Assembly (NCBI RefSeq): GCF_000091045.1
Contig: NC_006683.1
Coordinates: forward strand, 110,441 to 174,440
DNA from: Cryptococcus deneoformans JEC21
Taxonomy: Eukaryota > Basidiomycota > Tremellomycetes > Tremellales > Cryptococcaceae
Direction of reading: 5' to 3'
DNA length: 64,000 bases
The notes beneath the pieces are model-generated. The model was not told where the DNA came from. It saw only the letters and a program-made list of their open reading frames with translations, and ran no database searches. The position numbers and the translations under genes were made by a program. Positions 1-64,000 of this stretch are shown here, one piece after another (positions within the stretch are counted from its first letter, which is position 1; every line of letters begins with the position of its first letter).

Positions 1-499
1 TTCGAGAATCTCCTCAACTTCGGCACGGAGTTGCTCGTCAACGATCAATTCTGGTCGAAGGAGAGAGGTGAAGACACGGAAGGGATGAATGTCGAGGGCT
101 TCAGGGGTGACCGGTCGGAAAGCAGTAGCATGGACGGGGACACCTGATGTGGAGAGATCGTAGTACCCGACGGGGAACATGCCGAGTTGACGGAAGAGAC
201 GGGCAATCATGGCGAGTTCAGAAGGTTTACCGAGACGGATCGCACCATGTCGCTCAACTCGGAGACGGTCTGTACATCGTGCGAAGATTAACTGGATGTT
301 GTTGCAAGAGAAGAAATAGCTCACCTCCAACTTCCCATAAACCAGGCGAAGCGGTGGTCACTTTGGAGTTGACTTCATCGACAAGAGATACGAGGTCGCC
401 GTAAAGAGGGACTTCTTGCCTGTACATATCTGAGAGGGCAGTGCAGAAATCTGCGCGGAGCTCATTGGGGTCAACGAACTTGGACTGGGTGAGCGTCAT
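1..499 (-). CDS. DUF1338 / 2-oxoadipate dioxygenase-decarboxylase-like protein, 5' part only
   Basis: The gene runs off the left edge, so only about 148 N-terminal codons are visible. The start is the ATG at 499. A 55-nt intron (270-324, GTGAGC...TACAG) separates exon 1 from exon 2, and splicing joins LWEVGD to RLRVERHGAIRLG. The protein has the features of the DUF1338 family: an N-terminal FVDPNELRADFCTALSDMYR stretch, VPLYGDL, an ERHGAIRLG motif containing the first expected metal-ligand His, and then GYYDL, VPVHATAFRP (second expected His) and PFRVFTSLLR. Characterised family members (bacterial HglS/YdcJ) are Fe(II) enzymes that convert 2-oxoadipate to 2-hydroxyglutarate in lysine catabolism. 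That activity is inferred here from family membership. The catalytic C-terminal half lies outside the window. It is divergent from CDC123 across about 820 bp. Confidence 0.85.
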
Positions 500-1322
500 G
501 TTGGTAGCTGTGGTGAGGGCAGAATGCGAAGAAGGATACTGAGGGCTAAAGAGTCGTCATGGCTGGCACTGTATTTTTATATTCCATTCTCCCTAATCGC
601 CTGAACGGTGCGAGAACTGCAGAATAACAGCTATCAGCTTGCAGCTGCCCGAGAGTGGAGAAAGGGTGTGACGCAGCAAAACGAATCATATCAACAAATA
701 GCACAAGTCACCGCACACCGCACAAGCGCGCTTATCCTCCTTATCCGCCAGGCGGCGCACTCCGACCTCCATTTTCTCGGTCCTTCTCGGTTATCAGCGA
801 TCAGCTGAATGATTGATAGAGCGAGCTACGAACAGTTGATGCACGCAGACGAGGCAAACATACCAAACAAGGCTTTAAAAAAGAATGGTTCACGGAAGAC
901 GGAAAGGTTAAACGGGTGAGTGTCTTCGGGGGTTGAGATCTGCCTTGGCGTGCGTTGAGGTCAAGAAACTTGCGAGTTAGCTGAGGCCCGCTTGAAGATG
1001 ATCCTCCGAAATACCGCCGCAAACGATAAGACAGTTATATGTAAGCGGCTTATTGGTCTCTATCTTTGTTTTAATGTATGCAAAGGTCTACTATGTGATG
1101 TGGCAGGATGAGTAGTTCTCAGGTAGCAACAATTATTCTTTGATCGCTCATGGCTCTTGCTTACAGCAGAACCAAACACAGAAACAGGGGAGTGTTACGT
1201 AACAGACTCGTTCATCAACCAGAAGCTGCTGAAGAGTTGTGGAGGGATCAATGAGTCATGGTCAATTTCTTGATTTCTTCAACTTTCTTCTTCTCACACC
1301 TTACACATCACCCTCACGCGAA
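500..1322. promoter_or_regulatory. Shared intergenic region between divergent genes
   Basis: About 820 bp separate the start of the DUF1338 gene (minus strand) from CDC123 (plus strand). Only short shadow frames are present. The region presumably holds both promoters and leaders. I see no convincing TATA box or repeat. Confidence 0.5.
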
Positions 1323-2726
1323 ATGCCGGTTCCTACTCAGTCAAACCATGTTTATACACTCTTTCCTACCCTTACTCGCGAACAGATCGACGCTGCTCGC
1401 ACTTCAGCGTGGTACGATACTTTTGCGGACCTCACCTTCCCAGCCCAGTTTATTGATCTCAAGAAACTGGGCGAAGAGGAGGAGTTCTTGAGGGTGAGTA
1501 CCGACGCTCGGATACATTCTGTGTGACAGTATGTTAATCAGTGGGAAAGTGGCTCGAAGCTGATTCGATTTTTCTGCCAGAAGGCAGCGAAGGGTAAGCT
1601 GAGTAACCAGTGCCGAAATCGTTTCGTCATTTATGGAAGCTAACTCAGACTGTCGGCAGAAGTCAACCGCCTCCTATATCTACGGTCTCCGATTCTTTAC
1701 CTACGCCTCGATCTCGCTCCAATTCCGGCGCTGATGACAGCAGCTCCTCGTCTTCTGTTGCGCCCGTGTATCACCTACCGAAGCTCAACGCTGCTGTAAG
1801 ACAAGCTATCGAGCAATATGGTGGTGCTGTATTTCCAAAGCTCAACTGGACCAGTCCAAAGGTAAGCCTTTGACCTATTACGGTGCCAGCGGTCACTATA
1901 ATTCGTATGACAGGACGCCGCGTTTATACTCCCCCAAGCATCCTCAGGGCCGTTATACTGCTCTTCCCCTGCGGACATGTACTTACTCCTCAAATCAAGC
2001 GATTTTATCTCTCATGATATTGACCACGAAAGGGCGTACTCTGGGGTACAAGATCCGCAGGTTGAGGAGAAACCAAAGATTGAATTGGTCTTAAAGAAAT
2101 TTGAAAGCCTCAACCCATCAAGGGAAGTGAGATGTTTTGTACGAAACAACGTGCTTGTTGGTAAGCCTCGCCGCCTGTGACCATCTCTCAGACATTGTTA
2201 ATGATATGCATAGGCATAACGCAGCGTGACATGAACTTTTATGATCATTTGCAGCCAGAAGAAGTACGCAGTAAGATCTCTCGAACAGTGCGGGAGTTCT
2301 GGGAGGACGAAATTCGGGAAAACTACGAAGGAGGGGATGACTGTAAGCTTCTCATGACCCTTCCTCACCGTCAGCGCTGACTCTTTTCAAGATGTTTTTG
2401 ACCTCTATCTATCTCCAAGCTTTGACTCAGCAACTATCATCGACTTCCAACCATACCGAGAATCTACCGACCCTCTCCTCTTCACATACGAAGAGCTCCT
2501 TGCTATTCTTCAAGACTCTGTGTCCCCATCCGACTCCGAGTTTCGCCCCCGATTGCCATTATTTAAAATTATTGACTCTCAAGCCCACCCTGCTGTTACG
2601 AGGAATGCCCCAACTTACCAAAGCAATATGATGCCTTTAGAGATGATTGAATTTAGTGAAGGCAGAAACATGGCCGAGTTTAAGGAGGCATGGGATGAGG
2701 CTGTGAGAATGGGTATGACTGAATAA
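1323..2726 (+). CDS. CDC123: Cdc123 (D123 family) translation initiation factor eIF2 assembly chaperone
   Basis: Six exons can be joined in frame: 1323-1493, 1550-1593, 1660-1861, 1914-2160, 2214-2342 and 2392-2726. They give 375 residues, normal for the family. The spliced protein has the D123 hallmarks in order: SAWYDTFADLTFPAQFIDL near residue 20-40, GGAVFPKLNWTSPKDAAFIL in the middle, MYLLLKSSDFISHD, a REVRCFVRNNVLVGITQRD core corresponding to the ATP-grasp-like nucleotide site, FYDHL, and the acidic YVFDLYLS...TIIDFQPY segment. The family binds eIF2 gamma and promotes eIF2 heterotrimer assembly in the cytoplasm, which is needed for translation and cell-cycle entry. I chose ATG 1323 because it starts directly at the conserved N-terminus. 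An upstream in-frame ATG exists at 1239 but adds a non-conserved leader. Confidence 0.93.
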
Positions 2727-2841
2727 TAGATCTCTACGATTCTGTTCATGGTAAATGACTAAGTGATGAACTGTGGTATCGTCCCCTGACAAGCTATGCA
2801 ACATTACTCTCCATTCAACATTAAAGCTACAGGATATCATC

Positions 2842-3454
2842 TCAGCACTTCGCTTTCGAATCATTCAATCTAATGGACGTGGGTGTTTTTACTGCTGTGA
2901 CCAGCGATCTTGTCCCTGATTTGGTGCAAGATCCCACCGCACCAGCAGAGTCGTTACCAGGTGTAACGTAGTCTCGGGTCTGTTGCGAGACAGACTTGGT
3001 CTCATCCGGCTGAACCTCGAATTGGGTTCTGCAAGATGACAGTCAATGACCGTCTTCGATATCGAACCTGAGATGGGAAGCATGGACTCACTGATCAGTC
3101 TTTTGCTCGACCTTGTCACCAAGGCTCTGTTGCCCGCTGGGCTTAAGAGAGTTGGCGGTACTGCTAGTGTCTTGACGAAAAGCATCATGGCTGTGGCCGT
3201 GCGTGTTACAGGTAGTGTTAACCATGCTCCAGTGAATTTCTGAATCAACATAGTTGGCGGATTGGGAAAAAAACTTACCGCCTGACATCCTGTTGCACAT
3301 TCTCCTTGGCCTTGTCGGCATCATATTTGAAAGCGTCAGGGGTGATGTGCTGGCTCGCTGCCGATTCAGGGGATCAGCCCAACCTGTCACCTAAAAACAG
3401 ACAAAAAAAATAGGACGACATGCCGGCCTCAGAGTTGCCCTGCCCAAAAGTCAT
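2842..3454 (-). CDS. Small Hsp9/Hsp12-like stress protein (tentative model)
   Basis: Reading from the ATG at 3454, a short hydrophilic protein of roughly 130-150 residues can be assembled. An N-terminal MTFGQGNSEAGM segment is followed by HITPDAFKYDADKAKENVQQDVRR, SSTANSLKPSGQQSLGDKVE and then DETKSVSQQTRDYVTPGNDS. The repeated K-P-x-x-Q-x-S-x-x-x-K/Q-x-x-D pattern resembles the Hsp9/Hsp12 (WHI11) family of small membrane-associated stress proteins. At least three introns are needed. The one after QDVRR starts GTAAGTTTTTTTCCC, and the one after KTDQ starts GTGAGTCC. The first intron and the C-terminus are unclear. The open frame continues to a TGA at 2842, but a different frame gives a more family-like DKIAGHSS ending with a TAG at 2870. 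Function is inferred only from composition and motif. Confidence 0.5.
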
Positions 3455-3997
3455 AGTGGTCGCTGCGTCTATGATGTTGGTTTGAGGAGATTGATAAAAT
3501 GAGTTGGAAATTCAAGCCAAATTACTTGTTGTTGGGATCCTATTTTCCCAGAGATGGGAGGTGATTATATATATCTTGCAAGATGGACTAAGCATTCAAG
3601 ATGATACGTTAAGATGCCAACTAGTCAAGATGGGATATGACGCAAAAGAGATGGAAAGTTGGTGTATTGGCGTAGAACAAAGGATCAGAGCGTTCAAGAC
3701 GAGTCAGTAGTGACTCATGAGTGTGTGAGTCACGTAGGCCAGGTCTTTGGGATCATTTACTCAAAGGTGGTGGTGACGCTGGATGTCGAGACATGGAGGC
3801 ATGAGTTCAAAGAGAAGCAGAGTTGAGTAAAGATGGGAATGATGCAACGGTTGTATATAATCAATAGTTATTGTAGAATAGACTTGGGAATAGATGCATG
3901 AAGCGCCAAAAACACATGATTATACAACCTAAAATGTCACCTAATACAACTGATGAGAAAGACCGAAGACTTGATATATGGCTTAAAAACTCGTTGA
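3455..3997. other. Intergenic, no gene seen
   Basis: This stretch contains the upstream region of the Hsp12-like gene and the 3' side of the next minus-strand gene. Short frames such as 3504-3710 have no recognisable protein character. Confidence 0.4.
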
Positions 3998-4411
3998 TTA
4001 CTGAGGTACAATAAATTTGACACCTCCCCGTTGAGGGGCCCATCGAAGATGGTCACGGTCTTCGTAAATGTGCTTGCTGAGCACTAGATCCAATAGTCAT
4101 CAGCTACTGTAAATAGGCGATAAAATAAACAAGGACGATAAAGAAGAACGTACTGTAGGTGGCTCCAGAGCACATGACTACGACGATACCAATTAAGGGG
4201 TAGGCATCAACGGGAACAGGGACATCACGGAAAAAGGCTTGAATCTGCCATGTTCGTATGTGTTAGTCACTGTCTTCTCTATAAGAGACTAAAATGTGTG
4301 ACTTACAGGTCCAACTTGGGCCGGAGCAGCAGTGGTGATCTTCCTGGCCATCAAGGTACGAGCCATAGGCATAGTGGTAGCGGTGGTTCGAAGAAATGAT
4401 CGAGCAAACAT
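3998..4411 (-). CDS. Small mitochondrial single-pass protein, B12D/MLRQ-like, paralogue A
   Basis: Three exons (4411-4307, 4244-4154, 4083-3998) encode about 93 residues. The N-terminus MFARSFLRTTATTMPMARTL is basic and Ser/Thr-rich like a mitochondrial presequence. It is followed by AFFRDVPVPVDAYP, one hydrophobic segment (LIGIVVVMCSGATYML) and SKHIYEDRDHLRWAPQR. Size and arrangement resemble B12D/NDUFA4-type subunits of inner-membrane respiratory complexes. That assignment is tentative, while mitochondrial inner-membrane location is a reasonable inference. The gene at 5346-5753 is a close paralogue with both introns at the same codons (after G-P and within ATY-ML). The two genes are head to head, about 930 bp apart. 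A TATATAA element lies about 155 bp upstream of this ATG. Confidence 0.8.
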
Positions 4412-4565
4412 TGTCGTTGTGATTGTGGATTGAGGGTGGAAGATAGCTTAGTTGCTAGGTGTAGTTGGCTGAATGCGATGCGGTAGGTACTGGTTGCTAT
4501 GAGGCAAGTGAAGATTTAATATTGTGTTACTGTAGTGGTGATCTTCGATACCTTAAAGGCATGTC

Positions 4566-4572
4566 TTATATA
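4566..4572 (-). promoter_or_regulatory. TATA-like element of paralogue A
   Basis: TATATAA on the minus strand, about 155 bp upstream of the ATG at 4411. Its position mirrors the TATA element of the divergent paralogue. Confidence 0.5.
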
Positions 4573-5205
4573 TGCAAGAGGCCTGTTCATGTTCGGCATA
4601 CGGGCCCCAGGTCGGAAGTTATCGTTATTGATAATTCATTTTATTCCGTGCACTTCATTTAGGTGAGTAATAAAATGTTGTCGAAATCTACGCACATCAG
4701 TTGCTCAAACATGCCGGAGGAACACGCCGATGTGAACGGATAAGAAAACCTCCCGTCGTTTTTTATCTTCCTCCGACGTGTTGCTGTCAACCGATTGAGT
4801 CACTATTGCTTTTCTATAGCTTTAATAAGCCCGAAAGTCATCGTCAAAGAGAAAATACAAATCATCGGAAAGAGGAAGAAGAGGAGGATTTTTTGTAATA
4901 GGATGATGTGTTGCGTCCGATTCCGTGAGATTTACCGGAAGAAATTTCTCCGCTACCCTTCTTAATGGTTCCTGAAAATTCCGCTTTGATGGCTAGCGGT
5001 CTTCGCCGCTTTGTCTTCCCATGGTCCTGTTCCTTCCGACTGATAAGATGCTCGAAAGCGTCCGAGTCCGACACTCACGATATCAGAGAAATCTCACAGG
5101 CTGGAAAGTCTTGTGCCGCCGGCAGTTGAGCATGGTTCCCGGAAGAAATAGTTGCGGAAGTCGGGTTATGGAAAATGGTTGTGAACTTATAGATGAGGTA
5201 AAAGA

Positions 5206-5213
5206 TATATAAA
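5206..5213 (+). promoter_or_regulatory. TATA-like element of paralogue B
   Basis: TATATAAA lies about 140 bp upstream of the ATG at 5346. It is followed by a CA-rich leader (ACAACCACAACCACAACCC) typical of highly expressed fungal messages. Confidence 0.55.
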
Positions 5214-5345
5214 CCTTTCAATTCGAGAGGCTTGAAGGTCCGGTCTCATCAAGCAACACAACAGCCATTATATCTGCCTTAGAAGCAATCTTCTACAACA
5301 AATACCATCACAACCACAACCACAACCCACAACACCATATCAGCA

Positions 5346-5753
5346 ATGTTCGCTGCCAGGTCCCTTCTTCGATCTTCCACTATGCCTATGGCGAGGAACA
5401 TGATGGCAAGGAAAATATCTACAGCCGCTCCAGCCCATATGGGACCAGTAAGTTTACCTCAAGGCTCACTTCTAAGCAGAAATACTTGCTAACCCGATCT
5501 GCTATTATAGATCCGAGCTTTCTTCCATGATGTTCCCATCCCTGTCGATGCCTACCCTTTAGTCGGTATCGTCGTCGTCATGTGCTCCGGAGCTACTTAC
5601 AGTACGTTTTTTACTGGCTGTATGGCATTGCAAGGCTCAATAGCTAACAGTTTTCTTATTGCAGTGCTCAGCAAACACATCTACGAAGATCGTGACCATC
5701 TTCGATGGGCTCCCCAACGAGGAGGTGTCAGGTTTCTCCTCCCTAACCAATAA
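5346..5753 (+). CDS. Small mitochondrial single-pass protein, B12D/MLRQ-like, paralogue B
   Basis: Exons 5346-5447, 5511-5601 and 5665-5753 give about 93 residues. The presequence-like N-terminus (MFAARSLLRSSTMPMARNMM) is followed by AFFHDVPIPVDAYP, a single membrane segment (LVGIVVVMCSGATYML) and SKHIYEDRDHLRWAPQRGGV. From IRAFF onward it is almost identical to paralogue A, and most differences are conservative. Both introns sit at identical codons, so the pair arose by duplication of the intron-containing gene and inversion, not by retrotransposition. The likely site is the mitochondrial inner membrane, perhaps as a respiratory-complex accessory subunit. This rests on size, presequence and one membrane segment only. 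Confidence 0.82.
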
Positions 5754-6565
5754 TCATCTGGCTTTCAATCGACATTATTATAATACCGCTTCAGACCCTG
5801 TACTGCAGTGGGAGACTTTGATACATTAGATATTCTTGACAGTTGTTGTACCTGTATAATCACTTATTGGCACATTAACATGCATTTGCATAGGGCTTGA
5901 TATTGAAATCTTGGGCATATCAAAGCACGGTGGCTGTTTCGTTAGTATTGTAACTAGTTCATGTTGTATAATGATTTTGAGAGTAATTCCATTACCATCT
6001 AGTCAGCTACTCTTCCTGTCATCAACTCCGATGATAGTCAAGCAAACGATTAGAGGAATCCTGATGTGCGTACCTTTGTTTCGATCTGCTTCGTAGAGAT
6101 TCCCAATGATATATTCGCGAACTCAGCCAAATTCGAAGGAAGCGCATGAGCGACCTCCTTTCATTATCAGGCCACATCGGAATCTACTGTTGCCACTGAC
6201 TTTAGTAGGCGAGTGGAATCCACCCTCAACCCTGCTGCTGAACCGTGGTACCCAGCTCAAGATACTACTGTTAAGGCTTCTAGGCATGGGATTTCAGATG
6301 CTACGCAGGCTTGTAGCCAGCCTTCGACACGGAATAGCCAGAAATAAATAGTTATATCGAGAGACGACGCATGGAAATGGGAAAGAAGGGGCCCTTTCCT
6401 GATACCTGACAGTTTGAGAACCATCTGTTAATATACATGCTTGAACCCGTAATCTAGTTCGAAAGATAAAAAAGCAAAAAAAAAATAGAAAAAAATACCG
6501 TTAAACTATGTTGTATGACCCTTGCGCAAGATTAATCCACATGTCGTTTCATTTTGAACCATATC
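5754..6565. other. Intergenic between convergent genes, nothing recognised
   Basis: The 3' sides of paralogue B and glutamate-cysteine ligase meet here. There is an A-rich tract near 6473-6500. Open frames at 5911-6096 and 6106-6351 lack protein-like composition. Confidence 0.4.
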
Positions 6566-9278
6566 TTAGAGACAACCAGTGGGACCGGACCCAACATAGT
6601 CTTTGCCCAACAACTCTGGAGCAGGTCGAACACCGCGCTCACTGAACATTAGGTCAGCATCCATCTCACGTTTAGCGCACTAAACATGGAAATCAGAATC
6701 CACGTACACCTCATCCACAGCCTTGACAAGATCGTAGTTGATCTCGTCGTTAACAATCGAATCTTTCTTGTATGCAGGATGGGATGTGATGAATTGCCTG
6801 ATCCAGGTAGCAGGGGTGACGAGGTCGCCTACGATTGGTTTCTGTCAGCATTTGCAGGAGGATAAAAAACATGTAAACATGGAGTGACATACCCTTTGCT
6901 CGATACTTGATTAGATCGAGATATTTTCGCAAGTCACACTTTGTGCACACATCCACATTGAGCGAGTTCAAATACGCATTCACAACGCCCATCAACCCAG
7001 GGAAGTTGTCCCCATTTCCATTAATAACTTCGTCCAACGTCATCTCATCAAACTCATCCCCAACGTCATCGTCGATTGGTGTACTGCATGACGACGCAGC
7101 GGAAGATTCGCGCTCGTGGTTTGGTCGATGGGCGTGGCCGTTGCTGGTACTGTTACCGTTAGGAAGGAGATAATTGGAGTTTTGAGGGGTTAAAACAGTG
7201 GGCGATTCGGGGACAGGAGGGGAGACAGGGCGGGAGTGGTAGTCGAATCGGGAGTAAGGATGGTCCAAAGGGAATACATTGCGTCGGAAGAAGAATTTGT
7301 TAGCAATAGCTGCATTACGTTGTTGAGAACGTTGCATGTTTTCATCCACCTTCAAACCAAATTAGTAAACCTTTTTCTCGTCCCTGAGTACTTCATTTCT
7401 TCTTTTTTTGTGCTTTTGTGGCAACTCACCTTTGATATGGGCATGTAGAAATTGAGGTTGAAGCTAAGAATAGCCCTTGTGAGGAGCACGATAAATATAG
7501 AAAACGCCGCATTCTCAAAGTCGGTCATTTGTACCTCCATGCTCCTAAACTCGACTCTCCAGCCGATAGGTGAATCGACAGGCGGAGGCTTAAATCTTAT
7601 CGTTTGCCAGTTGGTCGATTGAATGTTTTCAAAGTGGTCCATTGACTCTTCATCGTTCTGGTCGATGGTTTCAGAGAATTGCACAAGAGGGTCGCGGATA
7701 AAGAGGTGGCCGATATGACTGGCAAGCTTATCATCAATGCCTGATGGGCGTGTTCAGTTTGAGGACCTTCTTTGGCAAGCTTTAAAAACTCACCGTGTTC
7801 TAAAAGCCTTTGTCGGACTTTTTGGTTCACTGGTACATCAATGTCATGATACTCGGGCTTGTTACGTTCATCGTTGGCAATGTAAAGGTCAACAGAGTCG
7901 TATCGCGACTTTGGCACGCGGTAAGTGTCCTTCCTAAGTGGCTGAAACGCGAAATCAGAACGATCCGCCATTAGAAAATTTATGCAACGAATAGACGCAC
8001 CTTGAGACCCCTCTCTTCGTCATTTCGGTCATCCACACTCGCTGCAATCACATTCCATCTCGCATCTACATCCGCCAACTGTCCCTTGAACGCTGGGCTC
8101 GCAGCTGTCATGGCGAGCTACAACAAAATCTCGACTGTCAGCTCACATGTACTTTTTTGTTTCACTTGCATTTGAAATTGGCAAACGTACCATGATTGGA
8201 GCCACAGGAACTAATGCGTCATAGACCTTTCGGGCCTCGTCGACATTCCATGCTTGAAAAGTGATTTGCAAGCAACAACAACCCATACCAAAGGCCATCG
8301 CATCCATGTGGATGTAAGGGAAACCAGGAAGGGGTTTGGAAGGGCCAGCTGCTTCTCGGTCAGTATAGCTGAAGACGTAATCACTTTGGAGAGATTTACG
8401 AGGGCTTATAGTGGAAAGAGGAGGTCTTGAGCACCCTTTGGGGATGAGAGTGTTCTCATCGATAAACAACGGGAGTCGAATATCGACCTTGCTCCCTCTT
8501 CGCTGTCGGATGTTAGCCGTAAGAGTGCTTTAATGTTCATAAGCATTGATTTCATCAAGATGATTGCGCAAAACAGCTTACGGGAATCTCGCGTGAGGGT
8601 TTGTCAACAGCTCCCCCACATACTCGCTCCGACTACTGCTATTCTCTGTGTCCGGCTTAGTCTCCGGGTCGGTGAACGCGCTATCCTTCACACCCAATCT
8701 GGCCCAAGAGGTGAGAGTGATGGGAAGCTCGTGTGCCTTCAGATGGGATCGGATGATCTGGCGACGGAATCGCATGTCTGCTTCGACAGAGACGAGTGAT
8801 GAAGGTGTGCCGGAAAAAGGGGTGCCTGGGGTGGATTCAAGCATGTATCGTCCGTATTCGGGGTGAAATGTGGGAATAGACGCGCTGCATACATCTGTTA
8901 GAATTTAAAGAGCAATCATAGGAGGATGTCAGAAACATACCATTCGGAAGGCTTGAACTTTTCAAGAGCAGGGTCAAGAGTCACGCTTTTTAATTTATTT
9001 AGGATTTCTGTTTGACGCAAGCTTAACCTTGCCGTCTTTTGTTCATCGTCGAACGATGCCACCATGTACTCGATCTAGCCAAATATCAGCATCCTTGATG
9101 TCCCCAATACCAAAAGCTGCAGACTCACTTCATCACCCCATAAGAGCCCTTTGCCAGTTTTGTCCTTCCACCGATCCCAAGTGTTTAAGAACTGCGCGAT
9201 ACCGTGGTCACGAATATGATCCGCGAGAGGCTTCGTCTGCTCCCATGTGAGCGGCGTTCCAAGTGCGAGGAGACCCAT
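6566..9278 (-). CDS. GCS1: Glutamate-cysteine ligase catalytic subunit
   Basis: The ATG at 9278 starts [19 protein letters not shown], followed by the diagnostic [13 protein letters not shown] (GDE/ExE metal-binding loop). Further conserved blocks are [17 protein letters not shown], an RRQIIRSHL helix, [41 protein letters not shown], a [20 protein letters not shown] block and [14 protein letters not shown] near the C-terminus. About eight or more introns interrupt the gene, giving roughly 730 residues, somewhat longer than the animal enzyme (637). Part of the extra length is a Ser/Asn/Pro-rich insert after [11 protein letters not shown]. The enzyme joins glutamate and cysteine with ATP, the first and rate-limiting step of glutathione synthesis, in the cytosol. 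Stop TAA at 6566-6568. Confidence 0.95.
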
Positions 9279-10822
9279 GCGGCGAGAATACTACGAGTAG
9301 GAAACTTGAACCTTCCGTTAATGGGTTGCGATGCGCGCCGATATACCGATGACCGAGGTAGAGTTGTTGAAGACGGAGTTTAGAGCGATTCACTGGGTAT
9401 CGTTTGGCCGATGTAGAGGCCTACGTAGAAAACGGGTATGAATAAGCTACAAGGAGGGTTACAGAGCAAGCTATAAAGCAAATCGAAGGCAAATGATCGC
9501 AAGTACCCACAACTTTGAACACTGCGTCGTCGAAAATCAAAGTAATATATTGAAATTGTAATGTCGGAAATTCGGGATCGTCCGATGGGCAAAGAAATCG
9601 ACTCGCAGCTGACGAAACACTGGTCGGGTATAGCCTAGATATCTTTGGCGGATAATCGCTGTAGGTATTATGGCCTTTGGCGGAGAGATGGTGCCATACG
9701 TAAAAGGGAGATATGGGAACAGGTTTTTTTCAAAAAAAACAGAGAAACGGGTAAGCTACCAGCAAATATGACGAGCGCCCCGGCTAAAGATGGGCAGCGA
9801 GCAGCGATTCGACGGCGGTTCAGGCCCTGAAGTCTCGACAGCGAATTAGGTAAGCCCAAAACAGTTTTGCTGACAAAGTCATGCAGGAGCGCACGTATGA
9901 CATTCCTCCGCGGCGAAGCATCTTTGCTCGCCATAAATACACATGGCCATTGGCTGCATGATGCTAGGGCGTTTATATTCTGCTGCAGGTGCTTTTGGGG
10001 TGTGTATGAGACGGTGGAAGGGAGGTGAGAAGGAAGTGTCGCTTCTGGCGATGGCGTTCTTCTCTGATCTGTTGTTGTTGTCATCAGCGGAATTAGAGAG
10101 GAGGAGAACAGGCAAGGGTACGTTATGGACAAACACCAACTGCACATTCCTGTATATGATATGACACCAGGCCAAGTGGGGGAGATCGATGTCCACATTG
10201 CTTCTTATCAAAATTATCCGGCTGATTATTGAGTGATGTTGATGGCGGAAGAAGGAACAAGGGTGGTTGGCGGCGGGTGTAGGTATGGCCTTTGCGGATC
10301 ACATCAGAGTGGGGTATGGCCGTTGATTGCTAATGGTGGTCGAACTTACGTGATGTGATTGGAGAGATTGAAGGTTATTTGCTTTCAACGACATGACTGC
10401 AGCAGGCAATCTCGTGTCCATGTTCAACACAACCCGATGCATCTTCAACTCCTTTTGCCAGTCGTCTCATCACCCAATATTGCGCTACTTCATTCATTCC
10501 ACTGACATTCCTATTCGTTACCTGTTACACTCGCTAGTGCGAGACATTCGATTCGATGGAAGTAAAAGAAAAGGGAAGAGAGAAGTGAGAGAAGAAACAA
10601 TATGAGGTGCTTATTACTAGTTATCGCAGTGATCGTGAACGAGAAAAATAGCTATGACGGTACAGTTTTACAAGTGACCATAAGTGAGCCATGTAAAATG
10701 CTGCCAAAGAGGAAAAAGAAATGTTGCGATGCGCTTGCTGAATTATTTATTATACTTTGACTGTTTTGATAGCGGCACTGTCGCGCCCTTCAGCATCTTT
10801 CATCATCCCTCACCATCCAAAC
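9279..10822. other. Long intergenic region upstream of GCS1
   Basis: About 1.5 kb lie between the GCS1 start and the SCH9 stop. It should contain the GCS1 promoter and leader and the SCH9 3' UTR. The longest open frame (9668-10198, minus) has no domain and lies opposite other frames, so I do not call a gene. Confidence 0.45.
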
Positions 10823-13665
10823 TCAGTCCATATCGACGTCGCACTCCCTTCGTGATGATCCAATACCATTCTCCTCATCTTCATCCTCTTCATACTCTTC
10901 CTCGTCTTCATCCTCATCCTCATCGTCGTCCACCGCGTTCTCATTGTCGGAATCGCTATCCATTGATTGGTCCGCAAGCATCGACTGAGGCTGTGAAAGA
11001 AAGATTACCATGGACGTTAGCTATGTAACTCTGGGTACTTCAATCGAGACCAAAAAAGAACTCACCATGAGAGACTCTCCGGTATAAGTGAATCCTCGGA
11101 AGTTTTCTTGCACACTGCTCGTCAAGGGACTTCCGTTTGCCCCAGGCAACCCAGGCCTCTGTGCCTTGTTGATCGCAACACCACCACCAGGCACACTTCC
11201 GCTAATACCTGCTCCGGGGCCGAGATAGGAGTGCTTCCCCGGCTGGCTCGCCGTACCAGGATCAACAGTAGCATTCACGTCCTCCCAAGGCACAATGCCC
11301 GCATCAAGTAATGAAGAGTTTGTGAACTCGGGGTCAAAGTTGGCGACAGATTCGTCAGAGTCGACAATAGGTTTAAATGGTGGAGTGATCTGTTTCTTGT
11401 AAAGCAAGTCCCAATCAATGTTCTTAAAGAACGGATGTTCCTTGAGTTCAACAGCACCGCGGTGGGATCCAAGACGGTTCTGAGGATTTCGGTTAAGCAA
11501 CCCTTTAACGAACTGCTTGCCGTCGTCCCCAATGACATTCTTGGGGAATCTAATCTTGCCGTAACCTACAAAGCTCATCAGCTTGCGTAACACTCATCTA
11601 CAGAAGAAAGCACACTCACAGATCAATCGGTACATCTCCTGAGTCTGCTCAGCGTAAAATGGACTCCATCCACAGCACATCTCGAATAACAATACACCGA
11701 GCGACCAAAAGTCGACATGCTTGCCGTAACCTTTCTCATCGAGCAAAACCTCGGGTGCAAGGTATCTACTTCTCATCAGCAAAAAAAGCTCAATAAAAAT
11801 TCAGTAGAAGCCAAAACTCACTCGGTAGTACCACAGAAGGTGTTAGTCAACTTGTCATCCGTCAAATCAGGCTTGGACAATCCAAAATCACAAAGCGCCA
11901 CATGGCCTGTCGCGTCCAAAAGAATGTTCTCCGGTTTCAAGTCTCGGTACACAATGTTGTACTTGTGAAGATGTTCTAAAGCCAAAACCAACTCGGCAAT
12001 GTAGAACCTCGCCCGATCTTCGCTGAAACGACCTTCCTTTTGTAGATGCCAGAACAGTTCACCACCGCATTTGTAATCGGTGACAAAATACAGCTCGGTA
12101 TCAGTTTGGAAAGAAAACTTCAACCCAACAAGGAATGGACACTCCAAAGAGCATTGGAGGATCTTGCGTTCACCAATAGTGTGCGCGACCTCCTTTTTTG
12201 CCACGATTTCCTTCTTGGAAAGAACCTTCATGGCGTAGATTCGACGAGTATCCTTCTTGCGAACTTGGAAGACTCGACCGAAAGTGCCTCGGCCAATAAG
12301 TTTGAGGAACTCAAAGTCGGACGGTTTGAGAGAAATGCGTTTCTACGCATAGTTTAGCTGGTTTCAAGTTAAAGAGAAACGACCGACTTACCCTGATAAT
12401 GGTGTAGGTCATTTGAATCCAGACCTCACCAGTGACAGCCTCGTCACCCCGGGTGTCCAATTTGTACCAATTATCAAGAACGTAGCCATCTTGTAGAACC
12501 GGCTTGATATCGAGCATTCCCAAAAAGCCCTCGCCGTCTCGGTTTCGATCATACACAGAGAGATGCAATGTGGGCTTGCTCGAAGTGACATCGCTAAGAT
12601 GATGTTCAGCCAAGCCAAACTTCTTCCTCAAACTGTCTAAGACTCACAAAGAAACCTCTTCCTTCCAAACAGGATCCCCCGGACCAGGTTTACCCAACCA
12701 ACTACCACCAGCAGGCTCTTCCGCCTTTGGTGTCATCGTACCGCTTCCATCTTCCTTCTTCTTACCCCTTCCCACTGCATCCGCAAACGCTCTCGATATA
12801 GCGCTAACACCAAGCCCGCTCGAACTCCTGGTCAAGTTACCGGGTGTGCCTATCGGCTGAGGCGTAGAAGTAGTGAATGGGACAGAAGAGGCGGACGTGA
12901 CAGGATGAGGAGGACGAGAGACGTATTCATTCTTTTCAAACTGAATGACGACGTAGGGTTGAGGGTCGGCTCCGGGTGAATGAGAGACAGCCAAACCACG
13001 GGCAGAGATGACCTTGACCCGGAGAGTTCCTCTGGGACCGGTTGTCCTAGAAGTTTGTGACAAATTTGCCTGCGAGTTCTCCGTAACGGCTTCGGCAGAT
13101 TCAGTAGTACCTTGTGCATCATTGGACATTGCCTTTCTCATCTTTGGAGGCTCGTGCAAGCCAAAACCGAGGCCTCCGCTAGCGCCGACACTGTCACCCA
13201 CGGTTACACCCGTGGTTGGCTGGCCGGCTCCAGGAGTAGCGAGTGGCAACGACGTGAAACCATGGCTGATAGGTGTACGCAGACCTGGCTGTTGGCTTCC
13301 AGCTGGAGAGGACGTGCGCTTAGGATCGAGAGAAAGGTTGGCGGCACTCTTGGTTAAGCCTGCAGGACTGGTAGCAGCTTGTGGGGCATCGAAGGGGTCG
13401 GTTTGCGGATGAGCCGATGCTCGGGGTGTGGCTTGGTCAGGGGGACCGCCAAAGGCAGAGAAGGAATGGGAGGGAGAATGGCTCGGTGACTGGGCATTAG
13501 AGGGGTTGTTGTTGTTGCTGTTGCTGCTGGACGACGGCCAGAGTTGCTATAGTATGCCGTGACAGATGTGGCGTAGTCAGCACCAGAACTGAGGGGCAAG
13601 CAAATTTGCACAGTATATTGCCGCCAGCAGGGAAAAGGAGTACACACCTTGACACCCTTGAGCAT
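10823..13665 (-). CDS. SCH9: AGC protein kinase Sch9 (C2 domain plus kinase)
   Basis: Seven exons encode about 820 residues. The first exon is tiny (MLKGVK, ATG at 13665) and splices over a roughly 100-nt intron to [11 protein letters not shown] low-complexity Ser/Pro/Asn N-terminus precedes a C2 domain ([18 protein letters not shown] ... [11 protein letters not shown]), as in yeast Sch9. The kinase follows: [12 protein letters not shown] glycine loop, [10 protein letters not shown] lysine, [13 protein letters not shown] catalytic loop, DFGLSK, and activation loop TFCGTTEYLAPE. The AGC tail has PPFKP and a hydrophobic motif FRGFTY, then an acidic Asp/Glu tail. Sch9 acts downstream of TORC1 and parallel to PKA in nutrient and stress signalling. 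Stop at 10823-10825. Confidence 0.95.
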
Positions 13666-14786
13666 GATGTTCAATTTCAGGCTCTTTTGGGAAGACGATA
13701 AACAAGCAAAGAATAGTATAGAGCGACAAATAAATGGGACTAGATGGGACTCGACGAAAACAAGATCGAAAAGCGTTGAGATTCTGGCGCGCGGGTGGAT
13801 TTGTTTGTCTACTGCGCTTTGAGAGACTCTGGGGACGATCGAGTAGAATTGAGTGAAGAACGCAGTGGCTTAGGTTAAGCAGGATGCGATCCCCAGAAGA
13901 CGAAAAGTATAGGATACAGTAAACGTCTGCGGTGGAAAGAGGAGATGAGCGTTCCAAAAGCCTGCAAATGAAGCGATGCTCCATCCCCAGCTCTTGGCCC
14001 ACCAACAGCCAGGTCCAGACTTGCGTCATACTCTTTTAATATCGAGCTATTACAAATACATTCCACTTTCTAATCAGGTGACTAGCGGGTTACATAGTAG
14101 GCAATTCATTTACACTTCTATTATGAGGAACTTGGCATCGTGCGCCGGGAGTGCCTACGGTGATCATTCGTTATGAATGATCCGTCGCTGAGAGATTTTT
14201 CGCAATGCAACTCTTCTCTCACCTTTACTCTTTCTACTGCAAGTACGTTTTACGACCTCCTTGAGAAGCACAGAAATCATCAAGAAGCACGAAGAAGGTC
14301 CATCAGGAGCTTTTAGCGTCGATGACGCAGTGACAAAAAAAGCAGTGGTCGATCATCGCAGTCGTGTCACATCGCTTCCACCATCGACCAGCAACATGAC
14401 CCATTGTCGTGTGTTGTGTGGGCAGACAAGAAACAATAAATAGGTCTTTCAGCTCCTATTCTTCTTCCCTTTCCCCTCTGAGAACGCGTGTCAGGACTCA
14501 AAACCGACGAAGATACTTAGTCACATGGTGATAAACAACAGGCACGAAGGACGAAAGATGTTCCTTTCCATCTGACGATTCTTCCACTTTCGGAACATTG
14601 TTCCTTAACTGGGCCTCCATGGGTGCCGAGACCGGATCATGGGTGCGAAGGTACTCTCCTTCTTGTGGTTCCCCTTTGGAGAGCGCATTTACCTGTTGAT
14701 TATCGAATGAAATGGATCACCTCTCCTCTCAGCACGAAAAAATCATGTGGACTCATATATATTCATATGGACTTCTGACTGTACAT
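13666..14786. other. Intergenic upstream of SCH9, nothing recognised
   Basis: About 1.1 kb containing the SCH9 promoter and the 3' side of the SnoaL-like gene. Frames here overlap on both strands and show no motif. Confidence 0.4.
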
Positions 14787-15681
14787 TTATTTTCTGTTAA
14801 TCTTCAACAGCTTGTCCACATCCCCTTTCCCCTTCCCGTCCATCCAAGCAACGGTGGCTTCGTACAGCCTATCGCTCTCCGCACCTTTGGCCTCTGGCAA
14901 ATCATGTAAGACTTTGTGTCCGATAAGGGACTGGCAGTAGCCAAGGAATCTGTAGCCGTAGGGAATTGATTCAAGAAGCTTGTTATCAAGCTTGGGTAAC
15001 TGGAGAGGGTTGACGGGAATCATGTGGTCCTTTTCGTAAAACACCTTGTAATCTACACATATGATATTAGTACGCTGTCACTCAGTTGGCTCTGGTCGAA
15101 AGGAGACATACAATTAATCTTCCAGTCACCAGCAGAGTTCTTCTGCAGGAAGTAGGTAAATCTGTTTTGGCACTCAACATCGACTTCAACTTCATCATTT
15201 CCGTCTTGAGCGGGGAGCTTGAACCTCTGGGTGATGACAGCCTTCATCTTGGCGACCGCGCGGTCCCCTTTGGTCTCGACAGTAGTACCGATAGCTTGAT
15301 GCATGATCCTGTCACCGTTATGGAAACCCTTTTTAGAAACTTCGATGAATTCGTCGATGGTGCAGCCACCAGACCAAGTGGTAAAGATGTAAGCATCGTC
15401 GTCAAACAGGGATCGGTACTATAGAGAGTTTGCCTATCAGCATAGAATTATGTTCGTTATTGGTCATAGATATGTCGTACTCGGGGCCATTCCTGGGCAT
15501 CTCGGTGGGTAGGCCAGCCCTCACAGATCTCTCGGATAGCAAGTCGGTCAAGCTTCTGCTCAACGGTACCGTTCACTAGCAAGCTTATGAGATGGGTATT
15601 CCTTGTGTCAACCAAGATAAAATACATACCAAAGGTGGTGCCCTGAGGCAAAGGTGGACAATCTCCCCAAGCAGTCGGCAT
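14787..15681 (-). CDS. SnoaL-like (NTF2-fold) protein
   Basis: Four exons from ATG 15681 give about 235 residues. Key segments are VEQKLDRLAIREICEGWPTHRD, RSLFDDDAYIFTTWSGGCTIDEF, SKKGFHNGDRIMHQAIGTTVE, then RAVAKMKAVITQRF and CQNRFTYFLQ, ending in DWKINYYKVFYEKDHMIPV and a helical C-terminus. This is the layout of SnoaL_4/NTF2-like cone-fold proteins, which include small dehydratases, isomerases and ring-hydroxylating dioxygenase beta-like proteins. There is no signal peptide. The substrate cannot be deduced, and relatives in fungi sit in varied secondary-metabolism or detoxification roles. Introns lie after TTFG, after EWPR and after KIN. The third joins DWKIN to YYKVF. Confidence 0.82.
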
Positions 15682-16801
15682 GTGGCAAAAGATGTAAGTG
15701 CAGTGTTTGTTGATAGGTTGGATAGAGCTGCTAATGGTGAGCGTAGCTCGACAAATTGTTCCCAGAGCTTACGATGCTTTCGTTCTCGTTTAAAAGAAAG
15801 AAAAGAGGATAACTGAACACATCCGGCCTTATATATATGCGGAACCAAGCTTTCCAGCTGCAACAGATCATACTGCGAAACGTGAGAAAGAGTATGTCAT
15901 TCCCCGATAAACATTACAGTTTGGTCGCCGCTTTACGTTGGTCGATAGGATTTGGAAAAAGTTAACCAAAGAATTTCCGTTAGCGAGCATTAGGGAAATA
16001 ATGGGAATTTATGGGGCTGATCATGCCGCCGGCCATAGCTTTCCTTATTAGCTACCATCAGTCATTTTATCTCTCCACATCAATTCGTATGCTGGACGCC
16101 GAGGACTTTTACTGTCTGGCTTGCCGATGGAAGATCTGAATGTGATTCAATTTCTTTGAGTCTTATTCTGGAGTTTTGCAGCAGGACGTCGACATCTGCC
16201 CAGCTGTCATTTCTGATGATCGCACCCTTGCATTCTCAAAGCCCAACAAGACCTCGAGACTCGAGCGAGACCTTAAGATTGTTGCTCCCAAGAGCATACC
16301 AGGGCTGACGTCATTAAATAGAAAGATTACCGCAGCAGCAGACGCGGCAGAAGATGTTAGATTTGCGGCGATTTGTTTGCTGCATGATGTGGACGCGACT
16401 TTTTCCGCCGGCCGTCGCGAAGGGATAGATTGCGGTAATGCGCCTTCTTAGACTGTGCGATGGGCTGCGCTGCTGTAAAGAGGAGGGACCTTGCGATGCT
16501 GCTGTTATTAATAATGGGGAACGTTTATCATTCCTGCGTGTGCATTTGGAATTGCTAGTTGCCGACTCGCTGCCGATAAAAAGTTGCTAGAGACAAAAGA
16601 AGACGACGGGCTATGAATAGATGGATGGATAAACGAGGACGCAGTCATGGAACGAAGAATGAAGAGACTGAGCGCGTTCGCTGTTTGTGGGTTTGTTTAA
16701 TTTGGTTTGTTTCTACTACAATTTAGTTTGCAAAACGGCTAGCGCCGCGTTAAGTAGCTGCATGCATGCCCAACTGTAACTATTGTAATCAGCACGCCTG
16801 A
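15682..16801. other. Intergenic, nothing recognised
   Basis: About 1.1 kb upstream of the SnoaL-like gene. One plus-strand open frame (16176-16451) has no recognisable features or clear start context. Confidence 0.4.
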
Positions 16802-18611
16802 TCAGGACGCAGCCAGGAGGGTTCTTTGCGTTTTCACTGCGTGCCACTGATGGTACATAAGGGAGGCTTGTGAATAACTGGGGTAGAAGGGTAGTGGATT
16901 GGTGTGGGGTGGAGTCCGCCGAGCCCTTGAGGAAAACAGTTCGCTGATGGCAGCGTCCCAGCCAGGATCCGCAAGGGCATGCTGGGAGGTAATCTGTCCA
17001 GAATAAAGGTTGTCCATCCTTGCAGTTGATATCGGGATAATCTCCATCTTGAGCATCTCTACAGCCCTGGTGATCAATGATACCTGATAGTAGGTCGAAC
17101 GGCCTATAGTATTGGTATAATCGATAATGTCTCTGTTCAGGTCATCAGCGGATGGCAAGGGATAGTAAGAGGAAGGTGATGAAGGTAATTGGCTTTGCCA
17201 CTTAACGACATCTGCAGAACTAGAGTCAACATTCAGGCAACAAATAGATATAATATACTCACACTGTTTCCGATGCTACTTCTCGACGGCCTTGAGCAGT
17301 GGATCCAAACTCCTCTCTTTCTCTCCCACACCATCTTCCCGCCCACCATCCCTCCGTTGGAATGTCTTACTTTGGGCTACTTCCTTTTTCTCCGCTCTCC
17401 TCTTCTTGAGTTTGGGACGAGCTTGATAAGCAAACTCTTCAACATCGCCAAGAAGTTCGGATGTGAAGGTAGAAGGATCAGCCTCTGTGCCATAGTCAAA
17501 AGTATCCTCATAGTGGGGTCGGAGAGCTGACTGGACAGTATACGAAAGGATACTGTCGCAAACATGAGAGAAAGTGCGCTCGAGAAGTCCACATTTCTGG
17601 TGGTCGACGGCAAAACTGTGCGTGGAAGGTGATGGAGTGATGAGATTATGGGGAAAGAGGTCGAGACTGATTTGGCTAAAAAAGTCGGCAGCAGCCATAG
17701 GGCCGCTATTGCCAAAAGGACGACTGGTTTCAACTGCGAAGGTCCTACCTTCAGGACGATCAGAAAGTGTCCAGACTCTGGCAAATCTGGTACCACAAAC
17801 TGCTAAAGCCCGGCGCAAGCGGAACATCTGATACCCCGCATCCAAATACGTGAGACATTGCCCAAGGCAAACTCTACTCTGATTGTTGGCTGTGGATGGA
17901 TTGGAGGGAAGGTCATTCCTGCGAAGTCGGTAGATCTTGAATTCGGCGACAAGCCAGATGGACTGTGACCTGATTAATTTCTGTCATTCGAATGCCGGAT
18001 CGTTTGCCTTGGCTTTCGGATGTTCATAAGAGAAAACTATCGCAGTATCGGGAATTCGGGTACCGGCGGTAGTCGAACTTGGTTGACTAGGAGAGCGGAC
18101 TTCAGATGCTAAAATGGTCAAGTCAGCACAGAATGACGTCGCAAAAGATTGAAAGAACATTAAAACTACTGACTCTCCTTGACTGCCAGAAAAAGCATGT
18201 TAAGGACGACCAGCACCATGAGATTCTAAACCTACCCTTCGTTGTTCTCACCTTGGAGGGCACCAACTGATTTATTACCTTACTTGCGTCCGTTTGCGAA
18301 AATGGCATTAACATATCGTGGCTCTTCAAATAGCCCATGTCCTCCGACTTAAGGTCAATATCGGCATAACGAGGTCCAGGTTCGCCTACCCAAAAATATT
18401 TGAGAAAAAACAGTTGGAGCATGTCCGTTCTATAGTTGTCCTCTCTGGTTGCATCATAGCACAGGGCATCGAAAAGTTTCTCGTAAGACTGTTTTTTCCA
18501 CTCAAGCCTCGTCGGCATATACTCGCGTTCAAGCAGGTCCCCGATACGCTGAGCACGATGTTCGGGAGCAGGAGGTGGTGGACGTTCTGTGGTTTGCGGC
18601 TCACGAGGCAT
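16802..18611 (-). CDS. Orphan protein, multi-exon, uncertain 3' junction
   Basis: I do not recognise this gene. From ATG 18611 the protein begins MPREPQTTERPPPPAPEHRA, then RIGDLLEREYMPTRLEWKKQ and LFFLKYFWVGEPGPRYADID. It can be spliced through HLKSALLVNQVRLPP to SIWLVAEFKIYRLRRND, YLDAGYQMFRLRRALAVCGT and TFAVETSRPFGNSGPMAAAD, followed by SELLGDVEEFAYQARPKLKKR. In the same direction, DVVKWQSQLPSSPSSYYPLP and a helical C-terminus to 16802 look coding. The frame before it closes at a TAG at 17276, so an intron or frameshift near 17276-17360 is needed to join them. There is no signal peptide, membrane segment or known motif. A longer start at 18818 is possible but would leave only about 115 bp to the divergent ASA1 start. 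Confidence 0.6.
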
Positions 18612-18932
18612 ATTGATGGCTGGGCGGTGAGTCAAGGTCAAATAGCGAAGTGTAATCCTGGCATAGCACGAGAACAAGCGGATAAAGGGCGTAGAGGTTT
18701 GGCGCAAGAGGCGAAAGAAAGGTTGAAGAGAGTCGTTGGATGGCGAATCGCGGAAGTTAAGTTGGCCCCCTTCCCTATTATTGATGAATGACTGAGGCTT
18801 CGAGTTGATATCGGGCATCGCCGACTTTTGTTTACAGTTTACGACTGACCGTCGTTCGTTCTTCCATCGAAGGTAGCCAATAACTCGAACCTGTCACATT
18901 CTTCCCTATGTGCTTCGTGCATCACCAGCTCC
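18612..18932. promoter_or_regulatory. Divergent promoter, orphan / ASA1
   Basis: About 320 bp between two outward-reading genes. The orphan frame is open through part of it (to 18818), so its leader may extend here. No clear TATA box. Confidence 0.4.
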
Positions 18933-20616
18933 ATGTCCCGCCCTGCACCAGCCCCATTCCATACTCTCAGAATCCATTCATCGCCTCTTGCCACACTCCA
19001 CTTTTCCACCTCTCCACCCAACTCGATCCTTTATGCAGGCGATCAAGATGGCTGGATCTCGGTGCTTGACTTGAGGGTGAGGCGGGTCGTAGCGTTCTGG
19101 AAGGGTCATGAAGGTGGTGTCCTTGGACTGGGCGAGTGGGAAGGTGGTTTGATAAGGTCGGTGCATACGTTTGCACTTCATTTCCGGTTCTGGGGATGGA
19201 GCATTAGGCTGATATGAAAGCAGCCATGGAAGAGATAACGTCATTCACTTTTATGAGCCGCTTAAGAGGCCGTACATCCCCATACCTACTTCAACGACGC
19301 CTGATCCAAAAACTTATAAGCCTTCTATAAGGCGGTCGTTACCTACTAACGCACTCAACTTTTGTCGATTTTCCCTGGTTTCCATACCTGCACATACAGT
19401 GATCAACGTGGATAAAGGTAAAGGCAAGCAAAAGGAGGCAATGATGGCAGTCCCTAGTCTCATAGACTCTGAGTTGGTATGTGGTTTAATTATGGTTGAA
19501 TATCTAAGCTGACAGAACGGATAGGTTGACATATACCACATCCCAAGCTTCAAACGTCTTCACGCATCTATCAATTTTTCCTCAAAACCACCACAAGTGT
19601 CATCAAATGTTGATCTCCCAGGCGCATCACGTACAGGCCTCGTCATGTCCCTCCACCTCTTCTACGTCCCTTCTATCGATCTCTGTGCTGGTGAGGAAGA
19701 GAGAAGTTTAGGTCTCGTCATAGCATACGAGGATGGCCGCCTCGAGCTTCTCTCCGCCCCTCTAACTTCGCTGGATACGCCATACGACGCCAAGATGGCC
19801 GCTTCCACGTCCACGTCCAGTGGAGCGAACCGGAACCCATGGAAGTTGAGATGGAGCGGCAAGGGACATAATGAGGCGATCATGGCTTCTGCGGTGGATG
19901 GTCGGGGAGGAAGGGGGTGGAGTGTGAGTGCTGATCATCGGCTTGTTAGGTATGAGTTTGATCTGGTGAGTCAATATATATTTTCCATTTCCTTTACCTC
20001 TACATTTCCAAACTTAAAAAGTATCATGACTGATGAATCGGGACGAACTAGGTATGGGAAAGGAAATGCGAGAAAGATGATGCAAAAGTTATAAAACCAT
20101 ACGCGACAAAGCAGATTGGAAACTCTTCCATCGCCGTCTCAGCAGATGATAAGGTGGTAGCTGTCGGCGGATGGGATGGAAAGTCAGTCATTCATCCTCT
20201 GTTTTTTTCCCTTATCAAACCTCGAACCTAGAAAAAGGAAAGGTTATTTGTGAGCTCAATAAGCTGACTATCACCTCTTTTGTAGAATAAGGCTCTTTTC
20301 CGCGGCGACCTCGAAACCTTTAGGAACCCTCAGCACTCATCGCGAGACTGTCCATGCCCTTGCGTTTGCTCACCTCCCGTCTTCCCCATCCCAGCCCATC
20401 TCCCTTGATGATATCGAAACGTCTACCGAAGCAGAGACGGCCACAGAAACAACAACGGAATACCCCGAGTCGACTGTAGATCTGGGAGACGATGATGATA
20501 GTGATGCAGATGAAGAGGTGGATGGTATACCTCCACGGGAGAGGTGGTTAGCCAGTGGAGGGAAGGATGGGAAGGTTGCGTTGTGGGGATTGATGGATTT
20601 TAGTGCGGCCGGATGA
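18933..20616 (+). CDS. ASA1: ASTRA-associated protein 1 (Asa1), WD40 protein
   Basis: The spliced protein of roughly 480-500 residues begins MSRPAPAPFHTLRIHSSPLA and reads as WD40 blades throughout. Examples are ILYAGDQDGWISVLDLRVRR, AFWKGHEGGVLGL, VDIYHIPSFKRL, GLVIAYEDGRLELLS, GRGWSVSADHRLVRYEFDL, IAVSADDKVVAVGGWDGKIR and WLASGGKDGKVALWG. The arrangement, with long acidic loops before the last blade, matches fungal Asa1 (GNB1L-like). Asa1 is a subunit of the ASTRA/TTT-associated complex that helps Tel2-dependent maturation of PIKK kinases and chromatin remodelling. At least five short introns are needed, including one within the last WD repeat (after GGWDGK). Divergent from the orphan gene at 18611. 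Confidence 0.85.
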
Positions 20617-20975
20617 TAGAGATAAAACAATTGGTGCATGGGGTTTGTAAATCCTTTTCAAGGGCAAGAGCGTCGTCGTTTTGAGCTGTACTGTCTGTAT
20701 ACATTATCGCATTCTTACACCCTCTTTTTGCATATCATGCTATGTATCTGTGGAGGTTCTGCTGGAGAAAGAGAACAAGTATACGCCCCTCCTGCCCTCG
20801 AAACAAGACTATCATTGTTTCGCCAACTGATTATTGACCACTTAAGTATTACTCCCCCCATCCTCATCCTGCTCACCTTCTGCTACTAGATGTCATGATC
20901 GCAAGGTTCAACGTTTCTGAACCTATCACTGATTTCCCCTCCCCCTCCTCCGTTTCCGTATCCAATAAAGGAGGT

Positions 20976-22013
20976 TCAGTTAAGGTTGCGGTCCAGAGGG
21001 TTAGTGGACCATTTCAGTTTCTTTGGTTTGGGCTCGGAGGACATGGCGGGAGAGTGGGAGAATGCTGGTTCGGTAAATGAACGGCTTAGGGTTGGGTCGG
21101 TGAGTGGGTGAGTGGAGATGGCTGATAATGGCATCACATTTTGTGTGGCATCGTCTTCCGCCGTTTCCTGAGTAAACACCTACCCAAAAGATTGAATATT
21201 GGCCAATGAGAGAACTACAAATGTATGCAAAAGACTCACATCGTCTTTTTCCTCTTCTACCTTGTCCTGTCCAAAGGGGATGAACGGTGAAGCCAACGGC
21301 GAGAGCTTGGACATTGAGGCAGTACTGGCCTCCTCCCCGTGATGAATTGATATTCCCCTTGATATTGAAGCTGTCATATCCTCAAAGGAGGTCGAAAATG
21401 GAGGAAGCCCTAAAGACGAGCAATCGTAACTCCAGTTGGGTCCAGGAGGTCCTAAAGATGGTGGGTGTACTGACCCGAAGGTTGGAGTGGTGCTCGATCC
21501 TTGCCACTGAGTGTGAGTACCCCGCGACACACCATCAGACAAGGTTAATGAGGGGATTCGACTATGATTCCTGAGATGATATGGGCCTGAGGGATGGGTT
21601 GAGTTTGCAAATGCCAATGGCTGGGAAGAGGTTGTCCAACTGCCAGTATCTTTTTGGTGATCGTAAGGTTGTTGTTGGTCTTGTTGGATAGAAGGGGCGG
21701 TGCATCTATAGGTCTCTGTTAAATGTCTGGGTGGAACCGCCGCAGTAGAGGCCTGGCTCCAAAATGGCTGGACACCGCTAATTTGATGTTGAGGGATTGA
21801 AGTGGATTGTGGAGTTGTCTCTAAGGCTCCTAAATGATGGGGGGGAGGTTACAGTAGTTAGATTGAGAGAACTTGGCTTTTGGGATTTCGATAGAAGAGG
21901 TAGGGCTCACCATCACCAAGAGCCATATTCATGATGCCTTCCAGGAAGGGATCGCCCTCATACAGCTGTCCAGACGACGAGGACTCCTTATCATAGCGGT
22001 GCAGGTTCGACAT
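20976..22013 (-). CDS. Disordered Ser/Pro/Gln-rich orphan protein
   Basis: Three exons from ATG 22013 (MSNLHRYDKESSSSGQLYEG) give a protein of about 290 residues without recognisable domains. The first intron follows NMALGDG (GTGAGC...TTTAG). The second follows EEEKDD (GTGAGT...GGGTAG) and joins to VFTQETAEDDATQ. The body is rich in Ser, Pro, Gln and His (QDQQQPYDHQKDTGSW, SLTLSDGVSRGTHTQW) and ends PKPKKLKWSTNPLDRNLN. It could be a regulatory or scaffold protein, but no function can be assigned. Splicing fuses long open frames cleanly, which supports it as a real gene. The upstream frame has a stop just before the start codon region, so this ATG is preferred. Confidence 0.65.
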
Positions 22014-23733
22014 ATTTTGAAGGAATTGAAGGTTCGTGGGGTTTTTGATTTCGTAGATGGCGGTTTATTGACATTATTGAGAGAGGGGACAGAGGAGGTT
22101 TAAATACGTAGATTAGCCATGAAGACATTAGTAGCTGGGCACCTGCGGGCCTTCCGATTACCATGCAGGGGCTACTTGGTCGGACTTGTATGTTACATAT
22201 TGAAACTCCGGTTGAGAAAAAGACTCGCTCTCTTTGACTCGACAAGTCAGACAGGCTGAGCTGAGGTTGCCATAAAGGATGATCTCGTGGCTTGGATGTT
22301 GACTCTAGCATCGGTTAATGGACGGATTGCAATACTTCCTTTTTAATCCTCCTTGGTGGGGGAAGACTCCGATTATGGCCCCATGCACTGGTAAGAGAGG
22401 GAGGGAAGGTAAGGAAGAGAAGGAAGTAGTCGAATGGCAGGGTCAAAATAAAAGCAGGAACGTGTGATCGTCATGATCAATCTATACGCAATAAATAGGT
22501 TATAACCGATAACCGATGAAATGATGAAGACAATCGCGATGCCCTTGCGAATAAGATGAAAAGCGGTTTTGTCAAACGAAGGCCGGTGTAGAATACAGGT
22601 TTTATGCCTTGAGTGTTGGAATATAGAAAGTAAGGATGGTAAATTGGGACTAGGGTTATTGGGAACGGAGAAAGGATAGGGGGGATAGAGAGGAGGGAGA
22701 AAGGATAGGGGGGATAGAGAGGCAAGAGAAAGGCCATTTATTCGGACAAACAACTGTGAGTTTATGCCTATGAAACATCAAGATGAAGGACTATCGGGGC
22801 TCAGACCAGATGGCTGGAACAGGGCGTACTGGATGATAGACATCGGATGCTAGACGCGAGAGGCGGTGCCAAAGGACGGTGTCGTGGGCGATGTGGACGG
22901 CTCGTTTCCTCTGGGCCGCGCTCTGGCCGATCACAGCGATCTAGCCGCGCCGCCGAAAATGCAATGGGAGATAAACAGCGGCAAACAGCGACAGATAGCA
23001 GACAGCAAGGACCAGTACAAACTGTACAGCGGACAACAGACGACAGCCAGGATGGAAGGACGCAAATGGAGAATGGATGCGATGCGGATGGCAAGAAGCG
23101 AGACTCGGGGCGGGCAGGAGAGGTAGAAGGAGGGGACGGGGTGGCGGGTGAATCAAGACCCGCGGTGAGCCGTGCGAGATGCATGATGGGCCCGAGTCGA
23201 GGTGCGTGGCTGCCACATCTGTCTCTCGACACTTTCAGGAGACGTCTTGCTGAGGCGAGCGCTGGCATGGGATGTATGGCATTGCAGAGGACCGCTGCAT
23301 ACCGCCAAGGACAGATGCACGCCAGGAGACGGGAAGTGTGGGCGGACGTGTGGCAGGATGGGTGTGAGGATGACGCGACTGACTTGTGGGTGGATGCCCT
23401 GAACTGTTGTGTGTTTCGCTGGGCGACTCTTCCATCCATCACCACCACAAGGAAAATGCAAACGGCGCCCCATCCTTGTTTTAATGATAAACAACATCCC
23501 ATCAATCCCATTTCCATCTCTCTTTCTTCTTTCTTCTTTCTTCTTTCTCCCTTCCTCGCTCACCCCAGACTTGCCTTCTTGCCGGCCTCACGCTCATTAA
23601 CGATCCACCACGACCACATCCACGACCGCATATGTCCCTTGCTTGATACTTACTGCCTGCTTCCTGTGCCAGAGACCCACAACAAAAACAGCAACCCGCC
23701 TCACGTCGCTCGTTCACGACCCAACTGCCCACC
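22014..23733. other. Intergenic/leader region of the long kinase with low-complexity tracts
   Basis: About 1.7 kb. A 29-bp period purine-rich tandem duplication (GGAGAAAGGATAGGGGGG... twice) lies at about 22667-22722. A polypyrimidine tract (TTC repeats) at 23515-23560 precedes the kinase ATG and probably lies in its promoter or leader. A GC-rich 312-codon open frame (22847-23785) overlaps the kinase start in another frame and is judged a shadow. Confidence 0.5.
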
Positions 23734-26700
23734 ATGGCCCAGCCAGTGCTTCGCAAATCCAAATCCAACCTCCGCCAAAGGCTAGGCCTCGCAGTCGCAG
23801 CCTCCAGACCCACCCACCTCTCCCCTATTGCTTCACCGTCCACCGCCAACCTCGCCTCGTCTACTTCCACTATGGCGTCTGCCATCTCGCGCACAGACTC
23901 TCGATCGGCATTTACGTATGATTCTGCCACTCCCAGTCCACCAACAAAACAGATGGATTTCGACACTGTATCGTACAATAGTGCGATGTCGGCAAGTCCT
24001 GGTGAATACACGGAAAAAGATGACATGTCTGCTTCAACCCTTGTTTCATCCGAAAATGCCCATCAGCAGCAACAACTGACCCAACAAATCACACACACTG
24101 AACCATACCAACCCCCTACCCAATTCCATCCTCCAGGGGAAGATACCCTCCATCCAAACATTGCCACGGTTACCTCTGGCGCTGACGATATCTTCTCCCT
24201 TACCGACCAGCAGCTTTCGGATCGATTCACATTCATCTCTGAAATCGGATTCGGCAACTGGGGGAGTGTATGGTTGTGCAAGCCAAAACATGCGAGGAGC
24301 AGTCAACTGTCAGAACCCGGAGGGGTTGTTAAGCTAGGAAAACAGGCGGCTGCTAGTGGAGGCAGCGGTGCTGGGGGTAAAGTTGCTATCAAGCTTGTTC
24401 ATAGGAGTAAGACCGCAGTGGGTCCTGTCTCTAGAGGCTAGGAGCTTGGCTAACAAGGCAATTCATAGACTACCGCTGCAAGAGTCAGAGCGCTTTGGGG
24501 CGAGATGAAGATCATTCGAGCGCTTCGACATGAGCCTCACCCGAGTATCATCCAATTTGAATCCTTTGTCATTACTCCAAGTTATGCTCTGTAAGTCTTC
24601 TCCTTATGCCCCTCCCGACGTATACTAAAAACCCACGGCAGCGTTATCATGCCGCACCTCTCCCACCTCATCCCCGTCTGTCTTCCTCCTTCACGCGCAA
24701 CCCCTTACTTTCGCCAACTCGCCTCTGCAGTCGGTTACCTGCACGAACGCGGTATCACCCACAACGATATCAAACCCGCCAACGTCTTGTTGAGTCATAA
24801 TGATATTCCCGTCTTGGTCGATTTTGGTTTTGCCCAAAAATGGGATGTCGGCGCAAGAGGTAGTTTTTTAAGCTCGATTAGTTGGGGGACACCAGAGTAC
24901 CTTGATCCCCAGAGAGCAAAGGGTATGCCGCACGATGAGCGTGCTTCTGATGTCTGGTCTCTAGGCGTAAGCTCCTCTTTCCTTCCGAGCCTCGAGATGA
25001 ACTGGGCTGATAAACAATGGGCTTGCGTAGATCACAATGTTTGAAATACTCATTGGTAGGACACCCTTTGAAGCCGACGACCAAGAACAGTTCTCCACCC
25101 CCGAAGAACTCGTCATTTACTATGAGCGTACTCGCAAAGGTCAATGGGTAGGCCAGTGGTCCATTCCATCCGGTATCGAGACGTTGTTGCGCCAGATGAT
25201 CAACCCTGATCCGGTATACCGTGTCACTGCGATGGAAGCGTACCATCATCCGGCTTTGCAGCCTGAAGCGCCCAGCGTAATTATCACGCCCCACTTTGTC
25301 AGGGCTGCAGCGAGCTTTGATGTGGAAGAACCTCTTCCTGCTCCTCCTGCTCAAACCCATGCGGCAGAGGATCATACCCTGGCCAAGGATGACAGGGAGA
25401 AGGAAAAGGAGAAACGTAAATCCAAACGCAAGGCCAAACGCGACGATGCCACATCCCATGAACCCCGCTCTCACTTCCGCTCTACGACTCCCGCCCTCGG
25501 CGAATCTATCAAGCAGCACACTTCTGTCTCGAAGCCGAAAAGAGATTGTGATGATCTGGGCTCTAGAGTAGGATCCGGGATAGGTAGTGGAAAGGAGAAT
25601 GAGCATATGGAAGTTGGTGGAGGGAAAGAGAAGGAAAAGGAGAAAAAGCAGAGCAAGTTGGTCATTAAGAAGCTGAGGATGGAGGAGGAAGGGCACGACA
25701 AGGATGCGGGCGAGGACCCGACTCGTAAGCAGTCTTTCATTGATATTTGGCAGCTCGACGTGTGAAGGAATTTGAGCTGATGAGATTGGCCTTGACTTTT
25801 ACGTAGCTACCAAGATGACAAAGCCCGCTCAGCCACTCACGATCAAGGAATATTCGTACATCGGTACGTGGCCGATCTGAGAAGACTTTTTGAGTTTGTG
25901 CTGACGAGCTTTTTCTTTTATTGATGGTAGCAGACAAGAAGGTCGTGCCCCGTACTTCTAATTCTCAACTTACCAACCTATCCCGACCAAACTCTGCCAA
26001 TCCGCCGACAACAACAACCGGCAGCACCGCCAATGACGGCAGAACCTCGAAAGAGCTTTCAAGAGCTACATCCGCCCAGACATTCAAAGAAACCAAGGAC
26101 AAACGCATCTCTACCTTCTCCTCTGATGATGCCCCAGAGAATAAGGAAGCCGCAGTCCTTCGTACTATGCGTTCACTCGAAGGTACGCATAAGCACTATA
26201 CGGATTCGCAGAGGGAAAAGACGCAAGAGGCGTTTGGAGCTATTAAGCGGCCTGCTCCCGAACCACCTGCCACTGTTGAGAAAGAAGCGGCGAGGCCGAC
26301 AAGTCTCGATTCAGCACAAGCATTGGCTAATGGCGAGAAAGGGAAGACGGAGAAAGGCGATGAAAGGAGGAGTCTAGGATTGGACAGAACTGGCTTTGCC
26401 CTTGCGAGTGGTAAGGAGAAGATTAATGAAGAGAAGAAGATACAGAAACCTATGGCACCCCCTATGTCACCGCGTGAGTACCTTCAATTGACTCCTTCAG
26501 AACATAAACATTGACCAACGCAATCTTTGTATTAAAGCCCGAGAAAAATGTGCCAGCACTTTGTGTGTGCCAACTCCGTCTCCACAAAAGACCAGACGAC
26601 AAGGTGTCAGCCCACGCACCGAGATTGATGCTACCACAGGCAAAGTATTCCCCGCTTCAGATGATGAGTCACCTTTGGCTGAGTTGAGGGACAAAATCAT

Positions 26701-28318
26701 TGTTTCGGACCAGGAGAAGCTTGTGAGGTTTAGGCGAGTTTCAGACAGTGCGACAGAGTTGGGACGTGGAGATGATGTTGTGGAGACTTTGAAAGAGTCG
26801 ACTGTGCTCATCCGGAATGCCCATGCCCACGCCCATCCTGGCCAACCGGCGTCGAGAGCAGCTACGCCTGTCGAGATACACCAAGCCCGTTGCAGTGCGG
26901 AGATCAAGTCTGCTCCCGACGTTTCTAAGCGAACATCTCAAGATTCGACTGCTTCCCGTTCTGCCTCCGCCTCAGGTTTGACACGTACGAAATCCATTGA
27001 AGCCCTTGCTATGGACAACCGGTTGGACAAAATGGCTTCCTGGATAAAAAATGTTGAAACAATCATTGAAGACGCGCGTAAAGCCGTTGCCGAAGGCCGT
27101 GAGCCCGGCTTACCCGTCCTCTCCCTCCCGGCCGAACTCACCACTGCCGATCCATCCACGAGCAGTAGTGTCATTCAAGCAACGGTCGTCCATCGCTTTG
27201 GTGTGACCCCAGATAAAGCTACCGCTATCCCATCGCACCTGCGCACAAGCTCTGTTCAGGTGGAACCTGCTACCCCGCCCAGATGGATGACATATGCAGA
27301 AGCGGAAGAGAAGATTCAAGCTGCTAATGCTTGGTTGGAAGAGCAGCAGCAGGGGAGGAGGAAAAAGGAGAGACCGACGGTGGGGCATGTTTTGAAGTTG
27401 TTTGGGGGGGAAAAGGAGAAGGCCGGGTCGAGGTCTAGTACACGTAAGTCCTCATTCACTTTGAAAGTGTAATTATTGTTGATGACAATTATATTTTATC
27501 TTATAGCCGATCCGAACCATCAACTTGTATCACTCAAGCCCCCAGCGCAGACCCTTCGCGGCGTGCCGTCTACCCCCGCTCTTCGCGGGTCCATCTCTGG
27601 AGCCGCAGCCGCTGCAGCAAGGCAGAGCAAGATGCCACACCGCAAATCTGAATCCAATCTCCGCAACTTTAATACAATGCCCATGACTTCTTCTCCCAAT
27701 TTTGTCGCTGGACCTCAATACGATCCTGATGCCGACGAGGATCATGACACCGCTGCCCAACACAACAATAACAGAACCCGATCCGACACTAATACCATTG
27801 CGTACGCCTCCCCTCGTCGAGTTCGATACGAGACTCTGCTCTCTGGAGAACCAGGCGTGACCAAACAAGGCGCAGGATGGACGAGCAGTAATATCAACGT
27901 TCCATCGTATCAGCGAAAAGGAGTGAAACCCTCATCATCTATGGCTTCGCTACGCGAACGGGCGAGGGCGTTGTTGGGCGATTCAAGAGAAAGGGAGAGA
28001 CATATCGTTGACCTCTCCAGAAAACCTGCCTCGAGCGTGGACGGTCATGCTCAAGGATCTGGGGCAGGAGCAGGTGCGAGGGAAAGTTTGAAAGTGGAAA
28101 GACGGTCGTCAAGATTGACTCTGAGAGGAGAAAAGGGTGTGAAGAAAGAAACCGCCAATAATGCCGCTTCTAACAGCAATACCGAGCATCCTGCTAGACC
28201 GAATACGCCCGCTGCGGAGAGTGTGTTTGGTATGAGGAGTGGTACAGCTGGTGGTGACAAGAAGATGAAGGGATGGGTGAAGAGCTTGAAGGGTGCCATG
28301 GGAATGGGCAAGGCTTAA
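23734..28318 (+). CDS. Long orphan serine/threonine protein kinase with disordered tail
   Basis: One gene of about 1,370 residues is supported by in-frame splices: CCG-ACT-C to CT-ACC-AAG near 25723, IA-DKK near 25870, PP-REK near 26473, STP-DPN near 27444. An N-terminal disordered region (about 165 residues) precedes the kinase domain: EIGFGNWGSVWLCK glycine loop, KVAIKLVHR lysine, HNDIKPANVLL catalytic loop (HND in place of the usual HRD), DFGFAQK, GTPEYLDPQRAKG and SDVWSLGITMFEILIGRTPF. The remaining 900 or so residues are Lys/Glu/Ser-rich (DKEKEKRKSKRK-like) and contain no domain I know, ending in a basic segment DKKMKGWVKSLKGAMGMGKA that may form an amphipathic helix. All catalytic residues (K, D, DFG) are present, so activity is likely. 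Subfamily is not recognised. Confidence 0.85.
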
Positions 28319-28870
28319 TCTTTTTGGTTATCCCCTTACGACTGCACGATAAGACGACATAACAAGCGACGATTGATGGAAAACGATACTGACGAGTCGG
28401 AGTTGTTGATATCTTTTTTCTTTTTCATAATATTTGTAAAGATAGACGTTTTTCTCGCTGTGTTAATAAAATACACTTGTTTTTTTTTTTTTTTTTTTTG
28501 CTTTCTCATTCCCCCCTATTTTTGCAATCTTGGACTTAGAAATACTTTTACCTCACTTTCTTTATATACCCTTCCCAAGCATGCCACTCTTTTAGCTGCC
28601 TCGCTCTTTTCACGCTTCTCTCTTCGTTGTTAGATATGCTATGCGCTGTTGCTGCTCACTTATGCAAGGCTCGACTCTCCTGCAGAATGTTTTGTACAAA
28701 CAAGTCACAACATACATCATAAATCTAATCGCATTACAGCATCGCATCAAGCGGCCCGTCTTGGGAAGTCATCAGAAAAAAATCATATTTTTTCATTCCA
28801 TTTACCCTCTTTCGTTTCTGAATTTCATCATGTTTCGTTCAAATGTCCAGCTTGAAAAAGCCACAGGTTC
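28319..28870. other. 3' intergenic between convergent genes
   Basis: Contains a 17-nt poly-T run at about 28482-28499 and T-rich sequence, presumably 3' UTRs of the kinase and TVP38 genes. No gene seen. Confidence 0.4.
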
Positions 28871-31460
28871 TCATATCCGATTTGGCTTCGGTTTGGGAAA
28901 AGCCACACTTCCCTCTTCCTTGGCGTACACTGTTGCCTTGGTCGCCGATCGATGAACCGTAGTTTCTGACTGGCCTGCCAGTCCGAGGTTCCCGTCGGGA
29001 GTAGATTCGATCCCTGTCGAATGTGCTTCAGGGAAATAGACGACTGTTCCTTCGGGTTGGGAGTTTGATGGGGAATGTAGGTGTGATTGTGATCGTGATT
29101 GTGAATGGATTTGTGGGTGAGATTGTGATTGCGAATGGGAGTAGGGTGGAACAAAAAGAATTGACGACTGCTTCTCTGGAGGCTGATGCTGGAGTTGGGG
29201 TGGGCGTTGCACCGATATCTGCTGCTGCGGTGGCAAAAACGTCTCGGAAGACACAGCCGGTCGATACCCATACCCATACGTTATATCGCGCTCACCCGCA
29301 GCATGTACCGGTGGACCATTCACGTCGACGTCATATACAGACATTTCATCGGCGTTTTGGTACCTACAAATCGGGGTGTTAGCGATTATTTCAAATCTTT
29401 TTGCGTTTTGCCCATCTTCTTCTAGATGATGAGTCCAGACTGAGAACGGGGGATACGGAATGGGGGATTATGCGACGTACCTGATATCATAAGGATTCTG
29501 ATAACTCTGATGTCTCCCTGCATCCGCACCCGCACCACCACTGCCGCCGGGGACGCCCAACCCTCCATACCCCACTCTTCCTTCTCTCTCATCTCTCCTA
29601 TGCTCTCTCAAAATAGGACTCTGCGCTTCATCCTCCCCATCCCCATTCCGTCCCATCGTGGGAACTACCCGTTCCCATTCTTTATACCCATCCTCCCCGT
29701 TCCCATCCCTGTCACATCCAGATGAACGTACACCGCTTTCTCCGACACGACCTCCAGCATGGCTACTAGGCCGAGCGGTCAGAGTGATTGGATCAAGCAC
29801 TAACCCTTGCGCAGCTGCTTCAATCCGGCGGCGACGCCATACGATTAGGCGGGCTTGTTGCATTTTACGCCAGATGTACCATGCTGACCAGAGTGTGATG
29901 ACTATTGGAAATGTGGTTAGCTCAAAAAGAACGGCAGGGGGAGGGGTGGGTGGGACGGGGGACAAGGGGACGTACTAAACCCAAAGATAAGGACACCATG
30001 GGATATCCATTTTTCCTTTGTACTCTTTTCTTCAGAATCGAACATGACACCGAGGTAGACTACGATGAGCTAAAGAAAGAATGTCAGGTAGTCCGCCTCA
30101 TTCCCCGCTTCCGCTGATCTACTCACCTGTTTAGGCAACGAAAGGATAGCGGCGAGGGTGAAGATCCAAATGTTCATACCGCACGTAGCAAACACTGCCG
30201 TCGTGAAATGCCTTATTTTCATCATTTAGCCTCCAACTGATCCAACGGCCCGAACCTGATCTGATCGCCTCTAGAAGAGGGAGAGAGATATAAAAATCGA
30301 CCTACCCTGGGATAGCACTCAACCTCGCTACGAAAATAATGAAAAACCCTCCCTCCCGAACCACATGTGCCAAACAAGCGTAATTAATATTATTCTTCTC
30401 ATACTTTTCAGCTGTGGAGCGGAGACAATATTTGAATGCGTAAAAGTTTCCAATTTCACCGAGGAGGGTGCCGGCTGCGGTGATGCCGAAACCTATCCAG
30501 AGGCCCCAGACGGCTCCGACGAGGATTGCAACGATCTAGGGTGTTTGTGGTCAGTGAGGGATTCATTGAGGGATTTGAACAGTGGGGAGAGGGGTGGCTT
30601 ACTTCATGGCCAAAGAGAGGAGGAAAGGAGATGACGAAAAAGACGGCTGTGAAAGGAGTTAGTTGAGTTGCAGGGGTTAGAGAAGCACGAACCGATAGGA
30701 ATGACCCATCCTGCTGTAAGGCTATATAGTGTAAGTTTTGAGTATGCGAATCATTATTTAACGCTCACTTTTTCATCCAATTGGCAGCTGGTTTCATCCA
30801 ATTGACAATCTTGTCTTGTATTAGCTCAAGGTTTCCCCTTTGCAGAGGAAGACTCACATCGTCATGGTAGACAGACATTAGAATCACCAACACACAGATC
30901 ACCGCTAGGATGATGTAGTAATCTATATTTAAATCAACGAGGTGTCTCCCTGGAAAGGTTTAACAACACTCACACCACCATTCTTTCCTTATCCAGAATC
31001 TCCAACTTTTCAGCTCATTCCAATCAATCATGCCTCGCTTCATAAATTCCCTTTCCGCCTCTTCGTCTTCCTTCGTCCACCCTTCAGGATACCCCCCCTC
31101 TTTGCTCGGTAATGCGAATACATTTGGACTCGCACCTAGCTCGGCATCTGATAACAAGTGGCTTGAAGGCAAGGAGCCCGAGCCTGAGCCTGTACGTGAC
31201 GCTATCGGTCGATCTCCTGCACGCGATAGGTACAGAGGTTGTTGGACGCCCACATTCGGTGGTGCGCCTCTTGGGTCCCAATAAGGATTCTCAGTACCGC
31301 GCCGCTCTACATCTCCAGCGTATGCCGCGTCTCTTTGAGCGTGCCGCTCGTCTCGCCGCCGCTGGTAGTCCCGAGTGTGGTGAGAAGAAGCTTGGGAGTC
31401 GAAAGCTTGACGGGTGGAAACATGGTAGGAAGGAGGATATGAAGATGATTGCTGGTCCAT
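28871..31460 (-). CDS. TVP38: Tvp38/TMEM64-family (VTT/SNARE-associated Golgi) membrane protein
   Basis: ATG at 31460 (MDQQSSSYPPSYHVSTRQAF). A hydrophilic N-terminus of about 165 residues is followed by several membrane segments: YYIILAVICVLVILMSVYHD, GWVIPIAVFFVISFPPLFGH, then the VTT core EIVAILVGAVWGLWIGFGIT, AAGTLLGEIGNFYAFKYCL, FIIFVARLSAIPGHFTTAVF and IWIFTLAAILSLPKQLIVVY, with a last segment in PIVITLWSAWYIWRK. This is the VTT/SNARE-associated Golgi domain (PF09335) found in yeast Tvp38. Family members act in Golgi/ER membranes, and related VMP1/TMEM41B proteins scramble lipids. The long Gln/Ser/His-rich cytosolic tail (SQSQSHPQIHSQSRSQ) is unusual. Roughly 680 residues over about ten exons. 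A decayed copy of its 3' end lies at 36340-36665. Confidence 0.88.
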
Positions 31461-34330
31461 AGATGGTGCTGCAGTAGGAAGGAAGGAAGAAATGAAGGCC
31501 GGAATGGGAGATGGAAGACGGCGGGAAGCTGCCCGTCTGGATGAGGTGTACGCTAGGATATTGTAACGTATGAAAGGAAGTGTCAAAAGAGGGATCTGCG
31601 CTCGGGTCCCTTCGGGTGACGTGTGCTGTGTGGGCTGGACGGGCGATGGGTGGCAAAAGAGGGTGGCAAAGGAGCTGGTAGGAAGAATGACGGGGACGGA
31701 GGCAGGAAGGAAGAAGAGTCGCGACAATAGAGATACCACCTGACGGTCAGTCAACGAAGATACATCGCCCCACGCGCCTCACACAGCAACTCGCATCGAT
31801 CGCCAAAACGCGTGGTGTGTAATCTCGTGCCTGACTCTGTCAGTAGTAGTGCAGATCCCAGTTAAGTTCGTTCTCAAGCCACCTGGAACTGGGCTCCACC
31901 CAGCCCGTCAGTTCAACGGACACCGGCCGTCTCCGACCATAATAAATCGAACGTAGTAGAAATCTTACATTTTTAGCAGTCGTTACTTTGCAACCTTCAT
32001 TCTGCGGCGCACGGTGAGGGGCTTTGTGTGGAGCCCACTCCAGTCTGCTGGAACGACCATGAATGATGTCACGTGACATTAGTTCCACTCGTTCACATTT
32101 GCACCTCCTACAAATATTCCGCATCCGAGTTTCCGAGGCAGTAAATAAGTTACATACGTAATATGGAAACGCAAAACACATACGTAATATGACTTTAACC
32201 AACATCGTCTGGGGCATGACTGGAGTCTCTTCTCTGTCACCACAAGCCGCCTTAAAGAGTAACAAAACAGCAAGAGCAAGTGGATTGCGCTACACCATAT
32301 CACCAATGTCTCGCCTTCAGCCGAAAATAGGAAGCTTTGCGTGAAATCGACAATCGTAACTCTAGTTTGTTACCTTACGTATCTAACCGTTTCTCTCGAA
32401 AGTAAAATCAACTTCTTCTTTCGGCGATGCAGAAAATACGAGATGACCTTTACTGTGAGCGAATCAATCAAAGTGCTCATCATGGGAATCAAGATTCCTT
32501 TTTCTGGGGTCCTCCCTTCGTTCTCCGACGAAGACAAAACAAGGTGATCACTCCTCTGCATATGAGCGGCGCAGAGATCAGGAGACTTGCTGCATTGTTG
32601 AGGAGGTCACAAAGTTTTCGATTTGCATGGGAAGAAGTCAGACGCCGTTGGAGGTGCAGCTAGTGAGACACATCTACAGGATGGCAGGAGACGAGAGGGA
32701 ACGTCATGTGGAGGACCATTTTAACCAGTCCCGTACGCTGAAGATAGGCTTCGATCTTTATTACTTGAGCTCACATCCAGAACTAATACGTCTTTTCAGA
32801 TAACAGATGAGAGTGTAACTCGTCGTTCTAGACCCAACGATCATTATTAGCCATTGATATTTTTTTTTAGAACACACATTTCGTGGCCTTCTGGGGCAGG
32901 ATGTGGTTGTGCCGGCGCTCTTGTCGGAGAATGCACAATATACGGCCGTACGGCGGGATACGGTCATGCGTGGGCGTCATCCGCGGAACTGACGGAGATC
33001 ACGGTCGGTCAAGCATAATCACATGGCCTCGGAAGGACATGAAAAATGGATAGTCACACGGAAACCAGTTTCCATAATTAAGTGTGGCTGATCATCTGAA
33101 AAGATTTGGTTACGCCTGGTTAGGCTTTTTGGCCGCCACTGACGGAGATCCCTTATCAGATCTGTACAGCAATCCTGGTTTGCTCTTAGTATCTTTGAAG
33201 GAATTTGTGTTGGCGATGTCGCTATGAGTCCATCGAACACGTTCATACCTCTATTCAAGCAAGAGAGTGTGGAAGTGCTTGACTGTCAGACCCACAAGCA
33301 AGTCCTTCTTTTTTTACCAAAGTTACAGTTGACTTGCCCCATTATTCCAGGCCCAGTTCAATCACAAACGCGCCAAAGCCCAGTAATGATTGAACGCATG
33401 TTGGTCATCCTCAAAAACTGATGGCATATTCTACTAACAAAGTACTCTTCCATAGTCATGCCGCTTAAGGTCTTGATCATGGAAGCTAGTCGAGGAGTTA
33501 CGCGCGTAGTAAACCATTGGCATATTTTAATAATAAACTGTTAGCGTACTTTACATGGCCTTCGTCTTACTTGCCAGGCAAAAATTGGAGAAGCTCGGCC
33601 CCACCTGCTTATGCATGCTTGCATGATACTACATAAAGTTTTGTTGGAGAGACGGAATGGCTTGCTGATAAAGTTGGAAATGCAGCAGATGATGAATATC
33701 CGCGATAAATTCAACGGAACCGGCAGTGAAGCAGCAAATAGGGGGGGAAGGATGTAATCCTTGAGCAAATTATCAGAGGTGAACTTTGCATAGATCCTGC
33801 TTTTGACGTCAATGCATTTGAAATGTTAATTGTAATAGATGGGCCTATGCAGAAGGGTATAGAGTTGGTAGGACAGTTGCGGTGCTTCGAAGAACTAAGG
33901 CGATCTCGGAACGCAACAGCTGCTATGCCAAAAAAGGTAATCTGGCTTTCACTCTTGTAACAGTCTTTTTCTGTCTTCCAAAGTAGGCTTCTTGCTTCCT
34001 CCCTCAACCATTGATGTCTTTGTTTGTGGATCTAGGTCCGATGGAACAAATGGTCTCATGAATTGTTCGTCTTCCCACTCAATGGAAGACTGCTTGAAGG
34101 CAGGTTGGGTTGGTGGTCGAGAACTTGAGATCCAGTCTCCTCACCGGCCGTTAGACGCTGATTGAGATGGTGCACAGTGCATCCGGCGGCCTTACTTTCT
34201 GCCTGCAAGGTATATAAAGACTGGGGGTGTAGGACTTCCTCTTGTTTTGTCAATGAACATCGCCTACTCACTTAACGAACAACTCGAACAACTCGAACAA
34301 CTCTGAAACCTTCCCATACACACTACTACA
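31461..34330. other. 2.9-kb gene-poor region upstream of the repeat gene
   Basis: No gene can be supported. Small frames on both strands (for example 31840-32265, 32427-32663, 33019-33258) lack motifs, introns or codon-like bias. Composition is patchy, with AT-rich stretches. A CTGACGGAGATC word occurs at about 32990 and 33140. The right end holds the promoter of the repeat gene. Confidence 0.45.
34212..34219 (+). promoter_or_regulatory. TATA box of the repeat gene
   Basis: TATATAAA lies about 112 bp upstream of ATG 34331, followed by a leader with three copies of CGAACAACT. This is a strong promoter arrangement for a yeast gene. Confidence 0.6.
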
Positions 34331-36102
34331 ATGCGCTCTTCCATCGTCTATTTCTCTATCCTCGCCTCTCTTGTGGCCTCTGCTAGTGCCCTCGAGATTG
34401 CTCCTGCTCGACGAGGTGTTGCTATCCTCTCTCGACGCAACGATGGTAAGCATTTGCTGCTTGATATCGGTTGTACAGCTTGGGAACTAAACATTACTAT
34501 TCGGCTTCACTTTTGCAAACTCTGTGATCGCATCGAAACAGTCGATCAGGTCGGCGTTGACAGGCGCTCTGGTGTCGATGTCGACAAAGTCGGCGTTGAC
34601 AGGCGTTCCGGTGTTGACAAAGTCGATGTTGACAGGCGCTCTGGCGTTGATGTCGACAAAGTCGGCGTTGACAGGCGTTCCGGTGTTGACAAAGTCGGCG
34701 TTGACAAGCGCTCTGGCGTCGATGTTGACAAAGTCGATGTTGACAGGCGTTCCGGTAAGCATTTTGCCATTTGATCTCTGTAGTACAGATTGAAACTGAC
34801 ATTATTCGATGTCACTTTCAGGCGTCGATGTTGACAAAGTCGGCGTTGACAGGCGTTCCGGTGTTGATGTCGACAAAGTCGGCGTTGACAAGCGCTCTGG
34901 CGTCGATGTTGACAAAGTCGATGTTGACAGGCGCTCGGGTGTCGATGTTGACAAAGTCGATGTTGACAGGCGCTCTGGCGTCGATGTCGACAAAGTCGGC
35001 GTTGACAGGCGTTCCGGTGTTGACAAAGTCGGTGTTGACAGGCGCTCTGGCGTCGATGTTGACAAAGTCTTTGACAGGCGTTCCGGTAAGCCTTTTGCCA
35101 TTTGATCTCTGTAGTACAGATTGAAACTGACATTATTCGATGTCACTTTCAGGCGTCGATGTTGACAAAGTCGGCGTTGACAAGCGCTCTGGCGTCGATG
35201 TTGACAAAGTCTTTGACAGGCGTTCCGGTAAGCATTTTGCCATTTGATCTCTGTAGTACAGATTGAAACTGACATTATTCGATGTCACTTTCAGGTGTCG
35301 ATGTTGACAAAGTCTTTGACAGGCGTTCCGGTAAGCATTTTGCCATTTGATCTCTGTAGTACAGATTGAAACTGACATTATTCGATGTCACTTTCAGGCG
35401 TCGATGTTGACAAAGTCGGCGTTGACAGGCGCTCTGGCGTCGATGTTGACAAGGTCGGCGTTGACAAGCGTTCCGGCGTCGATGTCGATCAGGTCGGTGT
35501 TGACAGGCGCTCTGGCGTTGATGTCGACAAAGTCGGCGTTGACAGGCGTTCCGGTGTTGATGTCGACAAGGTCGGCGTAGACAGGCGCTCCGGTGTTGAT
35601 GTCGACAAGGTCGGCGTTGACAGGCGCTCGGGTGTTGATGTCGACAAAGTCGGCGTTGACAGGCGTTCCGGTGTTGATGTCGACAAGGTCGGCGTAGACA
35701 GGCGCTCCGGTAAGCATTTTGCCATTTGATCTCTGTAGTACAGATTGAAACTGACATTATTCGATGTCACTGTTTAAACTCCTTAAACTCCTGCGATCAG
35801 TCGATGATACTACCTATACTTCTATGGCTACCCTCGAATCCGCGTTCACCAATCCCACTCCTTACCTGCCAACTAGCCCTCTGACTATGTCTGCGGCTGC
35901 CCTCGAATCCGCGCCAACTGGCCCTCTGACTATTTCTGCGGCTACCCTCGAATCCGCGGTAACTGGCCCTATGACTATTTCTGCGGCTACCCTCGAATCC
36001 GCGATCACCGAACCCTTTCCCTTTCCTTTCATGCCAACCAACCCTCTGACTGTTTCGTTCACCAATCCCACTCCCTCCCCGACCAACCCTCTGACTGCGT
36101 AA
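34331..36102 (+). CDS. Secreted repeat protein, candidate Kex2-processed peptide precursor (KEP-like)
   Basis: Seven exons join in frame (34331-34445, 34542-34754, 34822-35085, 35153-35227, 35295-35330, 35398-35709, 35801-36102) to give 438 residues. Residues 1-20 (MRSSIVYFSILASLVASASA) form a clear signal peptide. Next come dibasic sites in LEIAPARRGVAILSRR and 24 repeats of a 13-mer (VDVDKVGVDRRSG), or 11-12-mer variants, each carrying RR or KR. The C-terminal 100 residues hold degenerate Thr/Pro-rich repeats (ATLESAVTGPMTISA). There is no GPI signal or membrane segment. The pattern fits Kex2-processed repeat precursors, which would release Ser-Gly-Val-Asp peptides. It could instead be a structural wall protein. 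The repeat contains no Cys or Tyr, so a cyclic-peptide (dikaritin) type product is less likely. I know no named orthologue. Confidence 0.8.
34542..35709 (+). repeat. Exonic 33-39 bp repeat array interleaved with four near-identical 67-nt introns
   Basis: Twenty-four coding units occur in five exons (6, 7, 2, 1 and 8 units). The 13-residue unit is 39 bp. Shorter 33- and 36-bp variants lack VD or have KVFDRR. Introns at 34755-34821, 35086-35152, 35228-35294 and 35331-35397 are all 67 nt and essentially identical (one A/C difference near the donor of the second). The intron at 35710-35800 shares the first 60 or so bases and then differs. All are phase 1, and every repeat exon is a multiple of three. 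Confidence 0.92.
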
Positions 36103-36138
36103 CTGAGTGGTCTACCCTCAGCCCAAGCCCCGCGTGGA

Positions 36139-36172
36139 AACTTCTACTAGGCAGAATTAACTGGTAGAAGTT
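36139..36172 (+). terminator. Hairpin downstream of the repeat gene
   Basis: AACTTCTAC (36139-36147) and GTAGAAGTT (36164-36172) are perfect 9-bp inverted repeats with a 16-nt loop, about 40 bp after the stop. It may be a 3' UTR element. A role in termination is only a guess. Confidence 0.35.
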
Positions 36173-36339
36173 ACAGAAGGGCCTTTTTTGTCGCTTGCTG
36201 GAATTGTCCGTAATATTCGTTGTGTAATAATGAATGTCGAATGAATACTATGTAAACGTAGTAATCGGCGAGTACAGACTGGTTTTTAAGTGGCCTCAGG
36301 TTTTGTATGCAATTTCGAACAGGTTAGACACGATGATTC

Positions 36340-36665
36340 TTACCAGATTCGGCTTCCGTTGGGGAGACCAACACTTTCCATCTCCATGCCGTACACTGTC
36401 GCCTTGGTCGCTGATCGATAAACCCGTAGTTCCCGGCTGCCCTCCCAGTCCGACGCGACCGTCGGGATCACTGTTGAATGCGCTTTAGGAAAATTAAATG
36501 AGTGCTTTTTGGGGTTGGGAGTTTGGTGGCGAGTGTGAGGGCGACTGTAAACGGGATTGCAATTGCGATTGCGAACGGAGTACGGCGGAAAAAGATGGAT
36601 TGCCACTGCAAAGTCCGGAGGCTGACCAGCTGAGATGTCTGAGGTTGGGGGTGCAATAATGCACC
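36340..36665 (-). pseudogene. Decayed duplicate of the TVP38 3' end
   Basis: Read on the minus strand, this segment aligns along its length with 28871-29195, the last coding part of the TVP38 gene. Shared features include the RSATKATVY motif, the counterpart of PPYSHSQSQ (PPYSVRNRN), the AHST word and the long glutamine/serine (C/T-A-rich) stretch, but with many substitutions and frame-breaking indels. Only the tail is present, with no membrane domain and no start. It lies about 7.5 kb from the parent in the same orientation, with the repeat gene in between. Confidence 0.75.
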
Positions 36666-37690
36666 TACTACTGAATGAGTGACAGTAAAGTGGCGAGCGG
36701 TCTCCGCCGAAGACCCAGCAGGCCGAGGATCTGACAGAAAACGAGAGTTAAGCTAATACGAGGTGCTTACATTGAGACCAGTTAGACAGATATTGTTGGA
36801 GCTCATATTTTTGATAAGACGAGACTCGCGTTAGGGTCTGTGAAAGCTGGTATAACCAGTGTCCGACACATTGTTGGGCTTGCAGAAGGATTCCATGGGG
36901 TGGCAGACCTTGAACTGCAGTCGAATGGTATCTGCATGAACGAGGTGAAGGATACTGATGGGCACGAGACTGAGGTTGGGGGGAAGAGATGAGTTCGCCC
37001 GAGTGAAGAGGATACTTGACCTTACTAAGGGAACAATTCTTTTAGTGGAAAGCACATTTTGCACGGGAAAACAGGTGGATGGCCAACAAACGTACTGCCC
37101 TAATATTTTTTCTTTCCAGATATTTGTTTTGCTTATTCCACACCGCGACCGATAAATCGCCTAGGCGGACTTGCCTCCCATGTGATCCTAGTCAATTCGA
37201 AAGATTGGAGACTGAAGACTTAAAAGATTAACGCTTTTATTGAGGTAAGATCTTTCCGTACAAACACGCCCATCAGAAGTAAAGGTAAGTGAATGAGCAA
37301 TGAGCATGTGACTGATGGTCTAGTTGGCGGCAATAGTGTCATATAAGTTTCCGAGGGAGAGAAAGGGAGAAGGGTGTCTTGAAATACAAACAGCAGAGGA
37401 ACAAACAAACAGTGCGTTATTCTGCGCAAAATTGTATGTTTAATGATATAATCAGATATCATTATCCCACCCCCGTCCAGCCATGCATCCCATCATGCAG
37501 AGAGTGATCGCGGTCTGGTTCAGTTTGGCAGGAGATCATACGGACAAGAATGAAGGACAAGACAGATAATCGACCAAAGAAGCAAAAGTACCGCAGAAGC
37601 AGAAAAATAGGGTACGAACAGGAAACATGCATTCCCTTTCAAAATATCTTCTTTTCATTCTTATAGCTGTATTCTATCCCATCTGACCGT
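36666..37690. other. Gene-poor region between the pseudogene and PGM
   Basis: About 1 kb. The right end is the 3' UTR of phosphoglucomutase. Short frames (36831-37064, 37220-37462) are not convincing. Confidence 0.4.
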
Positions 37691-39725
<2,035 letters not shown>

Positions 39726-40043
39726 GGTGGTATATGGGTATTCTGTGGAAGAAGGAAGGAAGAAGGAGGAAGGAAAGAGGATATGGTGGTGTATGGGAGG
39801 TGAGTGGACACCAGCCGCGGCCCGTGCGCACAACACCGAGATACCAGCCAGCCGCATACGTCAGGAGCTGCAGCCCCACACCCCACACCAATTCCCGAGA
39901 GTGGCACACGTGGTCGCCACGCGACAGAAAGGCGGCACCCACCGTCGTGCCTTGCATATCAACATCTCGCCTCAAAATTAGTCCACCTTTTTTCGGATCG
40001 ACTACTCTTTTTTTCGAGCATAGGTCGAGCCTCATCGAGCGAT

Positions 40044-42563
40044 ATGCCCGAAATCACCGCTTTCCCCCAGCCAAAATCAGATCTCAACGTCCTCCTCCTC
40101 GGAGCGGGCGGAAGGGAGCACGCCCTCGCGTTCAAGCTCGCCCAGTCTTCCAGGGTCGCTCGTATTGTCGTTTGCCCAGGTAACGGCGGTACTGCTCTTA
40201 TGGGCGGGAAGGTCTCTAATCTCGCATTGCCTTGGGGTGCTCCCCCGGCCTTCGGGTCCATTTTAGAGTGGGCTAAGAAAGAGAACATTGACCTCGTCGT
40301 TCCCGGTCCCGAGCAACCTCTTGTCGATGGTGTCGAGGGTGCGTTCAAGAAGGCTGGTATTCCCGTCTTTGGCCCCTCACCCGCTGCTGCTATGCTCGAG
40401 GGCAGCAAGTCTCTCAGCAAGGAGTTCATGGCCCGACACAACATCCCCACTGCCGCCTTCCGATCGTTCACCTCCACCCAATACGAAGATGCCGTCGCCT
40501 ACATCAAGTCCAAGCCCTTCACCTCTGGTCGAAGTGTCATCAAAGCGTCTGGTCTTGCCGCCGGTAAGGGTGTGCTCATCCCCGAAACCGACGAAGAGGC
40601 TCTTGCTGCTTTGAAGAGCGTCATGGTCGACAAGGAGTTTGGAGATGCCGGCGACGAGGTTGTCGTTGAGGAGTACCTCTCCGGCCCTGAGATTTCTGTT
40701 CTCGCTTTCAGCGATGGTTACACTATCGTGCCGATGCCTGCTGCTCAGGACCACAAGCGTATCGGCGAGGGTGACACTGGCCTTAACACTGGTGGTATGG
40801 GCGCTTACGCTCCTGCCCCGATCGCTACCAAGGAGATCATGGAGAGGTGTGTCAAGGATGTGCTCGAGCCCACGATCAAGGGAATGAGGGAAGATGGTTA
40901 TCCATTTGTTGGCATGTTGTTCACCGGCTTTATGATCACTGCCGATGGACCTAGGGTTTTGGAGTACAACGTCAGGTTCGGTGACCCAGAGACTCAGGCT
41001 TTGATGCTATTACTTGACGAGCAGACTGATTTGGCCGAGGTGTTGCTTGTGAGTTTCTCTCTTTCAGTTTTCATTTGACCTCGCCATGTCTGATGGCAAA
41101 TTTCTAGGCCTGTGTTGAGCGCCGTCTTGACTCTGTCAAGCTCGGCTACAAGCAAGGCTACGCTGTCTCTGTCGTCCTTGCTTCCGAGGGCTACCCCGGC
41201 TCTTACCCCAAAGGCCTCCCTATGACCCTTAACCCTACACCTGAAGGTACGTCCATGGTCATCTCATCCTTGCATCAACTAACAATGTAAAAAAACAGGT
41301 GTTGAGGTCTTCCACGCCGGAACTAAGCGCTCCGACAACGTCACGGTCACCGACGGCGGCCGTGTCCTCGCCGTCTGCGCTTCGGCCCCTACCCTCCGCG
41401 CCGCCGTCGACCTCGCCTACTCTGGCATCTCTCAAATCTCCTTCCAAGGCCAAACCTTCCGTCGAGACATTGCTTACCGTGCTCTCTCCTCCGAACCCCC
41501 CGCCGAGCCCAAGGGCCTCACTTACGCCGCTGCCGGCGTTTCCGTCGATGCCGGTAACGATCTCGTCGAGGCTATCAAGCCCGTCGTCAAGGCCACTCGA
41601 CGACCTGGTGCCGACTCTGACATTGGCGGGTTCGGCGGTGCGTTCGACCTTGCCAAAGCCGGCTACAAGGACCCGATCCTCGTTTCTGGGACTGACGGTG
41701 TCGGAACCAAGCTCCGTGTCGCTCTTGACCATGGGAAACACAGCACCGTCGGTATCGACCTCGTTGCGATGAGCGTCAACGACCTCATCGTTCAAGGTGC
41801 CGAGCCTCTCTACTTCCTCGACTATTATGCGTGTTCCAAGCTCGACGTGCCTGTGGCCTCGGATGTGATCACCGGTATTGCCGAGGGATGTCTCCAAGCT
41901 GGATGCGCATTGATCGGCGGTGAGACGGCAGAAATGCCGGGCATGTACCACGGGGACGACTATGATCTTGCCGGTTTTGCTGTGGGTGTGGTTGAACGAG
42001 CACAAATCCTCCCCACGCCCGATATCGCCTCTGGCGACGTCCTCCTCGCTCTCTCTTCCTCTGGCCCCCACTCCAACGGTTTCTCCCTTATCCGCAAAAT
42101 CGTTTCCCTCTCCAACCTCGCTTTGCATGATACCGCCCCATGGGACAAGAACACTTCCGTTGGCGATGCGCTCTTAACCCCTACCAAGGTGTACATCAAG
42201 CCCCTCTTACCCGGTATCAAGTCTAGCTTGTACAAGGGCATGTCCCACATTACCGGCGGTGGTTTCACAGAGAACATCCCCCGTATCTTCTCCTCTGCGT
42301 CAAACTTGGGTGTCAAGCTTGATTTGACGTCTTACAGCCTTCCGGCGATTTGGAAGTGGCTCATGCGGGCTGGGAACGTCGAGGCCAAGGAGATGGTTAG
42401 GACGTTCAACTGTGGTGTGGGGATGATCATCATCGTCGCCAAGGACAAGGTTGACGCGGCGTTGAACAGTTTGAAGGAGAATGGGGAGGAGGCTTGGGTT
42501 ATTGGTGAAGTTCAGGAGAAGAAGGGTGTCGAGTACATTGGTTTGGACCAATTTGGCCTTTAG
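40044..42563 (+). CDS. ADE5,7: Bifunctional GAR synthetase / AIR synthetase
   Basis: Exons 40044-41048, 41108-41246 and 41299-42563 give 802 residues, as expected for the fungal bifunctional enzyme. The N-terminal half is PurD-like: NVLLLGAGGREHALA, VVPGPEQPLVDG, ASGLAAGKGV, LNTGGMGAYAPAP and EYNVRFGDPETQ (ATP-grasp, phosphoribosylamine plus glycine to GAR). The C-terminal half is PurM-like: TYAAAGVSVDAGNDLVE, GGFGGAF, SGTDGVGTKLR, GIDLVAMSVNDL, LIGGETAEMPGMY, SSGPHSNGFSLIRK and HITGGGFTENIPR (FGAM to AIR). Together they catalyse steps 2 and 5 of cytosolic de novo purine synthesis. The ATG at 40044 is followed by MPEITAFPQPKSDLN. An open frame continues upstream of the ATG but lacks an ATG in good context. 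Confidence 0.97.
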
Positions 42564-42894
42564 AAGTGAGGAGTCTATAGTTTAGGGCTTTTGTGCGTTT
42601 TAGAAAAACAAAATTATGAGTAGAGTTGTGTTCCATGCAAGATCTAGTTGTCTCTGATAGATTTACGTTTGCGGCTCAAAAGTGAGTCTGAGAGTTGCGA
42701 AAGTAAAAAGTACGAAAGATTGTCATATCTTCACGAACTCCGGAGTCCGTCCAAGCGAAAGACGTTATTGACGCGACGGAATCAATTTCTTCCAATACTC
42801 TTGCGTCGAAGAACGAACCTCTCGCATATCCCCTTTCCACTTTCCGTCTCAACCCCATTCAACCTGTTTTTTTGAGCCAACTTTATTCTTCACC

Positions 42895-43853
42895 ATGTCC
42901 CAAGCCCATCGACCCACATGGAACCCCGCCCAAGGCCGGGAAACCAAAGCCGGTTCTCAACAAATCTCCAAGCTGTCCCTCGCAGCGCATACCAAACTTA
43001 AGTTCCGTCAACCGGGGCAGACAAACACTTCAGATGTCGCGAGAAGAGATTTGAAAGCGGAGCTCTTAGCAGCGGAGAGGGCGTCACTGGAGAAGAAGAG
43101 GAAGGCGGAGGGGTTGCCGCCTTTGGCGCCGTTGGGGTCCCAGCAGGATGGGCAGCTGAGGATAGAAGGAGCGAGGGACGGGGAGGAGGATGAGGCGGCA
43201 GCGAAGAGGAGGAAGATATTGGAAGAAGCTGCGGAGATGGATAAGGACGATGAAAGTGAGAGTGACGAGGGGGAAGAGGAGGGTAAGGGGAAAGGAAAGG
43301 CAGTGGATGATGAGGATGAAGACGATGATGATGATGAGTGAGTTTTCATCGCTCTTCTGTAGTGAAGCATTGCGCAGTGGTCATGGTCTGACTTTTTTGA
43401 GCAGTAGTGACGATGATTCGGACGATGAGGACGATACAGCAGCATTAATGGCAGAACTTGCAAAGATCAAGCAAGAACGAGCCGAAGAAAAAGCCCGCCT
43501 CGTGCGTCCCATTCCCTTACCCCTATCCTATTTTTCCGGAAACTGACCTTGTGCCATTTGTTGTTTTGTAGGACGCTGAAGCAGCTTCCAGCGAAGCCAT
43601 ATCCCGTGAAGCTGAGATCGCTACAGGCAACCCTCTGATGAACCTCCAAGCCGCTCTCGGCACTGCGTCCGATACCCCTCGGTCGACTACATCGTCTGCA
43701 TCGACATTTGCGGTCAAGAGGAGATGGGACGATGACTTGATTTTCAAGAACCAGGCTGTTGGGATTGACGATAAGCCCAAGAGGGGAGAGTTCGTCAATG
43801 ACTTGCTGAGAAGCGAGTTCCACAAGAAGTTTATGAACAGGTTCATCAAGTAG
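42895..43853 (+). CDS. CWC15: Spliceosome component Cwc15/Cwf15
   Basis: Exons 42895-43337, 43405-43501 and 43572-43853 encode 273 residues. The conserved N-terminus is [16 protein letters not shown] followed by [17 protein letters not shown]. The middle is highly acidic with long Asp/Glu runs. The C-terminus has the family signature [21 protein letters not shown] and [18 protein letters not shown]. Cwc15 belongs to the NineTeen-related complex in the active spliceosome and contacts the snRNA core in the nucleus. The first intron interrupts the acidic run. The gene follows ADE5,7 by about 330 bp on the same strand. Confidence 0.96.
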
Positions 43854-44146
43854 TGGAAGAGAGGCCTCAGTGTACTACATATGGATATTGTCATGCATTA
43901 CACATTTATGAAATCGTGCCTAGTCGTTTTCTACGACGCATGCATACTACATATGATAGCCATGGACACCCGATTCTGGCAAAACTGTGCAGGGAAAGTG
44001 ACCCGAATCCTGCCTCCACCGATAGCGACCTTCGTTGTTGGAAATTGAGTGTTCGTTTTCCAATAACCCTTCCCTTCCCAACATCCATCTCCCCATCCCT
44101 TTTTCTCATTCCTCTTTCAACAACCTCAAAACAGAACACATTCACG

Positions 44147-44941
44147 ATGCTCTCTGCTCTCCGCCCCATCGCCCGACCCCTCGCCGGCTCTCTCAGGACT
44201 CGCATTGCGCCCAGGCCCTCTGCGCTCAAGTTCTCTGCCCTCAGGTTCGTCTCTACCAGTGCGTATCGCCCTCCATCTCATTGGTCCGAGTCACCCCTCG
44301 TTATTGAGCTAACATTTTCCTCTCCTTACCACTCATTTCACCTAACCGCTGTGCCGATGCGTACATTGCAATCGCCTATTGCTCTACTTTCACAGCCAAG
44401 TACACTACTGACCACGAATGGGTCACTTTTGAGTCTGAGACCAACGTCGGTGTCGTTGGTATCACCGAGTACGCCCAGAAGGCTTTAGGAGATGTCGTCT
44501 TTGTCGAGTTGCCCGGTGAAGGTACCGAGGTCGCCCAGGGTGGTATGTCTTGCCATTTGCTTAGCTGTTCCTTTCGCTTCGTCATGTCGTCGCGCGAATG
44601 CTTGGCAGATATACACAGGGTACTAGATGCTGATACACAGTTGTATAGATTCCATTGGTGCTGTCGAGTCTGTCAAGGCTGCCTCTGACATCTATGCCCC
44701 TATCTCTGGTGTCGTCGAGTCTATCAACGAGACCCTTGCCGACCAACCTAGCTTGTTGAACAAGTCTCCCGAGAAAGACGGTACGTCATACCCTTATACC
44801 CTTGATCGTTTTGACATGTAATGCTAACATGGCTATCGTCGATTAACAGGCTGGCTTTGCAAGGTCAAGCTCTCCGACCCCGCCGAGTTTGATGACCTCT
44901 TGTCTGCTGACGCTTACAAAGCCCATTGCGAGGGTGCTTAA
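44147..44941 (+). CDS. GCV3: Glycine cleavage system H protein, mitochondrial
   Basis: Exons 44147-44258, 44396-44542, 44649-44780 and 44850-44941 give 160 residues. An Arg/Ser/Ala-rich presequence ([20 protein letters not shown]) is followed by [39 protein letters not shown] and the lipoylation site [17 protein letters not shown], in which the Lys carries lipoate. It then continues to [20 protein letters not shown] and [11 protein letters not shown]. The H protein shuttles the aminomethyl group between P and T proteins in the mitochondrial matrix during glycine breakdown. Confidence 0.97.
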
Positions 44942-46056
44942 AGTAACTCATCAAAAAAGGATCAACTTCAAATTAATTCATATTCATATATTTTTCTCTC
45001 AACAGATTCAGTAATTCTCATCGAATGTAGGGATGCAGGCATGCAAAGCGAAACGTTGTCCATAATGCACCCAAACTTATCATTGTCATTCACCTTTCCA
45101 GGAAATATATGAGGCTTACATGATCAAGGAACGTGAATGTGAGGACGGGTACGACACCAAGGAACAGTTAGCGGAGAACATTAATGGCAGGCTTTCCCAC
45201 TAATTCATATAAAACTCAGCTTTCGATGCCGGCATGACTGTCTTAAAAAGAGGCGATCTATTCTACGGGGTTAGCGTGGAAGGCAAGACTTTGAGTATAA
45301 AAGTTGAGGAGACTTGCTTGCTCCCCTCATCCTCGCCAACCACTACAAACACTCAACATCCAACTACTGCATAACCAATACAATTACAGCTCCCATCTAT
45401 ATCACATCGTGGCTCAACAAAACACCAACCCTTCAGAAGAACGCTCGGTCTCGAATGAGGTCGTATTATCACTCAGAAACTGAGACCTGTACGCATTTCC
45501 TTCTTCTCTGCCTTTCTTCATGATTTGGACATGCTGCTGACGTTGTTCTCCTCTTTTTTCCTCCTAGCCCCGCTCTTAATTCCCAATTCCCATGTCTTAC
45601 ATGTAGCCGAACCCCTCTCAACAGGATCAAAGTCAGAATCAGACCCAGACCCGAGACAATAGCCCCTGCTCACGAGAACCTGGACATCCATACCGTTCGT
45701 CATACCACAATTTCACCACTTTGATCTTCGCAAAGTGTTCCAACACAGAGAAATCGGAGTTCCAAAAGATTTATTTTTGTCTCAACGGTTTTCGTCACGC
45801 CAGAATCATCTTAAAACATTCGTCCTTTGGAGAATCGGGCATAGTAATCAGAAGCAAAATGGAAATTTGAAAGGAAGGGTTCATCTTCCGCCAAGGACCT
45901 TTGTACCATGTCGACTCCCGAAGGGAGCAGCGAAGGCGTACTGGTAAAAAATGGATGGTATAATAAAGCGCTTATTTCGTTGGCCCACGGTTAAGCAACG
46001 GATTCTCTTCCTATTTGAGTCGTCACTTTCAACTTTTCAAAAATAGGTTGCTCAAG
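44942..46056. other. Intergenic region with a promoter-like segment
   Basis: GCV3 3' UTR, then a TATAAAA at 45296-45302 followed by a CA-rich leader-like stretch. A very small spliced gene could lie here (see 45455-45662). The rest shows nothing. Confidence 0.4.
45455..45662 (+). CDS. Possible 42-residue small protein gene (low confidence)
   Basis: Downstream of TATAAAAG (45296) and a CAACC-rich leader, ATG 45455 opens MRSYYHSETET. A plausible intron (GTACGC at 45489 to CTCCTAG at 45567, with CTGAC branch) joins to PLLIPNSHVLHVAEPLSTGS and a TAG at 45660-45662. Promoter and splice signals look real, but the peptide has no motif and no CaaX box, so the transcript could equally be non-coding. 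Confidence 0.25.
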
Positions 46057-46626
46057 ATGACTTGCCAGCAGAATTCCAGTGACAATGGCACCTCCACGAA
46101 TTCCTTGCGTCAGCGCATGATGGATTACCTTATCAGGACAGAAAGAAGTATGTCTTGAGTTGATAATATTCCTCGCCAAAGTAGCTGATATCGCGGTTTA
46201 TTGATTCGCGACGCAGCCGGAGACATTCACATATATCCTGCTCAAGGCACCTTTGATGCCCAAGCTTATGAGGCCGAAGAGGAAGTCGATCAATACCTTA
46301 GCGACTCGTCACATCTGGGATCGGTATCAGCTCCATCATCAAGACTAAACCCACAACCTTCTACCATCCGGAGCGAGGTCCCTAGCCGAGTGATCTACGG
46401 TGATTTTGAGTCTGGGATGCAGTCAGCTTTTAGCTATCCTTCCGGTTGGCGAGATCGTGACTATACCCAGTACAATGTCTTAGTGCCTATCATGACGGGC
46501 CAAGGAATTGCATATCAAGCGGTTGAAGAGGAGTGTGATGCGTGCCGTAGCTATTTTTTCAGCCAAACTCGGCAGATGACTGACAACGCTTATCGAACTT
46601 CACGTCACTTACGAGATTCTCAGTGA
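46057..46626 (+). CDS. Small orphan protein (166 residues)
   Basis: Not recognised. Exon 46057-46147 (MTCQQNSSDNGTSTNSLRQR, MMDYLIRTER) splices over GTATGT...ACGCAG to 46217-46626, where TGDIHIYPAQGTFDAQAYEA begins. The protein is acidic and continues VIYGDFESGMQSAFSYPSGW, DRDYTQYNVLVPIMTGQGIA, and ends with a Cys pair (EECDACRSYFF) and a basic RTSRHLRDSQ. There is no signal peptide or membrane segment. The clean in-frame splice supports a real gene, but a longer 5' exon cannot be excluded. Confidence 0.5.
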
Positions 46627-47453
46627 GATATAGCAAGCAACCCTGCAATCAATGGAGGTCATCGATTAAAAGACAGCTCTGTCGGGCTGTAGTACACAAA
46701 GAGCAGATAGATTGTCTGGGAGAATCCAAAGGCTTCCAAAAAGTCCCTCACTTTTGTCTGATAAAGGTTATAAAGGCGGGGTATGAGCGTCAGCCACAGA
46801 TATTGGTGTATCCATATTTGTGGGTGATCCTTAGTAGCGCCTTCAAGGAACAGGAAACAAATCAAGATTTATGTCTTTGTTCATGTTTAAAGGCGTCTGA
46901 TATGCATTCAAGGGTATCTCTGCAAATAAAAAGTTAGAAGTTAGAATTCTATTCAATGACACATCATTTCACTAACAGAATCATAAGATGGACACGTAAA
47001 ATCGATCGCAGTTTCTTTCATGAAGCAAGCACGATGACTGTTAATACCTGAACCATCCTGATCGATTCCAATTTCAGCCAAAAATGGTTTTAATACTCAG
47101 AATGATCCATTGGAGTTCCAAGACCTCTAGCGTCGAAGTGTATTAATTGATAAAATGGGGAAAGAGGTGCAAATTGCAAAAAGAACTTGTCAGAAAGGAG
47201 TAAAAGGAGTTGTTATGTGATTAATGACTTCATCTTACATGTTTCAGTAGCCGCCTCGATGTCATCAGCGTTTCTCGCCCCTTTATCATTCCTTCGCAAT
47301 GGTGGATGTCGTTCCGATGAATGACTCTTTCATTTTCCATAAACCTGCTGGATCGATCGCGATGGATAAACAATAAAACCGTTGGAGAGGATGGCAGGTC
47401 TCGTCCTTAATTAGTAAGCTATGAGCGCTGCAGCATACTGTCGAGTACAGATT
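46627..47453. other. Intergenic, nothing recognised
   Basis: About 830 AT-rich bases between the orphan and the convergent cation transporter. The overlapping frames at 46623-46937 and 46659-46865 are antiparallel shadows without motif. Confidence 0.4.
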
Positions 47454-49741
47454 TCATCTCCCTTCCCCTTGAAAACTAGGTCTATCTCCTTCATGCCCTA
47501 TACCCCCCTCACCAGATGACTTTGGATTGGTACTCGTCGGTGCTGTTATCTCATTTATGCCATCGAGACCCATTGTATTCGAGTTAAGGTAGTGTATCGG
47601 ACGAGGTGTAGGAGTTCCGGATCCGGAGCCAGAAGAAGAGCCGCCAGAGGATTGGAAGCGGTTGATAGGGTACGGTTGCGGGGTCCGGGATGTGTGCTGT
47701 AGGCTGTGCGGATGTTTAAAAAAGGTCAGAGGACGCATGCATGGGCGCTGTCAAGAGGGTTGGGATGATGCTTACGGGTTGGAAGAGGAGTAATCGCAGT
47801 GCACATAAGCTCGAATTACGCCGTCCAAGCTGCAGAATTTCAGTACCTCGGCAGAGAGATACTGGTCAAGGACTGACCTTTCTATCACACATCTGTGCAT
47901 CTGTTAGCAACCTAGCTAAAGACCCAAGTCGGCATATACTCACTGTATAGTCTCTCCGACATCATGTGCATAGTGCAGTGAGCTTGACTTGGGAAGGATT
48001 ACATCCACCTCCACAATTAGATCATCTCTAAATACCTTGTCAGTGGGAGACTCTTTATAGTGGTAACCATTTACTCACCCGATATGATAACATTCAATAT
48101 CTGCAATCTCCAAAACTGGGTTGAACCTTGAGACAAGATACAGTACTCGTGTAATTTGGTCTGCAGATGCAGTTTTACCAGACACTAAATCAATTCATCA
48201 AAGCATGCAGCATTAATCAATCTGACACAAGATGTAAGGAGAGGACTGGCTGGAAACCCACAGTTTGCAAAGTTTTCGTGAAGAGTTTTTATCCATTCCA
48301 CGATGATATACGACGAAAGGATCATACCTCCGATTGGATCTAGTAATCTCCAATGAAGTAACGAACCAATCCACTGTTTAGGTATAGTAAGTATATATTC
48401 GGTGAATAGGGATTAGTTGTGTTGCGTACGGGGAAAGCCAGAGACATGGCGTTGAAGAACACATCGTTCTCTGCATCCTGTGCAAGTGCTTGCACACCGG
48501 ATGAAGGGATACGGGAGCACCAAGCCCATCTGTCTGTGTATTAGCACAGGCTCAGCATGATATAAATTTGACTACGTACAAGATTGCTTTGATACCGATT
48601 GTGACAAGCATAATTCTGGTTTATATGTTAGTGAATTATTCCTCGATCAGAGTCAGCAAACCTACCCCACACCTAAAGGTCCAAGATTAATAGGATCTTC
48701 TTCGGGAGGTCCAATAGTCCTTTTAAATGATTCTATGAATACCTGCACGAAAGAAGCAATCATGGCTACCGAGAAGATCAACTGTTGAGAGGTTATCAGT
48801 CCATTAATACACTTTCAGCGCTCAAAAAGGAGAGGCGTACCACTCCTAATGGTTCAAACCTCCGTTTCCCTGTCGGGTATTTGTGTGAATCTGTCTTCAT
48901 GCCTATTGCCAGACTCGTTCCTAGGATGATGAATGTGCTTAAAAGATCTAAGGCGGAGTCGACAAGAGAAGCAGCAAGGGAAATAGACGATGAGTGGAGA
49001 ACAGCCGCGGTTTTTCCTCCGACAAGAAGGATGTTAACTATAGTGTTTACTGGAAGAAGTGTGATTATGGCTCGAGGATTATAACAAAGAGCGGAACGTA
49101 CTACTGAGCGCTAACCGAGCAAGTTTCTCTCTTCTCTCAGCTTTGGCATCTGCTAATAATGGTGTTTCCTCTCCTGGATCTCCATTCTCGTCCCCATACC
49201 CATCCCCTCCCCTTGCTCCATTCGTTCTCCAATAGCTATCTCTCCTTGCCGCTTTGGGACTGGCCACTTCTTCTTCGAGGTCACCTAATCTTTGCATGTA
49301 TGTTCGCGAGGGAGTAAAAGATAACGCGATGTTGTGCGTCAGTTCCCCTGATAGAATCCCATCCACTTCTAAGTAATGTTCGCGCAAGCGCGCTAAATTG
49401 CGATAATACGGGCGTAACTTTTTGGGAAGTGTTGATATTTCATCATCACTTATGGGTAATCCGTCAAAGTCACCGCTCCTCTCATGCTGACTGATGATTC
49501 CTTCCTTACGAGCTTCTTCAAATGTCATTCCCCTCCCTCGCCGAAAAGAGAGGGGCGATTGGGTAGTCGTTAAGGGTGTTAGTTGGGCTTCAGGTTCCGG
49601 AGGATGAGAGGGATTGTGGAAGTGATTGTTGAGACAGAATGTGGTACCAGATGATGAGGAAATTCGGGGCGAGGGATGGCTGTTAGAGAAGCCATAAGAG
49701 GTCGTAGCGGAGTGTTGGATCGGAGGTCTTTTATCTGCCAT
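47454..49741 (-). CDS. Cation diffusion facilitator (CDF) family metal transporter
   Basis: ATG 49741 (MADKRPPIQHSATTSYGFSN). A cytosolic N-terminus of about 220 residues includes the fungal CDF block LPKKLRPYYRNLARLREHYLEVD. The membrane part reads INTIVNILLVGGKTAAVLHS, SLAASLVDSALDLLSTFIIL (the D-x-x-x-D metal site in TM2), TDSHKYPTGKRRFEPLGVLI, VAMIASFVQVFIESF, ALAQDAENDVFFNAMSL (D-x-x-x-D in TM5) and WRLLDPIGGMILSSYIIVEW. A C-terminal domain with NFANLSGKTASADQI and ECYHIGDDLIVEVDVILP follows, then a Ser/Gly-rich tail. About 560 residues, many introns. Family members exchange Zn, Mn or Fe for protons. The substrate and organelle are not determined. Divergent from YTM1 by 307 bp. Confidence 0.9.
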
Positions 49742-50048
49742 CGTGTCGGATGCGCTTGCTGAGATGGAAATGGCGGCATCCCATGATAAAATGGGAGCGA
49801 CAATGTTCCCGTCTGGTGCAACATTTTATGACTCACCTCCTCCTTTGGCGGGTGCCTTTTTTTCTTTCCGTCATCTTTCCGCTGGAACGGCCGGAACCTT
49901 GATCGTCCTCATAAGATATATGGTAGTCACGTGATAAAGGAGTGGCGGGCATCGCCGACCCCTGGTCCCCGTCAGAAATTCTGTTGACCTCTTGTTCGCG
50001 CTCGATGAAAGTTGTTGATCATACAAGCAAGTCTACACCCAACGAAAG
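49742..50048. promoter_or_regulatory. Divergent promoter, CDF / YTM1
   Basis: 307 bp between outward-reading genes. No clear TATA box, consistent with a housekeeping promoter. Confidence 0.45.
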
Positions 50049-51617
50049 ATGTCGATCGACCCAGCTGGATCACAGGCATCTCGCCAACTCCCCATCAACC
50101 TCTTCACCAGGTCTCCAACAGATGCCATCCCCCAGTCTACCTATTTTATTCCCTCCGCCTGGCGTCGATTCCAACTCTCAGAACTCATAAACCAGGTTCT
50201 CGGTAACACCGCTGAAAATGGAAGTAAACCTGTGCCATTTGACTTCCTTGTAAACGGTGAAGTTCTTAGGGGCAGCCTAGAAGCGTGGGTGAAAAAGAAC
50301 AGGGGAGGAGATGAAGAAAGTCAGATTGATGTTGAGTATGTGAGGAGTGTGATGCCGCCAGAGGAGGCTGCGAGGGTCGAGGTCGAGGATTGGGTGTCTG
50401 GCTTGAGCTTAAGCAGGAAAGGGTACGTTCAAATGATGCAGAAAAGATTTATTTGCTGACATCCTCACAGATACGTGCTTCTTTCATCCTACCTATCTCA
50501 CCTGCAAGTCCTCCCTCTTTCAGCTGCTGCTCAATCATCCTCTGCTCTTTACACTCTTCCCCTCCCTACTTCCCTTGGTGCTACATCCTGTACCTGGGTT
50601 TCTCCTCAAACTCAAGAAACCGACATTCTCGTCGCTGCCGGCGGTGTTGACCGTCAAACCCACGTTTACTCTATTCCCTCCCTCTCACCCGACACTGCTG
50701 ATGCTCCTCGCGAACTCTACACCCTTCACGGCCACACCGGTCCTATCTCTTCTGTTATCGCTAGCTCCTCCGGTAAAGAAATTGTAACAGGTTCATGGGA
50801 CGGTAACATCAATCTCTACGTCCTTCCCGACGCGGAGCCAACAGAACACCAAGTTCCTGCCGACCCCGTGTCTTATCTCCCTGGCCAAGGTACCAAGAAG
50901 CGTCGGAAGCTCGAGAAAGACCAAGAAAAGGCTCCTATAGAAGGTCTCACTGACGGTGATGCTACCGGCGAAGGTGGATGGAGGCGGGCGCCTGATGCTG
51001 TCATGCGTGGCCATACCGGCAGGGTCGGCGGCCTCGTTTGGGACAAGCTTGACAGTGGTAAGATCTGGAGTGCTGGCTGGGACGGAAGCGTGCGTGGATG
51101 GGAGGTGGAGACTGGTGCTGCCGGAGCGTTGAGGCAGGGACCGTTTGATAAGTCTGCGCTGTGTGTGGATCAGTGGAAGATGAATGGAACTTTGGCGACC
51201 GGTAATATGGACAGGACGATTTGTCTTTGGGATACTCGACAAGGTCAGTCACTGTCGTCTCATCCATCACTAGCTACACATCTAACTCATTTTTTTTCCT
51301 TAGCTACCTCCCTGATTTCCCTTACGCTTCCCACCACGTCCCCCGTCCCCTCTGTTACATGCCACCCTACATCCCCCTTCACCCTCGCCTCTGCCACTTA
51401 CTCTGGCGTCGTCCAAATCTGGGATATCCGATCACCCAAGACTGCCCTTTTCACCGTTTCAAAGGCGCAGAGCAAGTTGGCCGATCCTAATAGAAAGGTT
51501 ACAAAGAATGGCAAGGTTTTGGGTGAGAGGCTGTTGGCGGTTGACTGGAATGGAGAAGTTTTGGTTGCGGGTGGTGAAGACGGCGAGGTTGGGATCTGGC
51601 GAGCGAGAGGAGAGTAA
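50049..51617 (+). CDS. YTM1: Ribosome biogenesis protein Ytm1 (WDR12)
   Basis: ATG 50049 (MSIDPAGSQASRQLPINLFT). An N-terminal NLE ubiquitin-like domain (TYFIPSAWRRFQLSELINQV, PFDFLVNGEVLRGSLEAWV, then VEYVRSVMPPEE) is followed by seven WD repeats. Clear blades include LYTLHGHTGPISSVIASSSG, VTGSWDGNINLYVLPD, DAVMRGHTGRVGGLVWDKLD, WSAGWDGSVRGWEVETG, LATGNMDRTICLWDTRQ, LASATYSGVVQIWDIRSPK and LVAGGEDGEVGIWRARGE. Two introns are visible (after LSLSRKG and after WDTRQ). Ytm1 works with Nop7 and Erb1 and is removed by the AAA protein Rea1 during 60S maturation in the nucleolus. Confidence 0.96.
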
Positions 51618-53055
51618 AATCACGGGATATCGAGACTGTATGCATTGGGCATGTTTAAATTGTGATTCAGTGTCCTTCTTTCGCTGCTCTTACGATCTTT
51701 ATTTTTCAAGTGGATTGCGTCGCTTTGGACCGAATCGTTTCAAAGGCCCTTCCCGTCAAAGCGATTAAAATAATGCTGTACCAGGATATTCCATTGAACA
51801 CCAGTGGGCGAAATGTCAATCATTGATTTGCTCCCAAACAGCCTTACAGTTACTCGGCTTGCAACTTATTTACCTCCTTCATTCATGTAACCTTACCCTT
51901 CACCCACCGGGCGCGCCGCGCAACAGTTACATGCCGACTGCGCCAGACCAGATCCAAGAGTGTTCAGAGATAGATCCCTAGATGCTGCCTCTCTCCAACA
52001 GCGTCAAGACGCGATGGAAGAAAGTGGGATTGGATCATGTCGTAGACCGTCTTGCACATGAATGTCGAGCCTCTAATAATTTCTGGTGGGCAACCAAGGG
52101 GCGGACAAGACCGATGAGATACTTGTTCTACGCATCCAACTTGCATTCTATGAGCCCCACTTCTACATGCATGTGCCCAAGCATTGCAGGCAGCGATACA
52201 CCAATCGCCTTCTCCCCACAGCATACACATCCGGCTGCACAGAGAGAAAAAGCATCTACGCAGTCTTGGCCGGGCCAAACGCGTCGCGTGTTGCCTCCTG
52301 GGATGCTTCTGGGCCTGGGCAAATCGCGGCGGGGACCCTTGTTTCTGATTCTTTCCTGCGTGCATGTTAAGAAAAAGAAAAAACAACCCTTCTTTTGCTG
52401 CTGCTTCAGTTGGGGATCCACCACTGTCCACACAAACTACCATCCACACTTTCGGGCAGGTCCCGTATTCCTTGTATCCCACTCCCACTCAGCAGTCCCA
52501 ACCGACCACCGAAAAGCAACCACTAGTCAGAGCGACCGTTTGTCTCGGAGCACGGCAGCCACGGAACAACAGCAGCTGCTCGAGCACAGCGAGTACCGGC
52601 GCATTGACCTCGACGTCTCGCTTCCGTCGCCAGCTATCCGACTGCAAATTCGGCCAGCGCTGTAGCGAGAGTGTTGTGCTACCCTGCCAGTGAGTCTGCC
52701 TTGCACTATATTCACCGTCGCTGTCACTAAATTACTACGCAGCAGTCTATATCCATCGACGCCACGAAATAGCCTTGAAGGGTCCGACACGGCCTGCTCC
52801 TATTTCACCCATAGTCTCACCAAATCTAGACTTGTCGACAGCATCCTTTCAGCTGTAATAAATTATTACCGAGCTCATCTCAAACATAACTACGCCTCTC
52901 CTTTCGCCACTTCCTTACACCACACGTCACGCTTATTCCCCCATCTGATACTCTCCATTTGAGTGCCCACTCGTTCTCTTCACTATCACATTCGTTTGAC
53001 ATCACATTCTTTACCAAGCACCACGGCTGGCCCGTATCCTCAAACTATCTTTAAG
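51618..53055. other. Intergenic/long leader of the Opy2-like gene
   Basis: About 1.4 kb. A 228-codon open frame at 51982-52665 opposes similar-length antisense frames and has no domain. C-rich and CAC-rich leader sequence precedes ATG 53056. Confidence 0.4.
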
Positions 53056-55001
53056 ATGATGCCTCATCCAAACGAACTCTTTCCCAGGATGGACTGGTAT
53101 CGACGAGAGAACTGTGTTACTTGCAATGACACGACACCTACTTGCAATTGCTCCTCTTCGGAAAAGTGCATTCTCTCCTCTAGGTGAGTTTGTTTGTTAT
53201 TACCGAGAGCAAACAAAGCTGACACGATTGAGTAGAACGTGCAGCCAATGCCCTACAATTCAGTGTATCGCCAAATCGTCAAGTTCAGGTGGATCAAGCG
53301 TTAACGTCGGAGCTATTGTCGGACCGATAGTAGCGGCTCTGGTGATTGCAAGTTTGGGATTGTTTTGGTGGATGAGAAGGAAGAAGGTGAGTTATAATGA
53401 CGATTCACTAAGAAGCGTACTGACAAAAGCTGCAGAGAAGAGATCTCAAGCGTGTCGAAGAACTGGCCGCGCGAGCACGCAAAGCCGAATCAGCAGGTTT
53501 CCAACTCTCCCCGACCGGTTCTCCAGCTCCTGGTTCTGCCCACTCTCGTTCTCCCAACACTCACGATCTCCCACTTCCGCCTTCTTCAGCCACTCGTCGG
53601 TCACCATTACCCCCGGTACCTGTCAATGCAGAATACTATGACGAAAATGGCGCGACAATCCGGGTATACTCTACAAACGGCACTATCAACGCTGATCCCA
53701 ATGGTGATCCATTTTCCGATAGACAGAGTATCTCAACGATGGGGAGTGGAGGTACAGCCAATATCATTCCTATCCAATGGATTCCACCTTCCAACTCGGA
53801 AGACGGGTTATCAAAGATGGCCACTCAGCCTGCGCAAAGCGCGGCCGCCAGAGCACTTGATCAGGCGAGACAAAATCTATTCAAACCCGGTGCCGCCCCG
53901 ACCCGACCCGCACGTTCCCCTGACCTTGACCTACGTCTCAACCCCCCAAGCTCTTTTGACCTAAGCGCTTTGGAATCCCCCAACGCCAACACTTACCGTG
54001 ACTCTTACCTCTCTGGCAACTCCGCCGCTCCATCCTACTTTTCCGGTCAATCCGATCTCAATATCGACGCGCCAAAGATTGTCACTTCGAAGCAAGTTCA
54101 AGTTGGAAGGTTGCAGCAAGCAGAGATGGTGCAATTTGGAGGGAAGCATGCGCAGATGATGGAGGTACTTGGCGGTTCGTCGATGTTGGGGTCTACTAGG
54201 GATGGAGATTATCCGTTTGACCAGCACCCTGCCGAACGCGGAGTGGGGCCTGCGCCAGGGCTATCACCGAGCGATGCTTCCTTCCGATCGGGTAGAACTG
54301 GTGAAGCTGTTCGGACGCTCACTCCTGTGAGTCGAAAGTTTGATGAAGAGGAGAGACTTGAGAGTGGGTCTACATCCCCTGGCGATTTGCGGTTCTCCAT
54401 GGGTAGTCTGGCGTACCGCGATAGCACAAGCACCATGGGTACGAGTAGGTACCTCGCCTCTGCTACCACTGTTGCTGTCCCCACCGCGGGCATATCCCCT
54501 ACACTCTTAACCTCTACCTCTACACCCAACACGGCCAATCACGAAGCAAGAGCGAGCGTCGTCTCATCTAAATCATACGCCGATTCCGTCCTTGGCGCTT
54601 TCCCCATGATCCCTCCCGACTCTCATCGCCCACCTCTCCCGCCCAATGCCAGCTTTATCGCAAATTCCAACTCTACGATGCACACCAGTGTCCCACACTC
54701 TACATCCGTCGACACTCTTGATCGAGCTCTCATCTCCCGTCCACCACCTTCGTATCGCCCTCCTCCCCCTGGCCCACGACCACCAAGCTCAGCAAGAGGG
54801 TCGACAGCTGCGGAGCTGCTACGTGAGCAGGGCGAGAGGGAAGATGGTGAATTCGATGAGGGGAAGGAAGGAGCGGGAGGGAAGAAGAAAAGGCCCGAGA
54901 CGCAGACGAGTGTAGCAGATAGTTTATTGGGCAGTTTCCCGTTCGTACCCCCGAATGTGGATGACCTTGCGGGTCTACCGTCACCATCACAAAGAAACTG
55001 A
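53056..55001 (+). CDS. OPY2: Opy2-like single-pass membrane anchor
   Basis: Exons 53056-53183, 53236-53386 and 53436-55001 encode 614 residues. A short extracellular Cys-rich segment near residues 15-52 (ENCVTCNDTTPTCNCSSSEK, then TCSQCPTIQCIAK) matches the Opy2 N-terminal domain. One membrane segment follows (VGAIVGPIVAALVIASLGLF), then WWMRRKK and a long Ser/Pro-rich cytosolic tail. Yeast Opy2 anchors Ste50 and so recruits Ste11 in the osmostress (HOG) and filamentation pathways. Here the C-terminal tail has two similar motifs, YADSVLGAFPMIPP and VADSLLGSFPFVPP, which may be docking sites. There is no N-terminal signal peptide, so a type III (signal-anchor) topology is likely. Assignment rests on the Cys-rich domain and layout. 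Confidence 0.82.
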
Positions 55002-55251
55002 GTTTACGAATGGAAGGAGAACGGACATCAGAAAGGAGTTGTCTCTTATGGGTTATGAACTGTGCGATGGGTGTATTTTATCATGGGATTTCTTTCTACT
55101 TTTATTTTAAGGGTTATGTCTCAACTTGTACCGAGGGGTATAGGATGGTTTACGAAATGCATGACAAAGACTTATGCTACAATGATGGTCGTCGTCTTGC
55201 CAATGTCATGTTGCTCAATCGGCGAATCATAAATCGCGTATTTTCCACCTC

Positions 55252-56319
55252 TTACTTGCTCGGATCGATCGGTGTCAGCCTTTTTAATCCCACCTCTTCA
55301 TTCATCATCTCCATCCCAAACACACCGGGACGCAATATCGCGCCCCCTCCCAGCCCGCCCAGCCCCCCAACCCCAGTCCCAAATCTCGGAGAATTCCCAC
55401 CACCATACCCGTATGAATGAACGAAGGGAGGACCAAATGGCGAGATTGTACCAGGATCAGAAAGCACAGCAGCAAGAGAAGTAGTTTCCGAGGGTGAGAA
55501 TAGTTCGGGGGAAGACCGCTCTGTGGCAATGGAGGTTGAACGGGAGGGTAGAGGCCTGTGGGGTCCCTCGTTGGACGTTGATTTGTCGCTGGCATCATCA
55601 TTTCCATGAATATCCTGCTCCTCTTCTCCCTTTTCAGCCGTAACATCCATATCAACGGTCGTACCAGTATCACCTTCGAAACTTGCACTACTTTTTAGTA
55701 ATGGACAGAGTTTATCGGCGAGGATGGAAGATTTTGAAAATCCGGGACGCGGTGCATGAAGGGGGATGGTCCGTTCCTTGTGTTGGATATGTTCACCATT
55801 GTTTTGAGGGAAAAGACTTATAGTTTGAGAAGTTGAATATGAAGAAGGGAGCGGATGGGCTGAGAGAGATATGGACGGAGAAGCAACATCGGTGGAGAGT
55901 GATGGAATGGGATGAGGAGGCGAGTGTATTGAAGATTGCGTTGCATTTGAGGAGGGTCCAGAGGGTTCTTTTAGAGGCTCTCCAAACTCGGATTTTGTCT
56001 CGGCTGTACCTTGGTGTTTCTCCTCATGCGAGAGGATGTCCTCTCTATTCTTGCTTGTCACTGAACATACATTAAGAAGTCAGCATAAGAGGACAGTATA
56101 CTAGCGAAGAAGCTGTACCAGCGTCTTTAATCGACTCGTTTATGCGTCCGATCAAACTGGGTTTGGTATGCCAGACTTCTCCCTGAGTATATGGCTGCGT
56201 CGAAGTTGTTGTGCTTGTTGGCTTGGTAAAAGAGGAGAGGCTAAGATGAAGTGTCAGTTATGCTACATGATGAGGGAATACCAGATGAGCATTTACTCTT
56301 TCTGCTGTGAAGCGAACAT
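55252..56319 (-). CDS. Disordered orphan protein, about 310 residues
   Basis: A tiny first exon (ATG 56319, MFASQQKD) splices over GTAAAT...CATCTTAG to SSFTKPTSTTTSTQPYTQGE and WHTKPSLIGRINESIKDA. After a second intron (GTACAG...GTTCAG) the long exon begins TSKNREDILSHEEKHQG. The protein is Ser/Pro/Glu-rich, with acidic patches and a Gly-rich C-terminus (GTGVGGLGGLGGGA) ending GLKRLTPIDPSK. No domain is recognised. Tail-to-tail with the Opy2-like gene, 250 bp apart. The GC-to-protein frame is long and the splices fit, so I judge it a gene. Confidence 0.6.
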
Positions 56320-57445
56320 TGTCGCAGTCTCTTGTATAATAGTTCTGCAACTTTAGAGAAGGTGATATGGCTTGGCGGCGAATGGTCATACCATTATGCT
56401 TTTATACCTTTCGTCGGTGTCCACGCTTTTATTATCTCCTTGTCATTTGATCCTGGTGTTTAGTGACAGCCGCAACGTGAAAGTCGAAACATGAAAGTGG
56501 ACCGTAGACGTCATATCCGGATGCTTGTCTCACGACGGTTTGCCGAGTTGCCGGAAGAGTGAGACGAGCGAGGAGCAGTGTGAGAGGGGAAATGTGGACC
56601 AAACGTTGGGGGTGAGGTGGGTCGCTGGCGAGGGAATGGGGAGAGTGGATGGTGGAGTAGCGCTGTGGTGAGACTCAGGTTAAAATGGTGCATGTCTTGT
56701 GTCGAAACAGTAAGCTGTCAACTCCACAGGAGGATTAGGGAAGGGAACGAAAGAAAATTACGTCTTGCATTTCTGGCAGTTAAGCGATGAGAGTATTCAA
56801 TTCCGAACTGTCCAAAGGAAGGTCCTTTCCAAAGGCCCATGACGATAGATGTATGTTATTAGATGCTAGAATCCCTTTCGTCGCCTTGTTGACTATTTCA
56901 GGCGGCACGCGTGTGTGAAGATATGCAAGTGTTTTAGCCGACGTGCTACTTATAGCAGGTGAGACTCGTAGGGTGTATGTTATCGCTAATACGGAGGCCC
57001 GGCGCCCTGTGGGCTGATGTCAGCGGATTTGAGAACGATTCCACGAGTGAAGTCGTCAGTGGTTAAGTTATGGGAAAGCGCTATTGGTCAGGACATCTGA
57101 GCTGAAACAATTGATTGTGTGAGAGAACAGGGTCATACTTCGCTCTTTTTATTGCTGAGATGCTATGTGAATATCAATAAGATATTAAAAAGTTACCCTA
57201 CAGCGCAGGGAAGAAAGAAAGACGGAAACGTATGTAATAAGAATCAGCCGGTACTCGCTCGCTGCCCTTCTTCTCGTAGGCCGACGTCGAAAGACTGAGC
57301 CTGATAATCGATAATTCCTCATAATCTATCATCGGGCAATGGAGATTTTCCACATCTCCGTCCCGGTCATCTTCCGACTCCACCCCCGTCTTCGTCGTCA
57401 AAACAATAAATACCTAGCAAAAAGCAGCCTTGTTCGACCTCAAAG
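56320..57445. promoter_or_regulatory. Divergent intergenic region, orphan / MYST acetyltransferase
   Basis: About 1.1 kb with no supported gene. It must contain both leaders and promoters. Confidence 0.45.
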
Positions 57446-59733
<2,288 letters not shown>

Positions 59734-60686
59734 ACTTGATGCTCCGGGCATAACATATTCATGCTATAGAACATCCAACAGCTGAGCGGTATTGTCCGTC
59801 GAGGGGCTTGTGTCCAGCCTGCTGTTGTGCATGTTGTAGGATAATTTAACCCTCGAGAAAGGGGGGCAGGCCGCCGTTCAAGATGGATAATAATAGATCA
59901 TTCAGAGATTTGAGATTTAAGACCACATCAAAAATTTCCCCTTCAGGTAATTCTGATTACCCCGACGGCGATGTAGACATCAGCGAAAAGCAGCAGCTGA
60001 TGCCGTCATACGTCATGCATCTTCCTCTCTTGCTTTTCTCGCGCTCATCTCATCTCTCGTTAAATTAATTATATAGAACTGATTATTGTTATTTTTGTGC
60101 GTTCGGCGGCAGTTGGAGTAAGCCCAGAGACTCGTAATCGGAGTAAAATGATTTGATTAAATCTGATTCCACTACCGGGCATTTTGGAATCGCTGATATT
60201 CCGACAGCTGCCGAACCTACTCAATGTCTTATTATGCACCACGAAGCATGGATTGCGAAATAATCTTGTATGCAGAAACAAAGCTATAGCAGAGAGCAAG
60301 TCCATATGCATCATGTAGCGTGCTATATTGCAGACGGTTTAAGCCAAAGACGGGGAGGAAATTGAAGCTCCGACAATCCAACTCCGACACGGGACAGGGC
60401 CGAAAGTCGAACGACGAATACTTGTAATTACCGGACCCAGAAGAGTGGGTTCTCACGCACATTGCGATCGTAATAATTAATATTGCAGTTCTTCTGAAAT
60501 GCTTGTTCTGACACGTTGAACACATTTTCATCAATAAGGACCTGGCACTGAATTCGATTTCACGGTTTACATGATGTTAATCGCATTCTACATAGGATAG
60601 AAGACTTCAATTCCCGCGGTAACCTCAAGACAATCGGTCAGCGGCTTCATTCTGATATTTCGATCACTGTCTTCTTCATTTTCGCC
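59734..60686. other. Intergenic, promoter region of the fusion gene
   Basis: About 950 bp, mixed composition, short frames only. No repeat or TATA box stands out. Confidence 0.4.
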
Positions 60687-63600
60687 ATGTCGGAGGCGGC
60701 GAATTCATCGACCCCCGACAGGCATAACACTGTATTTGTAGTCACCCTGGTCTTTGCTGTGATCGCCACAGTGTTCGTCGGCTTGAGAATGTTGTCAAAA
60801 GGATGGATCGTAAAACGATTCACGACGGACGATTGGTTCACTGTTGCCGCCTGGGTATGTACCTGATACGGCAAGGTACAAAGAGCTCATGCGATCGCCA
60901 GGTCTTCATGTTGGGAGTGACAGTTTCTATCATGATAGGTGCGCGGGACGGATTAGGAATGGTGGATTCAGGTAAGTAAGGAGCCGCTCCAGAACAGTAA
61001 CATCACTAATGTTGAATTCAGATATTCCTCCTGACATGGTCGACCCACAAGAGAGCGCCATATACGCTTTTACCATCTTTTACAACCTGGCAATCATGAC
61101 TACCAAAACGGCAATCTTGATTTTGTACGTTCGATTGGCAGCCGCACATGCCTTTCTTCGACGAGCTTCAATCGCCACCATGGCTGTGGTGAATCTCGCA
61201 GGAGCCATGCTGGTGCTACTCAACATATTTCGATGCCGGCCCATACGCGCTGCATTCACCAGTATTGACGGCTCCTGTATCAACCTTGTTTCGATATTCT
61301 TGTCAACATCTCCTATCAATATACTCACCGACTTCGCTATCCTTCTGCTTCCTTTACCTATCTTGACCCGCCTTCGAATGGAATTTCGCCAAAAGGTCGT
61401 CCTTGTCGCCACTTTCATTGTAGGGGGGTTCGTCACAATCGTAGACGTTGTGCGCGTTGTGTACCTGCAGAATGCTCTCAAGGCAGAATACGCCGAGAAC
61501 ACCAACGATCCGTCGAACACTGTCTCCCAACAAAACACCAGAAATTATGGTTATCATGTCAGTTATTCGTTGATGTGGTCTGGTATAGAGGTATCCGTGG
61601 GGTTGATGTGCTGCTGTATATTGGTGCTAAAACCTCTGGTCATGCGAGTTCTCCCAGCTATCTTGAAAGATCCCAACAAATCAGCACTCACAGGAACTCT
61701 CCTTTCTTTCGACTTTTCACAACCTGAAGGCTCTCAAAGCCAATCTCTTCCCTCAACAAGGGAATTTGCCGGGACATTGGGTATGACGGTTGGCACTAGT
61801 GGTACTGACCCAACGGAAGTTTCAGGCGCTGCTGAAACGGAGACAAGGAATGGATTGAGGCATCAGCAAAATGGAGGAACTGGAAGGAGTGATGAAGATG
61901 AGACGTTCGACTTGTTTGATATGCTGGCTAGTGATCCTCAACACTCGGGGGCTCAAGTGACCCATCCTCCTCATCGAAAGTCTGAAAGGCAGTCACATTC
62001 GACGGCCAGCAAGATCAAGAACATGTTCGGTCATCGACATTCTGCTTCGACAGATACAACCCAAGAACCTACTCAAGTCTTCTTTGATTTTGTCCGTATG
62101 GGCGGGAAGAAACCACTGACAGAGCTCACTGCCAAAGAGTCTCGTGGCCCTGTGATCTTTGGTACGTTTACCGGTCATGTTTAGGTATCGCTGAAAGGCT
62201 GACGATGGATCGCAGGAAGCATCTTGTTTTTTATCTGGGGCTTTTCCTATGGCCTAATGGGAACGCTCAATGTCCGAGTACAAGAGATCCATGGCTTTTC
62301 CCCTTCTCAGACACTCGCTCTTAGCTGCTCTTACTGGATCGCCTATTTCTTTGCTCCCCCTGTCATCGGTTATTGGGTCATCACTCGACAAGGCTTCAAA
62401 GCTACATTTATAACCGGTCTTGCCTTTTACTCAATTGGAGCTATGGCGTTCTGGCCATCAGCTGTCCTTGCCAGCTATGCTGGGTTCTTTATCAGCAATT
62501 TCCTTGTCGCTTTGGGTCTAGCTACTATCGAAGTCGCTGCGAATCCTTTCATAGCCCTGGCTGGACCTGGACAGTACTCTGAAGCGAGGCTCAATTTCTC
62601 ACAATCGATACAGGCTGTTGGTGGATTGATCTCACCTATCATAGCCTCCAAAGTCCTTTTCGACGAGCTAAGTGGTAGCGAAAGCCTCTTGTTCAAAGTA
62701 CAATGGTGCTACCTTGCAGTGGCGATATTTGTCTTGTTCACGGCGGTCGTATTTTTCTACGTGCCTTTAAGCGAAGCTGGGGATGAGGATCTGGAGAAAA
62801 TCGCAAAAGAGAGAATGTCGAGAGCAGAGTTGCCCTCAAATCCAAGATATTGTGGAATACCGATGCGCATCTGGGCATTGGTGCTAGGGATAATGACGTT
62901 GTGGTTTTATACCGGAGCACAAGAAAACCTCAACTACTACTGGTCAACGCTGTCCGTCATCATAAAACCCTCTTTCGACAGTCTTTGGGGTCAAACTTTG
63001 GGACGTGTTGTCTTTGTCATGGGACGCTTTGTGGCTGCGGTGTTATGCTATATCGGAATCCCACCTCGATACATTTTGGCTTGTTTTACTATGGGCGCAT
63101 TCATCACCACAATTACTACCATCGTCCTACCCACTGGCAATGGTACCTACGCAAGTTTGATCCTTATCGAGTTCTTTGAATCACCAATCTTTCCTACCGT
63201 ATTTGCTATCACTATCCGTAATCAAGGACGTCACACGAAATCAACTTCCACTATGTTGATGATGACCGCATCTGGGAGTGCGGTTTGGCCGGCTGTGGCA
63301 TACGGTGTCAACCTTCGTTATGATGGCCGTTCTCGCCTCCTTTTGGTCCCTGCGGTCGTCTTATTTGGTTTAAACTCAGCATATTCGGTAATACTAAGCT
63401 CTACCAAGACGTGCAGGAGATGGATCGATCCTCGTTGGAGCAAAGGAAAGCCATTATTGGAGAAGGGGACGAGGGAGAAGGATGTGGGCTATGGCGTGGG
63501 TTATCCAGAGGGTGATATTGGAGATCCCGGAATATCACCCAGACAGAGGACTGAGGAGCTGCAATTGGGAAGTGAAGGAGGCTTTTTGAGTGCTCCTATG

Positions 63601-63693
63601 ACGATGGGATTGGGTTTGGATCTCTCGGAACAAGAAGAGCAACATCCATCGGGTCCAGAAGATTTTACAGAGAAAAGGACCGGTGCAGGTTGA
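60687..63693 (+). CDS. Fusion protein: fungal 7-TM rhodopsin/Pth11-like domain plus FucP-type MFS transporter
   Basis: Exons 60687-60854, 60902-60971, 61022-62161 and 62216-63693 give 951 residues. Residues about 1-280 form seven membrane segments with fungal rhodopsin-domain (SAT4/Pth11-like) marks: MLSKGWIVKRFTTDDWFTVA after TM1, TTKTAILILYVRL in TM3, FRCRPIRAAF, CINLVSIFLSTSPINILTDF and LPLPILTRLRMEFRQK. A hydrophilic linker (about 280-440) precedes PLTELTAKESRGPVIFGSIL and an apparently complete 12-TM MFS of the fucose/glucose/galactose:H+ symporter (FHS) type: FFIWGFSYGLMGTLN, ATIEVAANPFIALAGPGQYS, ARLNFSQSIQAVGGLISPII and IEFFESPIFPTVFA. The MFS start lies within the large exon 3, so the joint does not depend on a predicted splice. 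Location is presumably the plasma membrane. A sugar ligand and transceptor role are inferred. Confidence 0.85.
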
Positions 63694-63701
63694 AGGGCGG
63701 T

Positions 63702-63785
63702 TGCTTGTCAGAATACTCAAGACTGTAGTACTATAATCATTAATGCTTGTCAGAATACTCAAGACTGTAGTATTATAATCATTAA
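63702..63785 (+). repeat. 42-bp tandem duplication downstream of the fusion gene
   Basis: Two adjacent 42-bp copies (63702-63743 and 63744-63785) start TGCTTGTCAGAATACTCAAG and differ by a single C/T. They begin 9 bp after the stop codon of the fusion gene, so they are probably in its 3' UTR. Confidence 0.95.
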
Positions 63786-64000
63786 TGTGTTGTTGTATGA
63801 TTAAACTTTTGGTTGTCTAATGTCGAGATGTAGTCATGACAGATGTCTTCTCCTATCAAATTGGGTGCTTCATGCTTCATGGCTTTCAATTTGAGTTCCT
63901 TGCATGTGGGAATCGGCCCCATTCATTACGCATGAGCTGTCCTAATTTACGTTTAATAGCTCTCAACTGCAATATCTACTAATTTTTACACTGTAAGGAA
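63786..64000. other. 3' flanking sequence to the window edge, nothing recognised
   Basis: About 215 AT-rich bases with no supported feature. Confidence 0.4.

Follow-up and report, generated by a model that had tools for sequence, protein, structure and literature searches.

A putative receptor-transporter hybrid in Cryptococcus deneoformans joining a Pth11-like seven-helix domain to an FHS-family transporter

Does a single gene of Cryptococcus deneoformans JEC21 join a fungal receptor-like domain to a sugar transporter, and might the two halves act together? The question arises from a stretch of 64,000 nucleotides of this genome (the window), in which an initial annotation made from the letters alone had described one frame leading from a seven-segment SAT4/Pth11-like domain through a linker into a 12-TM FucP-type transporter, and had suggested a nutrient transceptor. 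The spliced translation of window positions 60687-63693 (+) gives a 951-residue protein in frame from four exons of one gene. The described layout was borne out, as both Pfam domains are present along with 19 hydrophobic segments, seven ahead of the linker and 12 behind it (mean hydropathy, 18 aligned proteins of A1). The locus contains the following features.

60687..63693, + strand: entire coding region of the fusion, start to stop (translation and domain matches)
60687..60854, + strand: exon 1, short N-terminus and start of the PF20684 domain (translation)
60855..60901, + strand: intron 1, GTATGT..CAG, 47 nt, without counterpart in the relative P0003 (sequence)
60902..60971, + strand: exon 2 (translation)
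60972..61021, + strand: intron 2, GTAAGT..CAG, 50 nt, without counterpart in P0003 (sequence)
61022..62161, + strand: exon 3 (1140 nt), remainder of the PF20684 7TM domain, cytosolic linker (about residues 297-432), and FHS N-terminal cytosolic segment FFDFVRMGGKKPLTELTAKES
62162..62215, + strand: intron 3, GTACGT..CAG, 54 nt, at the receptor/transporter border (sequence)
62216..63693, + strand: exon 4, 12-TM FHS/MFS transporter and C-terminal tail, carrying G475, E565 and E696
63702..63785, + strand: 42-nt tandem duplication directly 3' of the stop codon

In Pfam, PF20684 (Fung_rhodopsin) matched residues 33-287 with an E value of 3.8e-54 (184.2 bits against a gathering cut-off of 27), covering positions 1-236 of the 237 in the profile, and PF07690 (MFS_1) matched residues 462-815 above its cut-off (E 2e-16); 136 residues separate the two domain matches, and the scan of the 951-residue protein up to E 1 returned no domain besides these two. 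The NCBIfam matches were to FucP/GluP-type FHS transporters under their curated cut-offs, among them TIGR00885 (fucP) at residues 459-820 (E 3.1e-32, 112.3 bits against an equivalog cut-off of 280.4), and a PDB search with the full-length protein, up to E 1, matched only the E. coli FucP structures 3o7q and 3o7p. The domain search that the initial annotation had proposed thus recovered both halves, the TIGR00885 match lying below the equivalog cut-off.

Whether the joint is genuine had to be weighed against an artefact in which the gene model or assembly merged two adjacent genes. The intron at the border might be a mis-joined gap, and one relative, P0179, is annotated as receptor-only. Against this, LTELTAKESRGPV and the receptor tail share the 1140-nt third exon, so that the receptor exon itself contains the cytosolic N-terminal segment of the transporter, as the initial annotation had observed, and P0179 reads FFDFV..EAWWPIMFG before running off-family in the way that an unspliced intron would. 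A further argument comes from P0003, a 558-residue sequence from a 1856-bp contig that is 92% identical to the window protein, passes the sites of all three introns without insertion, and departs from the family sequence after about residue 550. Because retention of intron 3 in the window leads to an in-frame stop, ending the protein after 466 residues, and because the exon 1 frame terminates inside intron 1, we infer that P0003 likely derives from spliced RNA. In addition, a single frame contains over 180 receptor and over 360 FHS residues in each of 17 ORFs taken from non-NCBI assemblies. Merged gene models are ruled out as an explanation by P0003, by these single-frame ORFs and by the conserved joint; with the 40 named NCBI proteins described below, the same evidence upholds the earlier claim that the joint does not come from merging two models. 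An artefact is accordingly very improbable, and we regard a real covalent fusion of both domains as virtually certain.

Retention of intron 3 would yield a receptor-only product, and the ORFs of several relatives depart from the family sequence here too; P0064 (100% identical), P0065 and P0180, all near the window sequence, break off at this intron. A transporter-only product could arise from a Met439 start or an internal promoter.

The architecture was followed through the window protein and 242 retrieved sequences, 243 in all, scored with HMMs built from A1, of which 152 matched both HMMs, 71 the FHS model only and 20 the receptor model only. The joint was crossed within one protein or ORF, from receptor to its end and into FHS from its start, by 149 of the 243, where either domain may be incomplete at its far end: 61 of these carry at least 100 receptor and at least 300 FHS residues, 46 have fewer than 100 FHS residues, and 36 fewer than 100 receptor residues. 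Many of the one-domain rows resemble pieces of the fusion cut at exon ends, as the ORFs in the source databases were called on contigs that contain introns, and we rejected one-domain homologues as proof of separate genes on these grounds. Clear stand-alone cases are the receptors P0240-P0242 and the FHS protein P0173, some FHS-only rows being unassigned; the Saitozyma models P0212, P0236 and P0238 are either short or broken. Among the retrieved sequences we saw no member in which the halves were clearly re-split, with not every FHS-only row settled.

Close relatives keep the fusion. We counted 40 named NCBI proteins with both domains, comprising 31 from Tremellomycetes and nine from Pezizomycotina. 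The Tremellomycete fusions occur in Cryptococcus amylolentus, C. depauperatus, two Cryptococcus strains, many Kwoniella, Saitozyma, Naematelia, a Tremellales strain (Uapishka), Vanrija, Cryptotrichosporon and Cutaneotrichosporon, and those of Ascomycota in Curvularia, Rutstroemia, Botryotinia, Botrytis, Triangularia, Cercophora, Ophiocordyceps, Purpureocillium and Aspergillus heteromorphus; the window protein is 56-58% identical to the named Cryptococcus fusions. This listing scored the 7998 candidates sharing most words and gave 63 matches, many of them nameless; as it took near-full-length candidates only, the frequency of separate halves is not to be read from it. No Agaricomycete, Ustilaginomycotina or Saccharomycotina protein was among the named matches. 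The initial annotation had considered that relatives might consistently carry the halves as separate genes, and this is contradicted by a fusion kept in two phyla. Judged by its sequence distribution, the fusion is old and conserved. Saitozyma podzolica has five named fused paralogues together with shorter or broken models (P0012, P0014, P0015, P0025, P0032, P0212, P0236), and P0015, P0025 and P0236, whose contigs are given as equally long, suggest a local expansion.

The two halves also appear to share much of their history. For 59 fused proteins picked from the 243 by domain coverage, one quick tree was inferred from the receptor half and another from the FHS half, and both return broadly the same groups (Tremellomycetes, Sordariomycete-type, Helotiales-type and Curvularia/Aspergillus-type), with SH-aLRT of 100 in each tree for the Tremellomycete group (34 rows) and of 97 and 100 for the Sordariomycete-type group (seven rows). 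Conflicts concern single rows, among them P0041, P0052 and P0053, and some Tremellomycete branches, which shift between trees. Patristic distances of receptor and FHS halves were correlated (Spearman 0.84), as they were, with P0016 and P0030 excluded, within the Tremellomycetes (0.61, 32 rows) and within the ascomycete-side rows (0.88, 25 rows); each value was reached by 0 of 999 permutations. For the receptor half, four fused Ascomycota are 39-44% identical to the window protein versus 25-33% for three stand-alone receptors, and for the FHS half the stand-alone P0173 reaches 41% (243 bits) versus 34-41% (245-298 bits) for the same four Ascomycota. Because P0173 is about as close to the window protein as are the fused ascomycete halves, it is unproved that the fused transporter arose once, and a single fusion event is the simpler reading of these sequences, short of proof. 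Any root placed on these trees is tentative, with three very-long-branch stand-alone receptors and one clear stand-alone FHS protein as references, and one ancient fusion with losses and an inter-phylum transfer are both compatible with them.

What kind of transporter has been joined? The 12-TM MFS domain, with FucP as its nearest relative, belongs to the FHS family (TC 2.A.1.7). In the accessible text of PMC3824880 and PMC4882079, proton-dependent transport by FucP is believed to require Asp46, and Glu135 is possibly involved in substrate recognition. A gapless pairing with E. coli FucP aligns G475 with D46, E565 with E135, Q589 with Q159, Q592 with N162, and G472 with N43, so that the window protein resembles FucP in its TIGR00885 region and at the E135 and Q159 sites, but differs in falling below the equivalog cut-off, in having Gly for D46, Gly for N43 and Gln for N162, and in carrying a TM7 Glu696 and a receptor domain in front. 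One of the two residues that mark FucP proper is thus kept (E135) and the other (D46) replaced by Gly. With a score short of the equivalog cut-off and without one of the key FucP residues, the transporter half is of the FHS family and not FucP proper; of the FucP-type label given earlier, the family assignment stood and the narrower identity did not.

Conservation at these sites is uneven. Across 218 aligned rows, which are related and not independent, the D46 site was scored in 162 (56 gaps) as G in 71, D in 58, N in 25, S in four, V in two, and A and Y in one each, the Gly call of P0015 being spurious as this model is without the first FHS helix. Glu occupies the E135 site in 174 of 175 scored rows, Gln the Q159 site in 170 of 175, and Glu the TM7 E696 site in 163 of 173. 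Among the 30 named Tremellomycete proteins with the first FHS helix intact (the window protein included; P0015 and P0032 excluded from 32), the D46 site has Gly in 25, Val in two, Ser in two, Asn in one and Asp in none. Asn is found in the named Rutstroemia, Botryotinia, Botrytis and Sordariomycetes, and Asp in Curvularia and Aspergillus and also in P0067 and P0086, nameless rows near Tremellomycete sequences. TIGR00885 matches in the host genome comprise the fusion and one other multi-exon gene, on contig C6 (L015, about 322576-324100, -), which on our reading has a short N-terminus of its own and which lacks PF20684, making it a stand-alone FHS control; this gene (GLLDVLNKHF) and the stand-alone P0173 retain Asp at the D46 site and have Val at the E696 site, where FucP has Thr. 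These patterns suggest that FHS function is partly kept and that proton coupling by the FucP route has probably been lost in Tremellomycetes. Loss of Asp46 is ruled out as a general reason for the fusion, as many fused Ascomycota keep Asp and coupling loss is therefore no condition of fusion, and Glu696 is likewise ruled out as compensation for it, since both residues are present in 57 rows.

The receptor half is predicted to be an N-outside 7TM domain from its seven hydrophobic segments and loop charges, with predicted inner loops 1-3 counting 4/3/4 K+R and 2/0/1 D+E, and outer loops 1-3 counting 1/3/3 and 6/1/4. It resembles Pth11-like class XIV GPCRs in its above-threshold PF20684 match, its seven segments and this charge pattern, and differs from them in being joined to a transporter, in its occurrence in Tremellomycetes, and in having no CFEM domain in the Pfam scan of the window protein; CFEM is optional in class XIV and present in 4.1%, according to the accessible part of PMC12842992. 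In a six-frame search of the 19.05-Mb, 14-contig host genome the fusion was the only PF20684 match at E <= 0.001, and three G-alpha loci were above cut-off. As far as their accessible text goes, PMC1088943 reports Cryptococcus neoformans to be without PTH11-related sequence, and PMC12842992, the largest of the surveys, describes Pth11-like GPCRs as exclusive to Pezizomycotina among 1357 species. The filter in the latter demanded 6-7 helices for this class and first BLAST hits with >75% coverage of both sequences, and a fusion with 19 segments, outside the 6-7 TM range for a whole protein, would therefore drop out. The Tremellomycete fusions correct the view that Pth11-like receptors occur in Pezizomycotina alone.

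Between the halves, linker length varies from 57 to 352 residues (median 120, 149 rows). In both phyla the joint for the most part follows (F/Y)F(D/G)FVxM...K.L..L...E(S/A), and it is preceded, further upstream, by an acidic-hydrophobic motif with the form DETFDLFDMLASDP in the window protein, MDFFQMLASDP in Kwoniella and MMDFLTTPDM in many Ascomycota. The motif pattern occurs in 129 of 149 linkers versus a mean of 12.7 and a maximum of 21 in 200 shuffles; as the pattern was composed after viewing the sequences, which are related, this result speaks for conservation and is not a probability.

Clues to a ligand come from the genome neighbourhood. Downstream of the fusion, just past the end of the window, and convergent with it, lies a multi-exon gene (C14, about 175.2-177.5 kb; L017, 927-3152, -) whose first exon matched Bac_rhamnosid_N at 19.4 bits (cut-off 25; 17 bits on a repeat scan), tied with Glyco_hydro_2_N at 19.5 bits (cut-off 28), and whose last exon matched Bac_rhamnosid_C at 14.8 bits (cut-off 22.1, E 0.026). 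Three other exons had no Pfam match, and the gene was not among the matches of a genome search with Bac_rhamnosid6H (PF17389). One exon, however, shares 45% identity (E 5.9e-27) with a gene on contig C2 that passes the Bac_rhamnosid6H cut-off. These sub-threshold Pfam matches and the one in-genome homologue hint at a rhamnosidase-like neighbour. On contig C2, at about 1609693-1611531, a rhamnosidase-type domain lies in an unusually long open frame of 1947 residues. In the accessible parts of PMC5161314 and PMC10774165, respectively, A. niger RhtA is an FHS L-rhamnose transporter whose gene rhtA adjoins the GH78 gene rhaB, and N. crassa FRT-1 is its fucose-rhamnose orthologue. The window fusion likewise adjoins a rhamnosidase-like gene, a likeness to RhtA at the level of published description. 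Because of this neighbour, the RhtA-GH78 pairing and FRT-1, a 6-deoxyhexose is our candidate ligand, offered by analogy and as a guess. The upstream neighbour is a MYST-type histone acetyltransferase gene (Tudor-knot, MOZ_SAS) with no evident link to the fusion.

The transceptors described so far signal from one transporter fold. The window protein resembles the yeast nutrient transceptors Gap1 and Pho84 in being, putatively, a transporter that also signals, and differs from them in its separate, built-in 7TM receptor-like domain; the general idea of a signaling transporter is set out in the accessible text of PMC3824880. A closer parallel in architecture is LYCHOS/GPR155, a cholesterol sensor that regulates mTORC1 and bears a transporter-like domain and a GPCR-like 7TM on one chain (PMC11574030, accessible part). 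There, however, a PIN-like 10 TM transporter comes first, followed by a class-B-like 7TM and a DEP domain, and the protein is lysosomal and found from insects to vertebrates; the Pfam scan of the window protein returned no PIN-like transporter, class-B-like 7TM or DEP domain. By description and Pfam content the two are set apart as unrelated families, and the likeness would be an analogous one, in working only. A literature search whose scope lay outside most subscription papers and preprints found no description of a receptor-FHS fusion, and the accessible text of PMC13116585, PMC12842992, PMC13308352, PMC1088943, PMC5372324, PMC3998047, PMC11384713, PMC11943073 and PMC12941744 does not describe one; in the parts available of PMC5372324, PMC3998047 and PMC13116585, their matches are named as separate genes.

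We propose that the gene encodes a single 19-helix membrane protein in which an N-outside Pth11-like 7TM domain would lead through a cytosolic linker into a C-terminal FHS transporter. The FHS domain may bind a 6-deoxyhexose from outside the cell, with L-rhamnose or L-fucose as the likeliest candidates, and, because the FucP Asp46 site is Gly, may serve as a slow or uncoupled carrier and thus as the sugar-sensing half. Its switching between inward and outward states would pass through the linker, with its acidic-hydrophobic motif and FFDFV joint, to the 7TM half, which would report it to the cell, plausibly by a G-alpha protein. Such a transceptor reading agrees with the missing proton-coupling residue, with the conserved linker motif and with the rhamnosidase-like neighbour, and among several candidate options it is the best-supported by sequence. 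We give even chances to a covalent receptor-transporter hybrid with this putative sugar-sensing mechanism being the best explanation; that the halves function together as a coupled unit seems rather probable, and that sugar sensing is the main role of such a unit is a more tentative proposal, a little short of an even bet.

Two other readings take the fusion as real and part with the transceptor over what it does. The receptor and the sugar carrier might be independent units on one chain, jointly made, delivered and degraded without allosteric coupling. A linker as long and variable as this one does not suggest rigid mechanical coupling, and each domain keeps its own signature residues, but the conservation across phyla of the joint (FFDFV..KxLxxL..E(S/A)) and of the acidic linker motif, together with the lack of any clearly re-split member among the retrieved sequences (some FHS-only rows being unsettled), counts against it, and we consider this reading unlikely. 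Rather less likely still is that the 7TM domain is a module by which a sugar transporter traffics, folds or dimerises, and not a signaling receptor. No G-protein-coupling feature was recognised by sequence, and the accessible text of PMC13308352 raises the possibility that class IV fungal 7TM proteins, formerly counted as GPCRs, are transporters (Stm1). Drift would be expected of a domain that was merely a handle, though, whereas the receptor half has invariant residues in TM3, TM5, TM6 and TM7, and in seven of nine fused relatives it is closer to the window protein than is the transporter half (74% versus 62% in C. amylolentus), the order being reversed in Vanrija and Aspergillus heteromorphus.

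Taken with the transceptor reading, these findings tentatively point, at somewhat less than even odds, to a previously undescribed and ancient fungal hybrid class in which, in Tremellomycetes, an uncoupled sugar carrier would be the putative ligand sensor of a Pth11-like 7TM domain. If so, basidiomycete yeasts would own a Pth11-type receptor, missed because surveys kept only 7TM proteins, and fungi would possess an unrelated counterpart of LYCHOS. The orphan Pth11-like class would gain a member whose ligand is guessable from the fused transporter. The fusion would also provide a second and independent example of covalent linkage between a 7TM receptor and a transporter, one in which the coupling of transport and signaling would be testable in a tractable yeast.
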